64,000 nt of DNA from Haladaptatus caseinilyticus (GCF_026248685.1 NZ_CP111036.1:620001-684000), one strand, 5' to 3'; counted from the first letter of the stretch, positions 1-64,000 are shown. A program made the numbers and translations. Notes: generated by a model not told the origin, from the sequence alone.

Positions 1-1
1 T

Positions 2-1459
2 TTCGGAACCGACGCCTACGTCCTCTCGGGCGCGCAGGGTGTCGTCGGCCACGGGGCGGGCTTTCGAGAGGCGATCATCGAAACACGTGAGGCGATTCCC
101 TCGGACAGTGCGCTCTTTCTATCCGGCGTCGCCACGCCGAAAAACGTCGCCACGCTGGTCTACGCTGGGGTAGACCTCGTGGACGCGGACCGCGCCGTGG
201 TCACGGGAACCCAAGGAAAATACCTGACGACGGAAGGTGAGTACCATCTGGACGAACTGGACGAACTCCCGTGTTCCTGCCCCGCCTGCCAGCGTCCGGC
301 TGGCGAGTTTACCCGCGAGCACTGCGTCGACCACAACGTCAACGCGCTCCGAGCCGAATTGGCCATCGTCCGCCAGCGAATCCGGTCGGGACGACTCCGG
401 GATTATATCGAAGGACAGGCGCGCCACGAACAGTGGCTCACCGCCGCGTTTCGTGAGTTCGACCAGCAGTGGAGGTACGTGGAGGAACGCACTCCCATCA
501 TCCGAAACACCGAACTCGCCGCGGCTACGGAAGACAGCCTTCGCCGAGTCGAGATTCAGCGGTTCGCGGAGAGGGTAACGTCACGCTACGGAAGTCGTTT
601 CGACAACCCGTTGGTTCTGCTCCCGTGCTCCGCGAAAAAGCCCTACAGCGAATCACAGAGCCACGGCCAGTATCACGACGCCATCCAGTTCCGAGCGCAC
701 AAGGTGTCGATGACGAGTCCAATCGGTGTCGTGCCACAGGAACTCGAACTCACCTATCCCGCACAGCATTACGACTCGGTCGTTACGGGGCGCTGGAGCG
801 AGGACGAAAAGGAGTTCGTCGCCGAAGTCCTACGCCGGTATCTGGAACGAAACGAGTATCCCCGCATAATCGCGCACGTTCCCGAAGAAGGCTACCGCGA
901 CGTATGCGAGCGGGTCGAGGCGGCTCTCGACGTGACGTTCGAGTACACCGTGGAAGGCCATCCGACGAGCACGGAATCGCTCGCCAACCTCGCCAGCACG
1001 CTCTCCGGCGAACTGAAATACGGCAAGCGTGAGCGCCAGCATAACACGGTTCGGGCCATCGCCGACTACCAGTTCGGCGAGGGTGCAGGTGACGAACTCT
1101 TCTCGTCCATCAACATCGAGAGTCGCTACCCGAAACTCCGGGTTCACGACGAGGACGACGAACAACTCGCGGCGATGGTACCGCAGTACGGCACGCTCTC
1201 GTTCACGCTGGCCGGAGCGCGCCAGTGGGTCGAAAGCGATGTGCCGGAAAAGCGGGTCGAAATCGACGCCTTCGCGCCTCACGGGAGCGTTCTCGCACCA
1301 GGAATCGTGGACGCGGACGACGACATTCGCGTCGGCGACGAGGTCGTCATCGAGGGACCGAAGGCGTTCGCAATCGGTCGCGCAGAGATGTCCGGACCGG
1401 AGATGGTGGAATCGACGCGCGGCGTTTCCGCGGACGTTCGCCACGTCGAAGAGAAGTGA
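2..1459 (+). CDS. arcS: Archaeosine synthase ArcS (tRNA-guanine transglycosylase-like), 5' partial
   Basis: The reading frame is open to the left edge of the window, so only the C-terminal part is present. ArcS adds lysine to preQ0 at position 15 of archaeal tRNA on the way to archaeosine. A TGT-like barrel end is followed by a retained zinc cluster (CSCPAC plus a later Cys, about nt 270-330), the ArcS-specific PCxxxKPYSxSxSH motif (about nt 622-665), and a C-terminal PUA domain for tRNA binding (from about nt 1255, around VLAPGIVDADDDIRVGDEV). The PCxxxKPYS motif separates it from the paralogous TgtA, which inserts preQ0. Its partner RaSEA lies 1.4 kb away on the other strand. The true start is outside the window. 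Confidence 0.93.
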   Translation, partial: FGTDAYVLSGAQGVVGHGAGFREAIIETREAIPSDSALFLSGVATPKNVATLVYAGVDLVDADRAVVTGTQGKYLTTEGEYHLDELDELPCSCPACQRPAGEFTREHCVDHNVNALRAELAIVRQRIRSGRLRDYIEGQARHEQWLTAAFREFDQQWRYVEERTPIIRNTELAAATEDSLRRVEIQRFAERVTSRYGSRFDNPLVLLPCSAKKPYSESQSHGQYHDAIQFRAHKVSMTSPIGVVPQELELTYPAQHYDSVVTGRWSEDEKEFVAEVLRRYLERNEYPRIIAHVPEEGYRDVCERVEAALDVTFEYTVEGHPTSTESLANLASTLSGELKYGKRERQHNTVRAIADYQFGEGAGDELFSSINIESRYPKLRVHDEDDEQLAAMVPQYGTLSFTLAGARQWVESDVPEKRVEIDAFAPHGSVLAPGIVDADDDIRVGDEVVIEGPKAFAIGRAEMSGPEMVESTRGVSADVRHVEEK

Positions 1460-1571
1460 GGCCGGAAGGGCGACGTTAGCGGTGGGATAAGCCCGAAATC
1501 GATACACCCTCGAAAACGGGTCGGAAATTAGGCGATAAATAATAACCTTCTCCGCGTCGGTACACACGACT

Positions 1572-2375
1572 ATGGGAGTACCCGCCACCATCGAATTCGA
1601 AAACGCGATTCAACAACGTATCTACGACGAGGTCGAACGCAGTGGGTCTGTTTCTATCGAGGAAGTCCGCGACGAAGTTCGTGTCGATGCGCCGTCAGGG
1701 TCGAAACCAGCACGCTCGGGGACGACGGAACCCCAGGTTCGGATCCCACCGGAGGAGTTCCGCGAGTACGTTTCCGCATTACTGGACGCGGGACACCTCG
1801 TCGAGCGAGAGGGGGAACTCCACCTCGCGCTGGATAGCGACGTGGAGGAGTACGACGAAGACGGCCTTTCGTATCGAATCCGGCAGGCCCATCAGTTCGA
1901 CCGTCGGGGAATCGAAACCGCGATTCGTGAGGTCGCCGATGAGGGTGCATCGATCGCCGCGGAGCGGGTTTCAGCCGATATCGACGACGAAGGAGCCTTA
2001 CTCCGCAACAACGACCGGCGGTCGCGGATGTTCTACGTGGCGACCGTCGGCGACGGGGAAAACGAGGGCGAAATCGCAGGGTGGGTTCACATCGATGCAC
2101 CGGAACTCGACAAACTGCGCCATACCGCCGAGCTGACGGTGGGCGTCCGCGGTCCGTATCGGAAACACGGCGTCGGAAGCCGACTGCTCGAGCGTGCCAT
2201 GGCGTGGGCACACGACGTTGGCTACCAGAAAGTCTACCAGAGCGTTCCAGCCACGAACGAGACGGCCATCGACCTGCTCGAGGATTTCAGTTGGGAGACC
2301 GAAGCAGTCAGGAAAGACCATTATCTCATCGACGACGAGTTCGTGGACGAAGTCATGATGGCCCGGAAACTGTAA
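1572..2375 (+). CDS. GNAT family N-acetyltransferase with N-terminal helical extension
   Basis: The protein has 267 residues. The C-terminal half is a GNAT fold: the acetyl-CoA pyrophosphate-binding loop is visible as YRKHGVGSRLLERA, followed by the strand and helix VYQSVPATNETAIDLLEDF typical of the last part of the fold. The first 100 or so residues (IYDEVERSGSVSIEEVRDEV, then EEFREYVSALLDAGHLVERE) look like a winged-helix-type module, so this is longer than a minimal GNAT of about 150 residues. The substrate cannot be read from the sequence. ATG start; an AT-rich stretch (aaattaggcgataaataata) about 35 bp upstream is a plausible promoter. It stands alone downstream of arcS. Confidence 0.85.
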   Translation: MGVPATIEFENAIQQRIYDEVERSGSVSIEEVRDEVRVDAPSGSKPARSGTTEPQVRIPPEEFREYVSALLDAGHLVEREGELHLALDSDVEEYDEDGLSYRIRQAHQFDRRGIETAIREVADEGASIAAERVSADIDDEGALLRNNDRRSRMFYVATVGDGENEGEIAGWVHIDAPELDKLRHTAELTVGVRGPYRKHGVGSRLLERAMAWAHDVGYQKVYQSVPATNETAIDLLEDFSWETEAVRKDHYLIDDEFVDEVMMARKL

Positions 2376-2487
2376 ATACGGGCATACGTAGTCGTCGGTG
2401 GTATCGAATTCGTAGCAGTGTTCGGCGAGAGTCGCGAACCGACCGGTTGTCATTTAGAAGCGTAATGCACTTGGTACCCCCTCGTCG

Positions 2488-2667
2488 TTAGTTTCCACGT
2501 CGTCCGCGAAGCAGCGACCACACGGCACTGACCAGCAGGCCGCCGATGAACAACAAAAGAAGCGGCCAGAGGACGACTGGTCCGGCGACGGTCGCCGGTT
2601 CGGCGACGGACATCAACCCCCGAACCACCTCCAGTTCGACACCTGTCGCCCCTCCGACGAGGGTCAT
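2488..2667 (-). CDS. Small single-pass membrane protein (59 aa), coupled to upstream small gene
   Basis: This is a 59-residue protein starting MTLVGGATGVELEVV. It has one strong membrane segment (about residues 29-52, VVLWPLLLLFIGGLLVSAVW) and a positive tail SLLRGRRGN, which suggests the C-terminus is inside. Its ATG overlaps the TGA of the preceding small gene in an ATGA junction, a pattern of translational coupling. A longer in-frame extension exists but crosses the upstream gene in another frame, so I prefer this start. No family is recognised. The coupling suggests a function shared with its 40-residue partner, perhaps as a membrane anchor (inference). Confidence 0.6.
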   Translation of the reverse strand: MTLVGGATGVELEVVRGLMSVAEPATVAGPVVLWPLLLLFIGGLLVSAVWSLLRGRRGN

Positions 2668-2786
2668 CGCCGTACCTCGGTCGGTACGTCGATAGCGATC
2701 CATTGGTCCCCCTGCTCCGGGTTCCGGATTTCGACCCACCCGTTCTGACAGAAGACCGTCTCGTATTGGTCCCGTGAATTCGTCAT
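2664..2786 (-). CDS. Very small conserved-looking haloarchaeal protein (40 aa)
   Basis: This is a 40-residue acidic protein starting MTNSRDQYETVFCQNGWVEI and ending in a W-I-A-I-D-V-P-T segment. It resembles the short haloarchaeal proteins of DUF7331 type (a Tyr/Trp-rich beta hairpin with a W-x-x-x-D end), though that assignment is from memory of the pattern and not proven. Third codon positions are strongly G/C-rich, as in the neighbouring genes, which supports real coding. It forms a two-gene unit with the 59-residue membrane protein through a 4-base ATGA overlap. It lies downstream of the RaSEA gene on the same strand, with about 97 bp between them. Confidence 0.6.
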   Translation of the reverse strand: MTNSRDQYETVFCQNGWVEIRNPEQGDQWIAIDVPTEVRR

Positions 2787-2883
2787 CGCTGGGGACACTC
2801 GTCTGCGTCCATTCACCCCACCTGTCTGGTCGGGGGATGCGTACTTTGTTATCCACGTCGTAGCCCGGATAAGATGGGCTTGA

Positions 2884-3954
2884 CTAGCGTGCCAGTGGGA
2901 GGTTATAGCTCTTCTCGCGCTCCATGACGGCTTCCCACGTGTGTTCGCACTCACACGACACTTCGTCGAACACGGAGGGGTCTTGCCGAAGGTCGAAATC
3001 CTTGATCGCTTTCTGTGCGAGGTCGTCGCATTCGCCACAGTTGTGCGCGCCCCGATCCGAGCCATGGCCGACTGGGTCGGAAACGACGATTGCGGGCGCA
3101 TCAGCCGTGTCCTGTAGCACATCACAGACGCTCCAGAGCCATGGCGGCCGGTAGCCGTTCCGGAAGTAGAGTTCGTCTACCATGGTGTACCGCTGAACGT
3201 TCGTCGGGTTCATCGACACCGTGTGAGCATATTCGGCACATTTTCGAATCGACTCCTTCATATCCTGTACTGCGTCGGCCTCCGAGAGGAACGGCGGTTT
3301 CATCAACAGGTAAGCTTTGATGCCTGCGCCGACGGCATCGGCGTGTTCGCTGGCCTCGATGAACTGGTCGAAGTCGAAATATTTGTTCACGCAATCCTTT
3401 CGAACGCGGTCGTTCGCCGTCTCCAATCCGATCGCCACGTCGGTTTCGAGACCGACGCCGGTGAAGTCCTCCAACTTCCCCTGTTCGACGAAGTCCGGAA
3501 GGCTCTCGACCACGATACGGTCGCGGTCGGAAAACGTCTCGGCGATGGCCTGTCGGGTCTCGGCCCCGACCTCGCGTTCGTCCAGGAACGACCCGGAGGT
3601 GTAGATCTTGATGAGGCCGCTCTTTTCGTCCGTGTTCTCGCGTTCGTGTTCCAGACAGACTTCGATTTGGTCCATCAACGCCTCGTGGGCGACGCTTCCG
3701 CCTTCGACCGATTCGGCGACGTAGCCACACATCGTGCAACCGCCGGCCCGCGCCCAGCGACAGCCGCCAGTATTGAGGATGATGGTGAGGCTCTGGTAGA
3801 CGCCGTCCGGCGTGTTGTCCTCGTCCAACCACACTCGGGTCGGTTCGTGTGGATCGTAGTGTTTCTCCTTCCGAGCGCGGATATCGCGCATCACGGAATT
3901 GTGGGCATCCATCCCCTTGCCCTGTTCGTAGCTCTCGGGAGTCGGCGTACTCAT
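2884..3954 (-). CDS. Archaeosine biosynthesis radical SAM protein RaSEA
   Basis: RaSEA is a 356-residue Elp3-like radical SAM enzyme. It acts with ArcS: RaSEA cleaves the lysine adduct on preQ0-15 of tRNA to give the formamidine of archaeosine. The iron-sulfur region is visible as GCRWARAGGCTMCGY (about residues 75-90). Downstream are typical barrel strands (GLIKIYTSGSFLD, IVVESLPDFV, DVAIGLETANDRVRKDCVNK) and a C-terminal Cys/His-rich part (HNCGECDDLAQ, SCECEHTW). A longer ATG-less extension to 4068 would run into the VanZ gene, so the ATG at 3954 is chosen. With ArcS at the left edge, both halves of the pathway step are within 4 kb. Confidence 0.92.
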   Translation of the reverse strand: MSTPTPESYEQGKGMDAHNSVMRDIRARKEKHYDPHEPTRVWLDEDNTPDGVYQSLTIILNTGGCRWARAGGCTMCGYVAESVEGGSVAHEALMDQIEVCLEHERENTDEKSGLIKIYTSGSFLDEREVGAETRQAIAETFSDRDRIVVESLPDFVEQGKLEDFTGVGLETDVAIGLETANDRVRKDCVNKYFDFDQFIEASEHADAVGAGIKAYLLMKPPFLSEADAVQDMKESIRKCAEYAHTVSMNPTNVQRYTMVDELYFRNGYRPPWLWSVCDVLQDTADAPAIVVSDPVGHGSDRGAHNCGECDDLAQKAIKDFDLRQDPSVFDEVSCECEHTWEAVMEREKSYNLPLAR

Positions 3955-3994
3955 TGTCCGGGAAGAACAGTTACGCGCGTAAATCGGCTTCGTC

Positions 3995-4405
3995 TCACCG
4001 AGCAGCGAGCCAGCGAACTGTGACCCACCATATCCCGACTGCGAGGCTCGCACCAACTGCATCAGCAATCACGTCTCCGATTCCGGTGTGTCGAACCGGA
4101 ACGAACGCTTGGGCGATTTCCATCAGGATACCATATCCAGTCGCTCCCGCGATGGCCATCAGCGCGATGAAAACCACGCTGGTAGCCATCCTGTCGTCGT
4201 TCGACATCGCGATTGCGAGTAGCGCGCCTAACGCGCCGTACCCAACCGCGTGATACCACTTGTCCATTCCGACGAGTCCGAGTGGGCCGAGAGAAGAGAC
4301 GCCAGCGTCCGGGGTCGAAAACACCGAAAAGTAGCAGATACCGACCGCAAGGATGAGGGCGAGAAGCCAGTCGGTGGATAGTCCCCTGTGACGAAGCGCA
4401 GCCAT
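3995..4405 (-). CDS. VanZ-like family membrane protein
   Basis: The 136-residue protein has about four membrane helices. The family signature is visible: the D-K-x-x-H segment MDKWYHAVGYGALGALLA in the second quarter, and GYGILMEIAQAFVPVRHTGI followed by GDVIADAVGA towards the end. VanZ-type proteins in bacteria can affect glycopeptide sensitivity, but in archaea the role is unknown. It probably shares a transcript with the RaSEA gene 40 bp downstream on the same strand, although no functional link is evident. Confidence 0.85.
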   Translation of the reverse strand: MAALRHRGLSTDWLLALILAVGICYFSVFSTPDAGVSSLGPLGLVGMDKWYHAVGYGALGALLAIAMSNDDRMATSVVFIALMAIAGATGYGILMEIAQAFVPVRHTGIGDVIADAVGASLAVGIWWVTVRWLAAR

Positions 4406-4993
4406 TCGTTCGGGTTATGGCGTGGAAAAGATAAGCACGGTGATTCGGACGAGTCGGTCACTCTCCCGTTGCCGATAGCGGAACCGTGTCCACGGTTAGC
4501 GGTGACACCCTCTACTCCTTGGGGGTGACTCGATAGGGTAACCCGAGGATACAACCCCTCTATCGTCGTGTTCGTCCATCAACCGTTGTAGCAGCTACGG
4601 CTCGATTATGAAGTGGTTCACAACCCCTGTACCATCGCCGCGGCAGCCTTCGACCCGAGTTACGTGGACCAACGTGGGAGAGAATCACTTCTTCGACCAA
4701 ACTTCCCGAACTATTCTATTTTATCGGATAACTAACCGGAGTTTACTGTCGTCAGTTATTCCAAAAGGTTCGACATTCGTGTTCGTCGAAACGGAGACGG
4801 AGGTAATAATCCGACTATCGGTGGTTTCAGGGAGGTATGATGACACAGCCATAAATGACAAATTTAAATCACAGTCGTGGGCAACGATTCACCGGAAAAA
4901 CGATTACAATCGGACACATGAAATCGAGCAAAATGAGGAAAAACGAATTAGAAGCTGAATAGCAAATAGTACTCCTCCTCTGCTGTAACCTGT
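4406..4993. other. Intergenic region, 588 bp, AT-rich in its right half
   Basis: The region separates two divergent transcription units. The right half (about 4690-4985) is markedly AT-rich, with many A/T runs (for example around 4855-4870, gacaaatttaaatcac). It probably holds the promoter for the Tat-exported beta-propeller gene at 4994; the TTTAAAT stretch near 4863 resembles an archaeal TATA box but lies far from the start. One open frame at 4608-4958 has no coherent protein-like composition. No RNA gene is seen. Confidence 0.4.
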
Positions 4994-6175
4994 ATGTCCA
5001 AAAATACACGCAGAACGTTCCTCAAGGCGGTGGGTATCGCCGTCGGTACTGCAGGGGTCGTCAGTGCGAACACAGCCAGCAAAAATCGTGCCGAACCTCT
5101 CACAGTGCAAGATGAGCTCGCGGACACTGATTCGGTGGAAACGCACGCAACTGGCTGGCGATATGGCCCTGTCGGGAGAATGCAGTCGTCTCCGGCGGTC
5201 GGCGACGGATTGGTCTACCTCGGCTCGGATGATGGTACCCTCCGTGCGATCGATTGTTCGACCGGAACGCTCGCGTGGGAAAACGATTCCGCTGGAACGA
5301 AAGACCATCTCGGCCTCACCTACTCGGATGGCGGCGTGTACGTTGGTGGTGAATACGACAACGACGAATATCAACTGTCCAGCTACGTGGCCGACACCGG
5401 CGAACTCGATGACCAGAAGAGAGTTCAAAACGGACCGGTTCAGTCGCCGATCGTCGCCGGCGGAACCGCCTACTATCCGACTGACAACCTGACGTCGGGG
5501 GAAGTATTGTACGCTGTCGATACCGAAACAGGTGAGACCAGATGGACGTTTAGCGTCGACGACTGCGGTTCCGGCGTGACCAGTGCTATCACGGAAGAAG
5601 ATGGTCAAATCTTTATCGCCCACGACCTGACGGTCTGGGCACTTGACGCGGACGACGGGGAAGTCCTGTGGTCGTACGAAGACAACAATTATTCGGCCAT
5701 CGGCGGCCTCTCGGTCGCCGACGGAAGCCTCTACGTCGGCGTGTCACGCGACTCATCCGTCGAAGACGCCCCGAACGTCATCGCGCTCGACACGGACGAC
5801 GGAGGGGTCAAGTGGTGGGAGTCGGTAGGCAACTACGAAATTGCCCAGCACGTGACCGCGACCGAGGACCATCTCTTCCTCAGTATGTATTCCGATTCGA
5901 GTTTCTATCTCGTCGCGATCAGTACGCACGATGCTCTCCAAGAGTGGGAGTTCAAAGCCGAGAACGGCAACTTCGTGCCAGAATCGACCGCCGAGGACGG
6001 AAGCGTTTACGTTGGATACGGTCCGCAGGTCACTGCCTTCGATGCCGCTACTGGTGCGAAACAGAAGACGTGGCAGACGACTGGTGACGCATACGGCGCG
6101 CCAGTCGTCACCGACAACGCAATCTACCAGAACACTATCGACGGCTACGTCCACAAGTTCAACCGCGACGAGTAG
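4994..6175 (+). CDS. Tat-exported PQQ-like beta-propeller repeat protein
   Basis: The 393-residue protein starts with a twin-arginine signal (MSKNTRRTFLKAVGIAVGTA), with no lipobox Cys after the hydrophobic stretch. The mature part has repeated PQQ/WD-like blades of the pattern 'V-A-D-G-x-[LV]-Y-V-G-x-x-D-G-x-[LV]-x-A-[LI]-D-x-x-T-G-x-x-x-W', for example VGDGLVYLGSDDGTLRAIDC, LYAVDTETGETRWTFSVDD and VWALDADDGEVLWSYED. No PQQ-dehydrogenase catalytic motif is evident, so it is best seen as an extracellular binding or scaffold propeller. It is monocistronic, with a long AT-rich leader region. Confidence 0.88.
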   Translation: MSKNTRRTFLKAVGIAVGTAGVVSANTASKNRAEPLTVQDELADTDSVETHATGWRYGPVGRMQSSPAVGDGLVYLGSDDGTLRAIDCSTGTLAWENDSAGTKDHLGLTYSDGGVYVGGEYDNDEYQLSSYVADTGELDDQKRVQNGPVQSPIVAGGTAYYPTDNLTSGEVLYAVDTETGETRWTFSVDDCGSGVTSAITEEDGQIFIAHDLTVWALDADDGEVLWSYEDNNYSAIGGLSVADGSLYVGVSRDSSVEDAPNVIALDTDDGGVKWWESVGNYEIAQHVTATEDHLFLSMYSDSSFYLVAISTHDALQEWEFKAENGNFVPESTAEDGSVYVGYGPQVTAFDAATGAKQKTWQTTGDAYGAPVVTDNAIYQNTIDGYVHKFNRDE

Positions 6176-6440
6176 ATTCGGCACAACACGTTTTCGTGAA
6201 GCGGTGGCAAGTGGCTGCAGTCCGAGACGTTAGAGATACTGTGACACGCCCCGATAGTCGAAGACGGAACCCGTTACACCGGGAATACGAACTAGTTACA
6301 TTCGTTCGGTCGACCCTGATAGCGTCTTTTCTCGATTTTTCGGTACGGCGTGTTGGTTCCGTCCACGTAACCAAAATCAGTTACGGCTACGTGGCAACGG
6401 CTAACACGATAGCGGCCTAATATAACTGTTGGAATTTACC

Positions 6441-8372
6441 ATGACTGACTTAGGCGGTTTTCACGACCACGTCGCTCGCGTCGACCTCTCGGACGGTTCG
6501 GTGAACTACGAGAGCGTCGATGACGACGACGCAAAAAAATACATCGGGGCGCGCGGACTCGGTGTCAAGTACGTGTTCGACCAGGGGGCGGACGTTGACC
6601 CGCTCGGACCGGACAACCTCTTGGCGTTCATGAATGGGCCCCTGACGGGTACACAGACGGTGATGAGTGGCCGAATCGCGGTCTGTACGAAGTCGCCACT
6701 GACGAACACTGTGACGGACTCCCACCATGGTGGGTGGTCGGGCGCACGACTCAAATGGGCCGGATTCGACGGTCTGTTGTTCGAAGGCGAATCCGACGAC
6801 CCGGTATACGTGGTCGTCGAAGACGGTGAAATCGAACTCCGCGACGCGTCGCATCTCTGGGGCAAAGGTGTCCACGAAACCCGCGACACCTTGGAAGAGG
6901 AAGTCGATGGTGCGTACGGCAAGAACCTCTCCATGATGGCTATCGGGCCAGCAGGCGAAAACGAGGTTCGATACGCCTGCATCATCAACGAGGACGACCG
7001 AGCATCCGGTCGCGGCGGCACCGGTGCCGTAATGGGGTCGAAAGGCCTCAAGGCAATCGTCATCAAATCCACGACGAAGATGCAAAAGCCCGCGGACCAG
7101 GAGACGTTCCAGAAAGGCCACAAACAGGCGATGCAGGCCATTCAGGAGTCCGACGTAACGGCCCCGAACGAAGGTGGTCTCTCGCTGTACGGAACGAACG
7201 TCCTGATGAACGTCACGGAGGAGATGGACGGTCTTCCGACTCGGAACGCCAAATACACCAGTACCAGCAAAGAGGCGGAGGCTGGAACCCCGGAACGGGA
7301 CATCGATGCCGAAAACGTCTCCGGCGAGAACGTCCGCGAAAACATCCTCGTTGACGAACCGACCTGTCACTCCTGTCCGGTCGCCTGTAAGAAGGAAGTC
7401 GAGGTGCAGGTTAACCACAAGGGTGAGGACATGAACGTGCGAATGGAGTCCTACGAATACGAGTCCGCGTGGGCACTCGGACCGAACTCGATGACCGACG
7501 ACCGCGATAAGGTCGCGTTGATGATCGACCGGTGTAACGACGTGGCACTCGACACCATCGAGATGGGTAACACCATGGCGATGGCGATGGAAGCCACCGA
7601 GGAAGGTCGGTTGGACGACGGTCTCGAATGGGGCGACGTGGAAACGATGGTCGATATGATAGACCGCGTAGCCCACCGCGAGGACGAACTGGCAGACTTG
7701 CTCGCGGAAGGTGCAGCCCGCGCCGCAACCGAACTCGGCGACGAGGAGATGGCGCTGGACGTGAAAGGCCAGACGATGGCCGCCTACGACCCACGCGCCA
7801 TGAAAGGCATGGCGATCGGCTACGCGACCAGCAACCGTGGTGCCTGCCATCTGCGCGGGTACACACCCGCCGCAGAACTGCTCGGAATTCCGGAGAAGGT
7901 CGATCCCGCCGCGTGGGAAGGAAAGGGCGAGCTGTGCGCAACCTTCCAAGATATGCACGCCGTCAGCGACTCGTTCGACATCTGCAAGTTCAACGCCTTC
8001 GCGGAAGGTGTCGAGGAGTACGTCCTTCAGTACAACGGGATGACCGGCCTTGACGTGTCCGAAGACGAGCTGATGGAGTCCGGCGAGCGTATCTACAACC
8101 TTGAACGGTACTACAACAACCTCGTCGGATTCGACGGCGACGACGACGACCTGCCGGTGCGGTTCGTCGAGGGGCACCCCGATGCCATCCCCGGAGAGGG
8201 CGGATCGGAGGGCCAACTCGCCGAACTCGACGAGATGAAAGAGGAGTACTACAACGTTCGCGGCTGGGAAGACGGCGTCGTGCCGGACGAAAAGTTGGAC
8301 GAACTCGGCATCGACGTCGGTCCCGGAACCGGCGTCAGTCGCGGCGGTGCGGCAGCCTCCGGCGACGACTAG
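6441..8372 (+). CDS. Aldehyde ferredoxin oxidoreductase family protein (tungsten/molybdopterin enzyme)
   Basis: The 643-residue AOR-family enzyme oxidises an aldehyde with ferredoxin as acceptor, using a bis-pterin tungsten or molybdenum cofactor and one [4Fe-4S] cluster. The N-terminal pterin domain is clear (ARGLGVKYVFDQG, NGPLTGTQTVMSGR, TDSHHGGWSGARLKWAGFDG, GRGGTGAVMGSKGLKAIV). The cluster ligands are in CHSCPVACK (about residue 310), with the fourth Cys in the late SDSFDICKFNAF segment. The ATG at 6441 is preferred over an upstream TTG. It is cytoplasmic with no signal peptide. The physiological aldehyde is unknown. A MoaD/ThiS-fold protein (SAMP1, implicated in pterin sulfur transfer) lies 2.4 kb downstream. 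Confidence 0.93.
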   Translation: MTDLGGFHDHVARVDLSDGSVNYESVDDDDAKKYIGARGLGVKYVFDQGADVDPLGPDNLLAFMNGPLTGTQTVMSGRIAVCTKSPLTNTVTDSHHGGWSGARLKWAGFDGLLFEGESDDPVYVVVEDGEIELRDASHLWGKGVHETRDTLEEEVDGAYGKNLSMMAIGPAGENEVRYACIINEDDRASGRGGTGAVMGSKGLKAIVIKSTTKMQKPADQETFQKGHKQAMQAIQESDVTAPNEGGLSLYGTNVLMNVTEEMDGLPTRNAKYTSTSKEAEAGTPERDIDAENVSGENVRENILVDEPTCHSCPVACKKEVEVQVNHKGEDMNVRMESYEYESAWALGPNSMTDDRDKVALMIDRCNDVALDTIEMGNTMAMAMEATEEGRLDDGLEWGDVETMVDMIDRVAHREDELADLLAEGAARAATELGDEEMALDVKGQTMAAYDPRAMKGMAIGYATSNRGACHLRGYTPAAELLGIPEKVDPAAWEGKGELCATFQDMHAVSDSFDICKFNAFAEGVEEYVLQYNGMTGLDVSEDELMESGERIYNLERYYNNLVGFDGDDDDLPVRFVEGHPDAIPGEGGSEGQLAELDEMKEEYYNVRGWEDGVVPDEKLDELGIDVGPGTGVSRGGAAASGDD

Positions 8373-8653
8373 GTCGAACAGTCGAAAGTTCGTTTTTCAT
8401 ACCAACCCGATAGTAACTTTCGCCATCGAGCGAATCAGACCCATTGGAACCGCGCGGTTCTCGTCACCCGCGCGCGGACCGGACGGGGGGGGACAATATC
8501 CGATCGTTTCGCCCTGAGATTAGCCAATACGTATCCGTAAAATGTCATTCGGATGCTCCACGATAATTCACAGCAGAACACCATTCACTCGGTGCATGGC
8601 AACACCTGCCGCATCGAAAGTTTCTAAGTGTGGTCATCGAACGTGAGGGTGGA

Positions 8654-9868
8654 ATGACTGACCGGACTGGCGACGAAGAAAAATTCGAAACGATGGCGGT
8701 AACACACGCCGAACAGCCGACTCACGACGACCGAGCGGGCGACGTAACGATGCCGATCCATCTCGCTTCGACCTACGAGGTCGGTGGCATCGACCCCGAC
8801 ATCGCACTCGAAGATTTGGACCCCGACGAAAACCAGTATCTCTACTCGCGTCTCTCGAACCCAACTCGGCACGCACTCGAAAAGCGACTGGCGGCCCTCG
8901 AAGGTGGTGACCATGGCATGGCGTTTGCATCCGGTACCTCCGCAATCGTCGCCACCATCACGGCATGCGTCTCGCCGGGCGATCACGTCGTCGCGTTCGA
9001 CGACCTTTACGGCGGAACGAAGACGATGCTCAAGGAACTGTTCCGCGAGCGACTGAACGTGGCAGTCGATTTCGTAGACGCTCGGGACACCGATACCGTT
9101 TCGGATGCCGTGCGCGACAGGACCACCCTTATCTGGATGGAAACGCCGACGAACCCGCTCCTCCGACTCTGTGACATCGAAGCCATCGCCTCCATCGCCG
9201 AATCTGTCGGCGCGACCCTCGGCGTGGATAACACCTTCCTCTCGCCGTATTTTCAGCAACCGCTCGAACTGGGTGCGGACGTGGTCGTCCACAGCACGAC
9301 GAAGTATCTAAACGGCCACAGCGACTCCATCGGCGGTGCCGTAGTCACCAGCGACGACGACCTGGCGGCGGAAATTGGCTTCCTCCAGCAGGTCGGTATG
9401 GGGAACATGCTCGCCCCCTTCGACGCCTTCCTGACCCTTCGCGGCCTGAAAACGCTCCCGCTTCGAATGCGCCAACACGAAACGAACGCCGCCGAAATCG
9501 CAGCCTATCTGGACGAGCACGAGGGCGTTTCCGAAGTTTACTACCCCGGACTCGAATCCCACCCACAGTACGATCTCGCGAAGCGCCAGATGGACGGCGG
9601 CGGCGGCGTCGTCTCCTTCGAACTCGACGGCGAACTCGAAGCGGTTGAACGATTCGTCGCCGAACTCGACCGTTTCGCGCTGGCCGTCAGTCTCGGCGGC
9701 GTCGAATCGCTCATCGAACATCCAGCGAGCATGACGCACTCGCCACTGACCCCCGAGGAACGCGAAGAAATCGGAATCAGTGATTCCCTCCTGCGGATTT
9801 CCGTCGGCGTCGAACATCCGCGGGACTTGCTCGCCGACCTGGAATCCGCGTTCGAAGTCGTCGAATAG
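8654..9868 (+). CDS. PLP-dependent trans-sulfuration enzyme (cystathionine gamma-synthase/lyase family)
   Basis: The 404-residue fold-type I PLP enzyme belongs to the Cys/Met metabolism family. The Schiff-base lysine is K217 in STTKYLNGHSD. The phosphate-binding Y64-S-R66 of the partner subunit (YLYSRLSNPTRHALEKRL), the ASGTSAI loop (residues 92-98) and the DNTF motif (192-195) are all present. Candidate reactions are cystathionine gamma-synthase, cystathionine gamma-lyase or O-acetylhomoserine sulfhydrylase; sequence alone does not decide. The ATG at 8654 is preferred to a GTG 24 bp upstream. It stands alone. Confidence 0.9.
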   Translation: MTDRTGDEEKFETMAVTHAEQPTHDDRAGDVTMPIHLASTYEVGGIDPDIALEDLDPDENQYLYSRLSNPTRHALEKRLAALEGGDHGMAFASGTSAIVATITACVSPGDHVVAFDDLYGGTKTMLKELFRERLNVAVDFVDARDTDTVSDAVRDRTTLIWMETPTNPLLRLCDIEAIASIAESVGATLGVDNTFLSPYFQQPLELGADVVVHSTTKYLNGHSDSIGGAVVTSDDDLAAEIGFLQQVGMGNMLAPFDAFLTLRGLKTLPLRMRQHETNAAEIAAYLDEHEGVSEVYYPGLESHPQYDLAKRQMDGGGGVVSFELDGELEAVERFVAELDRFALAVSLGGVESLIEHPASMTHSPLTPEEREEIGISDSLLRISVGVEHPRDLLADLESAFEVVE

Positions 9869-10078
9869 GATGTATTCGAGATGGGTCCATGTGGCGGTGC
9901 GTTCACGAGAATCACCCTCTCGCGATGTCCCGACTACTGCGTTCGATTCCGTACTGCGAGGTATCTCCGTCTCCGATCGAAACCACCTTCGCACCGCTGC
10001 CGTTCTCACCCCCCCGCCAATCGATTTCGCCTTTCAAACACCAGGCCACCGAAACAGAATCGAACCGTTTGACCGCCA

Positions 10079-10453
10079 TCACTTCTCGTTCGAAATCAGC
10101 ACCACATCCCGAATTTCGAGCGCGCTGACGAACTCCGACCGACGACCCTCACGCCGTCCGGTTCGGTGGAGTTGTTGTTCGTGCGCTCGCCGAACCGCGT
10201 CCCATTCGCGTCGGTCGAATCCGAGTCGATTTCCGACCGTCTTCCAGTGCCCCTCTTCTACCAGAAAGACGCTCATCTCGGCTGTTTCGTACACACATTC
10301 GTACTGCTGTCGGTACTCCTCCATCCGTCCGCCGAGATCGGTCTGCGTCTCGGCGAGGAGTTCGGAAAGGCGTTCGAGTGGGACGCTGGCTTTCGCTCCC
10401 GCCAGCAAGACGATTTGGCCTTCGATCGGATGCTTCGGTTCGTCGTCAGTCAT
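10079..10453 (-). CDS. Conserved haloarchaeal protein of unknown function (124 aa), third gene of SAMP1 operon
   Basis: The 124-residue soluble acidic protein starts MTDDEPKHPIEGQIVLLAGA. The middle (SVPLERLSELLAETQTDLGG) is helical, and the end has a basic Arg/His-rich helix (WDAVRRAHEQQLHRTGRREG) followed by an acidic one. No catalytic motif or known domain is recognised. It lies 46 bp after the 84-residue gene on the same strand, which itself abuts the SAMP1 gene, so the three are likely co-transcribed. The acidic composition and GC-rich third positions favour this strand over an antisense frame at 10166-10483. Confidence 0.65.
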   Translation of the reverse strand: MTDDEPKHPIEGQIVLLAGAKASVPLERLSELLAETQTDLGGRMEEYRQQYECVYETAEMSVFLVEEGHWKTVGNRLGFDRREWDAVRRAHEQQLHRTGRREGRRSEFVSALEIRDVVLISNEK

Positions 10454-10499
10454 TCAGGCTTCCTCCGTGAGCGAACGTCGTGAGCGGGCCCAGTGAAAA

Positions 10500-10754
10500 T
10501 CACCCGCCAGCGCGCATTGCTTTCTGCGAGAACTCTTCGACGAGCGGATCCAGTTTCTCCTCGTCACCCTCGAAGACGACTGTAACCTCCGTCAATTCGA
10601 CGGTCGGCCCGATACTCACCTTCTCGGACGAGAGCGAAACGTGCCAGTCATCCCCCTCGACACTGCCGTCGTCTTGCACCTCGCCGCCGAGGTTTTCGAG
10701 ATAGTGGCGGGCGAGGCGTTTGCTGATTCCCCGGAAGGATTTTTCGCGTCGCAT
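10500..10754 (-). CDS. Small protein resembling the C-terminal domain of MoaD-related proteins
   Basis: The 84-residue protein starts MRREKSFRGISKRLARHYLE. It has an alpha-beta pattern (GGEVQDDGSVEGDDWHVSLS, then a beta pair KVSIGPTVELTEVTVVFEGD and a final helix DPLVEEFSQKAMRAGG). This looks like the extra domain attached to MoaD in some bacteria (DUF1952-type), here as a separate gene; the match is by pattern only. Its ATG starts on the base next to the TAG stop of the SAMP1 gene, so the two are almost certainly translated from one message. A role in sulfur transfer or pterin maturation is inferred from the neighbour. Confidence 0.65.
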   Translation of the reverse strand: MRREKSFRGISKRLARHYLENLGGEVQDDGSVEGDDWHVSLSSEKVSIGPTVELTEVTVVFEGDEEKLDPLVEEFSQKAMRAGG

Positions 10755-11024
10755 CTATCCACCTGCGACCGGCGGGAAGATACTCAACTTGTCGCCGTCC
10801 GAAAGCGAGGTTTCCCGACCGTCGAGGTGAACGACGTCCTTCCCGTTTTTCATGATCGAGATCTGCGGTCGGAGGTCGCCGCCCTCGAACACGTCGATGC
10901 CGTACTCCTCGGTGAGCGATTCGAGAACGTTACCGACGGTCGAATCATCGGGAAACTCCCGTTCGAGCTCCTTCTGTCCGACATCTTCGCGGAAATTCGC
11001 AAAGAACCGGAGCGTGAGTTCCAT
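10755..11024 (-). CDS. samp1: Ubiquitin-like small archaeal modifier protein SAMP1 (MoaD/ThiS family)
   Basis: The 89-residue beta-grasp protein starts MELTLRFFANFREDVGQKEL and ends in the diglycine tail FPPVAGG needed for adenylation by UbaA. SAMP1 is conjugated to lysines of target proteins and also serves in molybdopterin sulfur transfer in Haloferax. The length and the terminal GG with no extension agree with SAMP1. The ATG at 11024 is chosen; upstream in-frame sequence is basic and not protein-like. It leads a three-gene unit (SAMP1, 84-residue protein, 124-residue protein). A JAMM desampylase that would remove SAMP is encoded at 53045 in the same window. Confidence 0.9.
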   Translation of the reverse strand: MELTLRFFANFREDVGQKELEREFPDDSTVGNVLESLTEEYGIDVFEGGDLRPQISIMKNGKDVVHLDGRETSLSDGDKLSIFPPVAGG

Positions 11025-11162
11025 GCCGGAATATGGCACGCCCGGATTATAAACGCTCAGACTGCGGAACGGTTGTCGCGTTGTACGAGTGTTCGACGAC
11101 GGTTGCTTCCCCGAGCGAGGCTCACTGGCGTTTTCTTTCCGCTGAGAGGGACCCAACGGCGT

Positions 11163-11636
11163 TTATCTCCCACCGAGGGCACCACCGACGATGCCAGCGA
11201 ACAGTAAAAAAACGACCGTCCCCGCGAGTAACGGCGACCCGCCGGTCGGACCGAAGCCCAACTCCGTTTCTGCAACGAGTATCCGACCGAATTCGGCCAG
11301 TGCTCGATCGACACCAACGAGGGCGATGGCCGAAACCCCGAGAAGGACGAGCGACGACCCCGCGGTGAATACGCCGTGCAATCCGCCGCGTTCCCAGTTA
11401 CCGCCCGCATAGCGACCGGCGACGTAGCTCCCGAACGGAAAGATACCCGTACTGGCAAGCGCCGTTGCACGGACGAGGGCTGCCGACGTTCCAAAGAGAA
11501 GGAGCAACGCCGGGACGAGATGCGCTCCGAGGACGACAACCATCCCGACCGCAACCGCACCGCCGTCCAGACGAGACGTGGGCGATCGACGACTCTTCGC
11601 CCGTCGAACGCGAGACAGCGGTCGGTCGTCGCTCAT
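11163..11636 (-). CDS. Multi-pass membrane protein, DUF5518-like
   Basis: The 157-residue protein starts with a short polar stretch (MSDDRPLSRVRRAKSRRSP) followed by about four hydrophobic helices rich in Gly/Ala (GGAVAVGMVVVLGAHLVPAL, GTSAALVRATALASTGIFPF, GVFTAGSSLVLLGVSAIALV, LLAGTVVFLLFAGIVGGALG). The Gly-rich layout and the GRYAGGNWERGGLHG loop resemble the haloarchaeal DUF5518 membrane family, whose function is unknown. Its ATG overlaps the stop of the upstream 126-residue gene by 4 bases (ATGA), so the pair is translationally coupled. The long 5' in-frame extension is arginine-rich shadow sequence. Confidence 0.75.
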   Translation of the reverse strand: MSDDRPLSRVRRAKSRRSPTSRLDGGAVAVGMVVVLGAHLVPALLLLFGTSAALVRATALASTGIFPFGSYVAGRYAGGNWERGGLHGVFTAGSSLVLLGVSAIALVGVDRALAEFGRILVAETELGFGPTGGSPLLAGTVVFLLFAGIVGGALGGR

Positions 11637-12013
11637 TTCCCGAATCGGATGCCGTCGTTGACGAGACGGGCGTTGCGCTCGCGGTCGATATGTTCCGACA
11701 GGTCGTCGTGGTCGTACAACTGCTGGATGAGCGCGGTCTGCAGGTCGCGCCACGCCATCGCGTAGATAGGCGACTGTCCCCACGCACGTAGTTCGGCGAC
11801 GAAGTCGTCGTACTGCTCCCAACGCGTTTCGAATCGTTCGACCACGTCCACGACCGCGGCGGCGACCTCTTCGTCCGAATCGACCTCGGAGAAACGGTTG
11901 AGTCGTGCTTCCCATCCTGCGACGGCCTCGCGCATGTCACGGGCCGCGTTGTCTCCGTCTTCTGGCAGCGATTCGATGATAGCGTTCGGAACGACGAGCG
12001 AGATTTCGTCCAT
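11633..12013 (-). CDS. Uncharacterised acidic helical protein (126 aa)
   Basis: The 126-residue, mostly helical, acidic protein starts MDEISLVVPNAIIESLPEDG. Several aromatic residues lie in its second half (RFETRWEQYDDFVAELRAWG, YAMAWRDLQTALIQQLYDHD). No known domain or catalytic motif is recognised and there is no membrane segment. It is first in a two-gene unit, sharing an ATGA overlap with the DUF5518-like membrane protein. The coupling suggests a soluble partner of that membrane protein, but this is inference only. Confidence 0.65.
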   Translation of the reverse strand: MDEISLVVPNAIIESLPEDGDNAARDMREAVAGWEARLNRFSEVDSDEEVAAAVVDVVERFETRWEQYDDFVAELRAWGQSPIYAMAWRDLQTALIQQLYDHDDLSEHIDRERNARLVNDGIRFGK

Positions 12014-12068
12014 GCAGGTGATTGTTCGGTATCCGTCAAAAACGCTTGGCTCGGGCGTGGGGATCGAT

Positions 12069-13028
12069 TTACTTCGCGTTCGCCAGTCGCTCGAACTGTT
12101 CGTCCGTGAGCGAGATCTCGGTCGCGTCGATGTTTTCTTCCAACTGCTCGACCGTTCGTGCGCCGACGATAGGTGCCGTGACGGCGTCGTGTTTCAGCAG
12201 CCACGCGAGGCTGACCTTCGCGGGAGTCGTGTCGATATCCTCGGCAACCGCTTCGACTTCCTCCAACACGTCGAAATTCTCGTCGGTGAGGTAGGAGTTT
12301 CGGAACTGCTGGTCGGTCGCACCGCGGGTGCCTACCGGCGGTTCCTCGTCTCGGGAGTACTTGCCCGTCAGGAACCCTCCAGCAAGTGGGGACCACGGGA
12401 TGAGGCCGATGCCGTAATCCTCGCACATCGGGAGGTAGTTCGACTCGATTTCCCGGTTGACGAGGTTGTATCGCGGCTGTGCGAGGCGGAACGGTTCGTA
12501 CTCCATCTCGTTCGCTTTGACGACTTTCCAGGCGTTCGGTTCGAGTGTCGAGGTTCCGATATAGTTCACCTTGCCGTCCCGGACGAAACCGTCGAGAGTT
12601 CGCATAAATTCGTCCGCGGGTGTCTCGTCGTCCCAGCGGTGAATGTACAACAGGTCGATGTACTCCGTACCGAGACGGTCAAGGATGAGATTCATCTGCC
12701 GACGGAGGTGTTTTCTGGAGAGGCCACGTCCGTTCGGGTCGTCCTTCCGGGTTGGCCAGTATATTTTGGACGCGATGACGAAATCCTCGCGGTCACGGTC
12801 CGCGAGCCAGTTACCGATATAGCGCTCGCTTTCGCCGTCACCGTACATGTCGGCGGTGTCGATGAAGTTCCCGCCCGCGTCCGCGTAGGCGTCGAGGAGT
12901 TCGTGGGCCCGTTTTTCGCCGATTTCGACCGCACCGTCGTCGTTCTCGCGACCGAACCGCCACGTTCCGAACGCGATTTCACTCACTTTCGTGCCGGTAT
13001 CACCGAGTGACACAGTTTCGAGTCCCAT
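12069..13028 (-). CDS. Aldo/keto reductase
   Basis: The 319-residue NAD(P)H-dependent aldo/keto reductase has a TIM barrel. The catalytic tetrad is visible: Asp and Tyr in FIDTADMYGDGES, Lys in VIASKIYW and His in LLYIHRWDD. The cofactor phosphate-binding end is PIVGARTVEQLEENIDA near the C-terminus. The pattern 'GLIPWSPLAGGFLTGKYSRDE' (split here only by position) is typical of the large AKR subfamily similar to YajO/Tas, whose substrates are broad. It stands alone, is cytoplasmic, and has an ATG start. Confidence 0.92.
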   Translation of the reverse strand: MGLETVSLGDTGTKVSEIAFGTWRFGRENDDGAVEIGEKRAHELLDAYADAGGNFIDTADMYGDGESERYIGNWLADRDREDFVIASKIYWPTRKDDPNGRGLSRKHLRRQMNLILDRLGTEYIDLLYIHRWDDETPADEFMRTLDGFVRDGKVNYIGTSTLEPNAWKVVKANEMEYEPFRLAQPRYNLVNREIESNYLPMCEDYGIGLIPWSPLAGGFLTGKYSRDEEPPVGTRGATDQQFRNSYLTDENFDVLEEVEAVAEDIDTTPAKVSLAWLLKHDAVTAPIVGARTVEQLEENIDATEISLTDEQFERLANAK

Positions 13029-13071
13029 GTCTACTCCTTTTCGAGGAAACGGTTAAATCGACCGAAGGCGC

Positions 13072-13350
13072 TCACTCCTGTCGGTAGGAGTGTCCGGCAA
13101 AGAGGGCAACGATGTGGCACGCCAGCAGGGAGAGGAAGGCCGTGAGTTCTGCGCCAGCGAGACCATTTATCAGGAGGGGTACGTAGAGGAACGGCAGCGT
13201 GACTGCCGACCAGAAGGCGACGAACTGAATCGGTGTCGTGAGCGTGTGTTCACTGTACCTCGCGTGTAGTGCGGTGAGTTTCCGGCGTCCAACAGCGGTG
13301 CGACTGGCGACCGCATTGCCGTCGTTTTCGAAGGGGGGAGTTCCCGACAT
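13072..13350 (-). CDS. Small two-helix membrane protein, paralogue of 14732-14992
   Basis: The 92-residue protein starts MSGTPPFENDGNAVASRTAV. It has two membrane helices (FVAFWSAVTLPFLYVPLLIN and AFLSLLACHIVALFAGHSY) and a short charged tail. The membrane part matches the protein at 14732-14992 closely: T-P-[IV]-Q-F-x-x-F-W-[ST]-A-V-x-L-P-F-x-Y-V-P-L-L and a final V-A-x-x-x-G-H-x-Y-[RK]. The two copies flank the ZIP transporter gene, so tandem duplication is likely. The ATG at 13350 is preferred; the N-terminal part diverges between the copies. The function is unknown. Confidence 0.75.
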   Translation of the reverse strand: MSGTPPFENDGNAVASRTAVGRRKLTALHARYSEHTLTTPIQFVAFWSAVTLPFLYVPLLINGLAGAELTAFLSLLACHIVALFAGHSYRQE

Positions 13351-13484
13351 TGTAACACACCCGTGCCCACCTATGCCGTCCACAGGAGCGACCTTATAGC
13401 GTAGAGAGCGTTGGGTTGGATTCACACCGTTTACCCTCGATGAACAGAACTGTCTATTGTTCTTTCCGACGACGTGAATCAGTT

Positions 13485-13503
13485 AAACGATTTAAAATCG
13501 TTT
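13485..13503. repeat. Perfect 9-bp inverted repeat with 1-base centre, followed by T-run
   Basis: AAACGATTT - A - AAATCGTTT, followed directly by two more T's. It lies about 80 bp past the stop codon of the ZIP transporter gene (minus strand) and about 135 bp upstream of the paralogous small membrane protein gene at 13350. It could be a termination signal or a regulator site; the arms are too AT-rich for a stable RNA hairpin, which favours a DNA-binding site. Confidence 0.4.
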
Positions 13504-13584
13504 TTGAGACAGTTTCGTCGAAGCCCGTTCCCCGAATTGCGCATAAATTCAGATGGCGAGTCGAGCGATTCGAGCGAGACGTGT

Positions 13585-14397
13585 TCAGATGAATGCGAGT
13601 GGAACCATGAGGAGAACGCCAGCAGTGAGTCCGGACAACAGTTCGCGGTGACCGCCACCCGGTAATCCCTCGCCGACTTCGAGGGCTTCCGGTATGAACT
13701 CGGATGCGACGAGGTATATCATCGCCCCCGCCGCAAACCCGAACCCGATGGGGAGGAAATCCCGTGCGATTCGCACGAAGTAGAACGCGATGACCGCGCC
13801 GACTGGTTGAGGAAGGCTCGAGAAGATCGACCACCAAACCATTCGCCATTTGCTCACGCCCATCGAACGAAGTGGAATGGAGATGGCGACGCCTTCGGGG
13901 ATGTTGTGAATCGAAATCGCGACGGTCATGAAAACTGCCAACAGCGGAATGAAGAAGCCAAGGAGTGCAATTCCTTCGATGTTTCCGAAGTTCAGTTCCG
14001 CAAACGAGACGCCGATGGCAACCCCTTCCGGAAAGCTGTGCACGGTGAGAATACCGAGGATAAGTACGAGTTTCTTGAAATCAGCTTCTTCGTACTTCTT
14101 CGGACTCACTTCTGCCCCGGAGATGACGTGATGGCTCACGACGACGAGTGCGACACCGACCAGCATACCGATGGCGACGCCGGAGATACTGCCGCCGTTC
14201 GCGCTCGATATTCCCTCAAATATAAGTCCGAAAACGGACGCAGAGACCATGATTCCCGAGGCAAGTCCCCAAAGCGCGACGTTCCAGCGGTCGCTCACCT
14301 CGTCGACGAGAAAAAAGGGGAGGGCCCCGATGCCGGTCGCGAGTGCCGTAATCAGCCCTGCCACGAACACCAGCATCAGATTGCCGAGTAACTCCAT
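13585..14397 (-). CDS. ZIP family divalent metal transporter
   Basis: The 270-residue, eight-helix ZIP transporter is likely a Zn2+ (or Fe2+/Mn2+) importer. The two metal-binding helix motifs are complete: HSFPEGVAIG in helix 4 and HNIPEGVAIS in helix 5. The short loop GAEVSPKKYEEADFKKL before helix 4 replaces the His-rich loop of many eukaryotic members. The C-terminal GFAAGAMIYLVASEFIPEAL is also typical. The ATG at 14397 is preferred over a GTG two codons upstream. A DtxR-type operator candidate lies about 50-66 bp upstream, and paralogous small membrane proteins flank the gene on both sides. Confidence 0.93.
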   Translation of the reverse strand: MELLGNLMLVFVAGLITALATGIGALPFFLVDEVSDRWNVALWGLASGIMVSASVFGLIFEGISSANGGSISGVAIGMLVGVALVVVSHHVISGAEVSPKKYEEADFKKLVLILGILTVHSFPEGVAIGVSFAELNFGNIEGIALLGFFIPLLAVFMTVAISIHNIPEGVAISIPLRSMGVSKWRMVWWSIFSSLPQPVGAVIAFYFVRIARDFLPIGFGFAAGAMIYLVASEFIPEALEVGEGLPGGGHRELLSGLTAGVLLMVPLAFI

Positions 14398-14445
14398 ATT
14401 CACACTTGGGACGCGGCGAGGATAATTCTTATCATCGCCCTTACT

Positions 14446-14463
14446 TTTTTGGCCAACCTAAAA
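14446..14463 (-). promoter_or_regulatory. DtxR/SirR-type operator candidate upstream of the ZIP gene
   Basis: TTTTTGG - CCAA - CCTAAAA: two 7-bp arms with 6 of 7 matching and a 4-base centre. The DtxR-family box is TTAGG-N4-CCTAA, so spacing and sequence agree except for one base in one arm. The site is 49-66 bp upstream of the ZIP start codon, just above an AT-rich stretch (around 14420-14431) that could be the TATA box of a leaderless message. Metal-dependent control of the transporter is inferred. Confidence 0.45.
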
Positions 14464-14731
14464 GTAGAATGTGGGCAGACGTCAAGATAGTTTTTAGATA
14501 GAAAGATATTTTTGACATCATGGGATGCGTCGAACCGGTGCCCCACGAGCGCTGCCGATGGTTCAAATCGGTTCGTGGTGAACGTGTAGCGGGGACGAAA
14601 CGGTGGATATCTTCGACCGAACCGTTTTCAGCGATGAGGGATCGACGACCGTCTGGGTTGTTTGGACAAAACGACGACCATTGCGAAAACATCCGTTGGG
14701 GACCACGTCGCGTGTACCTATTGCGGATCCC

Positions 14732-14992
14732 TCAGTCGCGCTTGTAGCCGTGACCGACGACCATGGCGACGACGTTCAGGGCGAGGAGCAGGGGGAGAAA
14801 TCCGGCAGTCGACGAGAAATTTCCGTGGTATAGAAGTGGCACATACCCGAAGGGAAGTGCAACTGCCGTCCAGAAACTCAGGAACTGAACCGGCGTGAAG
14901 AGCTTTTGTGCCGCAGCCTCGGCGACGTTCCGGGGGGCAGGGGGCTCGAATTCCGATGCGCGGTCGTTCTGTATCGTTGGAGGACTCGACAT
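14732..14992 (-). CDS. Small two-helix membrane protein, paralogue of 13072-13350
   Basis: The 86-residue protein starts MSSPPTIQNDRASEFEPPAP. It has two membrane helices (FLSFWTAVALPFGYVPLLYH and GFLPLLLALNVVAMVVGHGY) and ends KRD. It shares the TPxQFxxFWxAVxLPFxYVPLL core and the GHxY[RK] end with the protein on the other side of the ZIP gene. The spacing between helices (a 6-8 residue polar turn) is the same in both. No function is known for the family; conservation around a metal transporter suggests an accessory role, but this is inference. Confidence 0.75.
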   Translation of the reverse strand: MSSPPTIQNDRASEFEPPAPRNVAEAAAQKLFTPVQFLSFWTAVALPFGYVPLLYHGNFSSTAGFLPLLLALNVVAMVVGHGYKRD

Positions 14993-15407
14993 GATTACTC
15001 TGGGATGTATCTCTTGCTACGACTGGAGGGGTCATATAACGAGGTGAGCATACAGGGAAATTTACGCGTTTTTATGATTCTCACTCGGTTCTCCGACATT
15101 TTACAACGCCCTCAAAAACGTTTAGACCTTTTAAAACCGAATTTGGAGATGTTTTCGAATATTTATGTTTCGAACGTATCAGATATCAGATTGTTCTACT
15201 GTCGCCCAGTAGTTCGTGTCGGATTCCATTATATCCACCATATGAGACAGCCGCCAGTACATTTCAGTACTGGCCACAATACGGACATCTCGTGTCGGCG
15301 AGTCGCCGTGGAAAATCGACTTTCGCTGTCTTCGACGAGCGCATCATGAAGTAGACGGATAGTTTCACGCGTCAGGGATTCATCCGTATTCCAAAACGTG
15401 TAGAGAA
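14993..15407. other. Intergenic region between small membrane protein gene and tRNA-Met
   Basis: The stretch 15050-15230 is AT-rich, with poly-T and poly-A patches and no convincing frame. A 27-codon micro-frame on the minus strand (15264-15347) ends in TRCPYCGQY, reminiscent of a zinc knuckle, but it has only one CxxC and is too short to support. A GTAC-containing inverted element (cagtacatttcagtactg, 15254-15271) lies in the same place. No gene is called. Confidence 0.35.
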
Positions 15408-15560
15408 TGCCCGGGGAGGGCTCCGAACCCTCGATCTCCGCATGTCCCAGGTTCGAGGCCTGGCGGGGCCTCACGGGCACATGGGGAGGCTTCCAAGGCC
15501 TGAGCGCCAAATCTCAGAACCCTATGAGTGCGGCGCTATGTCCAGCTAAGCCACCCGGGC
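15408..15560 (-). tRNA. Elongator tRNA-Met (CAU) with a 79-nt intron
   Basis: Exon 1 (15560-15523) gives the acceptor strand GCCCGGG, the D-arm and the anticodon loop start C-T-CAT-A. Exon 2 (15443-15408) resumes with A38, the TGCGG stem strand, a GAGGG-TTCGGAG-CCCTC T-arm, CCCGGGC and discriminator A. The anticodon stem CCGCA/TGCGG pairs only after removal of 15444-15522. An intron after position 37 in elongator tRNA-Met is a known haloarchaeal trait and would be removed by the tRNA splicing endonuclease at a bulge-helix-bulge. Confidence 0.93.
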
Positions 15561-15778
15561 TCGATTACGGGTAGGGATGTGGTACTCTTTAAAGTTCTCA
15601 TCTCCGACGACGGATGACACACGGCTACATAGCACGACGGCGACGCCGTCTTCCAGCCCGGATGGCCAGCGGACGGAGTTTCGTCAGACAATTATTTGAC
15701 AATCGAATCAAAATGACCAGTCTTGTCCGTGTCGTGTTCACCCGGCGGTTTTAAGATACGGGCCTAACCATTCCCTGC

Positions 15779-16909
15779 ATGAGCGTTCCGGGAATCGTCC
15801 AGTCCAGTCTTGAAGACGAACATGTTGCCGCAGAAGTATCGCTCGGAGGCGAAGATGTCCTTTTCGTGACACCGACACGAACACTCATCTATCGAGCCGA
15901 TGGCCTGTTGAGCGACGAATCCGTCGACGAGTATTCACACGATGCAGAACGAATCGCCGTCTCCGACGGGCGGCGAAAATCGACCATCACCCTCGATTAC
16001 GGCATCGACGGGGCAAAGGAGTTCAAGATTCCGTCGAAGCGACTCCACGACGCCCTTCACCCCGTTATCGCGGGAGTACTGAACGGCGCGGGGGTCACCG
16101 ACGCGAACGAACAGGTCATCCAGACGTACCAGTTCAGCGAACCTACCCTCGTCCTCACCAGCGCACGCGTCGTGAAACACGTCGGGGAAGCGATTTGGGA
16201 CGATGATTTCGAGCAGTTTCACTTCGCCGACGTAACTCGCCTCGATGTCGAAGAGGGCACCGTCTCCTCACAAATCATCATCGAAGTCAACGGGCGCCCA
16301 CAGCGGATCAAAACGCCGAGCGACCGAACCCGTGAAGTCCGCGAACGGATCGAACAATCGCTCCTCGCGTACCACGACGCCGGTAGCTACGAGGAGTTCG
16401 AACGGTCAGTCGTACCCGACGACTCGGAACCCGCGGCCGAGGAAACCATCTCACTCGCCGATGACGACGACGTGTTTGGCAGTGGCGTCGAACCACTCAA
16501 CGCGAATCCCCCCGAACTCGACGATCGCGGCCAAATCGCCGAGGACCCATCCACCGACCCACTCGACGAAAACGGAGTCGAACGAGCGACTGCCGACTCG
16601 GCAACCACCGAGCAGACGGCCAGTAACGCGACCACCGAACGGACGACGACGGAACGACGGAACACCGAATCCGATGCGGTCGAAGGAAAGACGGCAAGGT
16701 CCGAAACTGTCGAAGCACGATCGTCCGAGTCCAACACGGCCACCGGCTTTGCCGACTCGGGTTTCGAATCCGCGAGTGAAAATTTAGACGACCCGATGGA
16801 GGCACAACTCGCTGCACTCACCGAAGTCGTCGAACGGCAGAACGACCTTCTGGAACAACAACAACGCACCATCGAGCGACTCATCGAAGAACTCGGTCGT
16901 GGTCGGTGA
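15779..16909 (+). CDS. Haloarchaeal DUF7115-like protein with disordered linker and C-terminal coiled coil
   Basis: The 376-residue protein has a structured N-terminal half (about residues 1-200). It holds two PH-like or beta-rich repeats (EDVLFVTPTRTLIYRADGLL, then EPTLVLTSARVVKHVGEAIW) that look like a duplicated domain. A long low-complexity linker rich in Thr, Glu, Ser and Ala follows (about residues 225-335, with TTERTTTERRNTES-type repeats). The last 35 residues form a coiled coil (LAALTEVVERQNDLLEQQQR). The layout matches the haloarchaeal DUF7115 family of unknown function. It is soluble with no signal, and probably oligomerises through the coiled coil. Confidence 0.75.
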   Translation: MSVPGIVQSSLEDEHVAAEVSLGGEDVLFVTPTRTLIYRADGLLSDESVDEYSHDAERIAVSDGRRKSTITLDYGIDGAKEFKIPSKRLHDALHPVIAGVLNGAGVTDANEQVIQTYQFSEPTLVLTSARVVKHVGEAIWDDDFEQFHFADVTRLDVEEGTVSSQIIIEVNGRPQRIKTPSDRTREVRERIEQSLLAYHDAGSYEEFERSVVPDDSEPAAEETISLADDDDVFGSGVEPLNANPPELDDRGQIAEDPSTDPLDENGVERATADSATTEQTASNATTERTTTERRNTESDAVEGKTARSETVEARSSESNTATGFADSGFESASENLDDPMEAQLAALTEVVERQNDLLEQQQRTIERLIEELGRGR

Positions 16910-16937
16910 GGATCGCTTCTCGTCGGAAGTTTCCAAC

Positions 16938-17297
16938 TCACTCGCGGCCGGTCACCTTTCGGATACACGACGACCCGAACGGTCCGTGTTCGCCAACGTC
17001 GAGTTTCATGAAGTATCCCGTCGAGATGCCGGTCCCACAACGACGACAGGTGAAATCCCCCTCCTTCGTCACGACGTCACTTTCGAACCGCACGAACCCA
17101 CCTCCTTTCGGTCGGATGATTCCGTTTTCACGTTCGATGACGCCGCGTTTTTCCGCTACGTCGAGAATCTTCCGCGTCACCGACGGGTTGGTCGTGATGG
17201 TCTCGATGCGGTCTACCGCCTCCGCAACCGACAGTTCGGGGTGCTCCAGTTTACTCAACAGTTCCACCCCCAGCGCGACGGCATCGTCCTCGTCCAT
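16938..17297 (-). CDS. DUF5830-like protein: winged helix plus zinc-knuckle
   Basis: The 119-residue protein has an N-terminal helical/winged-helix part (LGVELLSKLEHPELSVAEAV, then NPSVTRKILDVAEKRGVIER). It is followed by a zinc-binding module with CRRC and a later Cys (GDFTCRRCGTGISTGYFM, GPFGSSCIRKV). The module resembles small nucleic-acid-binding zinc domains. Haloarchaeal DUF5830 proteins have this layout and no known function; regulation of transcription or RNA binding is a guess. It is convergent with the DUF7115-like gene, 28 bp away. Confidence 0.75.
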   Translation of the reverse strand: MDEDDAVALGVELLSKLEHPELSVAEAVDRIETITTNPSVTRKILDVAEKRGVIERENGIIRPKGGGFVRFESDVVTKEGDFTCRRCGTGISTGYFMKLDVGEHGPFGSSCIRKVTGRE

Positions 17298-17383
17298 CGA
17301 CTACGTGTCCCACACGGAGCGGATTAAACGTTGCGCGGTCGGGTGGAAAGAATTTAGCTCCTCCCACGACTCTCTGTGAGAGA

Positions 17384-18040
17384 ATGGGTTTCATGCAGAA
17401 CCGACGGCACGTCGCCGGGTTTGCGGTCGTTGCACTGGTGGCCGTCGCGGGCGTTCTCATCTCACCACGATTCGTCTTTCGACAGGTCGGACGCGTGACC
17501 GAAAATCCGTTGCTGGCCGCCGGTTTATTCGTCTTCATCTACCTCGTTCGCCCGTTTTTCGCGTGGCCGACGACCGTGGTGGCCGCCGCAGTTGGCTACG
17601 TGTACGGACCGATCGTCGGATTTCCCATCGCACTCGCGGGAGCGACCACGAGTGCCTGTGTCCCGTTCACCGCGGCGCGTCATTTCAACGTTGGGACTGG
17701 TATTTTCGGCCGTCTCGGTGATTCGGGGGACCGGTTTTTCGACACGACCGGAAACGTTCGCGGAATGGTCGCGTCACGGCTCGCACCCGCCCCCTCGGAC
17801 GCCGTCTCGGCGGCCGCAGGTTTGTCGAGCGTTCCGCTCCGGGCGTTCGTACTCGGAACGGCCATCGGCGAAATACCGTGGATGGTCGCGGCGGTGGTGG
17901 CCGGAAGCTCATTCGATTCGCTGTCGATAGAAAAACTCGGGAAGAACTGGATGCTCGTCGCGGTCGCCGGAGTTGCGGCGCTCTTTCTGATAGCAGGACC
18001 GGCGTATCGACATTTCGCGGGGGAGCGGGAAAACGGCTAG
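17384..18040 (+). CDS. TVP38/TMEM64 (VTT/DedA) family membrane protein
   Basis: The 218-residue protein has about five to six membrane segments. The VTT-domain core is recognisable in LVRPFFAWPTTVVAAAVGYV, YGPIVGFPIALAGATTSACV, the loop RLAPAPSDAVSAAAGLSSVP and the end helix GTAIGEIPWMVAAVVAGSSF. Members of this family include lipid scramblases and DedA proteins involved in membrane homeostasis; the archaeal substrate is unknown. It ends 6 bp before the stop codon of the convergent small zinc-protein gene. Confidence 0.87.
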   Translation: MGFMQNRRHVAGFAVVALVAVAGVLISPRFVFRQVGRVTENPLLAAGLFVFIYLVRPFFAWPTTVVAAAVGYVYGPIVGFPIALAGATTSACVPFTAARHFNVGTGIFGRLGDSGDRFFDTTGNVRGMVASRLAPAPSDAVSAAAGLSSVPLRAFVLGTAIGEIPWMVAAVVAGSSFDSLSIEKLGKNWMLVAVAGVAALFLIAGPAYRHFAGERENG

Positions 18041-18046
18041 GCACCC

Positions 18047-18169
18047 TCAGTAGAACGTATCGGAACAGTCGTAGACGACGCCGTGTCGCGGGCAGACGTA
18101 CTTACAGTGGCGGTGATACATCGACTCACCACAGAGCGGACAGGGCCGCCCGCTCGGTTCTTCATCCAT
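18047..18169 (-). CDS. Small CPxCG-type zinc finger protein (40 aa)
   Basis: The 40-residue protein starts MDEEPSGRPCPLCGESMYHR. It contains the zinc knuckle CPLCG (residues 10-14), then HCKYVCPRHG (21-30) giving further Cys/His ligands, and ends VVYDCSDTFY. The paired C-x-x-C and C-x-x-x-C/H spacing fits one zinc ion, possibly two. It belongs with the small CPxCG zinc proteins that are numerous in haloarchaea, some of which affect biofilm and growth. The start is ATG. It lies 43 bp downstream of the arylsulfotransferase-like gene on the same strand (stop at 18213) and could share its transcript. Confidence 0.8.
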   Translation of the reverse strand: MDEEPSGRPCPLCGESMYHRHCKYVCPRHGVVYDCSDTFY

Positions 18170-18212
18170 ACCGATACTACCGAATTCGACCCGTTTGATT
18201 GTTTCTCCGTCC

Positions 18213-19451
18213 TCAGGAATATCGGCCTTTCAGCAGCAGTACGCCACCGACGATCCAGAGGCCGACCGCGACGAGGATGACGAGGACGTGGAGTTCAGAG
18301 ACCCAGAACGGGAGCGAGACGACGTGACGAGCCCCGATGAGAAGCGTGGACAGTACCGGGATGTTCACGCTCCGTTCACCGAGGACGTTGTAATCCCCCT
18401 CAGTTCCGTACGGTTGTCCGTACGCCTCTCCGAACGGAACGCGGTCCGCTTCGTAGGGGAGGTCGGGAACATCGTAGCTGGAAACCACGCTTCCGTTTCG
18501 TGTTATTTCCACCACGCGGTTGTTTCGGCTGTCGGTGATGAGCGTATTTCCGTTCGGAAGGCGGTCGGCATCACGCGGCCAATCGAGATGGATTCCGTCC
18601 ACTTCGTAGACGGTCCACGCTTCCTCCCATTTCCCCGTCGATTCGTTTCGGTGAAGTTCGACCACCCGATGATTTTCCGAATCCGCTACGACCACGGCAC
18701 CGTCCCCGAGCCAGTGCGGGTTGTGCTGCTTATCCAGTATCGACGGGTCGCGATCCTTGTTTATCACTTCGACGACCCCTTTTCCACGCTCGATGATGAT
18801 CAATTGATTCGTGTTTCGAACGGAGACGAGGTATCGTCCGTCGCCGATTCGGTCCACGTCGTTGATGTGGAGCCAGTCGGTTTTCGTGGGGTCAGACGGT
18901 GTGTCGTAGTACTGACTCGCGTTCCACGTCCACGAGGGCTTCCCGGTCGAAAAGTTGTACGTGTAGATGCTCTCGTACTCCATGTCCGCGACGAGCAGTT
19001 CTCCCGACGGGAGCATTTCCGCGTCGTGAACCTCGCTGTCCTTTCGGGTCCGAACCGGATAGCTCCATTCGCCGGTAACCTTCGCGTTGGGTTGCGGATC
19101 GATGAAGCGAACGCCCGTTCGCTTACACGGCGGTTTGTACGGCCCGCACGCCCTGTATTTGTCCGCGTACGTCGCGAGAACGGTTCCGTTGTCCAACTGC
19201 GTAACGTCCTGATAGCTGATGGCGTTCCCGACACTCCACATCGTCGTTCCGTTACTGTCGAGTTCGACGACGCTTCCACCCCATCCGGGGCCCTGGACAC
19301 CGACGAGTGTCGTCGTGTTCGTCTCGTCACCGGGCGTTACGCTCGTGTTCGGCGCGAACGCCCAACTCGCGCCGAAGGTTACACCGACGAGCAACACGCC
19401 TGCAACAACGAGGAGAAGTCCGCGTCGCGTCGTATCACCCCAGGAAACCAT
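18213..19451 (-). CDS. Arylsulfotransferase (ASST)-like beta-propeller protein with two membrane anchors
   Basis: The 412-residue protein has an N-terminal hydrophobic segment (LLLVVAGVLLVGVTFGASWA) and a C-terminal one (VLVILVAVGLWIVGGVLLLK), placing the large middle domain outside the cell. The middle carries NHL/ASST-type repeats with paired D/N-rich motifs: HDAEMLPSGELLVADMEYES, HINDVDRIGDGRYLVSVRNT, RDADRLPNGNTLITDSRNNR. Conserved His and Asn at the repeat starts (EVHDAE, LHINDV, HNPHWL) match the ASST family, which transfers sulfate between phenols in bacteria. Whether the archaeal protein is catalytic is unknown. Confidence 0.8.
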   Translation of the reverse strand: MVSWGDTTRRGLLLVVAGVLLVGVTFGASWAFAPNTSVTPGDETNTTTLVGVQGPGWGGSVVELDSNGTTMWSVGNAISYQDVTQLDNGTVLATYADKYRACGPYKPPCKRTGVRFIDPQPNAKVTGEWSYPVRTRKDSEVHDAEMLPSGELLVADMEYESIYTYNFSTGKPSWTWNASQYYDTPSDPTKTDWLHINDVDRIGDGRYLVSVRNTNQLIIIERGKGVVEVINKDRDPSILDKQHNPHWLGDGAVVVADSENHRVVELHRNESTGKWEEAWTVYEVDGIHLDWPRDADRLPNGNTLITDSRNNRVVEITRNGSVVSSYDVPDLPYEADRVPFGEAYGQPYGTEGDYNVLGERSVNIPVLSTLLIGARHVVSLPFWVSELHVLVILVAVGLWIVGGVLLLKGRYS

Positions 19452-19613
19452 GCATCATCCTCCCGATTCCACCTTTGCTCCATAACCCCCGTTTCGGCAT
19501 TCCTTGACCACCAGTAACTCCCTCTCTGAGAGGATGTCTCCCTACTTGTCAGTTCCGGCCATTCGACGAAAATGAAAAAACGACGAACCCTCGGTCGAAC
19601 CGCTATGGACCGA

Positions 19614-22600
19614 TTACGAGCATTCGCTCCAACCACATGACTCGCAGGTCTTACACCCTTCCGAGAAGTACAGCGAGAGCGACCCACACTCGGGACATTC
19701 GGGACTCTCGCCCGCGTCGATGAGCGACTGGGAGGCGTCCGTTTCGTCGTCGACCGCTCCGACGTCGGTCTCGCTCTCGTCCGTCGTCTCCTCGAGCGTC
19801 ACCTGCTGTGGGTAGGCCTTCTCGATTTCGCCGTCGAGGTAACGCCGCATCGCCACACCGATGGCGTCCGGAATGGAGTTGATCTGTTCACCCTTATCCC
19901 ACGCGACTTTCGGGCTACGGATACCCTGTAGGTCGGACGCGATTTCGTTCGGATCGACGCCGCTCCGAAGCGCATAGCTGATGACCTTCGCTAGTGCCTC
20001 GGTGAAGGAGTTCGTGAAGCCACCGGAGTTGCCGATGGTGGCGAACAGTTCGAACGGTTCGCCGGACTCGTCCTCGTTGATGTTGACGTACATCTTGCCG
20101 TACCCGGTATCGATGCGCTGGGTCACACCGTGGAGAACGTCCGGACGCGGACGCTCTTTGGCGTAGGCACCGCCGGTCACACCCTCGTCGAGTAGACTGG
20201 AGAGTTCGTCGCCGAGAACGGTCTGTACTTCGTCGTTCTCGATGAAACTCTCGATGCCGCCGAAGACCTCCTCGATCTGTTCCGCGATGGTTTCCGCCGC
20301 CTCGTCCTCGTCCGCGAACTCGGCGTTGTCGGCGCGTGTGGTGAGTACCTGTTTCGAGCGCGTACCGTCGCGGTAGACCGTGACGCCCTTGCCGCCGTGG
20401 TCGTAGATGTACCGGTACACCTCGTCCATGTCCTCCTTGCTGGCGGAGTTCGGGAAGTTACAGGTCTTCGAGATGGCCGAGTCGACACCCTGCTGGCAGG
20501 CACACTGCACCGCGGCGTGTTGCTTGCCGGTGAGGTCGCCCGTCACGACGAACAGTTCGCCGATGGCGTCCGGGACGGTGTCGAGTCCCTCGACGCCCGA
20601 GAACTCGTTGTTCGCCATCTGCTCCTGGGCTTCCTCCTTGACCGCGTCCACGTCGATTTCGTTCGCCTCCAACGTGCGGAGGAAGTAGTCGTCGAACTCC
20701 ACGAGCATCTCGTCCCCCTGCACGTCGTCGGAGACGTTCTTGTAGTAGGCGACGTTGTAAATCGGCTCACAGCCACCCGTGGTGTTGCCGACCATTGAGG
20801 TAGTGCCGGTCGGCGCGATGGTCGTCGTGTTGTGGTTTCGAACCGAGAACCCGTCTTTCCACTTTTCGGCGTCGAGACCGGTTTGATGTTCGAACCACTC
20901 CGGATAGTCGGTCGGGGTCGCGAACTTGGAATCGGTCCAGTCGTTGAACGACCCGCGCTCCTCGGCGAGTTCGTGGGAGGCCCACTTCGACTCGTGGTTG
21001 ATGTGGGTCATCAACTGCTGGGCGATTTCGTTGCCCTCCTCGCTTCCATAGCGGACGCCGAGTTGGATGTACAACTGGGCGAGTCCCATGATTCCGAGCC
21101 CGATCTTTCGCATGTCTCGAACCTTCTGTTCGATCTTTTCGACCGGGAAGTCGGACATCGTGACGACGTTTTCGAGGAACCGAGTGCCGTATTCGATACG
21201 GTAGTCGAACTCGTCCCAATCGATGGCGTTCCGGAGGAACGCATCGACGGCTTCCGACAGGGAACCGTAGCTGTCGCCGTTCTGTTCGTACCAGACACGC
21301 CAGTCGGGAGCCTCGCCGTCCGCGAGCGTCGAGAGGTTGATGTGTCCGAGGTTACACGCCTCGTACTCTTCGAGCGGTTGTTCGCCGCACGGGTTCGTCG
21401 CGAGAATCCGGTGGTCGGGGTGTTTTTCCACGTCGAAGGAGTGCTGTTTGTTCACTCGTTCGAGGTAGATAACGCCGGGTTCGCCGTTCTCCCATGCGCC
21501 TTCCACGATGCGGTTCCAGATGACGTCGGCCGGGATGGAGAGCACTTCGCCAGCCGTGACATACTCGCCGAGGCCGAACATATCGTAGAGCTCCTCGGTG
21601 TGTTCGGTGGCGACGTGGGGTTCTTCCGTACGCGGGTTGGTGAAGACGAACTCCTCGTCGTTGTAGAGGGCGTCCATGAAGTCGTCCGTGACGCCGACCG
21701 AGATGTTGAAATTCGAGAGATGGCCTTCGGCGGCGTTTCGGAGGTGTTTCGGGACGCGTCCGTCCTCGTCGATGAGTTCGCGAGCCTCTTCGAGTGCGTC
21801 CTTGAACGACGTGTGCGTGTAGTCGTCGGGGTCGTTCAGGCGAAGCGTGTTGGCGAGGCTGACGTCCTTGTTTTTCGCGTGGATAAACTGGATGACGTCG
21901 GGATGAGAAACACGCATGACGCCCATCTGTGCGCCGCGCCGTGCACCACCCTGCGCGATGGTTTCGCACATCTGGTCGTAGGTGCGCATGAACGTAATCG
22001 GGCCGGAGGCGATGCCGCCGGTCGAACCGACTGCGTCACCGTAGGGGCGGAGTTTCCAGAACGCATAGCCCATCCCACCGCCGGACTGGAAGACCTCGGC
22101 GGCCTCCTTCGCGGTCTGGTGGATGTCCGTGATGTCGTCGCCCGGGGAGTCAACGAAACAAGCGGACAACTGTTGGAGTTCGTCGCCAGCGTTCATCAGC
22201 GTGGGCGAGTTCGGGATGAACGACAGCCCTTCCATCATCTCGCGGAACTCGTCCCGAACGGATTCGACATGTTCACGGATATCCTCGGGGAGTTCCGGAA
22301 CGACCGTCTCGTAAGCGAATTTGTTGACGTTGTAGACGGTGAGTTCCGTCTCGGCGTCGTCTTCGGTCGTCGTCCCTTTGCCGAACACCTCCGCAGCGAG
22401 TTCGTCGTGTCGCGGGTGACCGGGTTTCAACTGTTCCGGCGTGACGGTGATTTCGACGCCCCGTTTTTCAGCCTCGTAGACGACCTCGGCGAGCGCGATG
22501 TTCTTCGCGACGCGCGGGAACAAATCCTCCTGCGTCTCGACGAGGTTGCCGTCGGCGTCCTTGCGGAGATAGCGTGCCGGGAGGATGTTCTGATATGCGT

Positions 22601-22691
22601 TCCCCGTCATCCTGTCTTCGAGGGTGTCGCCCTCGGTTCGCTTGACGGGGAGCGTGACCTCGTCGGCGTCGGTTTCGTGCGCGCCGCTCAT
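19614..22691 (-). CDS. nrdJ: Adenosylcobalamin-dependent ribonucleotide reductase (class II)
   Basis: The 1025-residue NrdJ reduces ribonucleotides using a radical generated from adenosylcobalamin. Visible landmarks include the substrate-site segments SPTLMNAGDELQQLSACFVD and NPCGEQPLEEYEACNLGHIN, the phosphate-binding TIAPTGTTSMVGNTTGGCEP, and a long C-terminal tail. The tail ends in a zinc-ribbon with redox Cys pairs (CPECGSLSLYF, CKTCESCGWSEC) for transfer of reducing equivalents. There is no intein and the length is as expected for the large archaeal type. The gene is monocistronic. It makes dNTP supply oxygen-independent but B12-dependent. Confidence 0.96.
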   Translation of the reverse strand: MSGAHETDADEVTLPVKRTEGDTLEDRMTGNAYQNILPARYLRKDADGNLVETQEDLFPRVAKNIALAEVVYEAEKRGVEITVTPEQLKPGHPRHDELAAEVFGKGTTTEDDAETELTVYNVNKFAYETVVPELPEDIREHVESVRDEFREMMEGLSFIPNSPTLMNAGDELQQLSACFVDSPGDDITDIHQTAKEAAEVFQSGGGMGYAFWKLRPYGDAVGSTGGIASGPITFMRTYDQMCETIAQGGARRGAQMGVMRVSHPDVIQFIHAKNKDVSLANTLRLNDPDDYTHTSFKDALEEARELIDEDGRVPKHLRNAAEGHLSNFNISVGVTDDFMDALYNDEEFVFTNPRTEEPHVATEHTEELYDMFGLGEYVTAGEVLSIPADVIWNRIVEGAWENGEPGVIYLERVNKQHSFDVEKHPDHRILATNPCGEQPLEEYEACNLGHINLSTLADGEAPDWRVWYEQNGDSYGSLSEAVDAFLRNAIDWDEFDYRIEYGTRFLENVVTMSDFPVEKIEQKVRDMRKIGLGIMGLAQLYIQLGVRYGSEEGNEIAQQLMTHINHESKWASHELAEERGSFNDWTDSKFATPTDYPEWFEHQTGLDAEKWKDGFSVRNHNTTTIAPTGTTSMVGNTTGGCEPIYNVAYYKNVSDDVQGDEMLVEFDDYFLRTLEANEIDVDAVKEEAQEQMANNEFSGVEGLDTVPDAIGELFVVTGDLTGKQHAAVQCACQQGVDSAISKTCNFPNSASKEDMDEVYRYIYDHGGKGVTVYRDGTRSKQVLTTRADNAEFADEDEAAETIAEQIEEVFGGIESFIENDEVQTVLGDELSSLLDEGVTGGAYAKERPRPDVLHGVTQRIDTGYGKMYVNINEDESGEPFELFATIGNSGGFTNSFTEALAKVISYALRSGVDPNEIASDLQGIRSPKVAWDKGEQINSIPDAIGVAMRRYLDGEIEKAYPQQVTLEETTDESETDVGAVDDETDASQSLIDAGESPECPECGSLSLYFSEGCKTCESCGWSECS

Positions 22692-23040
22692 ACTGACGCC
22701 ACCACCGCTGTTCCCGTGCTCTGTGTAGCGATTCGTCTTTCGTTTCGTGTGTAGACCCGTTTCATTCGTGACGAAGAATGCATTTGACCCAACCCCAATT
22801 AAGTTTACTTTCTTTAGCGCAAGTTTGTTTGTATAGTGACGCCTCTGGAAAACGTTCCCTTCCTACCCTACAGTAATACCTCGGGGACTATAAGAGTGTT
22901 CAGACCGGAGCGAAAGTGACCGATATAAGGAGCTTTCTTCCGGTAATGACCCATTACTCGACCGCCGTCATCGATTTTTAGCGAACGGAGAATCCGACAT
23001 CACCGATACGTTTACCACTCAGTACGCAGTCATTTCGGGT
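22692..23040. other. Intergenic region upstream of nrdJ
   Basis: This region carries the nrdJ promoter. An AT-rich stretch at about 22795-22835 (ccaattaagtttactttc and following) lies about 110-140 bp from the nrdJ start, and shorter AT elements are nearer. I looked for a cobalamin riboswitch because the gene product needs B12 but saw no B12-box-like sequence. The right part (22960-23040) should hold the promoter of the small membrane protein at 23041. Confidence 0.4.
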
Positions 23041-23202
23041 ATGATACCGCTCGCCATCGAACCGATCGGACTCGTTGCCGTCGTCATTGCGATCATTCTG
23101 CTCATTTTCGCCGTTCGTTTCGCCGTCAAACTCGTCTGGCGTCTCGGTGTCCTCGCCCTTCTCGTCGTCGCTACACTCTACGCGGCAGGCGTATTGGTGT
23201 GA
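23041..23202 (+). CDS. Small hydrophobic membrane protein (53 aa)
   Basis: The 53-residue protein starts MIPLAIEPIGLVAVVIAIIL and is almost wholly hydrophobic: two helices (GLVAVVIAIILLIFAVRFAV and LGVLALLVVATLYAAGVLV) joined by a short basic hinge KLVWR. The start is ATG. The stop overlaps the 3' end of trpG on the other strand by 25 bp. The continuous hydrophobic coding with only one hinge is unlikely by chance, and similar two-helix mini-proteins occur in many haloarchaea. The function is unknown. Confidence 0.65.
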   Translation: MIPLAIEPIGLVAVVIAIILLIFAVRFAVKLVWRLGVLALLVVATLYAAGVLV

Positions 23203-23804
23203 CGTGAGAGGAAGTTTTCGAGAATCTCCCGACCGCACGCCGTGAGCACGCTCTCCGGATGGAACTGCACACACTCGATAGGATGTTCGCGGTGGCGAAC
23301 ACCCATCACCAGTTCGTCGCCATCGTGGGTCGTCGTCGCACTCACGTCGAAGCAGTCAGGTACCGTCGTCGAAACGAGCGAGTGATATCGGCCAGCCTGA
23401 AATCCCTGCTCGATACCGTCGAACACGCCGATTCCGTCGTGTTCGACCGGAAACGACTTTCCGTGAATCGGTTCCGGTGCGCGCCCGATCTTTCCGCCGT
23501 AAACGTGCACTGCGGCTTCCAACCCCAGGCATACCCCGAGCGTCGGGATTTCGGGCGAGAGTTCGCGGAGCACGTCGTTCGTAACGCCGACGTCGCGGTC
23601 GTTTTCGGGATGACCCGGACCGGGACTGATGATGATCACGTCCGGATTCATTCGACGAATCGTTTCGAGCGAGACGGTGTTTTTCACCACCTCGGTTTCG
23701 ACGGCCGCGGAGTTCGACTTCTGCGCTCGAAGGGCTTCCTCGGCGTACTCCACGAGGTTGTAGGTGAACGAATCGAAGTTATCCACGAACAGCACGCGGG
23801 TCAT
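23178..23804 (-). CDS. trpG: Anthranilate synthase component II (glutamine amidotransferase)
   Basis: The 208-residue class I glutamine amidotransferase supplies ammonia to TrpE. The catalytic triad is in place: Cys92 in LGVCLGLEA, and His182 and Glu184 in QFHPESV. The oxyanion loop is SPGPGHPEND (60-69). The ATG at 23804 is 19 bp after the TrpE stop, so it is the last gene of the trpDFEG operon; a long arginine-rich in-frame extension into trpE is discarded. In the cell it forms a complex with TrpE in the first committed step of tryptophan synthesis. Confidence 0.95.
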   Translation of the reverse strand: MTRVLFVDNFDSFTYNLVEYAEEALRAQKSNSAAVETEVVKNTVSLETIRRMNPDVIIISPGPGHPENDRDVGVTNDVLRELSPEIPTLGVCLGLEAAVHVYGGKIGRAPEPIHGKSFPVEHDGIGVFDGIEQGFQAGRYHSLVSTTVPDCFDVSATTTHDGDELVMGVRHREHPIECVQFHPESVLTACGREILENFLSRHTNTPAA

Positions 23805-23823
23805 TAGATACCCTCCGGAGGAA

Positions 23824-25428
23824 TCATCCGGACGCCTCCATGGGTTCGTGGTCACGATCGGGTTCGTCGTCGTGGTCCGATTCACGCGCCATCGTCTCCA
23901 GTGCGGACAGCACGCCGCCCATCTTCTGTTCGGTCTCCTCGAACTCGGCAGTCGGATCGCTGTCCGCGACGATACCCGCGCCAGCCTGCACGGTAATCGT
24001 GTCCGCGCTGTTTCGTTCGTCCGTGTTTCCGTGCTCGATGGTTGCCGTTCTGATGACGATAGCGAAGTCCGCATCGCCCGTCCACGAGAAGTAGCCGACG
24101 CCGCCGCCGTAGACGCCTCGTGGGGTTTCTTCGAGGTCGTGAATTATCTCCATCGCTCGAATTTTTGGCGCGCCGGTGAGCGTCCCGGCAGGGAACGTGA
24201 CACGCACCGCATCGAACGCGTCATGGTCCGACGCCATGGTTCCGGTCACCGTGCTTTCGATGTGCTGAACGTGGCTGTATTTGATGACGTTCATGAACTC
24301 CTCGACGCGGATACTTCCGGACTCGGACACTCGGCGAACATCGTTTCGAGCCAAATCCACGAGCATTGCGTGTTCCGACCGCTCCTTTTCGTCCGCGAGG
24401 AGCTCGCCCGCCAGCCGACGGTCGTCCATCGGATTTCCACCGCGCGCGCAGGTTCCAGCGATGGGGTTCGAAACGATTTCGTCCCTACGTACCGATACCA
24501 ACGTCTCCGGGCTCGCGCCCACGATGGTTCTGTCCTCGTAGCCGAGGAGATACATGTAGGGTGAAGGGTTCACGTCGCGCAGGGCGGCGTACAGTCCCAA
24601 CGGATCGACAGTTCCCGAAACCTCTCTTTTTCGGGAAATGACTCCCTGATAGATATCACCGGCGGAGACGTGTTCTTTTGCCCGACGTACCGCGTTCTCG
24701 TACTCGCTCCGCGACCCCGACGTCTCGTCTTCCGGCCGATACCCACCGAAGTTCGGCCTCGTTGCCGATTCGAGTACGTCGGTCACACGCTCCGCCTCGG
24801 TGGCCAGTCGGTCGTACATGTTCCCCGGGTCGTCATCCGGTGAAACGAGGGGCGTAAACACCAGCGATAGGGTTTCTTCGACGTGGTCGAATACGAGCGT
24901 CTTCGTGTTGAGAACGAACTGCGCGTCGGGTAGTTCCGTCTCGGGATGCTCTATTCCCTGCTCCTCTAACCAGAGGTCGTACACCGCCTCGTATGCGAGG
25001 AAGCCGACCAGTCCGCCCGAAAACCCGTCCTCGTTCGGGAATCCTCGTCGCTCCACGTCGGGAAGCGAGTTCCGAAGCGTATCGAGCACGTCACCCCCGT
25101 CATCTCGGTTGCTGGCGAACGCTTCGTCCCACCTATCGTCCAACACTCGAACGGCCGTCTCGTCCGACTGAATCGATACCACCGCCTTCGGGTCGTACCC
25201 GACGAACGAATAGCGCGCTCGACGGTCGTCCGTTCTCGTGGGGTTAAACGCGCCATCCGGGTCTGAGGATGCGACCTTCTCGGCGCTTTCGAGGAGGAAA
25301 TCGTACTCGTTTCCTCCGAGGGCCGAATAGGCAGTCAGGGGGTCGATTTCCACGTCGAGATCGATCTTCATGTGGACGACGACCCGCCGGTCGCTCTCGG
25401 CGAGGACTTCGAACTCGTTCCGATTCAT
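23824..25428 (-). CDS. trpE: Anthranilate synthase component I
   Basis: The 534-residue protein converts chorismate to anthranilate with TrpG. The N-terminal tryptophan-binding element LLES is present (DFLLESAEKV, about residue 47), so feedback inhibition by tryptophan is expected. The chorismate-binding part is complete: YLLGYEDRTIVGASPETLV, IAGTCARGGNPMDDRRLAGE, LVDLARNDVRRVSESGSIRV, FPAGTLTGAPKIRAMEII and YGGGVGYFSWTG. The start ATG at 25428 overlaps the trpF stop by 4 bases. The C-terminal tail (last about 35 residues) is acidic and disordered. Confidence 0.95.
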   Translation of the reverse strand: MNRNEFEVLAESDRRVVVHMKIDLDVEIDPLTAYSALGGNEYDFLLESAEKVASSDPDGAFNPTRTDDRRARYSFVGYDPKAVVSIQSDETAVRVLDDRWDEAFASNRDDGGDVLDTLRNSLPDVERRGFPNEDGFSGGLVGFLAYEAVYDLWLEEQGIEHPETELPDAQFVLNTKTLVFDHVEETLSLVFTPLVSPDDDPGNMYDRLATEAERVTDVLESATRPNFGGYRPEDETSGSRSEYENAVRRAKEHVSAGDIYQGVISRKREVSGTVDPLGLYAALRDVNPSPYMYLLGYEDRTIVGASPETLVSVRRDEIVSNPIAGTCARGGNPMDDRRLAGELLADEKERSEHAMLVDLARNDVRRVSESGSIRVEEFMNVIKYSHVQHIESTVTGTMASDHDAFDAVRVTFPAGTLTGAPKIRAMEIIHDLEETPRGVYGGGVGYFSWTGDADFAIVIRTATIEHGNTDERNSADTITVQAGAGIVADSDPTAEFEETEQKMGGVLSALETMARESDHDDEPDRDHEPMEASG

Positions 25429-26087
25429 CGTTGCAGAGCAGGTCCCGATTTCGTCTTCCTCCCTTCCTCCGAGGCCGCTTTCGCATCCACGATGAACGAT
25501 TCAACAGCAGTGTGATCTTTCTGTCCCCCGTTCGATTCGACGCCGCTCGCGACGTCCACGGCGAACGGTTCGACCGTCGTGACCGCCGCTTCGACGTTTT
25601 CGGGAGTCAATCCGCCCGCGAGGATAACGGGAGACTCGAGCGTGCTCGCTACCTCCTGTGCACGCTCCCAGTCGTGCGTTTCTCCGGTTCCACCCGTCGT
25701 TCCGGAATCGAGCAAGAGTGCATCGGCAACCGCATCGTAGCGGTCCGGATTCTCCGTGGACGCATCGATGGCGCGGATGACGTTCCCGTCGATGCTGGAC
25801 GAGAGGTACGCGAGGTCACCGACGCCCATTCCGTGTACCTGCACGGCGTCGGGGTCGATGGTGTCGGCGAGTTCGACCGCACGCTCTGGTGTTTCCGGCA
25901 TCGTCACGAGAACCGTCGTCACGAACGGCGGCACCACTCGAGCCAGTTCGGCGGCCCGCAGTGGGTCGATTTCTCGCGGCGAATCGACGGGCACGTCCAC
26001 GAGTAGACCGATGGCATCCGCGCCTGCCGAGATAGCAGCGTGCAGGTCGTCCTCCCGGGTAAGCCCGCAGATTTTCACGCGCGTCAT
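25425..26087 (-). CDS. trpF: Phosphoribosylanthranilate isomerase
   Basis: The 220-residue TIM-barrel enzyme of tryptophan synthesis converts phosphoribosylanthranilate to the carboxyphenylamino-deoxyribulose phosphate. The catalytic Cys7 is in TRVKICGLTRED. The phosphate-binding segment ILAGGLTPENV and the following FAVDVASGVESNGGQKD are typical of the C-terminal half, and LLLDSGTTGGTGETHDW contains the barrel loop with the catalytic Asp. It overlaps both trpD (upstream, ATGA) and trpE (downstream, ATGA), so the three are translated as a coupled unit. Confidence 0.95.
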   Translation of the reverse strand: MTRVKICGLTREDDLHAAISAGADAIGLLVDVPVDSPREIDPLRAAELARVVPPFVTTVLVTMPETPERAVELADTIDPDAVQVHGMGVGDLAYLSSSIDGNVIRAIDASTENPDRYDAVADALLLDSGTTGGTGETHDWERAQEVASTLESPVILAGGLTPENVEAAVTTVEPFAVDVASGVESNGGQKDHTAVESFIVDAKAASEEGRKTKSGPALQR

Positions 26088-27088
26088 GCCGAGACCGCCC
26101 TCGTCATCGCGTTCAGTTGCGCTTCCGCGCGGCCGGAGTCGATCGCTCGTCTGGCTTGCTCGACACCGTCCTGCAGGGACGTCGCCTGGCCGGAAACGTA
26201 CACCGCAGCTCCGGCGTTCGCCAAAACAATATCGCGCTTTGCGCTGCCGACGTCGCCTTCCACGATTCCGCGGAGGTCACGGGCGTTCTGTTTCGGTGTT
26301 CCACCGGCGACGGCGGACACGTCGTAGCGGCCGACGCCGAGGTCTTCGGGTGCGAGCGTAAACTCCCGAATATCGTTTCCGTCGACCTCCGCGACCGTGG
26401 TTTCGTCGTGGACGGCGATTTCGTCCATACCCGACCCGTGAACCACGAGTGCGTGGGAAACGTCCATGTGGGCGAGTGCGCGGGCCAACACGGGCACGAG
26501 GTCGGGGTCGTAGACGCCGACGACCTGCGCGTCGGCACCGGCCGGGTTTGTCAGCGGCCCTAAGACGTTGAACAGCGTTCGAATCCCGAGTTCACGGCGG
26601 GGACCGATAACCGCCTTCATCGCGGGGTGGAACACGGGCGCGAGCATGAATCCAATTCCCTGCTCTTCGATCGTGCGTTCCACTGCTGGCGGTTTCGAAT
26701 CAACCACGACGCCGACTTCTTCGAGCACGTCGGCACTGCCCGAAGACGAGGAGACCGAATAGTTTCCGTGCTTTGCCACCGGAACGCCCGCGCCGCTGGC
26801 GACGATGGCCGACGTCGTGGAGACGTTGATGGTGTCGTAGTCGTCACCGCCGGTCCCACAGGTATCGACCAGCGGGGTTCGGTCCGGGGAAATCGTTCGC
26901 GCGGCGTCGCGCATCCCCTGCGCGAACCCGGCGATCTCCGTTTCGGTTTCCCCTTTCGCGCGCAGTCCCGTGAGCAGCGCGCCGATTTGTGCGTCGGTCG
27001 CGCCGCCGAAAACGGCGCTCGCCGCATCGCGGGCCTGTGTGAGTGTGAGGTCGTGTCCGGTGGTGACGTGTTCGATGTAATCCTGCAT
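26084..27088 (-). CDS. trpD: Anthranilate phosphoribosyltransferase
   Basis: The 334-residue enzyme transfers phosphoribose from PRPP to anthranilate. The family motifs are visible: DTCGTGGDDYDTINVST for PRPP/diphosphate binding, KHGNYSVSSSSGSADVLEEV for the hinge and anthranilate tunnel, and GFMLAPVFHPAMK then RRELGIRTLFNVLGPLTNP for the catalytic core. It is the first gene of trpDFEG. Its promoter region contains a TGTAC-N6-GTACA palindrome between a TATA-like element and the start codon (see 27122-27137), which suggests repression by a tryptophan-sensing regulator. Confidence 0.95.
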   Translation of the reverse strand: MQDYIEHVTTGHDLTLTQARDAASAVFGGATDAQIGALLTGLRAKGETETEIAGFAQGMRDAARTISPDRTPLVDTCGTGGDDYDTINVSTTSAIVASGAGVPVAKHGNYSVSSSSGSADVLEEVGVVVDSKPPAVERTIEEQGIGFMLAPVFHPAMKAVIGPRRELGIRTLFNVLGPLTNPAGADAQVVGVYDPDLVPVLARALAHMDVSHALVVHGSGMDEIAVHDETTVAEVDGNDIREFTLAPEDLGVGRYDVSAVAGGTPKQNARDLRGIVEGDVGSAKRDIVLANAGAAVYVSGQATSLQDGVEQARRAIDSGRAEAQLNAMTRAVSA

Positions 27089-27121
27089 AGTGGAACACCA
27101 ATGAACGAATTCGTGTTACAA

Positions 27122-27137
27122 TGTACAAATTCGTACA
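27122..27137 (-). promoter_or_regulatory. TRP-box-like palindrome in the trpDFEG promoter
   Basis: TGTAC - AAATTC - GTACA is a perfect inverted repeat 34-49 bp upstream of the trpD start. It contains TGTACA (27122-27127) and a one-mismatch copy CGTACA; a third similar word, TGTTACA, is just inside at about 27114-27120. TGTACA is the consensus TRP box bound by TrpY in Methanothermobacter. A TATA-like CTTTAA (minus strand, about 27141-27149) lies next to it, so bound protein would block the promoter. Confidence 0.5.
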
Positions 27138-27252
27138 ATGACTTAAAGCTGTCGCCCGTCTCGGACGGAATAAACCTAGTTACGGCGTTCGATTTCGAAA
27201 CCTTCAATTACCCAAGCGGCCAACGAAGGAATGCGTACGACGGAGGCCGACT

Positions 27253-27326
27253 GGGTTTGTGGTCTAGTTGGTTATGACACCTCCTTGACATGGAGGAGGC
27301 CGGCAGTTCAAATCTGCCCAAACCCA
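27253..27326 (+). tRNA. tRNA-Val (GAC)
   Basis: The 74-nt tRNA has acceptor stem GGGTTTG/CAAACCC with discriminator A, anticodon stem CCTCC/GGAGG around the loop TTGACAT (anticodon GAC), and T-arm GGCAG-TTCAAAT-CTGCC. There is no intron. It is divergent from the trp operon and shares the intergenic region with its promoter. Confidence 0.93.
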
Positions 27327-27677
27327 CTTCAATTCTCACGGAGTCGTTTTTTGGAGTCCTAACGTTGTCGATATTCGCAGTTCGAAGCAGGGTGCGACAC
27401 GAACGAACCGACCGTTGTTCACGCCAGGTCAAACCCACGTCTCGAAACTTCTCGGTTTCCACTTCCCACCGTCGGCAAGCAAACAGACGACGTGTAACAG
27501 ACGGAACGAGGTACCATCTTCACCACTACTCGCTCGTTTCCGCCCCGCTCGTCCGTTTTCACGGATGAGAACGCACTCGATGGTTGTTTTGCTCACCTGT
27601 CGGCAAGTTAGGGGAGGATTCGTTCCTCCGTGCCGACGGCGTTCCGAAGGTCGTCCGATCAAAAAGAGAACGGGACG
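27327..27677. other. Intergenic region after tRNA-Val, 351 bp
   Basis: No supported gene is seen. A short hairpin GGAGGA-TTCGT-TCCTCC lies at about 27614-27630, and direct words 'gtcggcaag' occur twice (about 27471 and 27600). It could mark a degraded insertion or a small RNA, but nothing supports that firmly. Open frames here are arginine-rich shadows. Confidence 0.35.
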
Positions 27678-28346
27678 CTATTCGCTCGAAATATCCGGTG
27701 CTTGTTCACCTGTCGAGGGCGCATGTCGCGCGTCGTAGGTATGGGCAACCGCGACGAGCGTGAACGCAACGACCACGAGCAAGGCGAGGGCGATATCGGC
27801 GATTCCGGCGAGAAGCGGAAGTTCGAGCCATGCTCCGGTAAGCACGGCAAAGCCAGCGACTGCGAGACCGAGGTATCGTTTACACCACGAGATGTCGTCC
27901 CGTGTGTTCGTTTCGAGATAGGGGTCGAGTTGTTCGGCGGCGGTGGCGAGTTCGACGATTCCCCGGTTTTGATTGTATTCCACGATTCCTGCATCGTCAA
28001 GTTTCGGGAGGTGTGACTGGTAAAGAGCGGTGTAGACTCGTTTTCGCTCGGCGGCGGAAATAGCATCCACGGTGGTATCGTTTTCCCACGCGGCGACCTG
28101 CTCCGCAAGGTCGCTCAACTGAACGGTTTCCTCGGCCTGTTTCAGATAGTGGAGAGCGTACCGTCGTCGTTGGTTCTTCAATACGTCGAAGACCATATCG
28201 CGGGAAAGAGGCGTCTCCTGTTGCTCCCGCGACGCGTTCGATTCGAGTATGTCTGAAACGTGTTCGGCGACCGTTGAGTCCGACTCACTCGATTGATTCT
28301 CGGTGTTGTTGCTCCCCGTGCCAGAGGAGTCACCGATTGTGCTCAT
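27678..28346 (-). CDS. Winged-helix (DUF7344-like) protein with two C-terminal membrane helices
   Basis: The 222-residue protein has a disordered Ser/Glu-rich N-terminus (about 45 residues). A winged-helix domain follows (DMVFDVLKNQRRRYALHYLK ... LSDLAEQVAAWEN ... LYQSHLPKLDDAGIVEYNQN), typical of the haloarchaeal DUF7344 family of ArsR-like regulators. Two membrane helices come last (YLGLAVAGFAVLTGAWLELP and IADIALALLVVVAFTLVAVA). A membrane-tethered DNA-binding protein is the natural reading; the signal is unknown. The neighbouring minus-strand gene is a carotenoid-cyclase-like protein 150 bp upstream. Confidence 0.82.
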   Translation of the reverse strand: MSTIGDSSGTGSNNTENQSSESDSTVAEHVSDILESNASREQQETPLSRDMVFDVLKNQRRRYALHYLKQAEETVQLSDLAEQVAAWENDTTVDAISAAERKRVYTALYQSHLPKLDDAGIVEYNQNRGIVELATAAEQLDPYLETNTRDDISWCKRYLGLAVAGFAVLTGAWLELPLLAGIADIALALLVVVAFTLVAVAHTYDARHAPSTGEQAPDISSE

Positions 28347-28498
28347 TACCTTGCCACCCCTTGCTCGTAACCCAGCATGGATTCAAACATTACCGGGTTT
28401 GTTCTTTGTTATTCACCATTTACCAACCGTAAACGAGTGGTTACGGAAAACGACAGATGATTCATATCGTGCCGCATTCTGGCGGTAACCACCCATTA

Positions 28499-28822
28499 CT
28501 AGCTAGTTTCACCTCGTTCCACCAGGTGGTACAGATTTTCGTGAACACCGATGACGAGGGCCGGAACGACGATAATGAAGATGTGCTCTTCGAGTGGTAT
28601 CCCGACGATCTCGATACCGGTTCGGAGCGGGATCGAAAACACACCGATGGAAAGCGTATACCAATCCCAGATGTAGGCGAGTGGATAGAGGACGAGAATC
28701 GTTTTTCCGGCGCGTGTGAGGGCGTTCGCCCGGAGAAGTAGCCAGAGCGCAACCAACCCGAAAACCAGTTCACTGGCCAGATAGGTGTACGAACCGAACA
28801 CCGCACCGATGTCAGGTAACAC
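28499..28822 (-). CDS. Lycopene-cyclase-domain membrane protein (single-domain form)
   Basis: The 107-residue, three-helix membrane protein matches one half of the archaeal/fungal-type lycopene beta-cyclase. The signature PLEE is present (GIEIVGIPLEEHIFIIVVPA), preceded by the helices YLASELVFGLVALWLLLRAN and TILVLYPLAYIWDWYTLSIG. Full haloarchaeal CrtY has two such halves fused (about 230 residues); bacterial CrtYc/CrtYd are separate. Here only one half is seen, with no partner nearby. It starts with GTG. It could be a stand-alone paralogue rather than an active cyclase. Confidence 0.75.
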   Translation of the reverse strand: MLPDIGAVFGSYTYLASELVFGLVALWLLLRANALTRAGKTILVLYPLAYIWDWYTLSIGVFSIPLRTGIEIVGIPLEEHIFIIVVPALVIGVHENLYHLVERGETS

Positions 28823-28917
28823 ACTAAAACGGAACGTGATGTGAGGTCAAAAACCCCTCAGAAATGCCCGTTCTGCGACAAAGTTCAAGACCAATGCCCG
28901 CGTCACTCAAACTGCCG

Positions 28918-30060
28918 ATGGATATCTCTAACATTGCGACCACCGACTACTTCGAGATCGAAGCGGAAGAGCGACTCGGGCAGGCTCGATCGATATTCGA
29001 AGAGGAGAACCCGAAGGGCATCGTGGTCACCAAAGCGGGAGAGTACGACGGCGTTATCACCCAGAAACAGCTCTTACAGTCACATATCGAGGACCAAACG
29101 AAGGTGGCAACGCTGACCAAACCCGCACCGAAAATCGCCCGAAACGACGACGTGCGCGAAGTCGCTCGCGCCCTCGTCGAAGGCGGGAGTAAGGTCGCCC
29201 CTGTGTTTGAAGATGGTAAAGTCTGGGGCATTATCGACGAGGACATGATTCTCGAAGGTGTCCTCGACAATCTCGATGCGCTCGTCGTCGAGCAGATTTA
29301 CACCGAGAACGCGGTCACGATTCCCGAAGATGCCACGCTCGGGCGCGTCATCAATCTCATGCGCGAACACAGCGTTTCGCGCCTGCCGGTCGTGAACGAG
29401 GACGGTTTTCTCACGGGAATGGTGACGACCCACGATATCGTGGACTTCGTGACACGGAACATGGACAAGCCGACGACGGGCGAACGCATGGGTGACAGCG
29501 ACCGGATGTTGGACCTGCCGGTGTACGACGTGATGAGCAGTCCCGTCGAAACCATCTCGCTCGACGCAAGCGTCGAGGACGCCGTCAGAATGATGTTCGA
29601 CAAAAACTACGCCGGTCTCGTGGTCACTCCCGAAGACGACGACCGCGTGGTCGGTGGCGTCGTCACGAAAACCGACGTGCTTCGTGCACTGACGTACACG
29701 GAAGAGGATCACCTCGACGTGCAGATCACGAACATCAACCTCCTCGACACCATCTCCCGTCAGACCATCAGAGAAAGCATTCAGGAGATAACGGACAAAT
29801 ATCAGGACATGCAGGTGCGCCACGCGCACGTACGGTTCCATGAACACAAAGAAAAGCTTCGCGGGACGCCCCTCATCCAATGTAAGATTCGCCTCCGCAC
29901 CAACCGCGGACAGGTCGCCGGATCTGGCGAAGGCTACGGTGCCGAACAGGCTTTCAACGTCGCCCGAGATACGCTTGAGCGCAACGTCCTCGAACTGAAA
30001 GGACTCCAGAGCGACCGCGAGTACGAAGGCCAACTGCTCCGAAAGCTCAACGAACTGTAA
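28918..30060 (+). CDS. Four-CBS-domain protein with C-terminal HPF/RaiA-like domain
   Basis: The 380-residue protein (from ATG 28918) has two CBS pairs: residues 1-120 (IATTDYFEIEAEERLGQARS ... GIIDEDMILEGVL) and 130-270 (NAVTIPEDATLGRVINLMRE ... VTKTDVLRALTY). A roughly 100-residue C-terminal domain follows (VQITNINLLDTISRQTIRES ... HVRFHEHKEKLRGTPLIQCK ... AEQAFNVARDTLERNVLELK), which has the pattern of ribosome hibernation factor/S30AE proteins. CBS pairs bind adenine nucleotides, so nucleotide-controlled ribosome binding is a reasonable inference. The family is found throughout haloarchaea. Two upstream ATGs are possible, but conserved sequence begins at MDISNIAT. Confidence 0.85.
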   Translation: MDISNIATTDYFEIEAEERLGQARSIFEEENPKGIVVTKAGEYDGVITQKQLLQSHIEDQTKVATLTKPAPKIARNDDVREVARALVEGGSKVAPVFEDGKVWGIIDEDMILEGVLDNLDALVVEQIYTENAVTIPEDATLGRVINLMREHSVSRLPVVNEDGFLTGMVTTHDIVDFVTRNMDKPTTGERMGDSDRMLDLPVYDVMSSPVETISLDASVEDAVRMMFDKNYAGLVVTPEDDDRVVGGVVTKTDVLRALTYTEEDHLDVQITNINLLDTISRQTIRESIQEITDKYQDMQVRHAHVRFHEHKEKLRGTPLIQCKIRLRTNRGQVAGSGEGYGAEQAFNVARDTLERNVLELKGLQSDREYEGQLLRKLNEL

Positions 30061-30220
30061 GGTCGAATCGATTCGCCTCTCAAATTTGTTTTATTTCGAT
30101 CCGACGCGCCGAGTGACGACGACGGTTACCGCCACCGTTCCGGCCGAGAAACGGACAACACGTTGAAATTTCGTTACCGGGAAGGGGGGCTTTAAGCCGC
30201 CCTGTCACCACCGCACACGC

Positions 30221-31234
30221 ATGCAGGTGGCTATACTCGCACACGAGAAGTTCCCCGGCCGTGCAAAGACGGCGGTCGGAATCCTGCGCTACGCCGACTA
30301 CGAGGTCGAAGCGATTCTCGACCGTGACCGATCCGGCGAGCGCGTGAGTGATTACTTGTCGGACGTACAAGACGCACCGATCGTCTCCGAAATGGACGAC
30401 GTTCCGGACGTAGACGCGCTGGTTATCGGGATTGCCCCGATCGGAGGTGGCTTCGATGAATCGTGGCGCTCGGACGTTCGAACCGCGCTCGAACGCGGCT
30501 GTGACGTGATTTCCGGACTCCACTACTTTCTCGAAGACGACGACGAATTCACCCGCCTCGCGGAGGAAAACGACTGTGATATCTGGGACGTGCGAAAACC
30601 CCACGACGACCTCACTGTCAGCCACGGCGTGGCAACGGACGTGGACGCCGAAATCGTGCTCACCGTCGGCACCGATTGTTCGGTCGGGAAGATGACCGCA
30701 ACGCTGGAACTGCTCGAAGCAGCCAAAGAGCAGGGCGCAAGCGCCGGGTTCATTCCGACCGGCCAGACGGGAATCATGATAGACGGTTGGGGGAACCCCA
30801 TCGACCGCGTGGTGAGCGATTTCACGGCCGGAGCGGTCGAAGAGATGATTCTAGAGCGTGGCGACGACTACGACTACCTCTTCGTCGAGGGACAGGGAAG
30901 CATCGTCCATCCAGCTTACTCCGCCGTGACCTGTGGCATTCTGCACGGGTCGATGGCCGACAAACTCGTCCTCTGTCACGAGGCAGGAAAGGAAGCGATC
31001 CACGGGTACGAATCGTTCTCGCTCCCGTCCATCGAGGAGTACGTCTCGCTCTACGAGAACCTCGCCCGACCGGTTCACGAGGCCGAAATCGTCGCCGGGG
31101 CGATCAACACATCGGGAATCGAGGGGGACGGATCGGCCCGAGGAGCGGTCGAATCGTACGAATCCGAACTCGGCGCACCCGCAACCGACCCGGTTCGATT
31201 CGACGCAGACGAGGTTTTGGAGGCGATTCTATGA
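30221..31234 (+). CDS. dgcN: DUF1611 family protein, probable N-acetyltransferase of the DgcN type
   Basis: The 337-residue DUF1611 protein has an N-terminal Rossmann-like part (MQVAILAHEKFPGRAKTAVG) and a C-terminal P-loop domain with GTDCSVGKMT (residues 150-159) followed by FIPTGQTGIMIDGWG and EGQGSIVHPAYS. DUF1611 proteins in some marine bacteria (DgcN) acetylate D-glutamate; others are less defined. The stop overlaps the start of the downstream enolase-superfamily gene by 4 bases (ATGA), the same two-gene order as bacterial dgcN-dgcA. The biochemical assignment is inferred from this pairing. Confidence 0.75.
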   Translation: MQVAILAHEKFPGRAKTAVGILRYADYEVEAILDRDRSGERVSDYLSDVQDAPIVSEMDDVPDVDALVIGIAPIGGGFDESWRSDVRTALERGCDVISGLHYFLEDDDEFTRLAEENDCDIWDVRKPHDDLTVSHGVATDVDAEIVLTVGTDCSVGKMTATLELLEAAKEQGASAGFIPTGQTGIMIDGWGNPIDRVVSDFTAGAVEEMILERGDDYDYLFVEGQGSIVHPAYSAVTCGILHGSMADKLVLCHEAGKEAIHGYESFSLPSIEEYVSLYENLARPVHEAEIVAGAINTSGIEGDGSARGAVESYESELGAPATDPVRFDADEVLEAIL

Positions 31235-32265
31235 GCCTCTCGACCGACTACGAGCGACTCTCGCTCCCACTCGAACACGCCTTTACGATCTCCCGAAGCA
31301 CGCAGACGACCGCCGAAAACGTCATCGTCCGAATCGAGGACGACGAAGGGAACGTCGGTATCGGTGGGGCCGCACCGTCCGAACATTACGGGGAGACGGC
31401 GGACACGGTGGAAGCGGTCATGCCGAACCTTCTGAGCGTCGTCGAGGCAGTGGACGATCCTCACGTACTCGCCAAAATCGAGCGCGAGATGCGAGAAACG
31501 GTGAACCGAAACCCGTCCGCGCGTTGTGCCGTGAGCATTGCCCTCCACGACCTCGTGGCGAAACGCGCCGACCTGCCACTCTATCGCTATTGGGGACTCG
31601 ACCCCGAAGACACGCTCGAAACGTCGTTCACCATCGGGATCGATACGACGGACGTAATGCGCGAAAAAACTGCGGAAGCGGTCGAAGCCGGATACGAAAC
31701 GCTGAAAGTGAAAGTCGGCACCGACCGCGATGGGGAAATCGTCGGGGCGATTCGTGACGAAGCCCCCGACGCGACGATTCGCGTGGATGCGAACCAGGCG
31801 TGGAGCCCCCGCGAAGCGGTGCGGAAAATCGAGGAGCTCGTGACGTACGATGTGGAGTTCGTCGAACAGCCCGTCCCCGCCGAGAATCCCGAAGGGATGC
31901 GATTCGTTCGAGAACGCTCCGCGCTGCCCATTGCGGCGGACGAATCCTGTGTGACGCTCGAAGACATCCCGCAGATCGCCGGAAAAGCGGATATCGCAAA
32001 CCTGAAGCTGATGAAATGTGGCGGCCTCCGTGAAGCGATGCGGATGATTCACACCGCGAAAGCCCACGGGATGGAAGTCATGCTCGGGTGTATGATAGAG
32101 AGCAACGCGAGCATCGCCGCCGCGTGCCATCTCGCCCCCTTACTCGATTACGCCGATCTGGACGGTTCGCTCCTGCTCGCCGAGGACGAGTACGAGGGTG
32201 TCCCGATGCCGAACGGAGTCATCGATCTCGAAACCGGACGGTCAGGAACCGGCGTGCGAAAATAG
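31231..32265 (+). CDS. dgcA: Enolase-superfamily epimerase (dipeptide epimerase / N-acetyl-glutamate racemase, DgcA type)
   Basis: The 344-residue member of the muconate-lactonising/dipeptide-epimerase group of the enolase superfamily has both catalytic lysine motifs: K159-V-K161 (ETLKVKVG) and the K259/K262 region (NLKLMKCGG). Metal ligands D186 (RVDANQAW), E212 (FVEQP) and D237 (ADESC) are all present. A D-L-D motif near the end (YADLDGSLLL) is the element that in Ala-Glu epimerases holds the dipeptide amino group, so L-Ala-D/L-Glu epimerase is an alternative to N-acetyl-Glu racemase. It is coupled to the DUF1611 gene by ATGA overlap and convergent with an AstE-type deacylase gene 8 bp away. 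Confidence 0.82.
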   Translation: MSLSTDYERLSLPLEHAFTISRSTQTTAENVIVRIEDDEGNVGIGGAAPSEHYGETADTVEAVMPNLLSVVEAVDDPHVLAKIEREMRETVNRNPSARCAVSIALHDLVAKRADLPLYRYWGLDPEDTLETSFTIGIDTTDVMREKTAEAVEAGYETLKVKVGTDRDGEIVGAIRDEAPDATIRVDANQAWSPREAVRKIEELVTYDVEFVEQPVPAENPEGMRFVRERSALPIAADESCVTLEDIPQIAGKADIANLKLMKCGGLREAMRMIHTAKAHGMEVMLGCMIESNASIAAACHLAPLLDYADLDGSLLLAEDEYEGVPMPNGVIDLETGRSGTGVRK

Positions 32266-32273
32266 ATACGACG

Positions 32274-33038
32274 TTAGAGTTTTCCAACGCGTTCGGCCTG
32301 AAACCCGAGGATGTCCTCGTAACCATCGGTAGACATCAGTATCGGATAGAACGGTCGCTCGGCACGGAGCACTTCGCCATCCCGCCTGGCGAAGGTTTCG
32401 CCCGTCTCGACGCGGACGAAGTTCTCTCCGATGAATTCGTATCCCGATCCCTCTACCACGTCAAAAATCCGGTAGAGTTCGGGATCTCCCTCCTCCGAAA
32501 GCGTATCGAGTGCGCCCATCACGCCGAGGAAGTTTCGGAGGACTCGTTCGGCGTTTCGTTCCGCCCGTCGTGTTCCGCGAAATCCACACTCGACTGCGAC
32601 CCCGTTTGACTGGTCGATAAGGCCGCCCGCGATGTAGCTGACATCCACCACGCGGGCGGCGCCCGTCGCCCGCGCGAGTCGTTTCGTTCTCTCGTTCAGC
32701 CGTGAGACCAGCGCAAAGGGTTCCGGATGGGACCGCGTCGAATGGAGGTCGAGCACGTCACAGCCGTGCACCTGCGAAAGCAGTTCCGCCGCGAGTCGGG
32801 ATTCGTGTGTGCTTCCGTCCGGGTCGCCCGGAAACGACCGGTTCAAATCCTCGTCGATAGAGCGGACGTGTTCCTTTACTGCCTCCTCATTTGCGATGAT
32901 GAACCGAACAGGTCGTTCGAAAGCGGGGTTTTCGGCCAGCACGCGCTCGATAGCCGTCTTTCCGCAGGGTTCGTTCCCGTGGAGACACGCGACGACGGCG
33001 AGTTCCGGTGTCCCATCACCGACGGTCTCGACACGCAT
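32274..33038 (-). CDS. Succinylglutamate desuccinylase/aspartoacylase family zinc hydrolase
   Basis: The 254-residue M14-type zinc amidohydrolase has ligands H20 and E23 in CLHGNEPCG and H99 in DLHSTRSH. The substrate carboxylate-binding stretch is DLNRSFPGDPDG (64-75), and a VAVECGF segment holds the general-base Glu. AstE/AspA enzymes release L-glutamate or L-aspartate from N-acyl forms. Its convergent position 8 bp from the DgcA-like gene fits a final deacetylation step of an N-acetyl-glutamate route. The ATG at 33038 is preferred over a TTG two codons upstream. Confidence 0.85.
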   Translation of the reverse strand: MRVETVGDGTPELAVVACLHGNEPCGKTAIERVLAENPAFERPVRFIIANEEAVKEHVRSIDEDLNRSFPGDPDGSTHESRLAAELLSQVHGCDVLDLHSTRSHPEPFALVSRLNERTKRLARATGAARVVDVSYIAGGLIDQSNGVAVECGFRGTRRAERNAERVLRNFLGVMGALDTLSEEGDPELYRIFDVVEGSGYEFIGENFVRVETGETFARRDGEVLRAERPFYPILMSTDGYEDILGFQAERVGKL

Positions 33039-33114
33039 TGACAACTGTTGTCACGCAGGGGTAGTATTTGAGACTGTGGATTTCCGCGTGCAGGGGTAGC
33101 CGGACGCGAGAAAC

Positions 33115-33384
33115 TCACTTTTTTGCGTGCTCCGAGTCGTGGATTCGCAAGCGAAGTTCCCTATCCGTAATTTCCACGATCGCCCTCTCGGGAAGCGGGT
33201 AGATGTCCTTGGCCTCGTCTTTCCAACCGAGAAGCATCTTGTATTCGTTCAGAAGGCTCGGATGTGGATCGACGTACGCGATTCCGTTTTCGACATCCGT
33301 GACGACGCCGACCTTCTGGTCGTCCACGTTGAACACTGGTTTGCCCTCGTCGTCTTCGATTGGCGTTTGTCGCATGGGCCCCAT
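33115..33384 (-). CDS. PRC-barrel-like small protein (89 aa)
   Basis: The 89-residue acidic beta-rich protein starts MGPMRQTPIEDDEGKPVFNV. The order of strands (DQKVGVVTDVENGIAYVDPH, then AIVEITDRELRLRIH) resembles the PRC-barrel fold seen in many small haloarchaeal proteins. There is no catalytic motif. Two ATG starts four codons apart are possible; the longer is listed. It is next to the AstE-type gene (about 76 bp) on the same strand, so it may be co-transcribed, but no functional link is clear. Confidence 0.7.
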   Translation of the reverse strand: MGPMRQTPIEDDEGKPVFNVDDQKVGVVTDVENGIAYVDPHPSLLNEYKMLLGWKDEAKDIYPLPERAIVEITDRELRLRIHDSEHAKK

Positions 33385-33719
33385 ACGACTCAGTTGGTTA
33401 TCAGGTTATCCGCCGAAACGGATGTGTGGTGGCCAGGGTTTTGGGATGACGTTCGTCGATATCAGAACCTCGCGCGGAAGCTAACCGACGGATGTTCCGT
33501 GATGAACAGCTCTGACCAGTCGGCACACGTACAAAGGACCGTACGTGCGAACTGTATGATACAATCTCGACCTGTCGAAACGCGCCAGAACGATCGTCGT
33601 CAAATCGGACCTCGGAGCGAGGAACTCCGCGAGAAAGTTCGCGATTCAAACGACCACCAAACCCCGTCATCGCTTCCGTCTCAACACACTTATCTTGCAC
33701 CTGTCCCGTATCTGCGCCC
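33385..33719. other. Intergenic region upstream of thrS, 335 bp
   Basis: This is the divergent promoter region between the PRC-barrel-like gene and thrS. Contents include a perfect 7-bp inverted repeat (listed at 33526-33547) and a TATA-like CTTATC near 33693, about 27 bp before the thrS ATG, consistent with a nearly leaderless message. No RNA gene or supported frame is seen. Confidence 0.4.
33526..33547. promoter_or_regulatory. Inverted repeat CACGTAC-N8-GTACGTG upstream of thrS
   Basis: Perfect 7-bp arms are separated by AAAGGACC, about 175 bp upstream of the thrS start. Arms of this size and spacing suit a dimeric regulator. It is far from the core promoter of thrS and could also serve the divergent gene at 33384. 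Significance is uncertain. Confidence 0.3.
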
Positions 33720-35642
33720 ATGAGCGAAATCGTCGTCACGCTCCCGGATGGTTCCGAACTCCAGATGGAGGACGGATCAACCGTGGAAGACGTGGCCTAC
33801 GAAATCGGCCCGGGACTCGGCAAGGACACGGTCGCAGGTGTCGTGGACGGTGAACTCGTCGACAAGGCGACACCACTCTCCGAGGACTGCCGACTCGTCA
33901 TCGTCACCGACCAGAGTGACGAATACGTGGACGTCCTCCGTCACTCCGCGGCCCACGTGTTCGCACAGGCCCTCCAGCGAGTTCACCCCGAAGCGAAACT
34001 CGCCATCGGTCCATGGACCGACGAAGGGTTCTACTACGACATCGCCGGGGTCGAACTCGACAGCGACGATCTGGCCGAAATCGAAGACGTTGCGCACGAT
34101 ATCATCGAGGAGGACCTCGACATCGAGCGCGTCGAGAAGTCGCGCGAGGAAGCGTTCGACCTCTACGAGGACAACCCGTACAAGCAAGACGTGCTCGACA
34201 CCGAGGCGGCGGACGAGGACCCACTCTCGTTCTACGAACAGGGCGAGTTCGTCGACCTCTGTAAGGGCCCCCACGTCGAATCGACCGGCGAAATCGGCGG
34301 CTTCAAAATCATCGAAACCTCGGCGGCCTACTGGCGCGGCGACGAGGAAAACGACACGCTGACCCGCGTCTACGGAACCGCCTTCGCCAGCGAGGGCGAA
34401 CTCCACGATTATCTGGAGCGCATGGAGGAAGCGGAAGAGCGCGACCACCGCAAACTGGGGAGCGAGATGGGCCTGTTCTCCATCGACGAGACGACCGGTC
34501 CGGGGCTACCACTGTATCACCCCAACGGAAAAACCATCCTGCGTGAACTCTCCGACTTCGCGGGCGAACTCAATCGCGAGGCGGGCTACGACGAAGTCGA
34601 GACCCCCCACCTGTTCCGTACCGAACTATGGAAGAAATCGGGCCACTACGACAACTACGTGGACGACATGTTCCTCCTCGACGTGAACGACGAGGAGTAC
34701 GGCCTGAAGCCGATGAACTGCCCCGGCCACGCGACCATCTTCGACCAAGATTCGTGGAGCTACCGCGACCTTCCGGTTCGGTACTTCGAGAACGGGAAAG
34801 TCTACCGTAAGGAACAGCGCGGCGAACTCTCCGGCTTGTCGCGCGTCTGGTCGTTCACCATCGACGACGGCCACCTGTTCGTCCGGCCGGACCAGATCGA
34901 ACGCGAGATTCGGCAGGTCATGGACCTCATCTTCGAAGTCATCGAGACGTTCGATTTGGACGTGGAAGTCGCGCTCGCGACCCGTCCCGAAAAATCCGTC
35001 GGCAGCGACGAACTGTGGGAGCACGCGGAATCGCAACTCGAATCCGTCCTCGAATCCTCCTCGATGGACTACGACATCGAACCGGGCGACGGCGCGTTCT
35101 ACGGCCCGAAAATCGACTTCGGATTCGAGGACGCCCTCGGGCGCGTTTGGGACGGCCCGACGGTGCAACTCGACTTCAACATGCCCGAGCGCTTCGACCT
35201 GGAATACGTCACCGAGGACAACGAGCGCGAGCGCCCGGTGATGATTCACCGCGCCCTGTACGGAAGCTACGAGCGCTTCTTTATGGTGCTCATCGAGCAC
35301 TTCAACGGGAAGTTCCCGCTCTGGCTCTCGCCCGAACAGGTTCGCATCCTTCCGGTCAGCGACGACAACCTCGGCTACGCCCACCGAATCAAAAACGAAC
35401 TCGGCGACTTCCGCGTCGAAGTCGAAGACCGCTCGTGGACGGTCGGGCGCAAGATTCAGCAGGCCCACGACGACCGCGTGCCCTACATGATCGTCGTCGG
35501 TGGCGACGAGGAAGAGGCGGGTACGATTTCGGTTCGTGACCGAAAAGAGCGCGAGGAGAAGGACATCTCGCTCGAATCGTTCCGCGAACACTTGGAATCC
35601 GAGCGCGACGAGAAGCGCACGGAACCGGACTTCCTCGACTGA
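33720..35642 (+). CDS. thrS: Threonyl-tRNA synthetase (bacterial-type, with TGS and N2 editing domains)
   Basis: The 640-residue class II synthetase has an N-terminal TGS domain (residues 1-65, [20 protein letters not shown]). The N2 editing domain carries HSAAH (78-82) and CKGPH, which hydrolyses Ser-tRNA(Thr). The catalytic core holds motif 2 ([20 protein letters not shown], with the zinc Cys in MNCPGH) and motif 3 (GSYERFF). The anticodon-binding domain is at the end ([20 protein letters not shown]). Many archaea use a D-Tyr-deacylase-like editing domain instead; haloarchaea have this bacterial-type form. The start is ATG and the gene is monocistronic. Confidence 0.96.
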
Positions 35643-35704
35643 ACACTCGATTTATCAACCCGTCGAAGCCATCGGAAATCCATCCGTTTTTCCGTTCCGT
35701 TCTC

Positions 35705-36745
35705 TCAATCCAACTCGTCGCTCCGCTTCGTCTCCCGCAGAATGAACGGACCGATGGAGAGCGTCCGCTTTGCGACCGTCGCGATTCGGAGGATGTAGGA
35801 AAGCAGGATGACGAACGGAACAACCGCAATCGTACACGCCAAACTCACTACCAGTACGTCGTTGCTGATGCCGAGCGTGTAGCCCGGAACCGCCTTCGCG
35901 TCGAAGTAGATAATCATCGAAATGGTGACGACGAGCGCGGGAACCGCGGTGTACAGCATCGCCCGCGAGAGGTTGACGAGTTCCCACTGGAAGTACAGCG
36001 TTTTGAAATGTTCCCGCGATGGGCCGAAGAACTCCAGCGATTCGATGATGTCGTCGAACGCTTCGTCAACTTCGTCGGTGAGCGCGTCCGCGTGTTCGTT
36101 GCGAATCTTGCGGGCGAGGAAGATCTTCCACGAGTAGTTGAAGTTGAGGATGGCCGAAAGCAAGTCGAACGTCCCGAACTGCGACTCTTCGAGCGTCTCG
36201 CTCACTTCGTTCGCATTTCCGCTCAATCCATCGACGTAGCTTCGAATCTCGTCCTTGAGGTCCTCGTCGCGACTCTCCTCGACCGCGTCCGCGAGCGCCT
36301 CGGCACGGTCTTCGGTTTCGTTCATCAACGCTTGCATGAACGAGGCCGGTTCCGGCGGGGCGGTCGGAACGTCGAGCAACTCCTCGACGTCCTGTCGAAA
36401 CTCCATCGCACCTCTCATTCGATTTCGCTGGTCGCCGACCGGTCCGAGTTCCTGTGACAGCACGAGTTGGTTCAGCGTCACGACGAGCGTCACGCCGGTG
36501 ATAATCGCGCCGATGAATCCCTGAAAGACGGTGTCAACGGCGTCATCGCTCGGGCCGATGTACTGCTGGAGCGGCGACGGATCGAGGATACCGAGAATCA
36601 GCAGGGAGAGAAAGAAGGCGAGCAAAACACCACCGGCGACGGCCCACCGGTTGGCTTCCATCAAAATCCACAGTTTCGTCCGACTCTCGTCGATTCGTTC
36701 CCGCATCGTATCGCCGGGTTGGGAACTCCCACCTGAATCGCTCAT
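35705..36745 (-). CDS. Haloarchaeal integral membrane protein with large cytoplasmic helical domain
   Basis: The 346-residue protein has two N-terminal membrane helices (WAVAGGVLLAFFLSLLILGI and GFIGAIITGVTLVVTLNQLV) and two C-terminal ones (MLYTAVPALVVTISMIIYFD and VLVVSLACTIAVVPFVILLS). Between them is a soluble acidic helical region of about 170 residues (ALMNETEDRAEALADAVEES ... ALTDEVDEAFDDIIESLEFF). The layout resembles bestrophin-like or DUF-type channel proteins but no family motif is certain. It is on the same strand as the PspA gene, 48 bp downstream of it, so the two may form a membrane-stress unit (inference). The ATG at 36745 is chosen. Confidence 0.78.
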   Translation of the reverse strand: MSDSGGSSQPGDTMRERIDESRTKLWILMEANRWAVAGGVLLAFFLSLLILGILDPSPLQQYIGPSDDAVDTVFQGFIGAIITGVTLVVTLNQLVLSQELGPVGDQRNRMRGAMEFRQDVEELLDVPTAPPEPASFMQALMNETEDRAEALADAVEESRDEDLKDEIRSYVDGLSGNANEVSETLEESQFGTFDLLSAILNFNYSWKIFLARKIRNEHADALTDEVDEAFDDIIESLEFFGPSREHFKTLYFQWELVNLSRAMLYTAVPALVVTISMIIYFDAKAVPGYTLGISNDVLVVSLACTIAVVPFVILLSYILRIATVAKRTLSIGPFILRETKRSDELD

Positions 36746-36793
36746 AGTAGCCGAAAGGGAGAGCGGCTTCAAATAGGCTGTTGCCGGAGTGAG

Positions 36794-37642
36794 TTACGAG
36801 TTGTTCTCTTCGGTAGCCTGTTCGGTTTCAGCGTCCGACTCGGCTTCGGCCTCGTCCGCCGCGACTTCTGCTTCGAGGTCGGCGAGGTCGATTTCCTCCT
36901 CACTGGAGTCGGACTCTGTTTCGGCTTCCGGTTCGGATTCGTCCTCGATACCCATCTCGGCTTTCAACGTGTCGAGTTCGGAATCGACTTCGCCGCCGGT
37001 TCGCATCTCCTCGAGTTCGCGGTCGAGTTGGTCCTTGTCCGAGAGCGCGTCGTCGAACGCACCCGTGTCGTGGAGTTCGTCCATCGCTTCCGCGCGCGCT
37101 TCCATCTCCTCGGTGCGCTGTTCGGCGTTCTCGATGGAGCGAGAGACATCCTCCATCTCGTCGCCGACGCCCGTCATGGCTTCTGAAACACGACTGTTGG
37201 CTTCGGCGGCCTCGTAGCGGGCTTTCATGCTCTCCTTTTTCGTTCGGAACTCCTCGATACGGTTCTGAAGCGTGTCCTTCTTCTCGATGAGGTTGTCCTG
37301 CGTGTTCTGGAGTTGCGCGATTTGACCCTCCAAATCCTCCATCTGGTTCATCTTCTGTTTTTTCTTCTCCAACGCGCGTCGAGCCAGATCCTCGCGGCCC
37401 TGCTTGACGGCTTCCCGCGCCTGCCCGTTGTGCTTCTCGACGTTCTCCTCGAGGTTGCGCTTCTGGATTTCGAGGCGTTTTTTCTGGGTGGTCAGGTCGG
37501 CGATCCCCTTTTTCACGTCCTGCAGTTCGTCGCGCATCTGCTCGTAGGAGTAATCGAGCGTCTCGGTCGGGTCTTCGGCCCTGTTGAGGACGGCGTTTAT
37601 CTTCGAGCGGATGACGTACGACATGCGTGAAAGTACTCCCAT
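36794..37642 (-). CDS. pspA: PspA/IM30 (ESCRT-III-like) membrane-stress protein
   Basis: The 282-residue protein is almost wholly helical. It has an N-terminal amphipathic helix (MGVLSRMSYVIRSKINAVLN), which in the family binds stressed membranes. Long coiled coils follow (LDYSYEQMRDELQDVKKGIA, LEIQKRNLEENVEKHNGQAR, VSRSIENAEQRTEEMEARAE). The last about 60 residues are an acidic Glu/Ala/Ser tail typical of the haloarchaeal form. PspA assembles into ESCRT-III-like rods that protect the membrane. The neighbouring membrane protein on the same strand may be a partner. Confidence 0.92.
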   Translation of the reverse strand: MGVLSRMSYVIRSKINAVLNRAEDPTETLDYSYEQMRDELQDVKKGIADLTTQKKRLEIQKRNLEENVEKHNGQAREAVKQGREDLARRALEKKKQKMNQMEDLEGQIAQLQNTQDNLIEKKDTLQNRIEEFRTKKESMKARYEAAEANSRVSEAMTGVGDEMEDVSRSIENAEQRTEEMEARAEAMDELHDTGAFDDALSDKDQLDRELEEMRTGGEVDSELDTLKAEMGIEDESEPEAETESDSSEEEIDLADLEAEVAADEAEAESDAETEQATEENNS

Positions 37643-37696
37643 ACTCCTACATTCAGAACCCGACCCTTAAAATCCTCACCAAGCTAACACGCCGTC

Positions 37697-38293
37697 ATGC
37701 AGTCGAACAAAGTCGTCGTCCCCGGCACACGGGACGTTCGCGCCACGCTGGACGCTCCAGCGGGAAAAACGAACAGGATTGTAGTGGCCTGTCCGCCACA
37801 TCCCCAGTTCAACGGCAACCGAAACGACAACCGACTCGTCGCCCTCGGCGAGCACCTCACCGACCACGGCATCGCCTGCTTGCGATTCGATTATGGCGAC
37901 TGGGACGAGGGCTACGGCGAGCGCGAGGACGCCCGGAACGCCCTTCGCTGGGCGAAAAAGCGATACGATTCGGTCGGTATCTTCGGCTTCAGTTTCGGTG
38001 GCGGCGTTGCGGCGCTTGCTGGGGCGGACGAGGGCGCGGACGTAATCGGGATACTCGCACCCGCCTCACGACTGACGGACGATTTGGACGCAGTCGCGGT
38101 TCTGGAGACGATCGGCGTTCCGTTCAAAGTTCTTTACGCCACGCGCGACGACACCGCGAACTGGAAACCGCTGGTGGAGCGCGCGGAGGAATTGGGATTC
38201 GAGACGGAGGCGTTCAGTGCCGACCACTTCTTCGTCGGGCAGGAGCAGAAGGTCGCTCGGCGATTGGGCGATTTCTTCGTCGAACGGCTTTGA
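37697..38293 (+). CDS. Small alpha/beta hydrolase
   Basis: The 198-residue alpha/beta hydrolase has nucleophile Ser99 in GFSFGG. The oxyanion region is near VVACPPHPQFNGNRNDNRLV, with HPQFNGN replacing the HG motif in a way common to the DUF1234/KANL3-like group. The catalytic Asp is likely in VLYATRDDTANW and His in AFSADHFFVGQ. There is no signal peptide and the substrate is unknown. The start is ATG and the gene is divergent from pspA. Confidence 0.85.
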   Translation: MQSNKVVVPGTRDVRATLDAPAGKTNRIVVACPPHPQFNGNRNDNRLVALGEHLTDHGIACLRFDYGDWDEGYGEREDARNALRWAKKRYDSVGIFGFSFGGGVAALAGADEGADVIGILAPASRLTDDLDAVAVLETIGVPFKVLYATRDDTANWKPLVERAEELGFETEAFSADHFFVGQEQKVARRLGDFFVERL

Positions 38294-38526
38294 TTCGGGA
38301 ACGAGGATTCGTTCGGCGGATTTACGATGGGTACGGGATTTCCCCCGCTCGTTGAAAAGAAGCAGTGCAAGTGGTACGGGAGACGGATAACGCCAGTGAG
38401 ACGTGGCTACTTCTCCACGTTCTAGTCACTCCCGAAACCGAACTCTACCACAGCCAACCTATGCCACCCTCTGCCGAACCGACTTCCCTCCGAAATGGTT
38501 TTGAGCAACCGTTGCAGAAAGTCAGT

Positions 38527-40170
38527 ATGCCGACTGACCCCGAGACAGGCTACGACCCCGAGATGGGGAAGAAGTTCATTTTCGTCACAGGGGGCGTCAT
38601 GTCCGGACTTGGCAAAGGTATTACCGCCGCGAGCACTGGCCGACTGCTCGCGAACGCCGGGTTCGACGTGACCGCCGTGAAAATCGACCCGTATCTGAAC
38701 GTGGACGCGGGGACGATGAATCCCTACCAGCATGGTGAAGTGTACGTACTGAAGGACGGTGGCGAGGTTGACCTCGATCTGGGCAACTACGAGCGATTCC
38801 TCGACATCGACATGACGTTCGACCACAACGTCACCACCGGAAAAGCGTACCAACACGTCATCGAGAAGGAGCGTGCGGGCGACTACCTCGGAAAGACCGT
38901 CCAGATCATCCCGCACATCACGGACGAGATCAAGCGGCGAATTCGTGAGGCTGCAGAAGGCCACGACGTGTGTATCGTCGAGGTCGGTGGCACGGTGGGC
39001 GACATCGAGAGCATGCCGTTCCTCGAAGCGCTGCGCCAGTTCGCCACGGAGCAGGACGAGAACGATTTCCTGCTGACTCACGTCACGCTCGTCCCGTACT
39101 CGAAAAACGGCGAGCAGAAGACGAAACCGACCCAACACAGCGTGAAGGAACTGCGAAGCATCGGCCTGCAACCCGACGTACTGGTCGGCCGGTGTGACGA
39201 CGGGTTGGACCCCGAAACGAAGGAGAAAATCGCGCTGTTCTGCGACGTGCCGACGGATGCCGTCTTCTCGAATCCCGACGTGGAGGACATCTACCACGTT
39301 CCGCTGGTCGTCGAGGAAGAAGGTTTGGACGAGTACGTCATGCAGGAACTCGACCTCACGGACCGAGCGGTTTCCAGCGAGGAACGAAGTACGGCGTGGC
39401 GCGAACTCGTCACGCAGGAAACCGAAGGCGAAGTCGATATCGCGCTCGTCGGGAAGTACGCGCTCGAAGACGCCTACATGTCCATCCACGAGGCGCTGAA
39501 ACACGCCGGACTCGAAAAGAACGTGGACGTAAACGTCCTCTGGGTGGACTCCGACGAGATGGACGACGACCACGAAGAGCGATTGAAAGAGGCCGACGGA
39601 ATCGTCGTTCCCGGTGGGTTCGGCAGTCGCGGCACGGAGGGAAAAATCGAAGCGATTCGCTACGCCCGCGAGAACGACGTTCCGTTCCTCGGCCTCTGTC
39701 TGGGCTTCCAGATGGCCGTCGTGGAGTACGCCCGAAACGTCCTCGGATTGGACGGGGCGAACTCCGCGGAAATCGACGGCGACTCACCACACCCCGTCAT
39801 CGACATTCTGCCGGAACAGTACGAAATCGAGGACATGGGCGGAACGATGCGCCTCGGCGCACACGAGACGGACATCGAGGCGAACACCCTCGCCCACGAG
39901 GTGTACGGCGCGACGAGTTGTACGGAGCGCCACCGCCATCGCTACGAGGTAAACCCCGAGTATTTCGACGATTTCGACGGTGAGGATCTCGTCTTCTCCG
40001 GACGTGCGGGCAACCGGATGGAAATCCTCGAACTGGACGACCACCCGTACTTCTTCGGGACGCAGTTCCACCCCGAGTTCCGGTCTCGACCTGACAGGGC
40101 GAGTCCGCCGTTCGTCGGCCTGCTCGATGCAGTACTCGACATCCAACGACGAGAGGAGGTCGAAGCCTAA
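38527..40170 (+). CDS. pyrG: CTP synthase
   Basis: The 547-residue enzyme makes CTP from UTP, ATP and glutamine. The N-terminal synthase domain begins [20 protein letters not shown] with the ATP P-loop, and includes the product-binding [20 protein letters not shown] and [14 protein letters not shown]. The C-terminal class I glutaminase has the nucleophile Cys in [13 protein letters not shown] and the His/Glu pair in [13 protein letters not shown]. The ATG at 38527 matches the family start; a 54-codon upstream extension is not protein-like. The stop TAA shares its last A with the ATG of guaAb (TAATG). Confidence 0.96.
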
Positions 40171-41087
40171 TGGTCGAAACAGGCACATTCATCGAGGAAG
40201 CGGTGGAAGAGATTCGAGAGACGGTTGGCGACTCGCACGCCATCATCGCGCTGTCAGGCGGTGTCGATTCTTCCGTCGCGGCCGCGCTCGCGTACAAAGC
40301 CATCGGTGACCAACTCACGCCCGTCTACGTCGATACCGGACTGATGCGGAAGGGCGAAACCGAGCAGATTCGAAAGACGTTCTCCTACATGAGTTCGTTG
40401 GAGGTCGTAGAGGCCGAAGACCGCTTTTTCGATGCACTATCGGGCGTCATCGACCCCGAGGAAAAGCGTGCCGTCATCGGCGAGCAGTTCATCCGCGAGT
40501 TCGAACGCGAGGCGAAGGAGACGGACGCGGAGTATCTCGTGCAGGGGACGATTTACCCCGACCGAATCGAGAGCGAAGGCGGCATCAAATCACATCACAA
40601 CGTCGGCGGCCTGCCGGATGTCGTGGACTTCGACGGCATCGTCGAACCCGTCCGCGACCTGTACAAGGACGAGGTGCGCGACGTTGCGCGCACCCTCGGA
40701 CTGGAGGACATCGTCGCGGAACGCATGCCGTTCCCCGGCCCCGGCCTCGCGGTTCGTGTCATCGGTGAGGTCACCCGTGAGAAGGCCCAAGTCGCCCGCG
40801 AGGCGTGCCACGTGGTCGAAGAGGAACTCGAGGAGTACGACCCATGGCAGGCGTTCGCCGCCGTCGTCGGCAAGGGTACCGGCGTGAAAGGCGACAACCG
40901 CGTGCACGGTTGGATCGTCGCCGTCCGGTCGGTCGAATCCCGCGACGGCATGACCGCCAGGGCACAGGAACTCGACTGGGAGACGCTTCAGCGGATCCAG
41001 TCGCGTATCACGGGACAGAACGAAAACGTCGCCCGCGTCGTCTACGACGTGACACATAAACCTCCGGCGACCATCGAGTACGAGTGA
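40170..41087 (+). CDS. guaAb: GMP synthase subunit B (ATP pyrophosphatase)
   Basis: The 305-residue archaeal-type GMP synthase B subunit adenylates XMP and aminates it with ammonia from a separate glutaminase subunit (GuaAa), which is not in this window. The PP-loop is [16 protein letters not shown] (residues 27-42). The C-terminal dimerisation domain contains [16 protein letters not shown] and [15 protein letters not shown]. Start and stop overlap with pyrG (TAATG) and the DUF7126-like gene (TGATG), so the three genes form a single nucleotide-synthesis message. Confidence 0.95.
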
Positions 41088-41407
41088 TGCGCGCAGTCAT
41101 TGCAGGACCAGATGGAGACGGACTCGGCACTGCACTGGAATCAGAAAACGTCGAGACGACTATCGTGGACGGAATCGCGTCCCGCCCCGCGCTGGAGGAT
41201 GCGGGGATCCACGACGCGGACCTGTTCGTTCTCACGGATGTCGGACAGGCCACGTCGATCGCGGTGGCGAAGGACGTGAATCCCGGAATCCGCGCCGTCG
41301 TGTACGACGAGAACACCATTCCGGAGTTCGCTCGGGGGCAGGCTGACCTCATCGTTGACCCGAACCTGCTGACCGCGGACACGGTTGCCGAAGAGTTGAC
41401 GGCGTAA
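41087..41407 (+). CDS. DUF7126-like small protein, third gene of pyrG-guaAb operon
   Basis: The 106-residue protein is a Rossmann-like fragment ([20 protein letters not shown] ... DADLFVLTDVGQATSIAVAK ... IRAVVYDENTIPEFARGQAD ... LLTADTVAEELTA), reminiscent of TrkA-N or a response-regulator-like fold without the catalytic residues. It is annotated in haloarchaea as DUF7126 or 'CTP synthetase-associated', with no known activity. Its ATG overlaps the guaAb stop (TGATG). The location suggests a regulatory or assembly role for CTP/GMP synthesis. Confidence 0.78.
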   Translation: MRAVIAGPDGDGLGTALESENVETTIVDGIASRPALEDAGIHDADLFVLTDVGQATSIAVAKDVNPGIRAVVYDENTIPEFARGQADLIVDPNLLTADTVAEELTA

Positions 41408-41509
41408 GTCGGGGTAAATCCGACGAAATGCTAGCAGTCGAAGCGATCGAAACCTGCGGGATCGGCCGGAAAAAGAAAGCGCAAATCATTCGCCCGTGAA
41501 TCGATCGGT

Positions 41510-41911
41510 ATGACCTACGAGATACGTGACGAACTGCCGACGGTCGAAGAATTCGTCGCACTTCGCGAAGCCGCGGGGATGGCATCTCGAAGCGTGGAGG
41601 CAGTCGAGCGAGGATTGCCGAACACGGTTTTCGGCGTGACAGTTGTCGACGACGATGGCGAAGTCGTCGGTATGGCCCGTATTATTGGAGATAGCGGGTC
41701 GGTGTACCATTTCTGCGATATGGCAGTTCATCCCGACCACCAGCGACAGGGACTCGGTTCGCGGATGATGGAACGACTAATGAGATACGTGGAGGAGAAC
41801 GCGCCAGAAGGCGCGTACGTCAACCTCATGGCGGACGTGGAGGGGTTTTACGAGCAGTTCGGCTTCGAGTACACTGCCCCCGCTTCGCGCGGGATGTATT
41901 TGCGGATGTAA
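41510..41911 (+). CDS. GNAT family N-acetyltransferase
   Basis: The 133-residue single-domain GNAT has the acetyl-CoA-binding motif HPDHQRQGLGSRMMERLM (residues 76-93). The preceding strand is VYHFCDMAVHP and the end strand is FYEQFGFEYTAPASRGMYLR. The overall layout is close to the small E. coli YjcF-like/'GNAT family' acetyltransferases that act on small amines or peptides. The substrate is unknown. ATG start; stands alone. Confidence 0.88.
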   Translation: MTYEIRDELPTVEEFVALREAAGMASRSVEAVERGLPNTVFGVTVVDDDGEVVGMARIIGDSGSVYHFCDMAVHPDHQRQGLGSRMMERLMRYVEENAPEGAYVNLMADVEGFYEQFGFEYTAPASRGMYLRM

Positions 41912-42001
41912 GTACGAGTATGAATCCGGGGAGGAGTTTCCCGTTCGAATCGACTGTAGCAGTGGGCACGAAGTTATTCACATCGAGCACGTACTTCCCT
42001 C

Positions 42002-42958
42002 GTGTTACGGCTGGCAATCGGGGGGATTCGGGACCGCAACGACCTGACGCTGCTCGCGACGGTGCTCGTCTGGGGAGTCAACTTCGCAGTGCTGAAAGTA
42101 GCGCTCGCCGACCTCAATCCGTTCGTCGTCAACTCGCTTCGATTTACCGTCTCGGCACTCGTCCTCGGCGGAGTATATCTCGCCGGACAGCGGGGTAGCA
42201 ACCTGCAAAACAGTTTGCTCCAACCGGTTCGGGCGGGAGGATGGCAGGTCGTCGCACTTGGCGTCCTCGGCTACTGGTGTTTTCCGGTCGCGTTCATCGT
42301 TGGAATGGATGCAACGACGGCAGGAAATGCCGCCCTCATCATGGCGAGCGCGCCGCTCTGGACGGCGATGGTGAGTCAATTCATCGGACTCGAACGGCTC
42401 GGTGGCCTGGCGTGGCTCGGTCTTCTCGTCGCAGTCGTCGGAACCGCGGTAGTGGTATTCGGTGGTGGCGGCGTTGCGCTCGGGGGGAGCACGATGGTCG
42501 GGAACGCAATCGTCCTCCTCGCGGCGATCCTGTGGGGTGTGTACACCGCGCTCAATCGCCCCGTTCTCGACCGAGTGTCGCCACTGGCTCTCACGTTCTT
42601 CGGGTTGCTCGTCGCACTTCCGTTTCTCCATCTGCTCGCCGTGCCGTACTACGGAAGCGTCGAGTGGGGCTCCATCACACTCCCCGTATGGGGAGCCGTC
42701 GTCTTCACCGGCGCACTCGGAACAGGACTGGCGATCGTTTGGTGGAACTCGTCGGTACAGGCGGTCGGCCCGTCCACGACGGGAGTGTACGGAAACGTCG
42801 TTCCCATCGTCGCGCTCGCGAGTGGTCTGGTATTCCTGAATGAACCTATCGGGGCAGTACAGCTGCTCGGGACGGTGTTGATTATCGGCGGTGTACTCGT
42901 CGTTCGTCGGGCAAAACCCGTGATGGCGGAAGAGTACGACGAGTGCAGATCGTGTTGA
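42002..42958 (+). CDS. EamA/DMT-family transporter
   Basis: The 318-residue membrane protein has ten helices in two EamA repeats: the first is about residues 10-145 (LTLLATVLVWGVNFAVLKVA ... WLGLLVAVVGTAVVVFGGGG), the second about 155-290 (GNAIVLLAAILWGVYTALNR ... QLLGTVLIIGGVLVVRRAKP). Members export or import amino acids, metabolites or drugs; the substrate cannot be told. A GTG start at 42002 is used because it leaves a short N-terminus and there is no ATG before the first helix. A second EamA protein lies at 57968. Confidence 0.85.
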   Translation: MLRLAIGGIRDRNDLTLLATVLVWGVNFAVLKVALADLNPFVVNSLRFTVSALVLGGVYLAGQRGSNLQNSLLQPVRAGGWQVVALGVLGYWCFPVAFIVGMDATTAGNAALIMASAPLWTAMVSQFIGLERLGGLAWLGLLVAVVGTAVVVFGGGGVALGGSTMVGNAIVLLAAILWGVYTALNRPVLDRVSPLALTFFGLLVALPFLHLLAVPYYGSVEWGSITLPVWGAVVFTGALGTGLAIVWWNSSVQAVGPSTTGVYGNVVPIVALASGLVFLNEPIGAVQLLGTVLIIGGVLVVRRAKPVMAEEYDECRSC

Positions 42959-43033
42959 TGCAACCATCCGAATCCCCTTCCGAATCGGTCGTAGCCGCGA
43001 CAGGGTCGGCATTGCGAGAGCGGCCGATTCGTG

Positions 43034-43705
43034 TTACAGTGTTTCGACCAGCTCCCCCAGTCGTTCACTCCCGTTCCTGATGAACGGGACGCCGTGGCCC
43101 ATCGCGGCGACTTCGAAATCGGGTGTGCGTTCCGCGAGTGAAACGACACTATCGCGCACGGCGTCGGTGTCGTAGCTAATAATCCACGAAGAGGCTTTCA
43201 GTTCGCCGTGGGATTCCTGTACGAGGTCACCGAGGAAGGCGACATCGAGGGCATCGCTAACGTAGACGATGTGACCGGGAGAGTGTCCCGGGGTGGCGTA
43301 GGCAGTAAAGCTCCCGATTTCGTCGTCGTCCTCGACGGGACGGAGTTCGTTTTTCGGAGCGGGAACTAGTGACCCCGCAACGCGCTGGAGTGCACCCTTG
43401 TGGTTTCGCCAATCGGGGGTTTCGGTTCCCGAGAGAACTGGCGCGTCTGCTTTGCCGACGAAGACGGGCGCATCGATCGGAAGCCGGGAAAGCGCGCCGA
43501 CGTGATCGAAATCGTAGTGCGTGACCAACACGCGGTCGATATCGTTGATGCTGTACCCAGCGTCGCTAACGCCGCGTGCGATGTCACCGCTGTGGAACGG
43601 CGTTCCGGCGTCGATAAGCGTCAATTCGCCGTCGTCGTCCGCGAGGTAGGCGTTCACGCTCCCGAGTTCGAACCACCAGAGACCGTCCGCGAGTTCGGTC
43701 GCCAT
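43034..43705 (-). CDS. Metallo-beta-lactamase fold hydrolase
   Basis: The 223-residue MBL-fold protein has the metal motif H63-x-D65-x-D67-H68 (VTHYDFDHVG), in which the second His of the usual HxHxDH is Asp. Further metal ligands are the His in YATPGHSPGH and the Asp in AFLGDLVQ, and the last His is in VAAMGHGVPF. The layout resembles the glyoxalase II / thioesterase-like MBL branch. The substrate is unknown. The ATG at 43705 is chosen; a long upstream extension overlaps the divergent small membrane gene. Confidence 0.88.
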   Translation of the reverse strand: MATELADGLWWFELGSVNAYLADDDGELTLIDAGTPFHSGDIARGVSDAGYSINDIDRVLVTHYDFDHVGALSRLPIDAPVFVGKADAPVLSGTETPDWRNHKGALQRVAGSLVPAPKNELRPVEDDDEIGSFTAYATPGHSPGHIVYVSDALDVAFLGDLVQESHGELKASSWIISYDTDAVRDSVVSLAERTPDFEVAAMGHGVPFIRNGSERLGELVETL

Positions 43706-43805
43706 GGTGGTGGTACGACGGTGACCCACTTGAGCGTGGGCGGCCGATCGCGAGCGGATGAGAACGAACGGGCAGTTTTTGGTCGTGGGACACCGAACGG
43801 TTGGT

Positions 43806-44081
43806 ATGGGGACGTCACTGCCGACCGAGCCGTCCGATGTGGACAGAAAGCGCGCCGCGAAAGCCATCCTTCCCTTTCTCGCCCTTGGACTGCTCGACGT
43901 CGCACTCATTCTCGGCTGGGGAATGGACCCGCTTTGGGGGTTCGCCATCCTGCCGCCCATCCTCTTCATCAGCGTTATCGGGTGGATTGGGTTCAAATCG
44001 GGATTCATCACCGACCACGCGGACTATCGGGAGGACGTCGAGGAGTCGGATAGTTCCGACGACGTAGACCAAGCGGATTAA
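43806..44081 (+). CDS. Small two-helix membrane protein with acidic tail
   Basis: The 91-residue protein starts MGTSLPTEPSDVDRKRAAKA. It has two membrane helices (ILPFLALGLLDVALILGWGM and WGFAILPPILFISVIGWIGF) and an acidic disordered C-terminus (YREDVEESDSSDDVDQAD). No family is recognised. An upstream in-frame ATG at 43758 would add 16 residues that are not helix-like, so the inner start is preferred. It is divergent from the MBL gene and 24 bp before the cupin gene, so co-transcription with the cupin is likely. Confidence 0.7.
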   Translation: MGTSLPTEPSDVDRKRAAKAILPFLALGLLDVALILGWGMDPLWGFAILPPILFISVIGWIGFKSGFITDHADYREDVEESDSSDDVDQAD

Positions 44082-44105
44082 GGACCGAGGGGCCGTTTTT
44101 CCGGT

Positions 44106-44423
44106 ATGCGCGACCGTTATGCAGAACTCGACCTCGATCCCGATGACGAAGAAGTCCAAACCGCCGAACTGGTCGTTACAGACGACGTACTCGTGAAGGC
44201 GTTCGCCCTCGGCCCCGGAGCGGAACTCTCGCCACACGAGCACGGCGACAGCACGAACGTCTTTCACGTTCTTGAGGGCGACGTAACCGTGATTCAGGGC
44301 GATTCCGAGGAAGTCGTTTCTGCCCCCGGCGTCATCCTCCACGAACGAGGGGTCGTGCACGGGGCACGGAACGAAACGGACGAGACGGTGGTTTTCACGG
44401 CCAGTCTCTGCCCGCTTCCGTAG
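44106..44423 (+). CDS. Cupin-domain protein
   Basis: The 105-residue single-cupin protein has the first metal motif in PGAELSPHEHGDSTNVFHVL (H-x-H spacing with later E/G) and the second in APGVILHERGVVHGARNETD, where one His of the usual motif is present. The beta-barrel pattern is complete. Small cupins of this type bind metals and may act as sugar or oxalate enzymes or as sensors. It is likely co-transcribed with the membrane protein gene just upstream. Confidence 0.85.
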   Translation: MRDRYAELDLDPDDEEVQTAELVVTDDVLVKAFALGPGAELSPHEHGDSTNVFHVLEGDVTVIQGDSEEVVSAPGVILHERGVVHGARNETDETVVFTASLCPLP

Positions 44424-44729
44424 ACGGCGAGAACGGAATAGCGGATTACGTGACGGACAGTGGTCGAACGACAGTTTCGATCGACGGCAATGCAAGGACG
44501 AAAAGCGAGATGGGACGATGGTGACCGCTATAAGGGTGGCTCGCGCTCGTGAGTCGCGACCGAAGGCAACCGCTGCCATCGGTTCCGCGGTTCCGAAAAC
44601 CCATTCCCCGACTGACACGCTCACGATCCGGAACTCCCCGATCGTACGTTCTTCCGACTTTTTCCGAAACCACACACTCGTGTAACCGCTTTCGGAACGT
44701 CTTTGAAACCGGACTACATCTCCGGGGGC
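44424..44729. other. Intergenic region between the cupin gene and the E1-alpha gene, 306 bp
   Basis: No gene is seen. The region is moderately GC-rich, with several AC- and CG-rich repeats and one possible TATA-like stretch near 44523-44532 (gtgaccgctataag). It probably carries the promoter of the E1-alpha gene. No inverted repeat stronger than chance was noted. Confidence 0.35.
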
Positions 44730-45776
44730 ATGAACCGAATCATCGGAGAGCGGAAACTGGCCGAAACGCCCTTTTCCGCCGAAGACGCCCGTGAGACCTT
44801 CAGACAGATGGTTCTCGCCCGGCGATTCGACGAGCGCGCAATCGCGCTTCAACGACGGGGATGGATGAGCAGCTGGCCGCCGTATCGCGGACAGGAAGGC
44901 TCACAGGTCGGTGCCGCGCTGGCGATGGAAGACGACGACTGGCTCTTTCCGACCTATCGCTCGAACGCGATGCAGGTCGCACGTGGCGTCCCGATAAGCG
45001 ACGTGCTCCTGTTCCGCCTCGGACGGCCGGAATACAACTCCGAACACGACGTGCCGAACTTCCCACAGGCGGTCCCGATCGCCACCCAGATACCCCACGC
45101 GGCGGGTGTTGGCATGGGAATGAACTACCGTGGCGACGAGGACGCCGTCCTCTGTTACTTCGGTGACGGTGCGACGAGCGAGGGCGACTTTCACGAAGGG
45201 CTGAACTTCGCAGGCGTCTTCGACGCTCCCGTCGTCTTCTTCTGTGAAAACAACAACTGGGCTATCAGCCTGCCACGACACAAACAGACCGCGAGCGATA
45301 GCATGGCCGTGAAGGCCGAAGCGTACGGCTTCGAAGGTGTACAAGTCGATGGTAACGACCCGCTCGCAGTGCGCGAAACGGTCACCGAGGCGCTCGACTC
45401 CGCACGAAAGGGAGAGCCCGTGTTGGTCGAGAGTCTAACTTACCGACAGGGTGCGCACACCACGAGCGATGACCCGAGCAAGTACGAAGACCAGGAGCGC
45501 GACCTGCCCGAATGGCGAACCGCGGACCCCCTCGAACGATACGAAACGTGGCTCCGTGAGCAGAACGTCATCGACGATGAGTTCATCGAACAGGTCCACG
45601 ACGAGGCCGATGAAACGTTAGCAAAAGCGGTTGAGGTGGCCGAATCCGTCGAAGACCCCGACCCTCACGACGTGTTCGACCGAGTATATGCAGACGTACC
45701 GCCGCGACTACGCAAACAGAAAGGATGGTTGGATTCGTTCCTCGAAACGAACGACGTGTACGAACTCGACCACTAG
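44730..45776 (+). CDS. Thiamine-dependent 2-oxoacid dehydrogenase E1 subunit alpha (solitary)
   Basis: The 348-residue E1-alpha subunit of the pyruvate/branched-chain 2-oxoacid dehydrogenase family has the thiamine diphosphate motif running from G145-D-G147 (YFGDGATSEGDFHEG) to N174-N-N176 (CENNNWAIS). The substrate and phosphorylation-loop region YRQGAHTTSDDPSKY is also present. An active enzyme needs an E1-beta subunit and E2/E3, and none is encoded next to it: the next gene is a minus-strand RAM-domain protein. The ATG at 44730 is preferred over a TTG nine codons upstream. The true substrate is open. Confidence 0.87.
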   Translation: MNRIIGERKLAETPFSAEDARETFRQMVLARRFDERAIALQRRGWMSSWPPYRGQEGSQVGAALAMEDDDWLFPTYRSNAMQVARGVPISDVLLFRLGRPEYNSEHDVPNFPQAVPIATQIPHAAGVGMGMNYRGDEDAVLCYFGDGATSEGDFHEGLNFAGVFDAPVVFFCENNNWAISLPRHKQTASDSMAVKAEAYGFEGVQVDGNDPLAVRETVTEALDSARKGEPVLVESLTYRQGAHTTSDDPSKYEDQERDLPEWRTADPLERYETWLREQNVIDDEFIEQVHDEADETLAKAVEVAESVEDPDPHDVFDRVYADVPPRLRKQKGWLDSFLETNDVYELDH

Positions 45777-45805
45777 CGAGGGTCGTCATCGTCGAGGTGT
45801 TCCGT

Positions 45806-46036
45806 TTAATCGATCGCAATGTACGTTTTCGTGTCTACGACGCCGTCGAGTCCCTGAATGTCGGACGACGACGTTTGAAGCACGTTGTAGACCTCGTCCG
45901 TATCGACTTCGACGACGATATCGTAATCCCCGGCGACGATGTGTGCTTCGCCGACGGTTTCGAGACCTCGAACCGAATCGAGCAGGCCCTGTGACTTTCC
46001 TGCGGCCGTGTTGACCATGATAAATGCGTGAACCAT
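45806..46036 (-). CDS. Stand-alone Lrp/AsnC ligand-binding (RAM) domain protein
   Basis: The 76-residue protein starts MVHAFIMVNTAAGKSQGLLD. It is just the RAM half of an Lrp/AsnC regulator: beta-alpha-beta-beta-alpha-beta with the conserved G-E-A-H-I-V-A-G-D-Y-D segment and the end GVVDTKTYIAID. There is no helix-turn-helix, so it cannot bind DNA itself. It probably forms dimers or octamers and senses an amino acid. A clear paralogue with the same layout lies at 47236, in an operon with trkA. Confidence 0.85.
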   Translation of the reverse strand: MVHAFIMVNTAAGKSQGLLDSVRGLETVGEAHIVAGDYDIVVEVDTDEVYNVLQTSSSDIQGLDGVVDTKTYIAID

Positions 46037-46139
46037 GGTGTGTGATACTCTACCACGCGAGAAAAACCTTTGCCCAGTTCGGACACGACGTTGACATCGA
46101 AGGACGAGGTGTCCGTTGATCGTCCGATACCCGTCGAAA

Positions 46140-46379
46140 TTACTCTACGAAGCTCCGGTCCATTTCTTCGTACACGAAGGTCAGCTTCCCGGGATTTTCG
46201 CGCGCAGTTTCCTCCCGAAGGATTTCGAACGCTTCGAGCATTTCGTTCGGCATTTCGATTTTTCCCTCGATACTCATCGACTCTTCACGTAACGAGTCGT
46301 AAACACGCTCCATGAGTAAATTGACCGCGTGTGCATCCGACTTCGAGTGTATTTCGAAGGTCGCTTCGTGACGTTCCAT
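46140..46379 (-). CDS. Small helical protein of unknown function (79 aa)
   Basis: The 79-residue protein starts MERHEATFEIHSKSDAHAVN. It has a beta-strand, then two helices (AVNLLMERVYDSLREESMSI and NEMLEAFEILREETAREN), and the end strand GKLTFVYEEMDRSFVE. No domain is recognised, although the beta-alpha-alpha-beta order is compact and conserved-looking in composition. The ATG at 46379 is preferred over a GTG six codons upstream. It is on the same strand as the RAM protein, about 103 bp apart. Confidence 0.6.
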   Translation of the reverse strand: MERHEATFEIHSKSDAHAVNLLMERVYDSLREESMSIEGKIEMPNEMLEAFEILREETARENPGKLTFVYEEMDRSFVE

Positions 46380-46544
46380 GCCATGAGTTGGCGCCACAGT
46401 AACAAGTCTTCCTCGCAGGCGATGAGGCCCGGATACTGGTCACTCGAGCAGCGTCTTCTCCCTCTCTACCGGATGATATAACCGAAATTAGGCACGACTG
46501 ACACCGGAGAAAGGTTATTTAACCCCACTGTCGTACAGTGTTCC

Positions 46545-47234
46545 ATGCGATTCGTTATCATTGGTGCAGGTCGAGTTGGCCTGCGAACCGCCCGCGTCCT
46601 CCGGGAAGAAGGCCACGATGTCGTACTCGTGGAGTACGATTCGAACAAGGCAAAGCGTGCGCGTACCGATGGCTTCGAAGTTATCGAAGGCGATGGCTCG
46701 CGCGAATCCGTGCTCAAACAGGCAGATTTAGACGCAGCGGACGCTGTCGGCGGGTTGACGGGTGACTTGAACGTCAATTTCGCGGCTTGTATGGTCGGGA
46801 AACATCACGACTGCCGGACCGTTCTTCGTATCGACGAAGATTACCGGGAAGATATCTACCGAAAGTTCGCCAGCGACGTAGACGAGGTCGTCTACCCCGA
46901 GCGACTCGGCGCGATTGGAGCGAAAAACGCCCTACTCGGCGGCAACATTCGCGCCATCGCCGATATCGCGCAGAATTTGCAGGTCGTAGAACTCACCATC
47001 ACCGAGGAGTCCCCGATGCGTGGCTACTCGATCAGCGAGTTGGAACTGCCCGCCAATTCGCGTATTCTCGCGTTCGGCAAGCGCGGCGAGGCGATGGGTA
47101 TCCCGCTTCCTGATGACTCGCTCGAACTGGGGGACAGAATCGCCGTCCTCGCCGATTTCGCCGTGTTAGCGGACGTTCGGAGGATCCTCGTCGGGGACAA
47201 CAGTCGAGCAACCGCGGAAGCAGGAGGTATCTGA
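46545..47234 (+). CDS. trkA: TrkA-type potassium uptake regulatory protein (RCK_N + RCK_C)
   Basis: The 229-residue protein has an N-terminal Rossmann domain binding NAD(H) or nucleotide (FVIIGAGRVGLRTARVL, the G7-x-G9-x-x-G12 motif) and a C-terminal RCK_C domain (VVELTITEESPMRGYSISEL ... DDSLELGDRIAVLAD). TrkA subunits gate K+ channels or transporters of the Trk/Ktr type, vital in a salt-in organism. A TATA-like TTATTTAA at about 46515-46522 lies some 25 bp before the ATG, fitting a leaderless message. It is followed after 1 bp by a RAM-domain gene. Confidence 0.92.
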   Translation: MRFVIIGAGRVGLRTARVLREEGHDVVLVEYDSNKAKRARTDGFEVIEGDGSRESVLKQADLDAADAVGGLTGDLNVNFAACMVGKHHDCRTVLRIDEDYREDIYRKFASDVDEVVYPERLGAIGAKNALLGGNIRAIADIAQNLQVVELTITEESPMRGYSISELELPANSRILAFGKRGEAMGIPLPDDSLELGDRIAVLADFAVLADVRRILVGDNSRATAEAGGI

Positions 47235-47235
47235 A

Positions 47236-47466
47236 ATGGTCGCCGCATACATCATGGTCAAAGCAAACACGGGAGAAGCGGACCGGTTGAAAAACACGAT
47301 CCTCGACATCGAGGGAGTACAGGACGCCCACATCGTTGCCGGTGACGTCGACCTCATCGTGAAAGTACAGGTCGAAAACCCCGCCGAGGTCAAAACGATT
47401 TCAGCCGACGGAATTCAAGGGATTCAGGGCGTCGAAGATACGCAAACCTATATTTCGATGGATTGA
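47236..47466 (+). CDS. Stand-alone Lrp/AsnC ligand-binding (RAM) domain protein, operon with trkA
   Basis: The 76-residue RAM domain starts MVAAYIMVKANTGEADRLKN, with the conserved HIVAGDVDLIVKVQV segment and the end EDTQTYISMD. It shares length and pattern with the protein at 45806 (AHIVAGDYDIVVEV; TKTYIAID), so the two are paralogues. The start is 1 bp after the trkA stop, which gives near-certain co-transcription. A DNA-binding half is absent. Its link to TrkA suggests that it modulates K+ uptake by ligand-sensing, but this is inference. Confidence 0.85.
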   Translation: MVAAYIMVKANTGEADRLKNTILDIEGVQDAHIVAGDVDLIVKVQVENPAEVKTISADGIQGIQGVEDTQTYISMD

Positions 47467-47489
47467 TCGGGGACGGACAGCCGAGCGAT

Positions 47490-47954
47490 TCAGTCGTAGC
47501 TCTGGTGCGCCTGCGAGAGCAACCCCGCCGCAGGGTCGCCGTACTCGTAACCGGGAATGATACCCTGCACCCACGTTCCTTCCACGAAATCGACGATGGC
47601 CATCGCGTCGTCCGCGCTGGTATCCGGGGAGCCCGAAAATTCCAGTGAAATCACGACCTCGTCACCCTCTCGCTCGATTTCCGGCGGCGTGATATCGTCC
47701 GTCGAGGCGACAGTGTGTGTATCTTCGAGCCGCAGTTCGAGCGTTTCGAACCAACCAGTTTCGACCACTTCGGCAACCGATTCTCCTTCGACGACTGCCG
47801 ACAGTGTCGGTGTTCGAACCGTTACCTCGACGGTTTCCTCTCGCAGTCGCGCGATCCCTTCGAACGGAGTCGTCGTCACGACGTACGTGCCGGGGCCATC
47901 TCGTTCAAATCCATCGTGTAAATCGAACGCTCGTTCGACGCTCGTCTGAGTCAT
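47490..47954 (-). CDS. DUF5813-like haloarchaeal protein
   Basis: The 154-residue soluble acidic protein starts MTQTSVERAFDLHDGFERDG. It has alternating strands (GTYVVTTTPFEGIARLREET, VEVTVRTPTLSAVVEG, GDEVVISLEFSG) and the end GTWVQGIIPGYEYGDPAAGL with conserved Gly and Tyr. The pattern matches the haloarchaeal DUF5813 family, with no known function. It ends convergently with the RAM gene of the trkA operon, 23 bp away. The upstream small frame at 47957-48175 could be co-transcribed. Confidence 0.78.
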   Translation of the reverse strand: MTQTSVERAFDLHDGFERDGPGTYVVTTTPFEGIARLREETVEVTVRTPTLSAVVEGESVAEVVETGWFETLELRLEDTHTVASTDDITPPEIEREGDEVVISLEFSGSPDTSADDAMAIVDFVEGTWVQGIIPGYEYGDPAAGLLSQAHQSYD

Positions 47955-47956
47955 TG

Positions 47957-48175
47957 CTACGGCGTAGGGTCGGGAGCGGAAAAGGCGTTACGAGAAGTCT
48001 CGAATAACGTCGGTTTCCAACGTGCAAAAACGCGTACCATCGTGATGGCGGGGATGTTTTCGAGGTCGAAAAAGCGCTGTAGTTCGTCCCCTGTGACCGT
48101 GAACGATGGGAGATCACCCCCGGAGAGGGAGTGTGTCTGAACATCGTCGATGAGTGGCAAGATCGAGGACCCCAT
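47957..48175 (-). CDS. Possible small protein (72 aa) upstream of the DUF5813-like gene
   Basis: The 72-residue frame starts MGSSILPLIDDVQTHSLSGG. Its first 50 residues are acidic and protein-like (DLPSFTVTGDELQRFFDLEN), and its stop is 2 bp before the DUF5813-like start. The C-terminal part (WKPTLFETSRNAFSAPDPTP) looks less convincing, and no family is recognised. It may be a truncated gene or a chance frame; it is included because of spacing and composition. Confidence 0.35.
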   Translation of the reverse strand: MGSSILPLIDDVQTHSLSGGDLPSFTVTGDELQRFFDLENIPAITMVRVFARWKPTLFETSRNAFSAPDPTP

Positions 48176-48244
48176 CGACCGCCCGTTCGTCAGATGCGTC
48201 CGTGACTGGAGTGGATTAAAACCGAGATGCTTCTCGTCGTCGCT

Positions 48245-49168
48245 TTAAAGGTCGAACCATTCGGTGGAGTAGTCCGTTTCGCGGAGGTGCCATCGCTGTT
48301 CCGGGCCGGAACCACCCGCTCGAAGTTCGATGACAGCATCGAACTTCGATGCAATAGCACGAACCGGTTGTGAATCGAACTCGACAGGAAGAACGAAATG
48401 ACCCATGCCGGAGACGTCCCTCACGGCCTCGAAGATGGGAGTCAGAAAGGCATCGACCAAGGCATCGTCGTGCCTTTCGACCAGCGGACGAAGGGTGTCG
48501 AAACAAAAGCGGAGTTCCGCCGGGACGAAGCCACCACCCTCGCCGTCGAGACGGCGAATCGTCCGCACGATTTCGTCACGGAAGTCGTCGAGGTCGCCGT
48601 CAACGTGTTCCATCGTGGGACCAACCTGAACGGTTTCGTCCGTGGCGGCGGATCTCGAACCGGTGTGGTAATCCACGATATGGGCGTTTTTACCCGTCGA
48701 ACCGGCCATTGAGAGTCGGCTTCGGGCCGTCGAAACACTTCGATCGTGAAGTGCGAACACACGCGTTCGGTGGCGCGTCGTGTCACCAAGCAACGGTGTG
48801 CTCGCGGCGTCCACGACGGAATCCGGAACGGAACCGACGATGAGTAGGTTCCCTCCGAGTTGTTTGATGCGTGCAAGTCCAGGTTGGACCGTAATCGACC
48901 CGTCTCCGCGGATGGTCACGTGGTGGCCGTAGAGCGAGAACGAGAGCCGACCACCTCGTCGTGGCGTACCGTCGTCACGGGGTTTGAACAGTTTGTCGAG
49001 GGCCTCCGGATCGATAACGTCGTACAGCTGTTCGGGGATTTCAGCTGGTTCGACGCCAGCGACGTCGGCGACGGCCACCGTGACAGTCGTGCTGAGTGAC
49101 TGCGGACCGGAAAGGTCATGCCGAACACGGTGGACGCCGCGGTCGGGTGGGGAACCGTCCTCATTCAT
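48245..49168 (-). CDS. HalOD1-domain protein with C-terminal DUF7504/RecA-like region
   Basis: The 307-residue protein has an N-terminal HalOD1 output domain (about residues 15-95: HDLSGPQSLSTTVTVAVADV, ALDKLFKPRDDGTPRRGGRL, HHVTIRGDGSITVQ). A RecA/KaiC-like domain follows, with strands NLLIVGSVPDSVVDAA and NAHIVDYHTGSRSA, and a late GMGHFVLPVEFDSQPVRAI segment. No intact Walker A is seen, so ATP binding is doubtful; this fits the haloarchaeal DUF7504 group. HalOD1 is an output domain of haloarchaeal signalling. The ATG at 49168 is preferred over a TTG at 49183. It opens the accessory stretch 48-53 kb. Confidence 0.8.
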   Translation of the reverse strand: MNEDGSPPDRGVHRVRHDLSGPQSLSTTVTVAVADVAGVEPAEIPEQLYDVIDPEALDKLFKPRDDGTPRRGGRLSFSLYGHHVTIRGDGSITVQPGLARIKQLGGNLLIVGSVPDSVVDAASTPLLGDTTRHRTRVFALHDRSVSTARSRLSMAGSTGKNAHIVDYHTGSRSAATDETVQVGPTMEHVDGDLDDFRDEIVRTIRRLDGEGGGFVPAELRFCFDTLRPLVERHDDALVDAFLTPIFEAVRDVSGMGHFVLPVEFDSQPVRAIASKFDAVIELRAGGSGPEQRWHLRETDYSTEWFDL

Positions 49169-49485
49169 TATACTTTGTAACACTCAGCAACCGACATTTA
49201 AAAACCCATCGTCAGCAGAGTGACACAAATGCATAACGTACAGAGATAGATCGAAAGAGGACCACATAGACAGTATGATTCATTTGGGCTCGTACCACGT
49301 ATATCACCACTGTTGTCTTTGATCCCACAAGTGAATATCAATATATGATAATAATCGATAAAAGAGAACGTATTGGCCGTCTCACCTGCCGGTAGGTGAG
49401 AAGCGAATCGACCGTATTCAGTAGCACAGATGGACGCGACCGCTCGCCCCATATCACGCCGCTGCGGGAGTGAAAGCGTCACTGT
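49169..49485. other. AT-rich intergenic region with a strong hairpin at 49381-49400
   Basis: AT-rich DNA (tatcaatatatgataataat around 49335) lies between two minus-strand genes. The 20-base element CTCACCTGCCGGTAGGTGAG (49381-49400) pairs 9 of 10 bases and lies 86 bp past the stop of the asparagine-synthase-like gene, so it could terminate that message. The region should also hold the promoter of the HalOD1 gene. An open frame at 49198-49482 is cysteine-rich nonsense and is not called. Confidence 0.4.
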
Positions 49486-50784
49486 CTAATTTATTTTGGC
49501 GTTTATATATCTCAGAAATCGCTCGACAGGATACGGTGCAGCGCGAGCGACCGTCGCTTTGAGAGCGTTTGTGCTCGGGTTGACGGGGTATTTCTGTAGC
49601 ACAGGCCACTTCGCCCGAATAATACTGTTTATCAAGTCGTAGTCGGGTGGAGAAAGTCGCACCGTGTCCACGTTCAACGCCGCTAACAGAAGGTTGTAAT
49701 TCGAGAACGGTGAGATCCCTCGAATGGCGATGTCCTTTTCACGCGGTGCCAGCGCGCCCCATCGACCCATTCGCAACTCCCAATACAGGAGAATCATCGG
49801 AGGGATACCGTACTTTTCGGCATAATCAATGGCGCCGGGTAACCACTCCTCGATTTCACTCATGATGAAATCATCATCGGGATACTGAAGCACGTCACAC
49901 GCGTGTTGGATTACATCCGCTCCGTCGTTCGGCAGCGTATAGTTCAGTTTGTATATCGGACCGTTCCCGGTGATATAAAGGTTCGTTGCCGGGTCGTAGT
50001 TATTGTACAAAAACTGGACGTTCTTTGTCTTCGGTAAGTCCCTCGTCCAACAGAGATAGTCCTCGAGAGCGGTCCGAAAACCATCGGTCACGGCACGCGG
50101 GTGGTAAACCGAATAGTCGAAACCGTGTTCCGCGGCAATTCGTTTTGGAATCGTAACGTCCGGATGCTCGTCCGTGGACCAGTCGGAGAACGTGTACCAC
50201 GTGATATCATGAACGATGTCCTTCGAACATGCCAGTATCGTCCGGGAATCGCGACCAGCAGTGATGGCTGTAAGAAGATCGTACTCGTCGTTGAACGCTT
50301 CCATGGCACCCGAAAGGAGGTCCCCGATGTACTGCGCCGTCGATTGGTGATCCTCGGGCGGAAAAAGCGGCCGCCGTGTGACGCGTTTCGTATCGACATC
50401 CAAAACGTGGTTGGGAAGAACGCATCGTACGTTCTGAAAGAGGGTCTTATCCCCTATGAGAGCGCTTTCGTTGTGTATGAACGTCTCCGTGCTCATGAAA
50501 GCCGCGACACGAGAGTTCTCGGTAGAGTCCACATCGACGGAGTCGAACAGCAGTTTGAGCGAGGACGTGAGGAGATCGCGCTCCGTGTGGTAGTACACGG
50601 ATTTGTGCGCGAGCGCATCCGGAATAACGGTCGTTGTATCCGCGTCGGAGTGGATGATAACGTATCGTCCTGTGAGCGCTTGTGAACGGCGGAAAACGTC
50701 CTCCAACGTATCGTCGACGCTGTTATCCAGCCACTCTTGAATCCCCCGTCCATCCGGAATGACAGCATCGCCGAGGAGGACCAT
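49486..50784 (-). CDS. Asparagine-synthase-like (adenylating amidotransferase) protein, 5' end apparently frameshifted
   Basis: The 432-residue protein belongs to the asparagine synthase-like family with a degenerate PP-loop (AITAGRDSRTILACS, in place of SGGxDS) and ATP-binding helices around NNYDPATNLYITGNG. The N-terminal glutaminase domain is incomplete: LGDAVIPDGRG and LTGRYVIIHSDADTTTVIPD are its last strands, but the nucleophile region is missing. In-frame codons upstream give IRWGSE, while the adjacent frame carries FDHAEFTDRFDIYHSELLPF, which joins if one base were restored near 50812. Codon use is AT-richer than in flanking genes. Function (amide transfer, perhaps in glycan modification) is inferred only. 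Confidence 0.65.
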   Translation of the reverse strand: MVLLGDAVIPDGRGIQEWLDNSVDDTLEDVFRRSQALTGRYVIIHSDADTTTVIPDALAHKSVYYHTERDLLTSSLKLLFDSVDVDSTENSRVAAFMSTETFIHNESALIGDKTLFQNVRCVLPNHVLDVDTKRVTRRPLFPPEDHQSTAQYIGDLLSGAMEAFNDEYDLLTAITAGRDSRTILACSKDIVHDITWYTFSDWSTDEHPDVTIPKRIAAEHGFDYSVYHPRAVTDGFRTALEDYLCWTRDLPKTKNVQFLYNNYDPATNLYITGNGPIYKLNYTLPNDGADVIQHACDVLQYPDDDFIMSEIEEWLPGAIDYAEKYGIPPMILLYWELRMGRWGALAPREKDIAIRGISPFSNYNLLLAALNVDTVRLSPPDYDLINSIIRAKWPVLQKYPVNPSTNALKATVARAAPYPVERFLRYINAKIN

Positions 50785-51137
50785 CTCGCTCCCCCACCGG
50801 ATGCTCGATAGAACGGAAGCAGTTCGGAGTGATAAATGTCGAACCTGTCCGTGAATTCGGCGTGATCGAACCCACCAGGTACGTTCGTCCGAGACGACGA
50901 GTCACAGAGAAAAACTGATTTTGATGCCGAGAATGATTGTCTGCACCCATTACAAAAAATGGGCGATAATATCAGATAAAAATGTCGGAGTGCAATAAAT
51001 GCCTGAGAGAAAAAATTACAAACGAGAGTGAAAGAAGCCAAGTCGAGGAAACTCCGTCTACAACAGTACCATTCCGGGAGTTGTCCGTCTGAAAAGCAGC
51101 GAAAACGACTATACGGAAGTCACGACCCGACTTCGAG
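50785..51137. pseudogene. Remnant 5' end of the asparagine-synthase-like gene plus AT-rich upstream DNA
   Basis: About 50800-50935 on the minus strand encodes protein-like sequence in a different frame from the gene at 49486-50784 (NVPGGFDHAEFTDRFDIYHS), consistent with a 1-base loss near 50812 (cga-gca). Beyond 50940 the DNA is AT-rich, without a supported start codon in either frame, and an in-frame stop (tga) interrupts the main frame at about 50905. The rest (to 51137) contains no gene. Confidence 0.4.
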
Positions 51138-51329
51138 TTAGTTCTCCGAATCGTCTCGCTGGACCAGCCAAATTTCGACATCCCAGCCGGGAACGCTGTC
51201 GATGTTCGGCTGGATAAACCAACCACCCTCGACATCGATGTCGTGTCGATACGCCTCTACCAGGATCGATTCGATCGCCGTGATGAACGAATCTGCCGAA
51301 GTGATCCGGTTATTCCTCTTTGACGTCAT
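51138..51329 (-). CDS. Small haloarchaeal protein of unknown function (63 aa)
   Basis: The 63-residue protein starts MTSKRNNRITSADSFITAIE. The conserved-looking centre AYRHDIDVEGGWFIQ is followed by GWDVEIWLVQRDD. Similar short proteins with a D-V-E-G-G-W centre and a W-D-[IV]-E-I strand are common next to HalOD1 genes in haloarchaea. No activity is known. The ATG at 51329 is preferred over an earlier ATG at 51377 because the extra residues look non-coding. It sits between the broken asparagine-synthase-like gene and a HalOD1 gene. Confidence 0.6.
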   Translation of the reverse strand: MTSKRNNRITSADSFITAIESILVEAYRHDIDVEGGWFIQPNIDSVPGWDVEIWLVQRDDSEN

Positions 51330-51480
51330 CACCGTAATCAGGGTTCGATTGGGACAGCGAGCGATGACTGTATCCAACCTCTATCGTTCTCCGGGTCACT
51401 GATGATCGTTATCTTCAGATGGCCAAACGTGTATTCGATGCACGTCTCCCGTACGGTATCCTGTGAGTGCTCGTTTTCAA

Positions 51481-51816
51481 TCACGGTCCGTTTCCATCCG
51501 ACTGATGATCTCCATCGTTTCCTCCCTCAGTGACTTCGATACGTCCATCACCCTCGATAGTAACGTCGCACCCGTCAATACGAATGCTCACGGTGATATC
51601 GTCATCACGACGTCCGTTCGTTGCTTGCGATCTGATGAGGGTAGCTACGGCGTCTACATCTACGGCGTAGTGAAGCGGTTCCATCTCCAGCGGGTCAACG
51701 CCAGTTGCGGCCGAGAGAGCATCGACAATTCCGACAGTAAGGGCATCTCCCCCCTCGTTTCGACTGTCGAATTCGGCGATTGTCCTCGTACCGTCACTGT
51801 TCGGGCTTATCTCCAT
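51481..51816 (-). CDS. HalOD1 output-domain protein, stand-alone
   Basis: The 111-residue protein consists of one HalOD1 domain (ALTVGIVDALSAATGVDPLE, YAVDVDAVATLIRSQATNG, DITVSIRIDGCDVTIEGDGR) with an acidic Gly/Asp-rich tail. HalOD1 is a haloarchaeal signal-output domain usually attached to sensors or receivers; here it stands alone. The ATG at 51816 is preferred over a GTG two codons upstream. The Bat-type regulator gene lies about 90 bp upstream on the same strand. Confidence 0.82.
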   Translation of the reverse strand: MEISPNSDGTRTIAEFDSRNEGGDALTVGIVDALSAATGVDPLEMEPLHYAVDVDAVATLIRSQATNGRRDDDITVSIRIDGCDVTIEGDGRIEVTEGGNDGDHQSDGNGP

Positions 51817-51906
51817 GTCCACGGGCTATCTATTCGCTGGACTCGGGTGAACCTCTCCGTTCACCAGTTGCGGGTTTATATAGTTCCGGTTGCTACCGGG
51901 GAATTG

Positions 51907-52554
51907 TTACTTGTTTGAACCCAGCACCGAATCGATGAGCGTCCTCGTCGCTCGTCGAATACGGCGTCCTAACGCGGACGGTGATACCTCCATCATCGCA
52001 GAAAGTTCTTGGAGCGATATCTCCCTTGGGTCGTCAAAATATCCCTGTTTACGAGCGATTACGAGCGCATCACGTTGCTTGCTGGTCAGTCCGATGCCAC
52101 TCGTTTCCGCCTTTTCTTCACGGTACATTTGGTTCACGCGAAACGAGATCTTTTCAGCATCACAGTGGGTTTTGAACGTAGACAACAGCGACCGTTTCGG
52201 TACCAGTATCCGGAGCATCCAACCGTCAGAACTACTACTCACGTTCAGTAGTTGAATCCCAAGCTGAGCCAGTATCGGCGTCACTACTTTTGCTCGGTCC
52301 GTGATGTAAACCCGATAAACACGCCGGTCACCATACTCACCGACAACCCGTAAATCAGCCACCGTGTGGTCCTCCTCTACTGCTTTCTCGAATTCGATGA
52401 ATGCCCCCGTAACGGTAAAGAACACGACGTAAACGTCTTCGTCCGAGATCAAAACCGGTTGAAACTCCCGGTCGAGTTGTATCTCCGAAATCGAGTTGAT
52501 GGTCGGAGAGAGGATGAGATCGGGATGTGCGATGGAGATATCTGCGATAGTCAT
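51907..52554 (-). CDS. Bat-type helix-turn-helix regulator (bacterio-opsin-activator HTH)
   Basis: The 215-residue regulator has a C-terminal HTH_10 domain (residues about 155-212: GLTSKQRDALVIARKQGYFD, ISLQELSAMMEVSPSALGRR, IRRATRTLIDSVLG). The N-terminal part is a BAT-GAF-like sensor half with strands (LDREFQPVLISDEDVYVVFF, VGEYGDRRVYRVYITDRAKV). HTH_10 proteins control bacterio-opsin and other stress or light genes in haloarchaea. The ATG at 52554 is preferred. It is located 90 bp upstream of the HalOD1 gene on the same strand. Confidence 0.88.
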   Translation of the reverse strand: MTIADISIAHPDLILSPTINSISEIQLDREFQPVLISDEDVYVVFFTVTGAFIEFEKAVEEDHTVADLRVVGEYGDRRVYRVYITDRAKVVTPILAQLGIQLLNVSSSSDGWMLRILVPKRSLLSTFKTHCDAEKISFRVNQMYREEKAETSGIGLTSKQRDALVIARKQGYFDDPREISLQELSAMMEVSPSALGRRIRRATRTLIDSVLGSNK

Positions 52555-52900
52555 TGCTAATTTATCCACACGTCTATCGAGTCGGGAAATCCTATCGTCG
52601 CTCGCTGCAACTGTACCCGCGACTGGTTGCCGATTCGGTGCGTTGCTACACTGGTTAGCAGCGGCAATGAACTCTCTGGCAAATCAGTAAGCCCCTCGAA
52701 CGGATCCGGCCATGGTTACTATGCGACACCTCCTCCGGTCTACCCCGAACCTAGACTGTACGCACCGCTCTCGAGATCGTTCGCTGAAAATGCGAGGGAC
52801 GGGATTCGAACGACGCCCGGACATGCTCGGTTCGTTGCGCGTGCCCGGTCTAATTCGAACCCCCTCCTTCTCACGCTTCCTCACTTCGTTCGGTAGCGTA
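52555..52900. other. Intergenic region between Bat-type gene and tRNA-Leu, with att-like tRNA fragment
   Basis: The region contains the 21-base fragment of the tRNA-Leu 3' end at 52791-52811 (listed separately). A further T-loop-like word (ggtctaattcgaacccc) is near 52847-52863, and the common haloarchaeal element 'tcacttcgttcgg' is near 52881-52893. No gene is supported. The promoter of the Bat-type gene should lie at about 52570-52620. Confidence 0.45.
52791..52811 (-). repeat. Partial copy of the tRNA-Leu 3' end (attachment-site remnant)
   Basis: On the minus strand the copy reads GTTCGAATCCCGTCCCTCGCA, against GTTCGAATCCCATCCCTCGCA at the tRNA end (52921-52901): 20 of 21 match. Homology starts at the T-loop and ends at the discriminator base, exactly as tRNA-type att cores do. 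It lies about 110 bp downstream of the intact tRNA 3' end, on the side of the accessory genes. Confidence 0.65.
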
Positions 52901-52987
52901 TGCGAGGGATGGGATTCGAACCCATGGACGCCTACGCGAGCGGGTCTTAAGCCCGCCGCCGTTGGCCTGGCTTGGCAACCCTCGCAC
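52901..52987 (-). tRNA. tRNA-Leu (UAA)
   Basis: The 87-nt class II tRNA has acceptor stem GCGAGGG/CCCTCGC with discriminator A, anticodon stem GCGGG/CCCGC with loop CTTAAGA (anticodon TAA), a long variable arm, and T-arm ATGGG-TTCGAAT-CCCAT. There is no intron. The 3' end appears duplicated 110 bp away, and the adjoining 48-52.6 kb carries accessory-type genes. Confidence 0.92.
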
Positions 52988-53044
52988 GTCCCCCGATTGC
53001 CGCTTCCCCTGCAAGTGGGTTTCGATTGTCCGGCCTTCCCGCTT

Positions 53045-53479
53045 ATGTCTTCAGAGGATGAACAATGCTGTATGCTCGTCCTCTCGCGCGAAGTGTACGA
53101 TACGCTAGTGAGCCGCGCGCGCCGGGGTCGTCCCGCCGAAATATGTGGAATCCTCGCCGGAGAGAAGGGGTCCCCGGCCCGAGTCGAAGACACGTTTCAG
53201 GCGGAGAACGTCGCGGAAACGCCGGAAACGAATTACGAAATACACCCGGAAGAACAGCTCACGATAATGGAAGAAGTCGAGGGCCGCGGGCGGGATGTCG
53301 TTGGATTCTATCATTCACATCCTGCTGGACCCGACCAACCGAGTGAAACCGACGCGATGGACGCGACGTGGGAGGGCTACTCTTACGTCATCGTCTCGCT
53401 AAACGGGTCGTACCCCTTCGTCGGGTCATGGCGTTGGGACGGCGAGTCGTTCGACCCCGAAATCGTCCATCTCGAATAG
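53045..53479 (+). CDS. JAMM/MPN+ metalloprotease (desampylase)
   Basis: The 144-residue JAMM-domain isopeptidase has a complete zinc motif: Glu32 in AEICGILAGE, H90-S-H92 and D103 in FYHSHPAGPDQPSETD (H-x-H-x10-D). The archaeal homologue HvJAMM1 removes SAMP from conjugates and cleaves linear SAMP fusions. The length and the position of Ser100 fit. SAMP1 itself is encoded at 10755 in the same window. The ATG at 53045 is used; a long upstream in-frame extension reads through the tRNA-Leu gene. Confidence 0.9.
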   Translation: MSSEDEQCCMLVLSREVYDTLVSRARRGRPAEICGILAGEKGSPARVEDTFQAENVAETPETNYEIHPEEQLTIMEEVEGRGRDVVGFYHSHPAGPDQPSETDAMDATWEGYSYVIVSLNGSYPFVGSWRWDGESFDPEIVHLE

Positions 53480-53517
53480 GCGATAGGATTTTGGGGCCGC
53501 TCCGAGCACAGGAGCGC

Positions 53518-54513
53518 ATGGACGACCACCAGCGCGCGCGACTGGCGCTTCAATGCTGTCGGACGAGATATGCACCCGATTCGCGAGTCACCGTTTTCGA
53601 CGTGACGGTCGGATCGACGACGACTGGCTCGGAACGAGATCAGCTCGTTCTCGGAGGTAGTGTCGCGACAAGTGAACTCGAAGCGCACGCCTGCGAGGCG
53701 GTCCAGAAAGCGACCGACGGATCGGTAAAGAGCGAGTTATCGGTGCTCGCGGACGAACGGGGCGAGCAAACGGTAACCGTCTCAGTCGCCCCCGTCCGCG
53801 GCGACGCGAGCAGTGACGCCGAACAGGTCACACAAGTGCTCTACGGTGCCACTGTCGTCACGTTCGACTGCCACGACGAGTGGGTTCGTGTCCGAACGCC
53901 GGACGGCTACCTCGGGTGGATCGAAACGGGTGTCCTCGCGGATCCTCGGATGGAGGGGATGGACGCCGTCGTCACCCACGAGATCGCGCCTGACGAGGTG
54001 GACCACCCGATTTACGCTGGTACCCCGTGTCGAATCGATGGTTCCGACGTCGTCTTTCGGACGGGAGTTCGCGCTGAACGGACTGGTTTCGAATCCAAAT
54101 CGACGTTGGAATCCGATGCCGCAGTTCGTCTACCACCCGATAATCCGACCGACGAAGACGTCGTCGAAATCGCACAGCAGTTCTTCGGCACGGAGTACGA
54201 CTGGGGAGGGATGACGACGGACGGCATCGACTGTTCGGGGTTAGCGTGGATAGCCTACCGAGTCAACGGCATCACCCTCCCACGAGATGCCGACCAACAG
54301 CGTTCGATGGGCGAGACTGTTTCGCGTGACGAACTCCTACCGGGCGACCTGCTCTTTTTCCCCGGTCACGTCGCTATCAGCCTCGGCGGTGACGAATATA
54401 TTCACGCCTACGGTGGTGACGATGCAGTGGTCATCAACAGTCTCGACAGTGACCACGACGACTATCTCGCGGATTTGGACGAAAAGTTCGAACTCGCACG
54501 CCGACTCATTTGA
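53518..54513 (+). CDS. NlpC/P60 cysteine peptidase with SH3-like domain
   Basis: The 331-residue protein has an SH3_3-type domain (residues about 102-142: VLYGATVVTFDCHDEWVRVR then GYLGWI). A C-terminal NlpC/P60 domain has Cys239 in GIDCSGLAW, His284 in FPGHVAISLG and His296 in EYIHAYGG. This is the standard bacterial architecture for gamma-D-glutamyl-diamino acid endopeptidases of murein. There is no signal peptide, so the enzyme would work in the cytoplasm on imported peptides or another gamma-glutamyl substrate. It is convergent with the beta-lactamase-like gene, overlapping it by 8 bp, and 38 bp after the desampylase gene. Confidence 0.85.
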   Translation: MDDHQRARLALQCCRTRYAPDSRVTVFDVTVGSTTTGSERDQLVLGGSVATSELEAHACEAVQKATDGSVKSELSVLADERGEQTVTVSVAPVRGDASSDAEQVTQVLYGATVVTFDCHDEWVRVRTPDGYLGWIETGVLADPRMEGMDAVVTHEIAPDEVDHPIYAGTPCRIDGSDVVFRTGVRAERTGFESKSTLESDAAVRLPPDNPTDEDVVEIAQQFFGTEYDWGGMTTDGIDCSGLAWIAYRVNGITLPRDADQQRSMGETVSRDELLPGDLLFFPGHVAISLGGDEYIHAYGGDDAVVINSLDSDHDDYLADLDEKFELARRLI

Positions 54514-55357
54514 GCCACGAAAATACCGCGTCGCCGATTTCCGCGATCGCGTCCGCGCCATCCGCACCATGTGAAACATCGTCCGCGAAGACGGCGAATA
54601 TAAGCGGATTCTCCCGGTCAGGAACCGATAGCAGACCGGTGTCGAGCGCGGCGGTCGGAAGCCATCCCGTTTTGTGGGCGATTTCGGTCCCGTAGGGTAG
54701 ATATCTGGGCACCATCGACGTGTCCTTCTGGGCCGAAAGCGGGATGCACATTCGTTCGTAGGCATCCGCGGAAAGGGTCGCCTCACGGGCGATGTCGGCG
54801 AAATATCGAGCACAATCGAGGGGTGCCGTAGTGTTCGCCGGTTCACCGTCCGGCACCGGAACGCCGGAGGCCCCGAAATCCGTCTCTTCGAGCGTCGTCA
54901 TCATTTTGCGGGCGAGTCGCGTCCGTTCCATTCCGAGTTTCGTTGCAGCATCGTTTATCGTGTGCATTCCGAGTAAATCGACGAGTTGGTTCGTCGCGGC
55001 GTTATCGCTGGTGGCGATCATCGCGCGAGCGAGGTCTTCGATAGTCGGTGTGGCATCGAGAAGGTGTAAAATGCCGCTTCCACCGACCCGATTGTTTCGG
55101 TCGAGCGGGCACGACGTTTCGAGCGAGTCGAGTCGTCCATCGTACTGCTCGTACAGCGCATACAGAACGGGGAGTTTGACGATACTCGCGCTCCGAAACG
55201 CTCGACGGGCGTTTCGGGTGCAGACGACATCGAACTCGTCCGGGCCACGGGGAAATCCGAGGAAGACGCCGAGTTCACCGTCGGTTTCGTCGGCGTATCG
55301 GGCGACGTAGTCGGTCAATTCGTCGCGGGTTTCGACGGTCGGCGATTCCGGACGCAT
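54506..55357 (-). CDS. Class A beta-lactamase-related serine hydrolase
   Basis: The 283-residue serine hydrolase has all three class A motifs: S58-I-V-K61 (RSASIVKLP), S117-D-N119 (IATSDNAATN) and K229-T-G231 (IAHKTGW). The omega-loop Glu is not obvious, though ETD in LEETDFGASG lies at the right place. There is no signal peptide, so it is cytoplasmic, unlike most bacterial enzymes. A D-amino peptide or small ester/lactam hydrolase is as likely as true beta-lactam resistance. It overlaps the NlpC/P60 gene tail-to-tail by 8 bp. Confidence 0.85.
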   Translation of the reverse strand: MRPESPTVETRDELTDYVARYADETDGELGVFLGFPRGPDEFDVVCTRNARRAFRSASIVKLPVLYALYEQYDGRLDSLETSCPLDRNNRVGGSGILHLLDATPTIEDLARAMIATSDNAATNQLVDLLGMHTINDAATKLGMERTRLARKMMTTLEETDFGASGVPVPDGEPANTTAPLDCARYFADIAREATLSADAYERMCIPLSAQKDTSMVPRYLPYGTEIAHKTGWLPTAALDTGLLSVPDRENPLIFAVFADDVSHGADGADAIAEIGDAVFSWLK

Positions 55358-55484
55358 CGGTCACCGAACCCCTGTCATCCTTTGCATGTTCACACTCTCG
55401 TCCCATCTCCCTACAAATACTTTCGTGTCTCATCGCCCTGTATACCCGAAACGTTTATTTTTCCGGTTGCGACTCAGTAAGGGT

Positions 55485-55628
55485 ATGGCAGGGATGAGCA
55501 CGCTCGACTGGCTTGGATTGGTCGGACCCTACGTGGTGTTTTTCGTGATGTTGATAGCGTACTACGTCCTCGAAGGCAGGCGCGAAAAACGCCTGCGTGA
55601 GGAATACGAGGAGGACAGCTATGCCTGA
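55485..55628 (+). CDS. Small single-helix partner protein of the sodium:solute symporter (47 aa)
   Basis: The 47-residue protein starts MAGMSTLDWLGLVGPYVVFF. It has one membrane helix (LVGPYVVFFVMLIAYYVLEG) and a charged tail (RREKRLREEYEEDSYA). Its stop overlaps the symporter start by 8 bases. Small subunits ahead of SSS-family symporters occur in many prokaryotes and help assembly or transport. Two ATGs three codons apart are possible; the first is used. Confidence 0.78.
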   Translation: MAGMSTLDWLGLVGPYVVFFVMLIAYYVLEGRREKRLREEYEEDSYA

Positions 55629-57306
55629 CGGTGCGGGACTCGCCGGGTCGGCGGGTATCTGGGTGCTGGGGACGTTCGGCGCGTATCTGCTCATCCTCAT
55701 CGGTATCGGACTGTGGGCGTCCAAAATGATGGACACCGTTGGCGACTACGTCATCGGTGGCCGTCAAATCGGCCCGGTCGTCACCGGATTCTCCGAGCGA
55801 GCGTCCGAAATGAGCGGGTGGCTTACCCTCGGCGTTCCGGCGAACGCATACGGGACGGGTATCATGGCGTTTCTGAACGGACTCGGGATGATTCCGGCCG
55901 ACCTGCTCGCGTGGGCAGGTCTCGCAAAGCGGCTTCGGAAGTACACGGAAATCGTGAAATCGGTGACGCTCCCGACGTTTTTCGCCACTCGCTTGCAGGA
56001 CGATACGGGAATGGTCAAGGGTGTCTCGGCAATCGTGCTGATGTTGTTCGAAGGTGGCTACGTCGGCGCACAAATCGTTGCCGCGGGGACGCTGTTGCAG
56101 ATTCTCACGGGCGTCGAACCGTGGGTCGGAATCGTCGTCGGTGGCGTCATCGTCGTCGGCTACACGATGCTCGGCGGCTACTTCGCCGTCGCGTGGTCCG
56201 ACTACTTCCAAGGGGCCATCATCCTCGTCGCGTTCATCATCCTGCCGATCATCGCGTTCACCAACTTCGGGCTGCCGTTCAACGACCTCGCGAGCGTCGG
56301 TGGCGGGTCGTTCACCAGCATCACCGCGGGTGCGACCGGGTGGGCGGCAGTGTTCGGCATCATCAGCTACGCCGCGATCGGTCTCGGCGTTCCAGGCAAC
56401 CCACATATTATGGTGCGATTCATGGGTATCGACCGGGTGAAAAACGTCCGCCTCGCGGCGATGGTCGCCCAACTGTTCATGTTCGTCGCGTACATCGGCG
56501 CGGCGCTCGTCGGACTGTACGCCATCCTCGCTTTCGGACAGGGCGACCTCGCGCAGGCAGACAACGCCATGCCGCGGTTGACGCTCAGCCTCCTCCCCGG
56601 CCCGATCGCCGGAATCGTTCTCGCGGCGGCGCTGGCGGCGATGATGTCCAGCGCCGACTCGCAACTGCTCGTCGCCACGAGCGCCATCGTGGAGGACGTA
56701 TACCACGGCTTCATGAACAAACAGGCGACCGAGCAACAACTGGTGCGTTATTCGCGCTACGTCACGCTTGGGCTTGGCGGAGCGAGCATCGCCTTCGCGT
56801 ACCTCGCCAAGAGCACGCCCATCTACACCCTCGTCCTCGATTACGCATGGGGTGGTCTCGGTGCTGCGATCGGACCGACGCTCATCGCGGCGCTGTGGTG
56901 GAAGCGCGTGACGGCAAAAGGTTCCGTCGCGAGCATGGTGGTCGGCGCGACGACGATGGTAGTGTGGACGCAACTCGGGAGCGTCCTCGACGCACTGGGA
57001 ATAATGCCAGCACAGGAGGCATCTCCGTTCCTCTACAACCTCGTCGGCGTCTACGGCCTGTTCCCGGCGTTCATCCTCTCGGTGATTACGCTGGTCTCAG
57101 TGTCGCTCGTGACCAAGCCACCATCCGGCGTCGAAGACCACTTCGACGTGTTCGACAAGCCGCTGTCGCAGGTGACCAGCCAACCCGGAAGCGGAACGCC
57201 GAGCTACGTGACCGACGGTGGGCGGGACGTGTCGCCGAAAGCCATCACCGAAGCGGACAATATCCGCGCGCACGTCGTCGAATCCGGCTACTGGAATGAC
57301 GAGTAA
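55621..57306 (+). CDS. Sodium:solute symporter (SSS family)
   Basis: The 561-residue, thirteen-helix SSS-family symporter shows landmarks GFSERASEMSGWLTLGVPAN with the Na+-site region, AYGTGIMAFLNGLGMIPADL, and AALAAMMSSADSQLLVATSA, which is the family signature. The proline/pantothenate branch is the closest fit by eye (SSADSQLL, GIGLWASKMM), so proline or a related solute is a guess. The C-terminal tail (last about 60 residues) is hydrophilic. The start overlaps the 47-residue partner and the stop overlaps the following 160-residue gene by 11 bp, so all three share one message. Confidence 0.9.
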   Translation: MPDGAGLAGSAGIWVLGTFGAYLLILIGIGLWASKMMDTVGDYVIGGRQIGPVVTGFSERASEMSGWLTLGVPANAYGTGIMAFLNGLGMIPADLLAWAGLAKRLRKYTEIVKSVTLPTFFATRLQDDTGMVKGVSAIVLMLFEGGYVGAQIVAAGTLLQILTGVEPWVGIVVGGVIVVGYTMLGGYFAVAWSDYFQGAIILVAFIILPIIAFTNFGLPFNDLASVGGGSFTSITAGATGWAAVFGIISYAAIGLGVPGNPHIMVRFMGIDRVKNVRLAAMVAQLFMFVAYIGAALVGLYAILAFGQGDLAQADNAMPRLTLSLLPGPIAGIVLAAALAAMMSSADSQLLVATSAIVEDVYHGFMNKQATEQQLVRYSRYVTLGLGGASIAFAYLAKSTPIYTLVLDYAWGGLGAAIGPTLIAALWWKRVTAKGSVASMVVGATTMVVWTQLGSVLDALGIMPAQEASPFLYNLVGVYGLFPAFILSVITLVSVSLVTKPPSGVEDHFDVFDKPLSQVTSQPGSGTPSYVTDGGRDVSPKAITEADNIRAHVVESGYWNDE

Positions 57307-57778
57307 ACTCGTCGGCGAACGCCACGAGCGAACGGAACTCACGGTCATTCCACCGGCGGTTTCGCGCGAGGAAGCAGGAACGGGACGGGTCGGTGCGGTT
57401 GCCTACCCATATCGGGTGTACGAGGCCGAAATCACCATCGAGCGGCCGTTCATGAGCGACCATACCGACCGGTTCGTCGCCAGCGTGGACCGCTCTCGCA
57501 GGTTGGTGGTACGGGCGGACGGGGTTCCGGCGGTGGAGAATCGGGAAATCGAGGACGTGCTGGTGCTCCCGACGGAACTCTCGAAGGACCAATCACGGGC
57601 GAAAACACGCGAATCGGTGTTACAGTGGACTCTCCGTCGGTATTCGCTGAACGACGCACCGGACATCGAGTTCGTTCGGGAAGTGGACGGCTACAAACTG
57701 TTCTGGCTGGTCGAACGGCCGGAAGGGGATGTTATCGTGGATAGCGTCGACGGAACCGAAGACCCACTGCGGGATTGA
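57296..57778 (+). CDS. Soluble protein of unknown function, third gene of symporter operon
   Basis: The 160-residue acidic soluble protein starts MTSKLVGERHERTELTVIPP. It has a beta-rich core (VYEAEITIERPFMSDHTDRF then VASVDRSRRLVVRADGVPAV), an Arg/Glu helix (SKDQSRAKTRESVLQWTLRR) and the end strand YKLFWLVERPEGDVIVDSV. No family is recognised. Its ATG lies 11 bp inside the symporter gene, so it is translated with it. It might regulate or couple the symporter. Confidence 0.65.
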   Translation: MTSKLVGERHERTELTVIPPAVSREEAGTGRVGAVAYPYRVYEAEITIERPFMSDHTDRFVASVDRSRRLVVRADGVPAVENREIEDVLVLPTELSKDQSRAKTRESVLQWTLRRYSLNDAPDIEFVREVDGYKLFWLVERPEGDVIVDSVDGTEDPLRD

Positions 57779-57967
57779 GTTCGACAGCGAAATCGAGTAC
57801 CGTCCCCTTTTCGAAGCCCGGTTTGTTGGGGCATCGTTCGATAGCTTCGTCGGTGTCCTCGATCGGCACCGTCGCGTGTGTCAGTTTTTCTACTATCGGG
57901 GGAGGATAGACGGGCGGCAATGAAGATCCACCTCCGCATACCGAAAGTGGGAGGACTCCGCGAGCGA

Positions 57968-58846
57968 TTACTCCCCTGCCGTGCTCACGATCCACACACC
58001 GACGGCCATCACGACGCCGCCAGCAAGGAACGACGGACCGAGCGACTCCGAAAGGAAGAGCGCGCCGAGGGCCGTGCCGACGACGGGTTGTGCGAAAAAG
58101 AAAACGCCGACGACACCCGCGTCCAACTCCTCCAGTCCTCGATACCAGAGAAACCACGCCACCGCGGTGCTGAAGACGCCGAGGTACAACACCGCCCCGA
58201 TGATTGCTAGCGTTATCGTCACATCGAGTGACATGAATGCGAGTTCGAACGGGACGAGAATCGCGACGAGCGGAATCGACGCGAGCGTGGAATAGGTCGC
58301 GGTTTCGAGGGCCGAGTACGTTCTGACGAGCGGTTTGCCCCATACCGTATAGCCCGCCCACGCGAAACTGGCGACGAACAGCGCGAAAACGCCGAGGAGG
58401 TTACCGTCCCCGATGGTGGAAAAGTCGTACTGGCCAGTGAGGACGACCAATGTGCCGACGACGGCCAGCGCCATCCCGCCGATCGTTTGTCGGGAAAGCG
58501 ATTCCCCGAGGACATTCACCCCGAGTAAGAGGGTAAAGACGGGCGTGAGAACGGTCAGGAGGGAGCCTTGGCTCGCGGTGGTCAAATCGGTGCCGACGAA
58601 CTGCGAGACGAGGGTGAGTGCGACCCATCCGCCGAGGACGCCGAACCGTCGGCGATCGGTACGCGAGAACGACCGAGTCGGCATCGTCAGTCGGACGACT
58701 ACGAACAGCGTCGATCCACCGAGCGCGACGCGGAGGAACGCCAGCGTCACCGGGGGAACGACGGAGAACCCCCACTTGCTCACGACGTACATCCCACCCC
58801 ACAGCGCGGCGGCGGTGAGGGGGGCGAGCGAACTGGCCCGTGACAT
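57968..58846 (-). CDS. EamA/DMT-family transporter
   Basis: The 292-residue protein has ten membrane helices in two EamA repeats (LAPLTAAALWGGMYVVSKWG ... LGVNVLGESLSRQTIGGMAL and LGVFALFVASFAWAGYTVWG ... VVGTALGALFLSESLGPSFL). The loop FFAQPVVGTALGALF carries the typical family signature. The substrate is unknown. The ATG at 58846 is used; an 83-residue upstream extension would overlap the lysA-like gene. A second EamA transporter is at 42002. Confidence 0.87.
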   Translation of the reverse strand: MSRASSLAPLTAAALWGGMYVVSKWGFSVVPPVTLAFLRVALGGSTLFVVVRLTMPTRSFSRTDRRRFGVLGGWVALTLVSQFVGTDLTTASQGSLLTVLTPVFTLLLGVNVLGESLSRQTIGGMALAVVGTLVVLTGQYDFSTIGDGNLLGVFALFVASFAWAGYTVWGKPLVRTYSALETATYSTLASIPLVAILVPFELAFMSLDVTITLAIIGAVLYLGVFSTAVAWFLWYRGLEELDAGVVGVFFFAQPVVGTALGALFLSESLGPSFLAGGVVMAVGVWIVSTAGE

Positions 58847-58933
58847 CGTGCGGATGGTATCGTCCCCGTGGTAAATCCCTGTCCCTAGCATGGGAGGGCA
58901 CAGGGTTATTCGCCCCGTGCGGGATTTCGGTTC

Positions 58934-60196
58934 ATGGACATCGACACCCGACGAGAGCGACTGCGTACGCACGCAGACGACCTCGTCTCCGAGTTTGGGT
59001 CGCCGCTGTATGCCTTTTTTGAGGATGATTTGCGGACGAACTACGAAACCCTCCGTGGCGCGTTGGACGACCACTACCCGGACTCGGAGGTTCACTTCGC
59101 GGTGAAGGCCAACTACAACCTCGGTATTTTATCGGTCCTCCGGGACGCCGGATGCAAAGCGGAAGCCTACGCCAGATGCGAACTGGCCGCGACACGACGC
59201 GCGGGATTCGATGCGGCGGACGTCCTCCTAACGGGGATGAATCGCGCCCCGGAAGACATCGAACGTGCGCTCGATTGGGGCGTCTCTCACCTGCTCGTGG
59301 ACAACGCCACAGAACTGGAGAAAGTCATCGTGGCGGCGAACGCGACGAACACGACCCCCGACGTCCTGATTCGGGGCAACCCTGCAATGGAAGTGCCGAC
59401 TCACCCGGAGGTGGCGACGGCGACCCGCGAGAGCAAATTCGGACTGGACATCGAAAGCGGGCGGGCGATGGCCGTTGCGGAGATGGCTGCCGAATCCGAT
59501 GCAGTCTCGCTCGCTGGCGTGCAGTTACACGTCGGAAGTCAGGTTCGCGGCGTCGAACCCTACGGTGTCGCCGCCCGGGAGATGCTCGACTTCGCGGGGG
59601 ACATCCGAGACGAACTGGACGTCGAGTGCGAGGTTCTCGACCTCGGCGGAGGATTCCCGGTGCCGTACGACGAGGACGTGCCCGCCACCGATGACATCGT
59701 GAAACATCTGTCGGAAACGGTTCGGAAAACCTGTTCCGACCTCGGACTCCCGGAACCACGCCTGTTCGTCGAACCCGGGCGCAGGCTCGTCGGCAACGCC
59801 GGAACCTTTCTCGGTTCCGTCGGCGTGGTGAAAGAGACTCCCTACGCCGATTTTGCGGTGCTGGACGGCGGAACGAACTCGGTTTCGTCCTACTGGCCCT
59901 ATCCGGTCTACGCGGTGAAAGATCGCGATCCGACGCGGGAATACCACGTCGCGGGCCCCCTCTGCTATACGGGCGACGTAATCAGCGAGAACGTCGCCCT
60001 TCCCGAGCTCGGCCCCGGCGACATCGTCGCGGTGGACAAGATAGGAGCGTATTCGCTCGGTAGCGCGAGTCATACGAACGCGGAGCCGAAACCGCCCGTC
60101 GTGTTGGTGCGGAGCGACGGCAGCCACGAGTGCCTCCGATCACGGGAAACGTGCGAGGACGTGTTCGGTCGCGACCGGATTCCGAATGGACTGTGA
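58934..60196 (+). CDS. lysA: PLP-dependent decarboxylase, diaminopimelate decarboxylase type
   Basis: The 420-residue fold-type III PLP decarboxylase has PLP lysine K58 in HFAVKANYNLGIL, the glycine-rich phosphate loop in LDLGGGFPVPYD, the EPGRRLVG motif for the substrate carboxylate, and CYTGDVI with the catalytic Cys near the C-terminus. The architecture is that of diaminopimelate decarboxylase (LysA), which makes lysine; ornithine and arginine decarboxylases share it. The dap genes that usually accompany lysA are not in this window, so the assignment is by motif only. It is divergent from the EamA gene. Confidence 0.85.
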   Translation: MDIDTRRERLRTHADDLVSEFGSPLYAFFEDDLRTNYETLRGALDDHYPDSEVHFAVKANYNLGILSVLRDAGCKAEAYARCELAATRRAGFDAADVLLTGMNRAPEDIERALDWGVSHLLVDNATELEKVIVAANATNTTPDVLIRGNPAMEVPTHPEVATATRESKFGLDIESGRAMAVAEMAAESDAVSLAGVQLHVGSQVRGVEPYGVAAREMLDFAGDIRDELDVECEVLDLGGGFPVPYDEDVPATDDIVKHLSETVRKTCSDLGLPEPRLFVEPGRRLVGNAGTFLGSVGVVKETPYADFAVLDGGTNSVSSYWPYPVYAVKDRDPTREYHVAGPLCYTGDVISENVALPELGPGDIVAVDKIGAYSLGSASHTNAEPKPPVVLVRSDGSHECLRSRETCEDVFGRDRIPNGL

Positions 60197-60269
60197 ACGG
60201 ACACGCCGGCAAACCGATGAAAATCCGTCGTGAGGAAGGCATTTCTTTCGTGCGCTCGGTAACCAATCC

Positions 60270-60752
60270 ATGAAACCGGCAGACGTGCTGTCACCCGACC
60301 CGGCGGGCGGTGCCGAGAGTGGGAATAGTTGGTTCGCGGGACTCGTTCCGAACGCGGTCGCGCTTCGATGCCTCTCGGTCGAACTCCGTGCACCGCGGAA
60401 AATCGTTGTCGGGGAATCGGCGGCGTTTGTGCTTCGGGTTCGTAATCGCGCGCCGTTTCCGTTGAGCGTACGCTTACCCACGAGTCGTCTCTGGGGTTGG
60501 GACGTGGATGGGATCCCTGACGCCGACGAACGCGGATTCGAACCACCGAAAAAACCACGCCGTGTCGCATTTCGGCGACACGGCGTGCGACAGTTCGAGG
60601 GGACGTGGGATGGGCAGGTTCGCCGTGGTGGAACGGATGGCGACGAGTGGCAAGCACTGACGGGGGAACACACGCTTACGGGGTATCTTTCAGGACATGA
60701 AAATTCACCAAAATTACAAGACGACGTAGAGATATTGGTTGTGAGAAGATAA
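60270..60752 (+). CDS. Ig-like beta-sandwich protein (DUF7974/BsuPI-like)
   Basis: The 160-residue soluble protein has a beta-sandwich pattern: VALRCLSVELRAPRKIVVGE, SAAFVLRVRNRAPFPLSVRL, then RLWGWDVDGIPDADERGFEP and RHGVRQFEGTWDGQV, ending HTLTGYLSGHE. The W-x-W-D-V-D-G and F-E-G-T-W-D-G-Q segments recall intracellular protease inhibitor (BsuPI) and haloarchaeal DUF7974 domains; this is a pattern resemblance only. There is no signal. It lies 73 bp after the lysA-like gene and 90 bp before the ABC importer gene. Confidence 0.65.
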   Translation: MKPADVLSPDPAGGAESGNSWFAGLVPNAVALRCLSVELRAPRKIVVGESAAFVLRVRNRAPFPLSVRLPTSRLWGWDVDGIPDADERGFEPPKKPRRVAFRRHGVRQFEGTWDGQVRRGGTDGDEWQALTGEHTLTGYLSGHENSPKLQDDVEILVVRR

Positions 60753-60841
60753 CCCTAGTATGAAAGGGCTGTCTTATTTGCTACATCCTTCTTTGCTATT
60801 AGGTATCACGAATCGGGCGATAACCCGTAGCAACTGACACC

Positions 60842-62503
60842 ATGACAAAAAGATACGACTCTTCCCTCAATCGACGACGATTCCTCACGATGAGCGCGCT
60901 CGGCGGCGCAACCGTTCTTGCGGGCTGTGGCGGTCAAAAGACGACCGGTGACGGGCCCGGAGGTACTGACCAGAAAGGCGGTACGTTCATCAACACATCG
61001 CCGGAGAGTGCGACGACGCTGGACCCACGCATGAACGAACTCGCGTGGGCGAATTCGATGATGCATTACCTCTTCGACTCGCTTCTCGCCGTGAAACCCG
61101 ACGGGAGCGAAATCGTCCCGCATCTCGCCAAGGAACGACCGAAAAAGAAAGACGAAACGACCTACACGGTCCCGCTCAAGCAAGGGGTTACGTTTCACGA
61201 CGGAAGCGAACTCACCGCCGAAGACGTGGCGTACTCGTTCAACTGGGTGCTCGACCCGAAGAACAAATCGACGAATCGGGAGAATCTCGGATTCATCGAA
61301 AGCGTGGATGCGACCGGCGACTACGAGGTGACGTTCAATCTCAAGTACGCCTATGCGTTGTTCGAGTTGGAACTGACCGGAATGAACGCCGTCATCGTTC
61401 CAAAGAAGGCCGCCGAAAACAAGGGGCAAAAGAAGTTCGCCCAGAAGCCCGTTGGAAGCGGGCCGTTTAAACTCAAGCAATGGCAGACCGGTTCGCATCT
61501 CACGCTCGAACGATACGACGATTACTTCCTCAAAAAGGCCAATCTGAAACAGATCAAATATCGCATTATTCCCGAGGCACAGACCGCATTCGTTGATCTC
61601 AAGACCAGTGGCGTGCATCAAGCGTCCGTCCCTGAAAAACTGCTTGGGGAAGCGAAGAACATCGATTCCATCCAGATGAAGCGCATCTCGCAGTTCGATT
61701 ACAACGGACTTGTGTTCAACTCCAAACGGAAGCCGTTCGACGACCGGAAGGTCCGGGAGGCGATGCAGTATCTCGTCGATTACGACGACATGCTGAAAGT
61801 AACGAAGGGAGAACTCGGCAAACGAAGCTACGGGTTCATGCCGAAGGAAGTCAACGAGGCCTGGGATTTCCCGTGGAAGGAATGGAAACAAAAATATTAT
61901 CCGCCGAAAGACCACGAAAAGGCGAAGCAGTTGCTCGAAGAGGCGGGATACGGCGACGGGTTCGACGTGACGATGTCCACGCTCGCGTCTGGAAAGTTCA
62001 AAAACATGGTCATCAAGTTGCAAAACGAGATGGACCAAGTCGGTATCAACGCGGAGGTTCAGGAGGTAGATATCGGCCGCTGGCTCGACCAACTCGACAC
62101 GGGGGAATTCGACGTAACCATCTATGGCTGGTCAGGAGGACAAGACCCCGACGGCTTCTACTACTATCTCTTCCGCAACCCGCGCAATGACGATGGTGGC
62201 GTGGAAGACAGCTACGTTGGCAACGCTTCTGCCGGGATGCTCTACGAGGCGTATCCGGATAGCGAGAAATTGAAGAAAGCAGACCAGAAGATTCGAGAGG
62301 CGCGGAAACTCGGAAGCCGCGACGAACGCCGAAAGCTGTACATCGAACTCGCGGAGACGTTCCAATCCGAGTATCCGCACATCCCGGTGTATTCCGAACA
62401 GTCCGCAACGGCGTGGAGTAAGAAAGTCAACGGGTACGACCCGACAGCGTTCGCAGCCCAACCGCTATGTAACAAGTGGTCGAACGCCTCGCTCAGCAAC
62501 TAA
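60842..62503 (+). CDS. dppA: Tat-exported lipoprotein, substrate-binding protein of a peptide ABC importer
   Basis: The 553-residue SBP_bac_5 family protein starts with a twin-arginine lipoprotein signal (LNRRRFLTMSALGGATVLAGC), with the lipobox LAGC. The mature domain has the two-lobe dipeptide/oligopeptide-binding pattern (PLKQGVTFHDGSELTAEDVA, GSGPFKLKQWQTGSHLTLER, DVTIYGWSGGQDPDGFYYYL). Its ligand is probably a peptide; nickel, sugars or others are also possible in this family. Two permease genes follow (62531, 63483). It may supply peptides for the amino-acid metabolism encoded nearby. Confidence 0.92.
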   Translation: MTKRYDSSLNRRRFLTMSALGGATVLAGCGGQKTTGDGPGGTDQKGGTFINTSPESATTLDPRMNELAWANSMMHYLFDSLLAVKPDGSEIVPHLAKERPKKKDETTYTVPLKQGVTFHDGSELTAEDVAYSFNWVLDPKNKSTNRENLGFIESVDATGDYEVTFNLKYAYALFELELTGMNAVIVPKKAAENKGQKKFAQKPVGSGPFKLKQWQTGSHLTLERYDDYFLKKANLKQIKYRIIPEAQTAFVDLKTSGVHQASVPEKLLGEAKNIDSIQMKRISQFDYNGLVFNSKRKPFDDRKVREAMQYLVDYDDMLKVTKGELGKRSYGFMPKEVNEAWDFPWKEWKQKYYPPKDHEKAKQLLEEAGYGDGFDVTMSTLASGKFKNMVIKLQNEMDQVGINAEVQEVDIGRWLDQLDTGEFDVTIYGWSGGQDPDGFYYYLFRNPRNDDGGVEDSYVGNASAGMLYEAYPDSEKLKKADQKIREARKLGSRDERRKLYIELAETFQSEYPHIPVYSEQSATAWSKKVNGYDPTAFAAQPLCNKWSNASLSN

Positions 62504-62530
62504 CTACCTTCCGTTTCCATACACGAAATC

Positions 62531-63481
62531 ATGAGTATGTATCGATACACCGTCCGACGGCTCCTTCAGATCATACCGGTCTTGTTGGGCGTGTTCACAC
62601 TCACGTTCGTGATGATGCACGCACTGCCTGGAAATCCGGTGCGCATCTACCTCGGACTAAATCCCAGTCAAGAACTCGCAGATGAACTGATCCGTCAATA
62701 TGGGTTCGACCGACCACTCTGGCAACAGTATCTCGACTACCTCGGACGGGTTCTCACCGGGAACCTCGGTGAATCGTTCCTGCTGAAACGTCCCGTTGCC
62801 GACCTCATGTTGGAACGCCTCGGGCCGACTCTCACCCTGATGGGCCTTTCGTACGTCATCGCACTCCCGATTTCGCTCCTGCTCGGCGTTTATGCCGCCT
62901 CGCGGCACAACGAGTTGGGCGATCACGTCTCGCGGTTTTTCGGACTGGCGGGTCTCTCGACCCCGAACTTCTGGCTCGGTCTAATGCTGATCTTCCTGTT
63001 CGCCTACGAACTGGGCTGGCTTCCCGCCTCGGGCTACGTTCCGTTCGCACAAGACCCGGTGGAGTCGGCGAAACGACTCGTCATGCCCGTAATCACGCTG
63101 GCGACCGCACAGACCGCGACGTTGATGCGAATGACGCGCTCCAGCATGGTCGAGGAGCTATCACAGGACTACGTCCAAACGGCCCGGGCGTTCGGCCTGC
63201 CGGAGCGACGCATCCTGCTCAAACACGCCTTCAGAAACGCACTCCTACCGCTGGTGACCATCATCGGGCTACAGCTGTCGTTTCTGCTGGACGGCAGCGT
63301 CATCGCCGAGAAGATATTCGCCATTCCGGGCATGGGCCGTCTGTTCTTCAAGGGAATAACGAAACAGGACTACGGTATCATCATGGGAATGACGCTGTCG
63401 TTCGCGTTGTTGTTCCTCGTCGGCGTCCTGCTGACCGACCTCGCGTACGCCTACATCGACCCGCGAATCAGATACGACTGA
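62531..63481 (+). CDS. dppB: ABC transporter permease, DppB/OppB family
   Basis: The 316-residue permease has six membrane helices. The N-terminal signature RRLLQIIPVLLGVFTLTFVM and the DppB ATPase-contact loop (QTARAFGLPERRILLKHAFR, the EAA-type motif) are clear. The end LLTDLAYAYIDPRIRYD is the standard C-terminus of the family. The ATG at 62531 is used, with another at 62537. It starts 27 bp after dppA and ends 1 bp before the second permease. Confidence 0.92.
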   Translation: MSMYRYTVRRLLQIIPVLLGVFTLTFVMMHALPGNPVRIYLGLNPSQELADELIRQYGFDRPLWQQYLDYLGRVLTGNLGESFLLKRPVADLMLERLGPTLTLMGLSYVIALPISLLLGVYAASRHNELGDHVSRFFGLAGLSTPNFWLGLMLIFLFAYELGWLPASGYVPFAQDPVESAKRLVMPVITLATAQTATLMRMTRSSMVEELSQDYVQTARAFGLPERRILLKHAFRNALLPLVTIIGLQLSFLLDGSVIAEKIFAIPGMGRLFFKGITKQDYGIIMGMTLSFALLFLVGVLLTDLAYAYIDPRIRYD

Positions 63482-63482
63482 T

Positions 63483-64000
63483 ATGAGTACGAGCAAATCA
63501 CTTACCGAGACGGGCATCGACACCGAAAGCCGGCTTATGGGGACGATTCGGGAACTCCGACACAGTCCAACGGCAATCGCTGGCGCAGTTATCGTCGGAA
63601 TCCTCGTCGTGCTGGCCATTTTCTCGACCATCGACCTCATGGTGTTCGATAAGAGCCTTATTACCGCGATTCACGCGGACCCCCACGTGCAGAACACAGC
63701 CGAATCCTACTCGGCCCCCTCCCTCGACCATCCGATGGGAACGGACAATTTCGGTCGGGACGTGCTCTCTCGAATCGTTTACGGAAGCCGAATCGCGCTC
63801 GCCATTGGTATCATTTCCGTCGGAATCAGCTTCCTTGGCGGAATCGTGTGTGGCGCTGCGGCGGCCTACTTCGGCGGTCGAATCGATGACCTCATCATGC
63901 GTCTGTTAGAGGTATTGTACTCGATTCCGAGCCTCGTCCTCGCGATGACTATGATGGCGATCATGGGACCGAGCGTCTACAACCTCTTCATCGCCTACGG
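63483..64000 (+). CDS. dppC: ABC transporter permease, DppC/OppC family, 3' partial
   Basis: The first 172 codons are present before the right edge. The sequence starts MSTSKSLTETGIDTESRLMG, then SPTAIAGAVIVGILVVLAIF as the first helix. It then has the OppC N-terminal signature HPMGTDNFGRDVLSRIVYGS, a helix pair (IALAIGIISVGISFLGGIVC) and the start of the permease core (LLEVLYSIPSLVLAMTMMAI). The ATG at 63483 follows the dppB stop by 1 bp. The ATP-binding subunits would lie beyond the window. Confidence 0.92.
   Translation, partial: MSTSKSLTETGIDTESRLMGTIRELRHSPTAIAGAVIVGILVVLAIFSTIDLMVFDKSLITAIHADPHVQNTAESYSAPSLDHPMGTDNFGRDVLSRIVYGSRIALAIGIISVGISFLGGIVCGAAAAYFGGRIDDLIMRLLEVLYSIPSLVLAMTMMAIMGPSVYNLFIAY

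Follow-up and report, generated by a model that had tools for sequence, protein, structure and literature searches.

The conversion of D-glutamate (D-Glu) to L-glutamate (L-Glu) by DgcN and DgcA reportedly proceeds via acetylation of D-Glu by DgcN and racemisation of N-acetyl-D-Glu by DgcA, the product of which is then hydrolysed to L-Glu, and both genes are said to be widespread in Halobacteria. For Shewanella, the DgcN-DgcA pathway has been described as leading from D-Glu to L-Glu (PMC10845958). The title of Yu et al. (2023, ISME J 17:537-548, doi 10.1038/s41396-023-01364-6), as cited in PMC12363236, places the pathway in halophilic archaea. As far as this title goes, the pair described here is not novel, because the pathway had already been published for halophilic archaea; the sequence-only reading of this DNA had held a three-enzyme D-Glu salvage cassette to be new in a haloarchaeon. 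We compare here a locus in a window of 64,000 nucleotides (the whole stretch of DNA that was analysed) from Haladaptatus caseinilyticus with the dgcR-dgcN-dgcA cluster of Pseudoalteromonas sp. CF6-2. Both have the order dgcN-dgcA with a short overlap, the DUF1611 domains and P-loop, the enolase catalytic residues, the D-L-D motif and the I-S-R loop. However, the identity between the proteins amounts to 32% (DgcN) and 30% (DgcA), and the window pair has neither DgcR nor an adjoining antiporter or amidohydrolase. Unlike in bacterial dgcNA loci, no transporter, regulator or D-aminoacylase gene was found beside it.

The dgcN-like gene (30221-31234, plus strand) codes for a candidate D-Glu N-acetyltransferase of 337 aa. 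It shares the ATGA at 31231-31234 with the dgcA-like gene (31231-32265, plus strand), which codes for a racemase/epimerase of the enolase superfamily with 344 aa. A gene for a zinc hydrolase of the AstE/aspartoacylase superfamily (32274-33038, minus strand, ATG at 33038, 254 aa) faces this pair, and 8 bp separate its stop codon from that of the dgcA-like gene on the opposite strand. An ORF check returned the positions and reading frames of all three genes as first described, and the overlap as well as the 8-bp spacing were likewise correct, the arrangement at the 3' end being convergent. Because of this orientation the hydrolase gene is not in one operon with dgcN-dgcA. A TATA-like box, CTTTAAG, is located at 30190-30196 (plus strand), 25-31 bp 5' of the dgcN ATG, and a TATA-like motif at this position was present in 54 of 63 loci as compared to approximately 2% of random 16-mers. 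From the position of this box we infer that dgcN-dgcA is probably transcribed as a leaderless two-gene message. A second box, AAATACT at 33063-33069 (minus strand), lies 25-31 bp 5' of the hydrolase ATG and suggests a separate promoter-like site for the hydrolase; in other Haladaptatus it is only partly conserved.

The DgcN-like protein consists of DUF1611_N (109 bits) and DUF1611_C (245 bits), both above the Pfam gathering score, and features the P-loop GTDCSVGK at residues 150-157. Its AlphaFold model (mean pLDDT 92) matches three solved structures over the whole length with TM values of 0.75-0.92. The best match and closest solved relative is 2OBN from Anabaena, the structure of a protein without assigned function, followed by the more distant 7XRJ, titled 'N-acetyltransferase DgcN-25328', and by the DUF1611 structure 2G0T (Thermotoga TM0796). 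The NCBIfam model for DgcN (NF041892) assigns 253.4 bits to the window protein, which does not reach the equivalog cut-off of 480 bits; CF6-2 DgcN itself scores 493.4 bits. In a tree whose root position is not fixed, bacterial DgcN forms a separate clade on a long branch (100/100 support) apart from haloarchaeal DgcN, and the window protein does not group with it. Haloarchaeal DgcN and DgcA are only about 30-37% identical to the bacterial proteins.

A similar picture is seen for the DgcA-like protein. MR_MLE_N and MR_MLE_C are above their Pfam gathering scores, and the residues K159, K161, D186, N188, E212, D237, E238 and K259 are all kept, in agreement with the earlier observation of intact catalytic lysines and metal ligands. 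Racemase_DgcA (NF042940) is the best of 18 NCBIfam models with 258.7 bits, a value below its equivalog cut-off of 400 bits, for which CF6-2 DgcA serves as a reference with 412 bits. Haloarchaeal DgcA, the window protein included, constitutes a clade apart from bacterial DgcA with full support and a long branch. The window pair is nevertheless the best DgcN/DgcA match of three such pairs in the genome and its order is conserved in haloarchaea, so that DgcN-like and DgcA-like, as had been proposed, is the best annotation. Judged by these scores it is a pair of DgcN/DgcA type, and strict orthology goes beyond the evidence. Since both proteins are below the equivalog cut-offs and DgcN belongs to a separate archaeal clade, D-Glu is rated as the likely substrate and no firmer than that.

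The distribution of both genes was surveyed in 195 genomes spread over the haloarchaeal order and in 77 named haloarchaeal loci. DgcN was present in 170 of the 195 genomes (87%) and DgcA (E <= 1e-60) in 166, every one of which was also positive for DgcN when both tables were compared over the 195 genomes. A DUF1611 gene is present in Haloferax volcanii, too, and Halobacterium salinarum DSM 3754 (L143) has both dgcN and dgcA; the closest named relative of the window DgcN is that of H. pallidirubidus with 91% identity. In 75 of the 77 named loci dgcA follows directly 3' of dgcN (one of the 75, L115, has a dgcA that aligns by its C-terminal part only), and the ATGA overlap is kept in at least 35 of the 77. 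With dgcA directly after dgcN in so many loci, the adjacency is far beyond chance, and by sequence comparison dgcN-dgcA is a real and old pair, the common haloarchaeal version of the published bacterial one.

Several individual loci deserve mention. Natrinema hispanicum has two complete core-type dgcN-dgcA pairs on one contig (L095 and L097), with DgcN copies that are each approximately 74% identical to the window DgcN, and one of the pairs adjoins scpA-like and smc-like genes. A core-type haloarchaeal DgcN copy (62.8% identity) is encoded on a plasmid of Halostella pelagica (L160, 5971-7008) in a region that by eye looks catabolic, with epimerase, amidohydrolase, nucleoside hydrolase and CoA-transferase genes. 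On a plasmid of Ruegeria conchae (L163, 3833-6150) a distant DUF1611 gene overlaps the gene for a PLP enzyme of the alanine/ornithine racemase family, a DUF1611-racemase pairing with another enzyme class. Apparent frame breaks occur in assemblies of relatives, in dgcA of L009 (genome G007) and in dgcN of L028/L029 (genome G026).

We propose that 30221-32265 is probably a leaderless two-gene operon for the common haloarchaeal DgcN-DgcA pair, acting on D-Glu or a close D-Glu compound, and assign a probability of about 0.62 to this reading. Gene order, overlap, catalytic residues, fold and the wide co-occurrence of both genes are the observations on which it is built. As the family suggests, DgcN would N-acylate, most likely N-acetylate, D-Glu or a close relative of it. 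DgcA would then racemise the N-acyl product by a two-base proton transfer at the C-alpha atom, with K161 on one side of the substrate and K259 on the other. These roles of the two lysines follow what is established for epimerases of the enolase superfamily. D186, E212 and D237 would hold a divalent metal, which in turn would position the substrate. Finally, a deacylase encoded elsewhere in the genome would release L-Glu, or the hydrolase at 32274-33038 may perform this last step. The substrate, the acyl donor and the direction of the reaction we infer.

The surroundings of haloarchaeal dgcNA are conserved as well. The commonest upstream neighbour of dgcN is a gene for a VLRF1/eRF1-domain protein, a relative of release factors, in 42 loci (L075, 5684-6571, and 41 others); it is on the strand of dgcN in 42 of 42 cases, at gaps of about 50 bp to several kb. 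At the window locus a CBS-domain gene lies upstream of dgcN in its place. Given the variable gaps and the TATA-like box before dgcN, a functional tie was set aside and the VLRF1-like gene was treated as static neighbourhood. DUF5802, GatD, thrS and others are also among the conserved neighbours, which look like static housekeeping surroundings. GatD (upstream of dgcN in 22 loci) and a gene of the NhaC-type Na+/H+ antiporter family (PF03553) fit weakly to a glutamate or amino-acid theme. Six loci of the Halorussus clade have such an antiporter gene near dgcA, and in CF6-2 the family is represented beside dgcR. Beside dgcA in about 10 loci from several haloarchaeal families, a conserved protein of 504 aa is encoded (L113, 10048-11562). 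It had no sequence match in Pfam, NCBIfam or PDB, and its likeness by eye to glutamate-cysteine ligase was dropped for this reason.

Two further DUF1611-epimerase pairs are present in the same genome, at 1.417 Mb of contig C1 and on contig C7. Their DUF1611 proteins score 196 and 187 bits with the DgcN model, compared to 253 for the window protein, and their epimerases match best to the model of the Thermotoga L-Ala-D/L-Glu epimerase. In the C7 cluster (L032, C7 67000-84000; approximately 6558-16569), two epimerase genes surround the DUF1611 gene, accompanied by an amidohydrolase resembling N-acyl-D-amino-acid deacylases, a family-5 solute-binding protein and a peptide-type ABC permease. H. 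halobius and Haloprofundus have clusters like that on C7, with the annotation 'dipeptide epimerase'. Such is the make-up of a peptide-salvage cassette in this setting, and the window locus is without such neighbours. An Asp/Glu racemase family gene is found at C7:52931, some 20 kb from the C7 cluster, and the C1 pair (L031, contig C1, 1417 kb; 8150-10238) adjoins a FAD-linked oxidase-like gene.

The sequence-only reading had combined dgcN, dgcA and the hydrolase gene to a three-enzyme cassette, in which the hydrolase would deacylate the N-acetyl-L-Glu coming from DgcN-DgcA and the three genes would form one D-Glu salvage unit. The fold of the hydrolase, which is of the N-acyl amino acid deacylase type, is in agreement with such a function: AstE_AspA_cat (PF24827) is recognised with 59 bits (gathering score 25), DoeB, AstE and aspartoacylase are structural matches of its model (mean pLDDT 95), the motifs H20-x-x-E23, N66-R67, H99 and E150 are present as in these zinc deacylases, and the zinc-site residues H20, E23, H99 and E150 are invariant in 20 homologues. 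However, with 254 aa the protein is shorter than AstE or ASPA and stays far under the curated cut-offs for aspartoacylase (PRK02259, 48.4 of 180 bits) and succinylglutamate desuccinylase (PRK05324, 27.1 of 170 bits). In every Haladaptatus locus, as in Halomicrococcus, the hydrolase gene adjoins dgcNA. In Haloferacaceae XH8 (L101) a subfamily member, grouping with the window-type hydrolase in the tree (100/99 support), is the fourth gene of the row; it is located two genes 3' of dgcA, on the same strand as dgcNA, and overlaps the ORF upstream of it. These five Haladaptatus loci, Halomicrococcus and XH8 are at the same time the only seven of the 77 named loci with the hydrolase within 8 kb of dgcNA, and beside dgcNA of Halorussus, the largest sister genus, it was not found in this set. 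The subfamily (E < 1e-80) was detected in about 13 of the 195 genomes as against 170 for DgcN, and in three of these 13 it is hundreds of kilobases away from dgcN. The convergent orientation and a promoter-like box of its own also argue against a common unit, and the genome offers many other enzymes that could perform the deacylation, namely 27 M20 peptidases and the products of 14 genes of the AstE/AspA type that exceed the Pfam cut-off. Lack of synteny in relatives had been named beforehand as a finding against the cassette. While the dgcN-dgcA part of the proposed gene order is conserved, synteny of the hydrolase ends at Haladaptatus, Halomicrococcus and one Haloferacaceae genome; a three-enzyme cassette is for this reason not supported, and a three-gene operon is ruled out by the convergent gene and the missing synteny. 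The AstE-type gene is a lineage-specific neighbour and not a conserved third member. We consider a salvage unit of three enzymes, and with it a functional link between this hydrolase and dgcNA, unlikely.

A different substrate has to be considered as well. The DgcA-like protein could be an epimerase of the L-Ala-D/L-Glu type that acts on a dipeptide or another acylated amino acid, which the DUF1611 protein would make or handle, for example during the recycling of bacterial wall peptides. L-Ala-D/L-Glu epimerases such as 1JPM and 3JVA share the subgroup, the catalytic residues and the D-L-D motif with the window protein (residues 309-311; 32155-32163, plus strand), and its closest solved epimerase relatives include 3JVA (200 bits) and 3IJI/3IJL/3IJQ (239 bits), whose deposited name is muconate cycloisomerase but which presumably represent a dipeptide epimerase. 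The D-L-D motif had been taken as a hint of such an activity, but this had to be given up: DgcA itself carries D-L-D in CF6-2 and Pantoea, as do the dipeptide-epimerase-like paralogs, and the motif is thus not diagnostic. The residues that do distinguish the groups give a divided picture. The arginine R22 in the loop (ISRST; I-S-R) is common to the window protein and the DgcA proteins of CF6-2 and Pantoea and is missing in the paralogs. At position 290, by contrast, the window protein has Glu (E290) like the paralogs and, as PDB alignments show, like dipeptide epimerases, and bacterial DgcA, that of CF6-2 included, has Gly. In other haloarchaeal clusters, which include peptide ABC transporters, DUF1611 does stand next to dipeptide epimerases; yet no peptide transporter is present at the window locus, and in this genome such a peptide context is already taken by another, paralogous pair. 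Moreover, the NCBIfam models for L-Ala-D/L-Glu epimerases score 197.5 and 191.3 bits, approximately 60 bits below racemase_DgcA, and neither reaches its curated cut-off (PRK15129 343, Thermotoga type 500 bits). A dipeptide or other acylated amino acid as substrate appears improbable to us. Another alternative leaves the chemistry of the preferred reading as it is and changes the purpose, and the confidences of these two overlap: the chromosomal pair would remove D-Glu or another D-acidic amino acid formed inside the cell, and catabolism would be left to plasmid-type paralogs. The pair is found in 87% of the sampled genomes, among housekeeping genes and without transporter or regulator, and the copies of the Halostella pelagica plasmid and of C7 have amidohydrolase, transporter or further catabolic genes as neighbours. 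Gene context, on which this idea depends, is weak evidence in archaea, and bacterial dgcNA serves catabolism. Nevertheless, housekeeping removal of D-Glu is a serious, if tentative, alternative, since the pair is widespread, has no catabolic genes beside it and forms a clade of its own. An extended form of it is rather doubtful: a near-universal clearance of internally formed D-Glu or another N-acylated D-amino acid, instead of a food route, for which the AstE-type deacylase would have been recruited in Haladaptatus and a few others.

The assignment of 30221-32265 to a haloarchaeal DgcN-DgcA pair mainly extends a published pathway and is ordinary in kind. To our knowledge, haloarchaea have no peptidoglycan, although 87% of the sampled genomes have kept the pair. 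If the handling of D-Glu holds true, haloarchaea would either recycle bacterial D-Glu on a broad scale in brines or be exposed to D-Glu damage from within.
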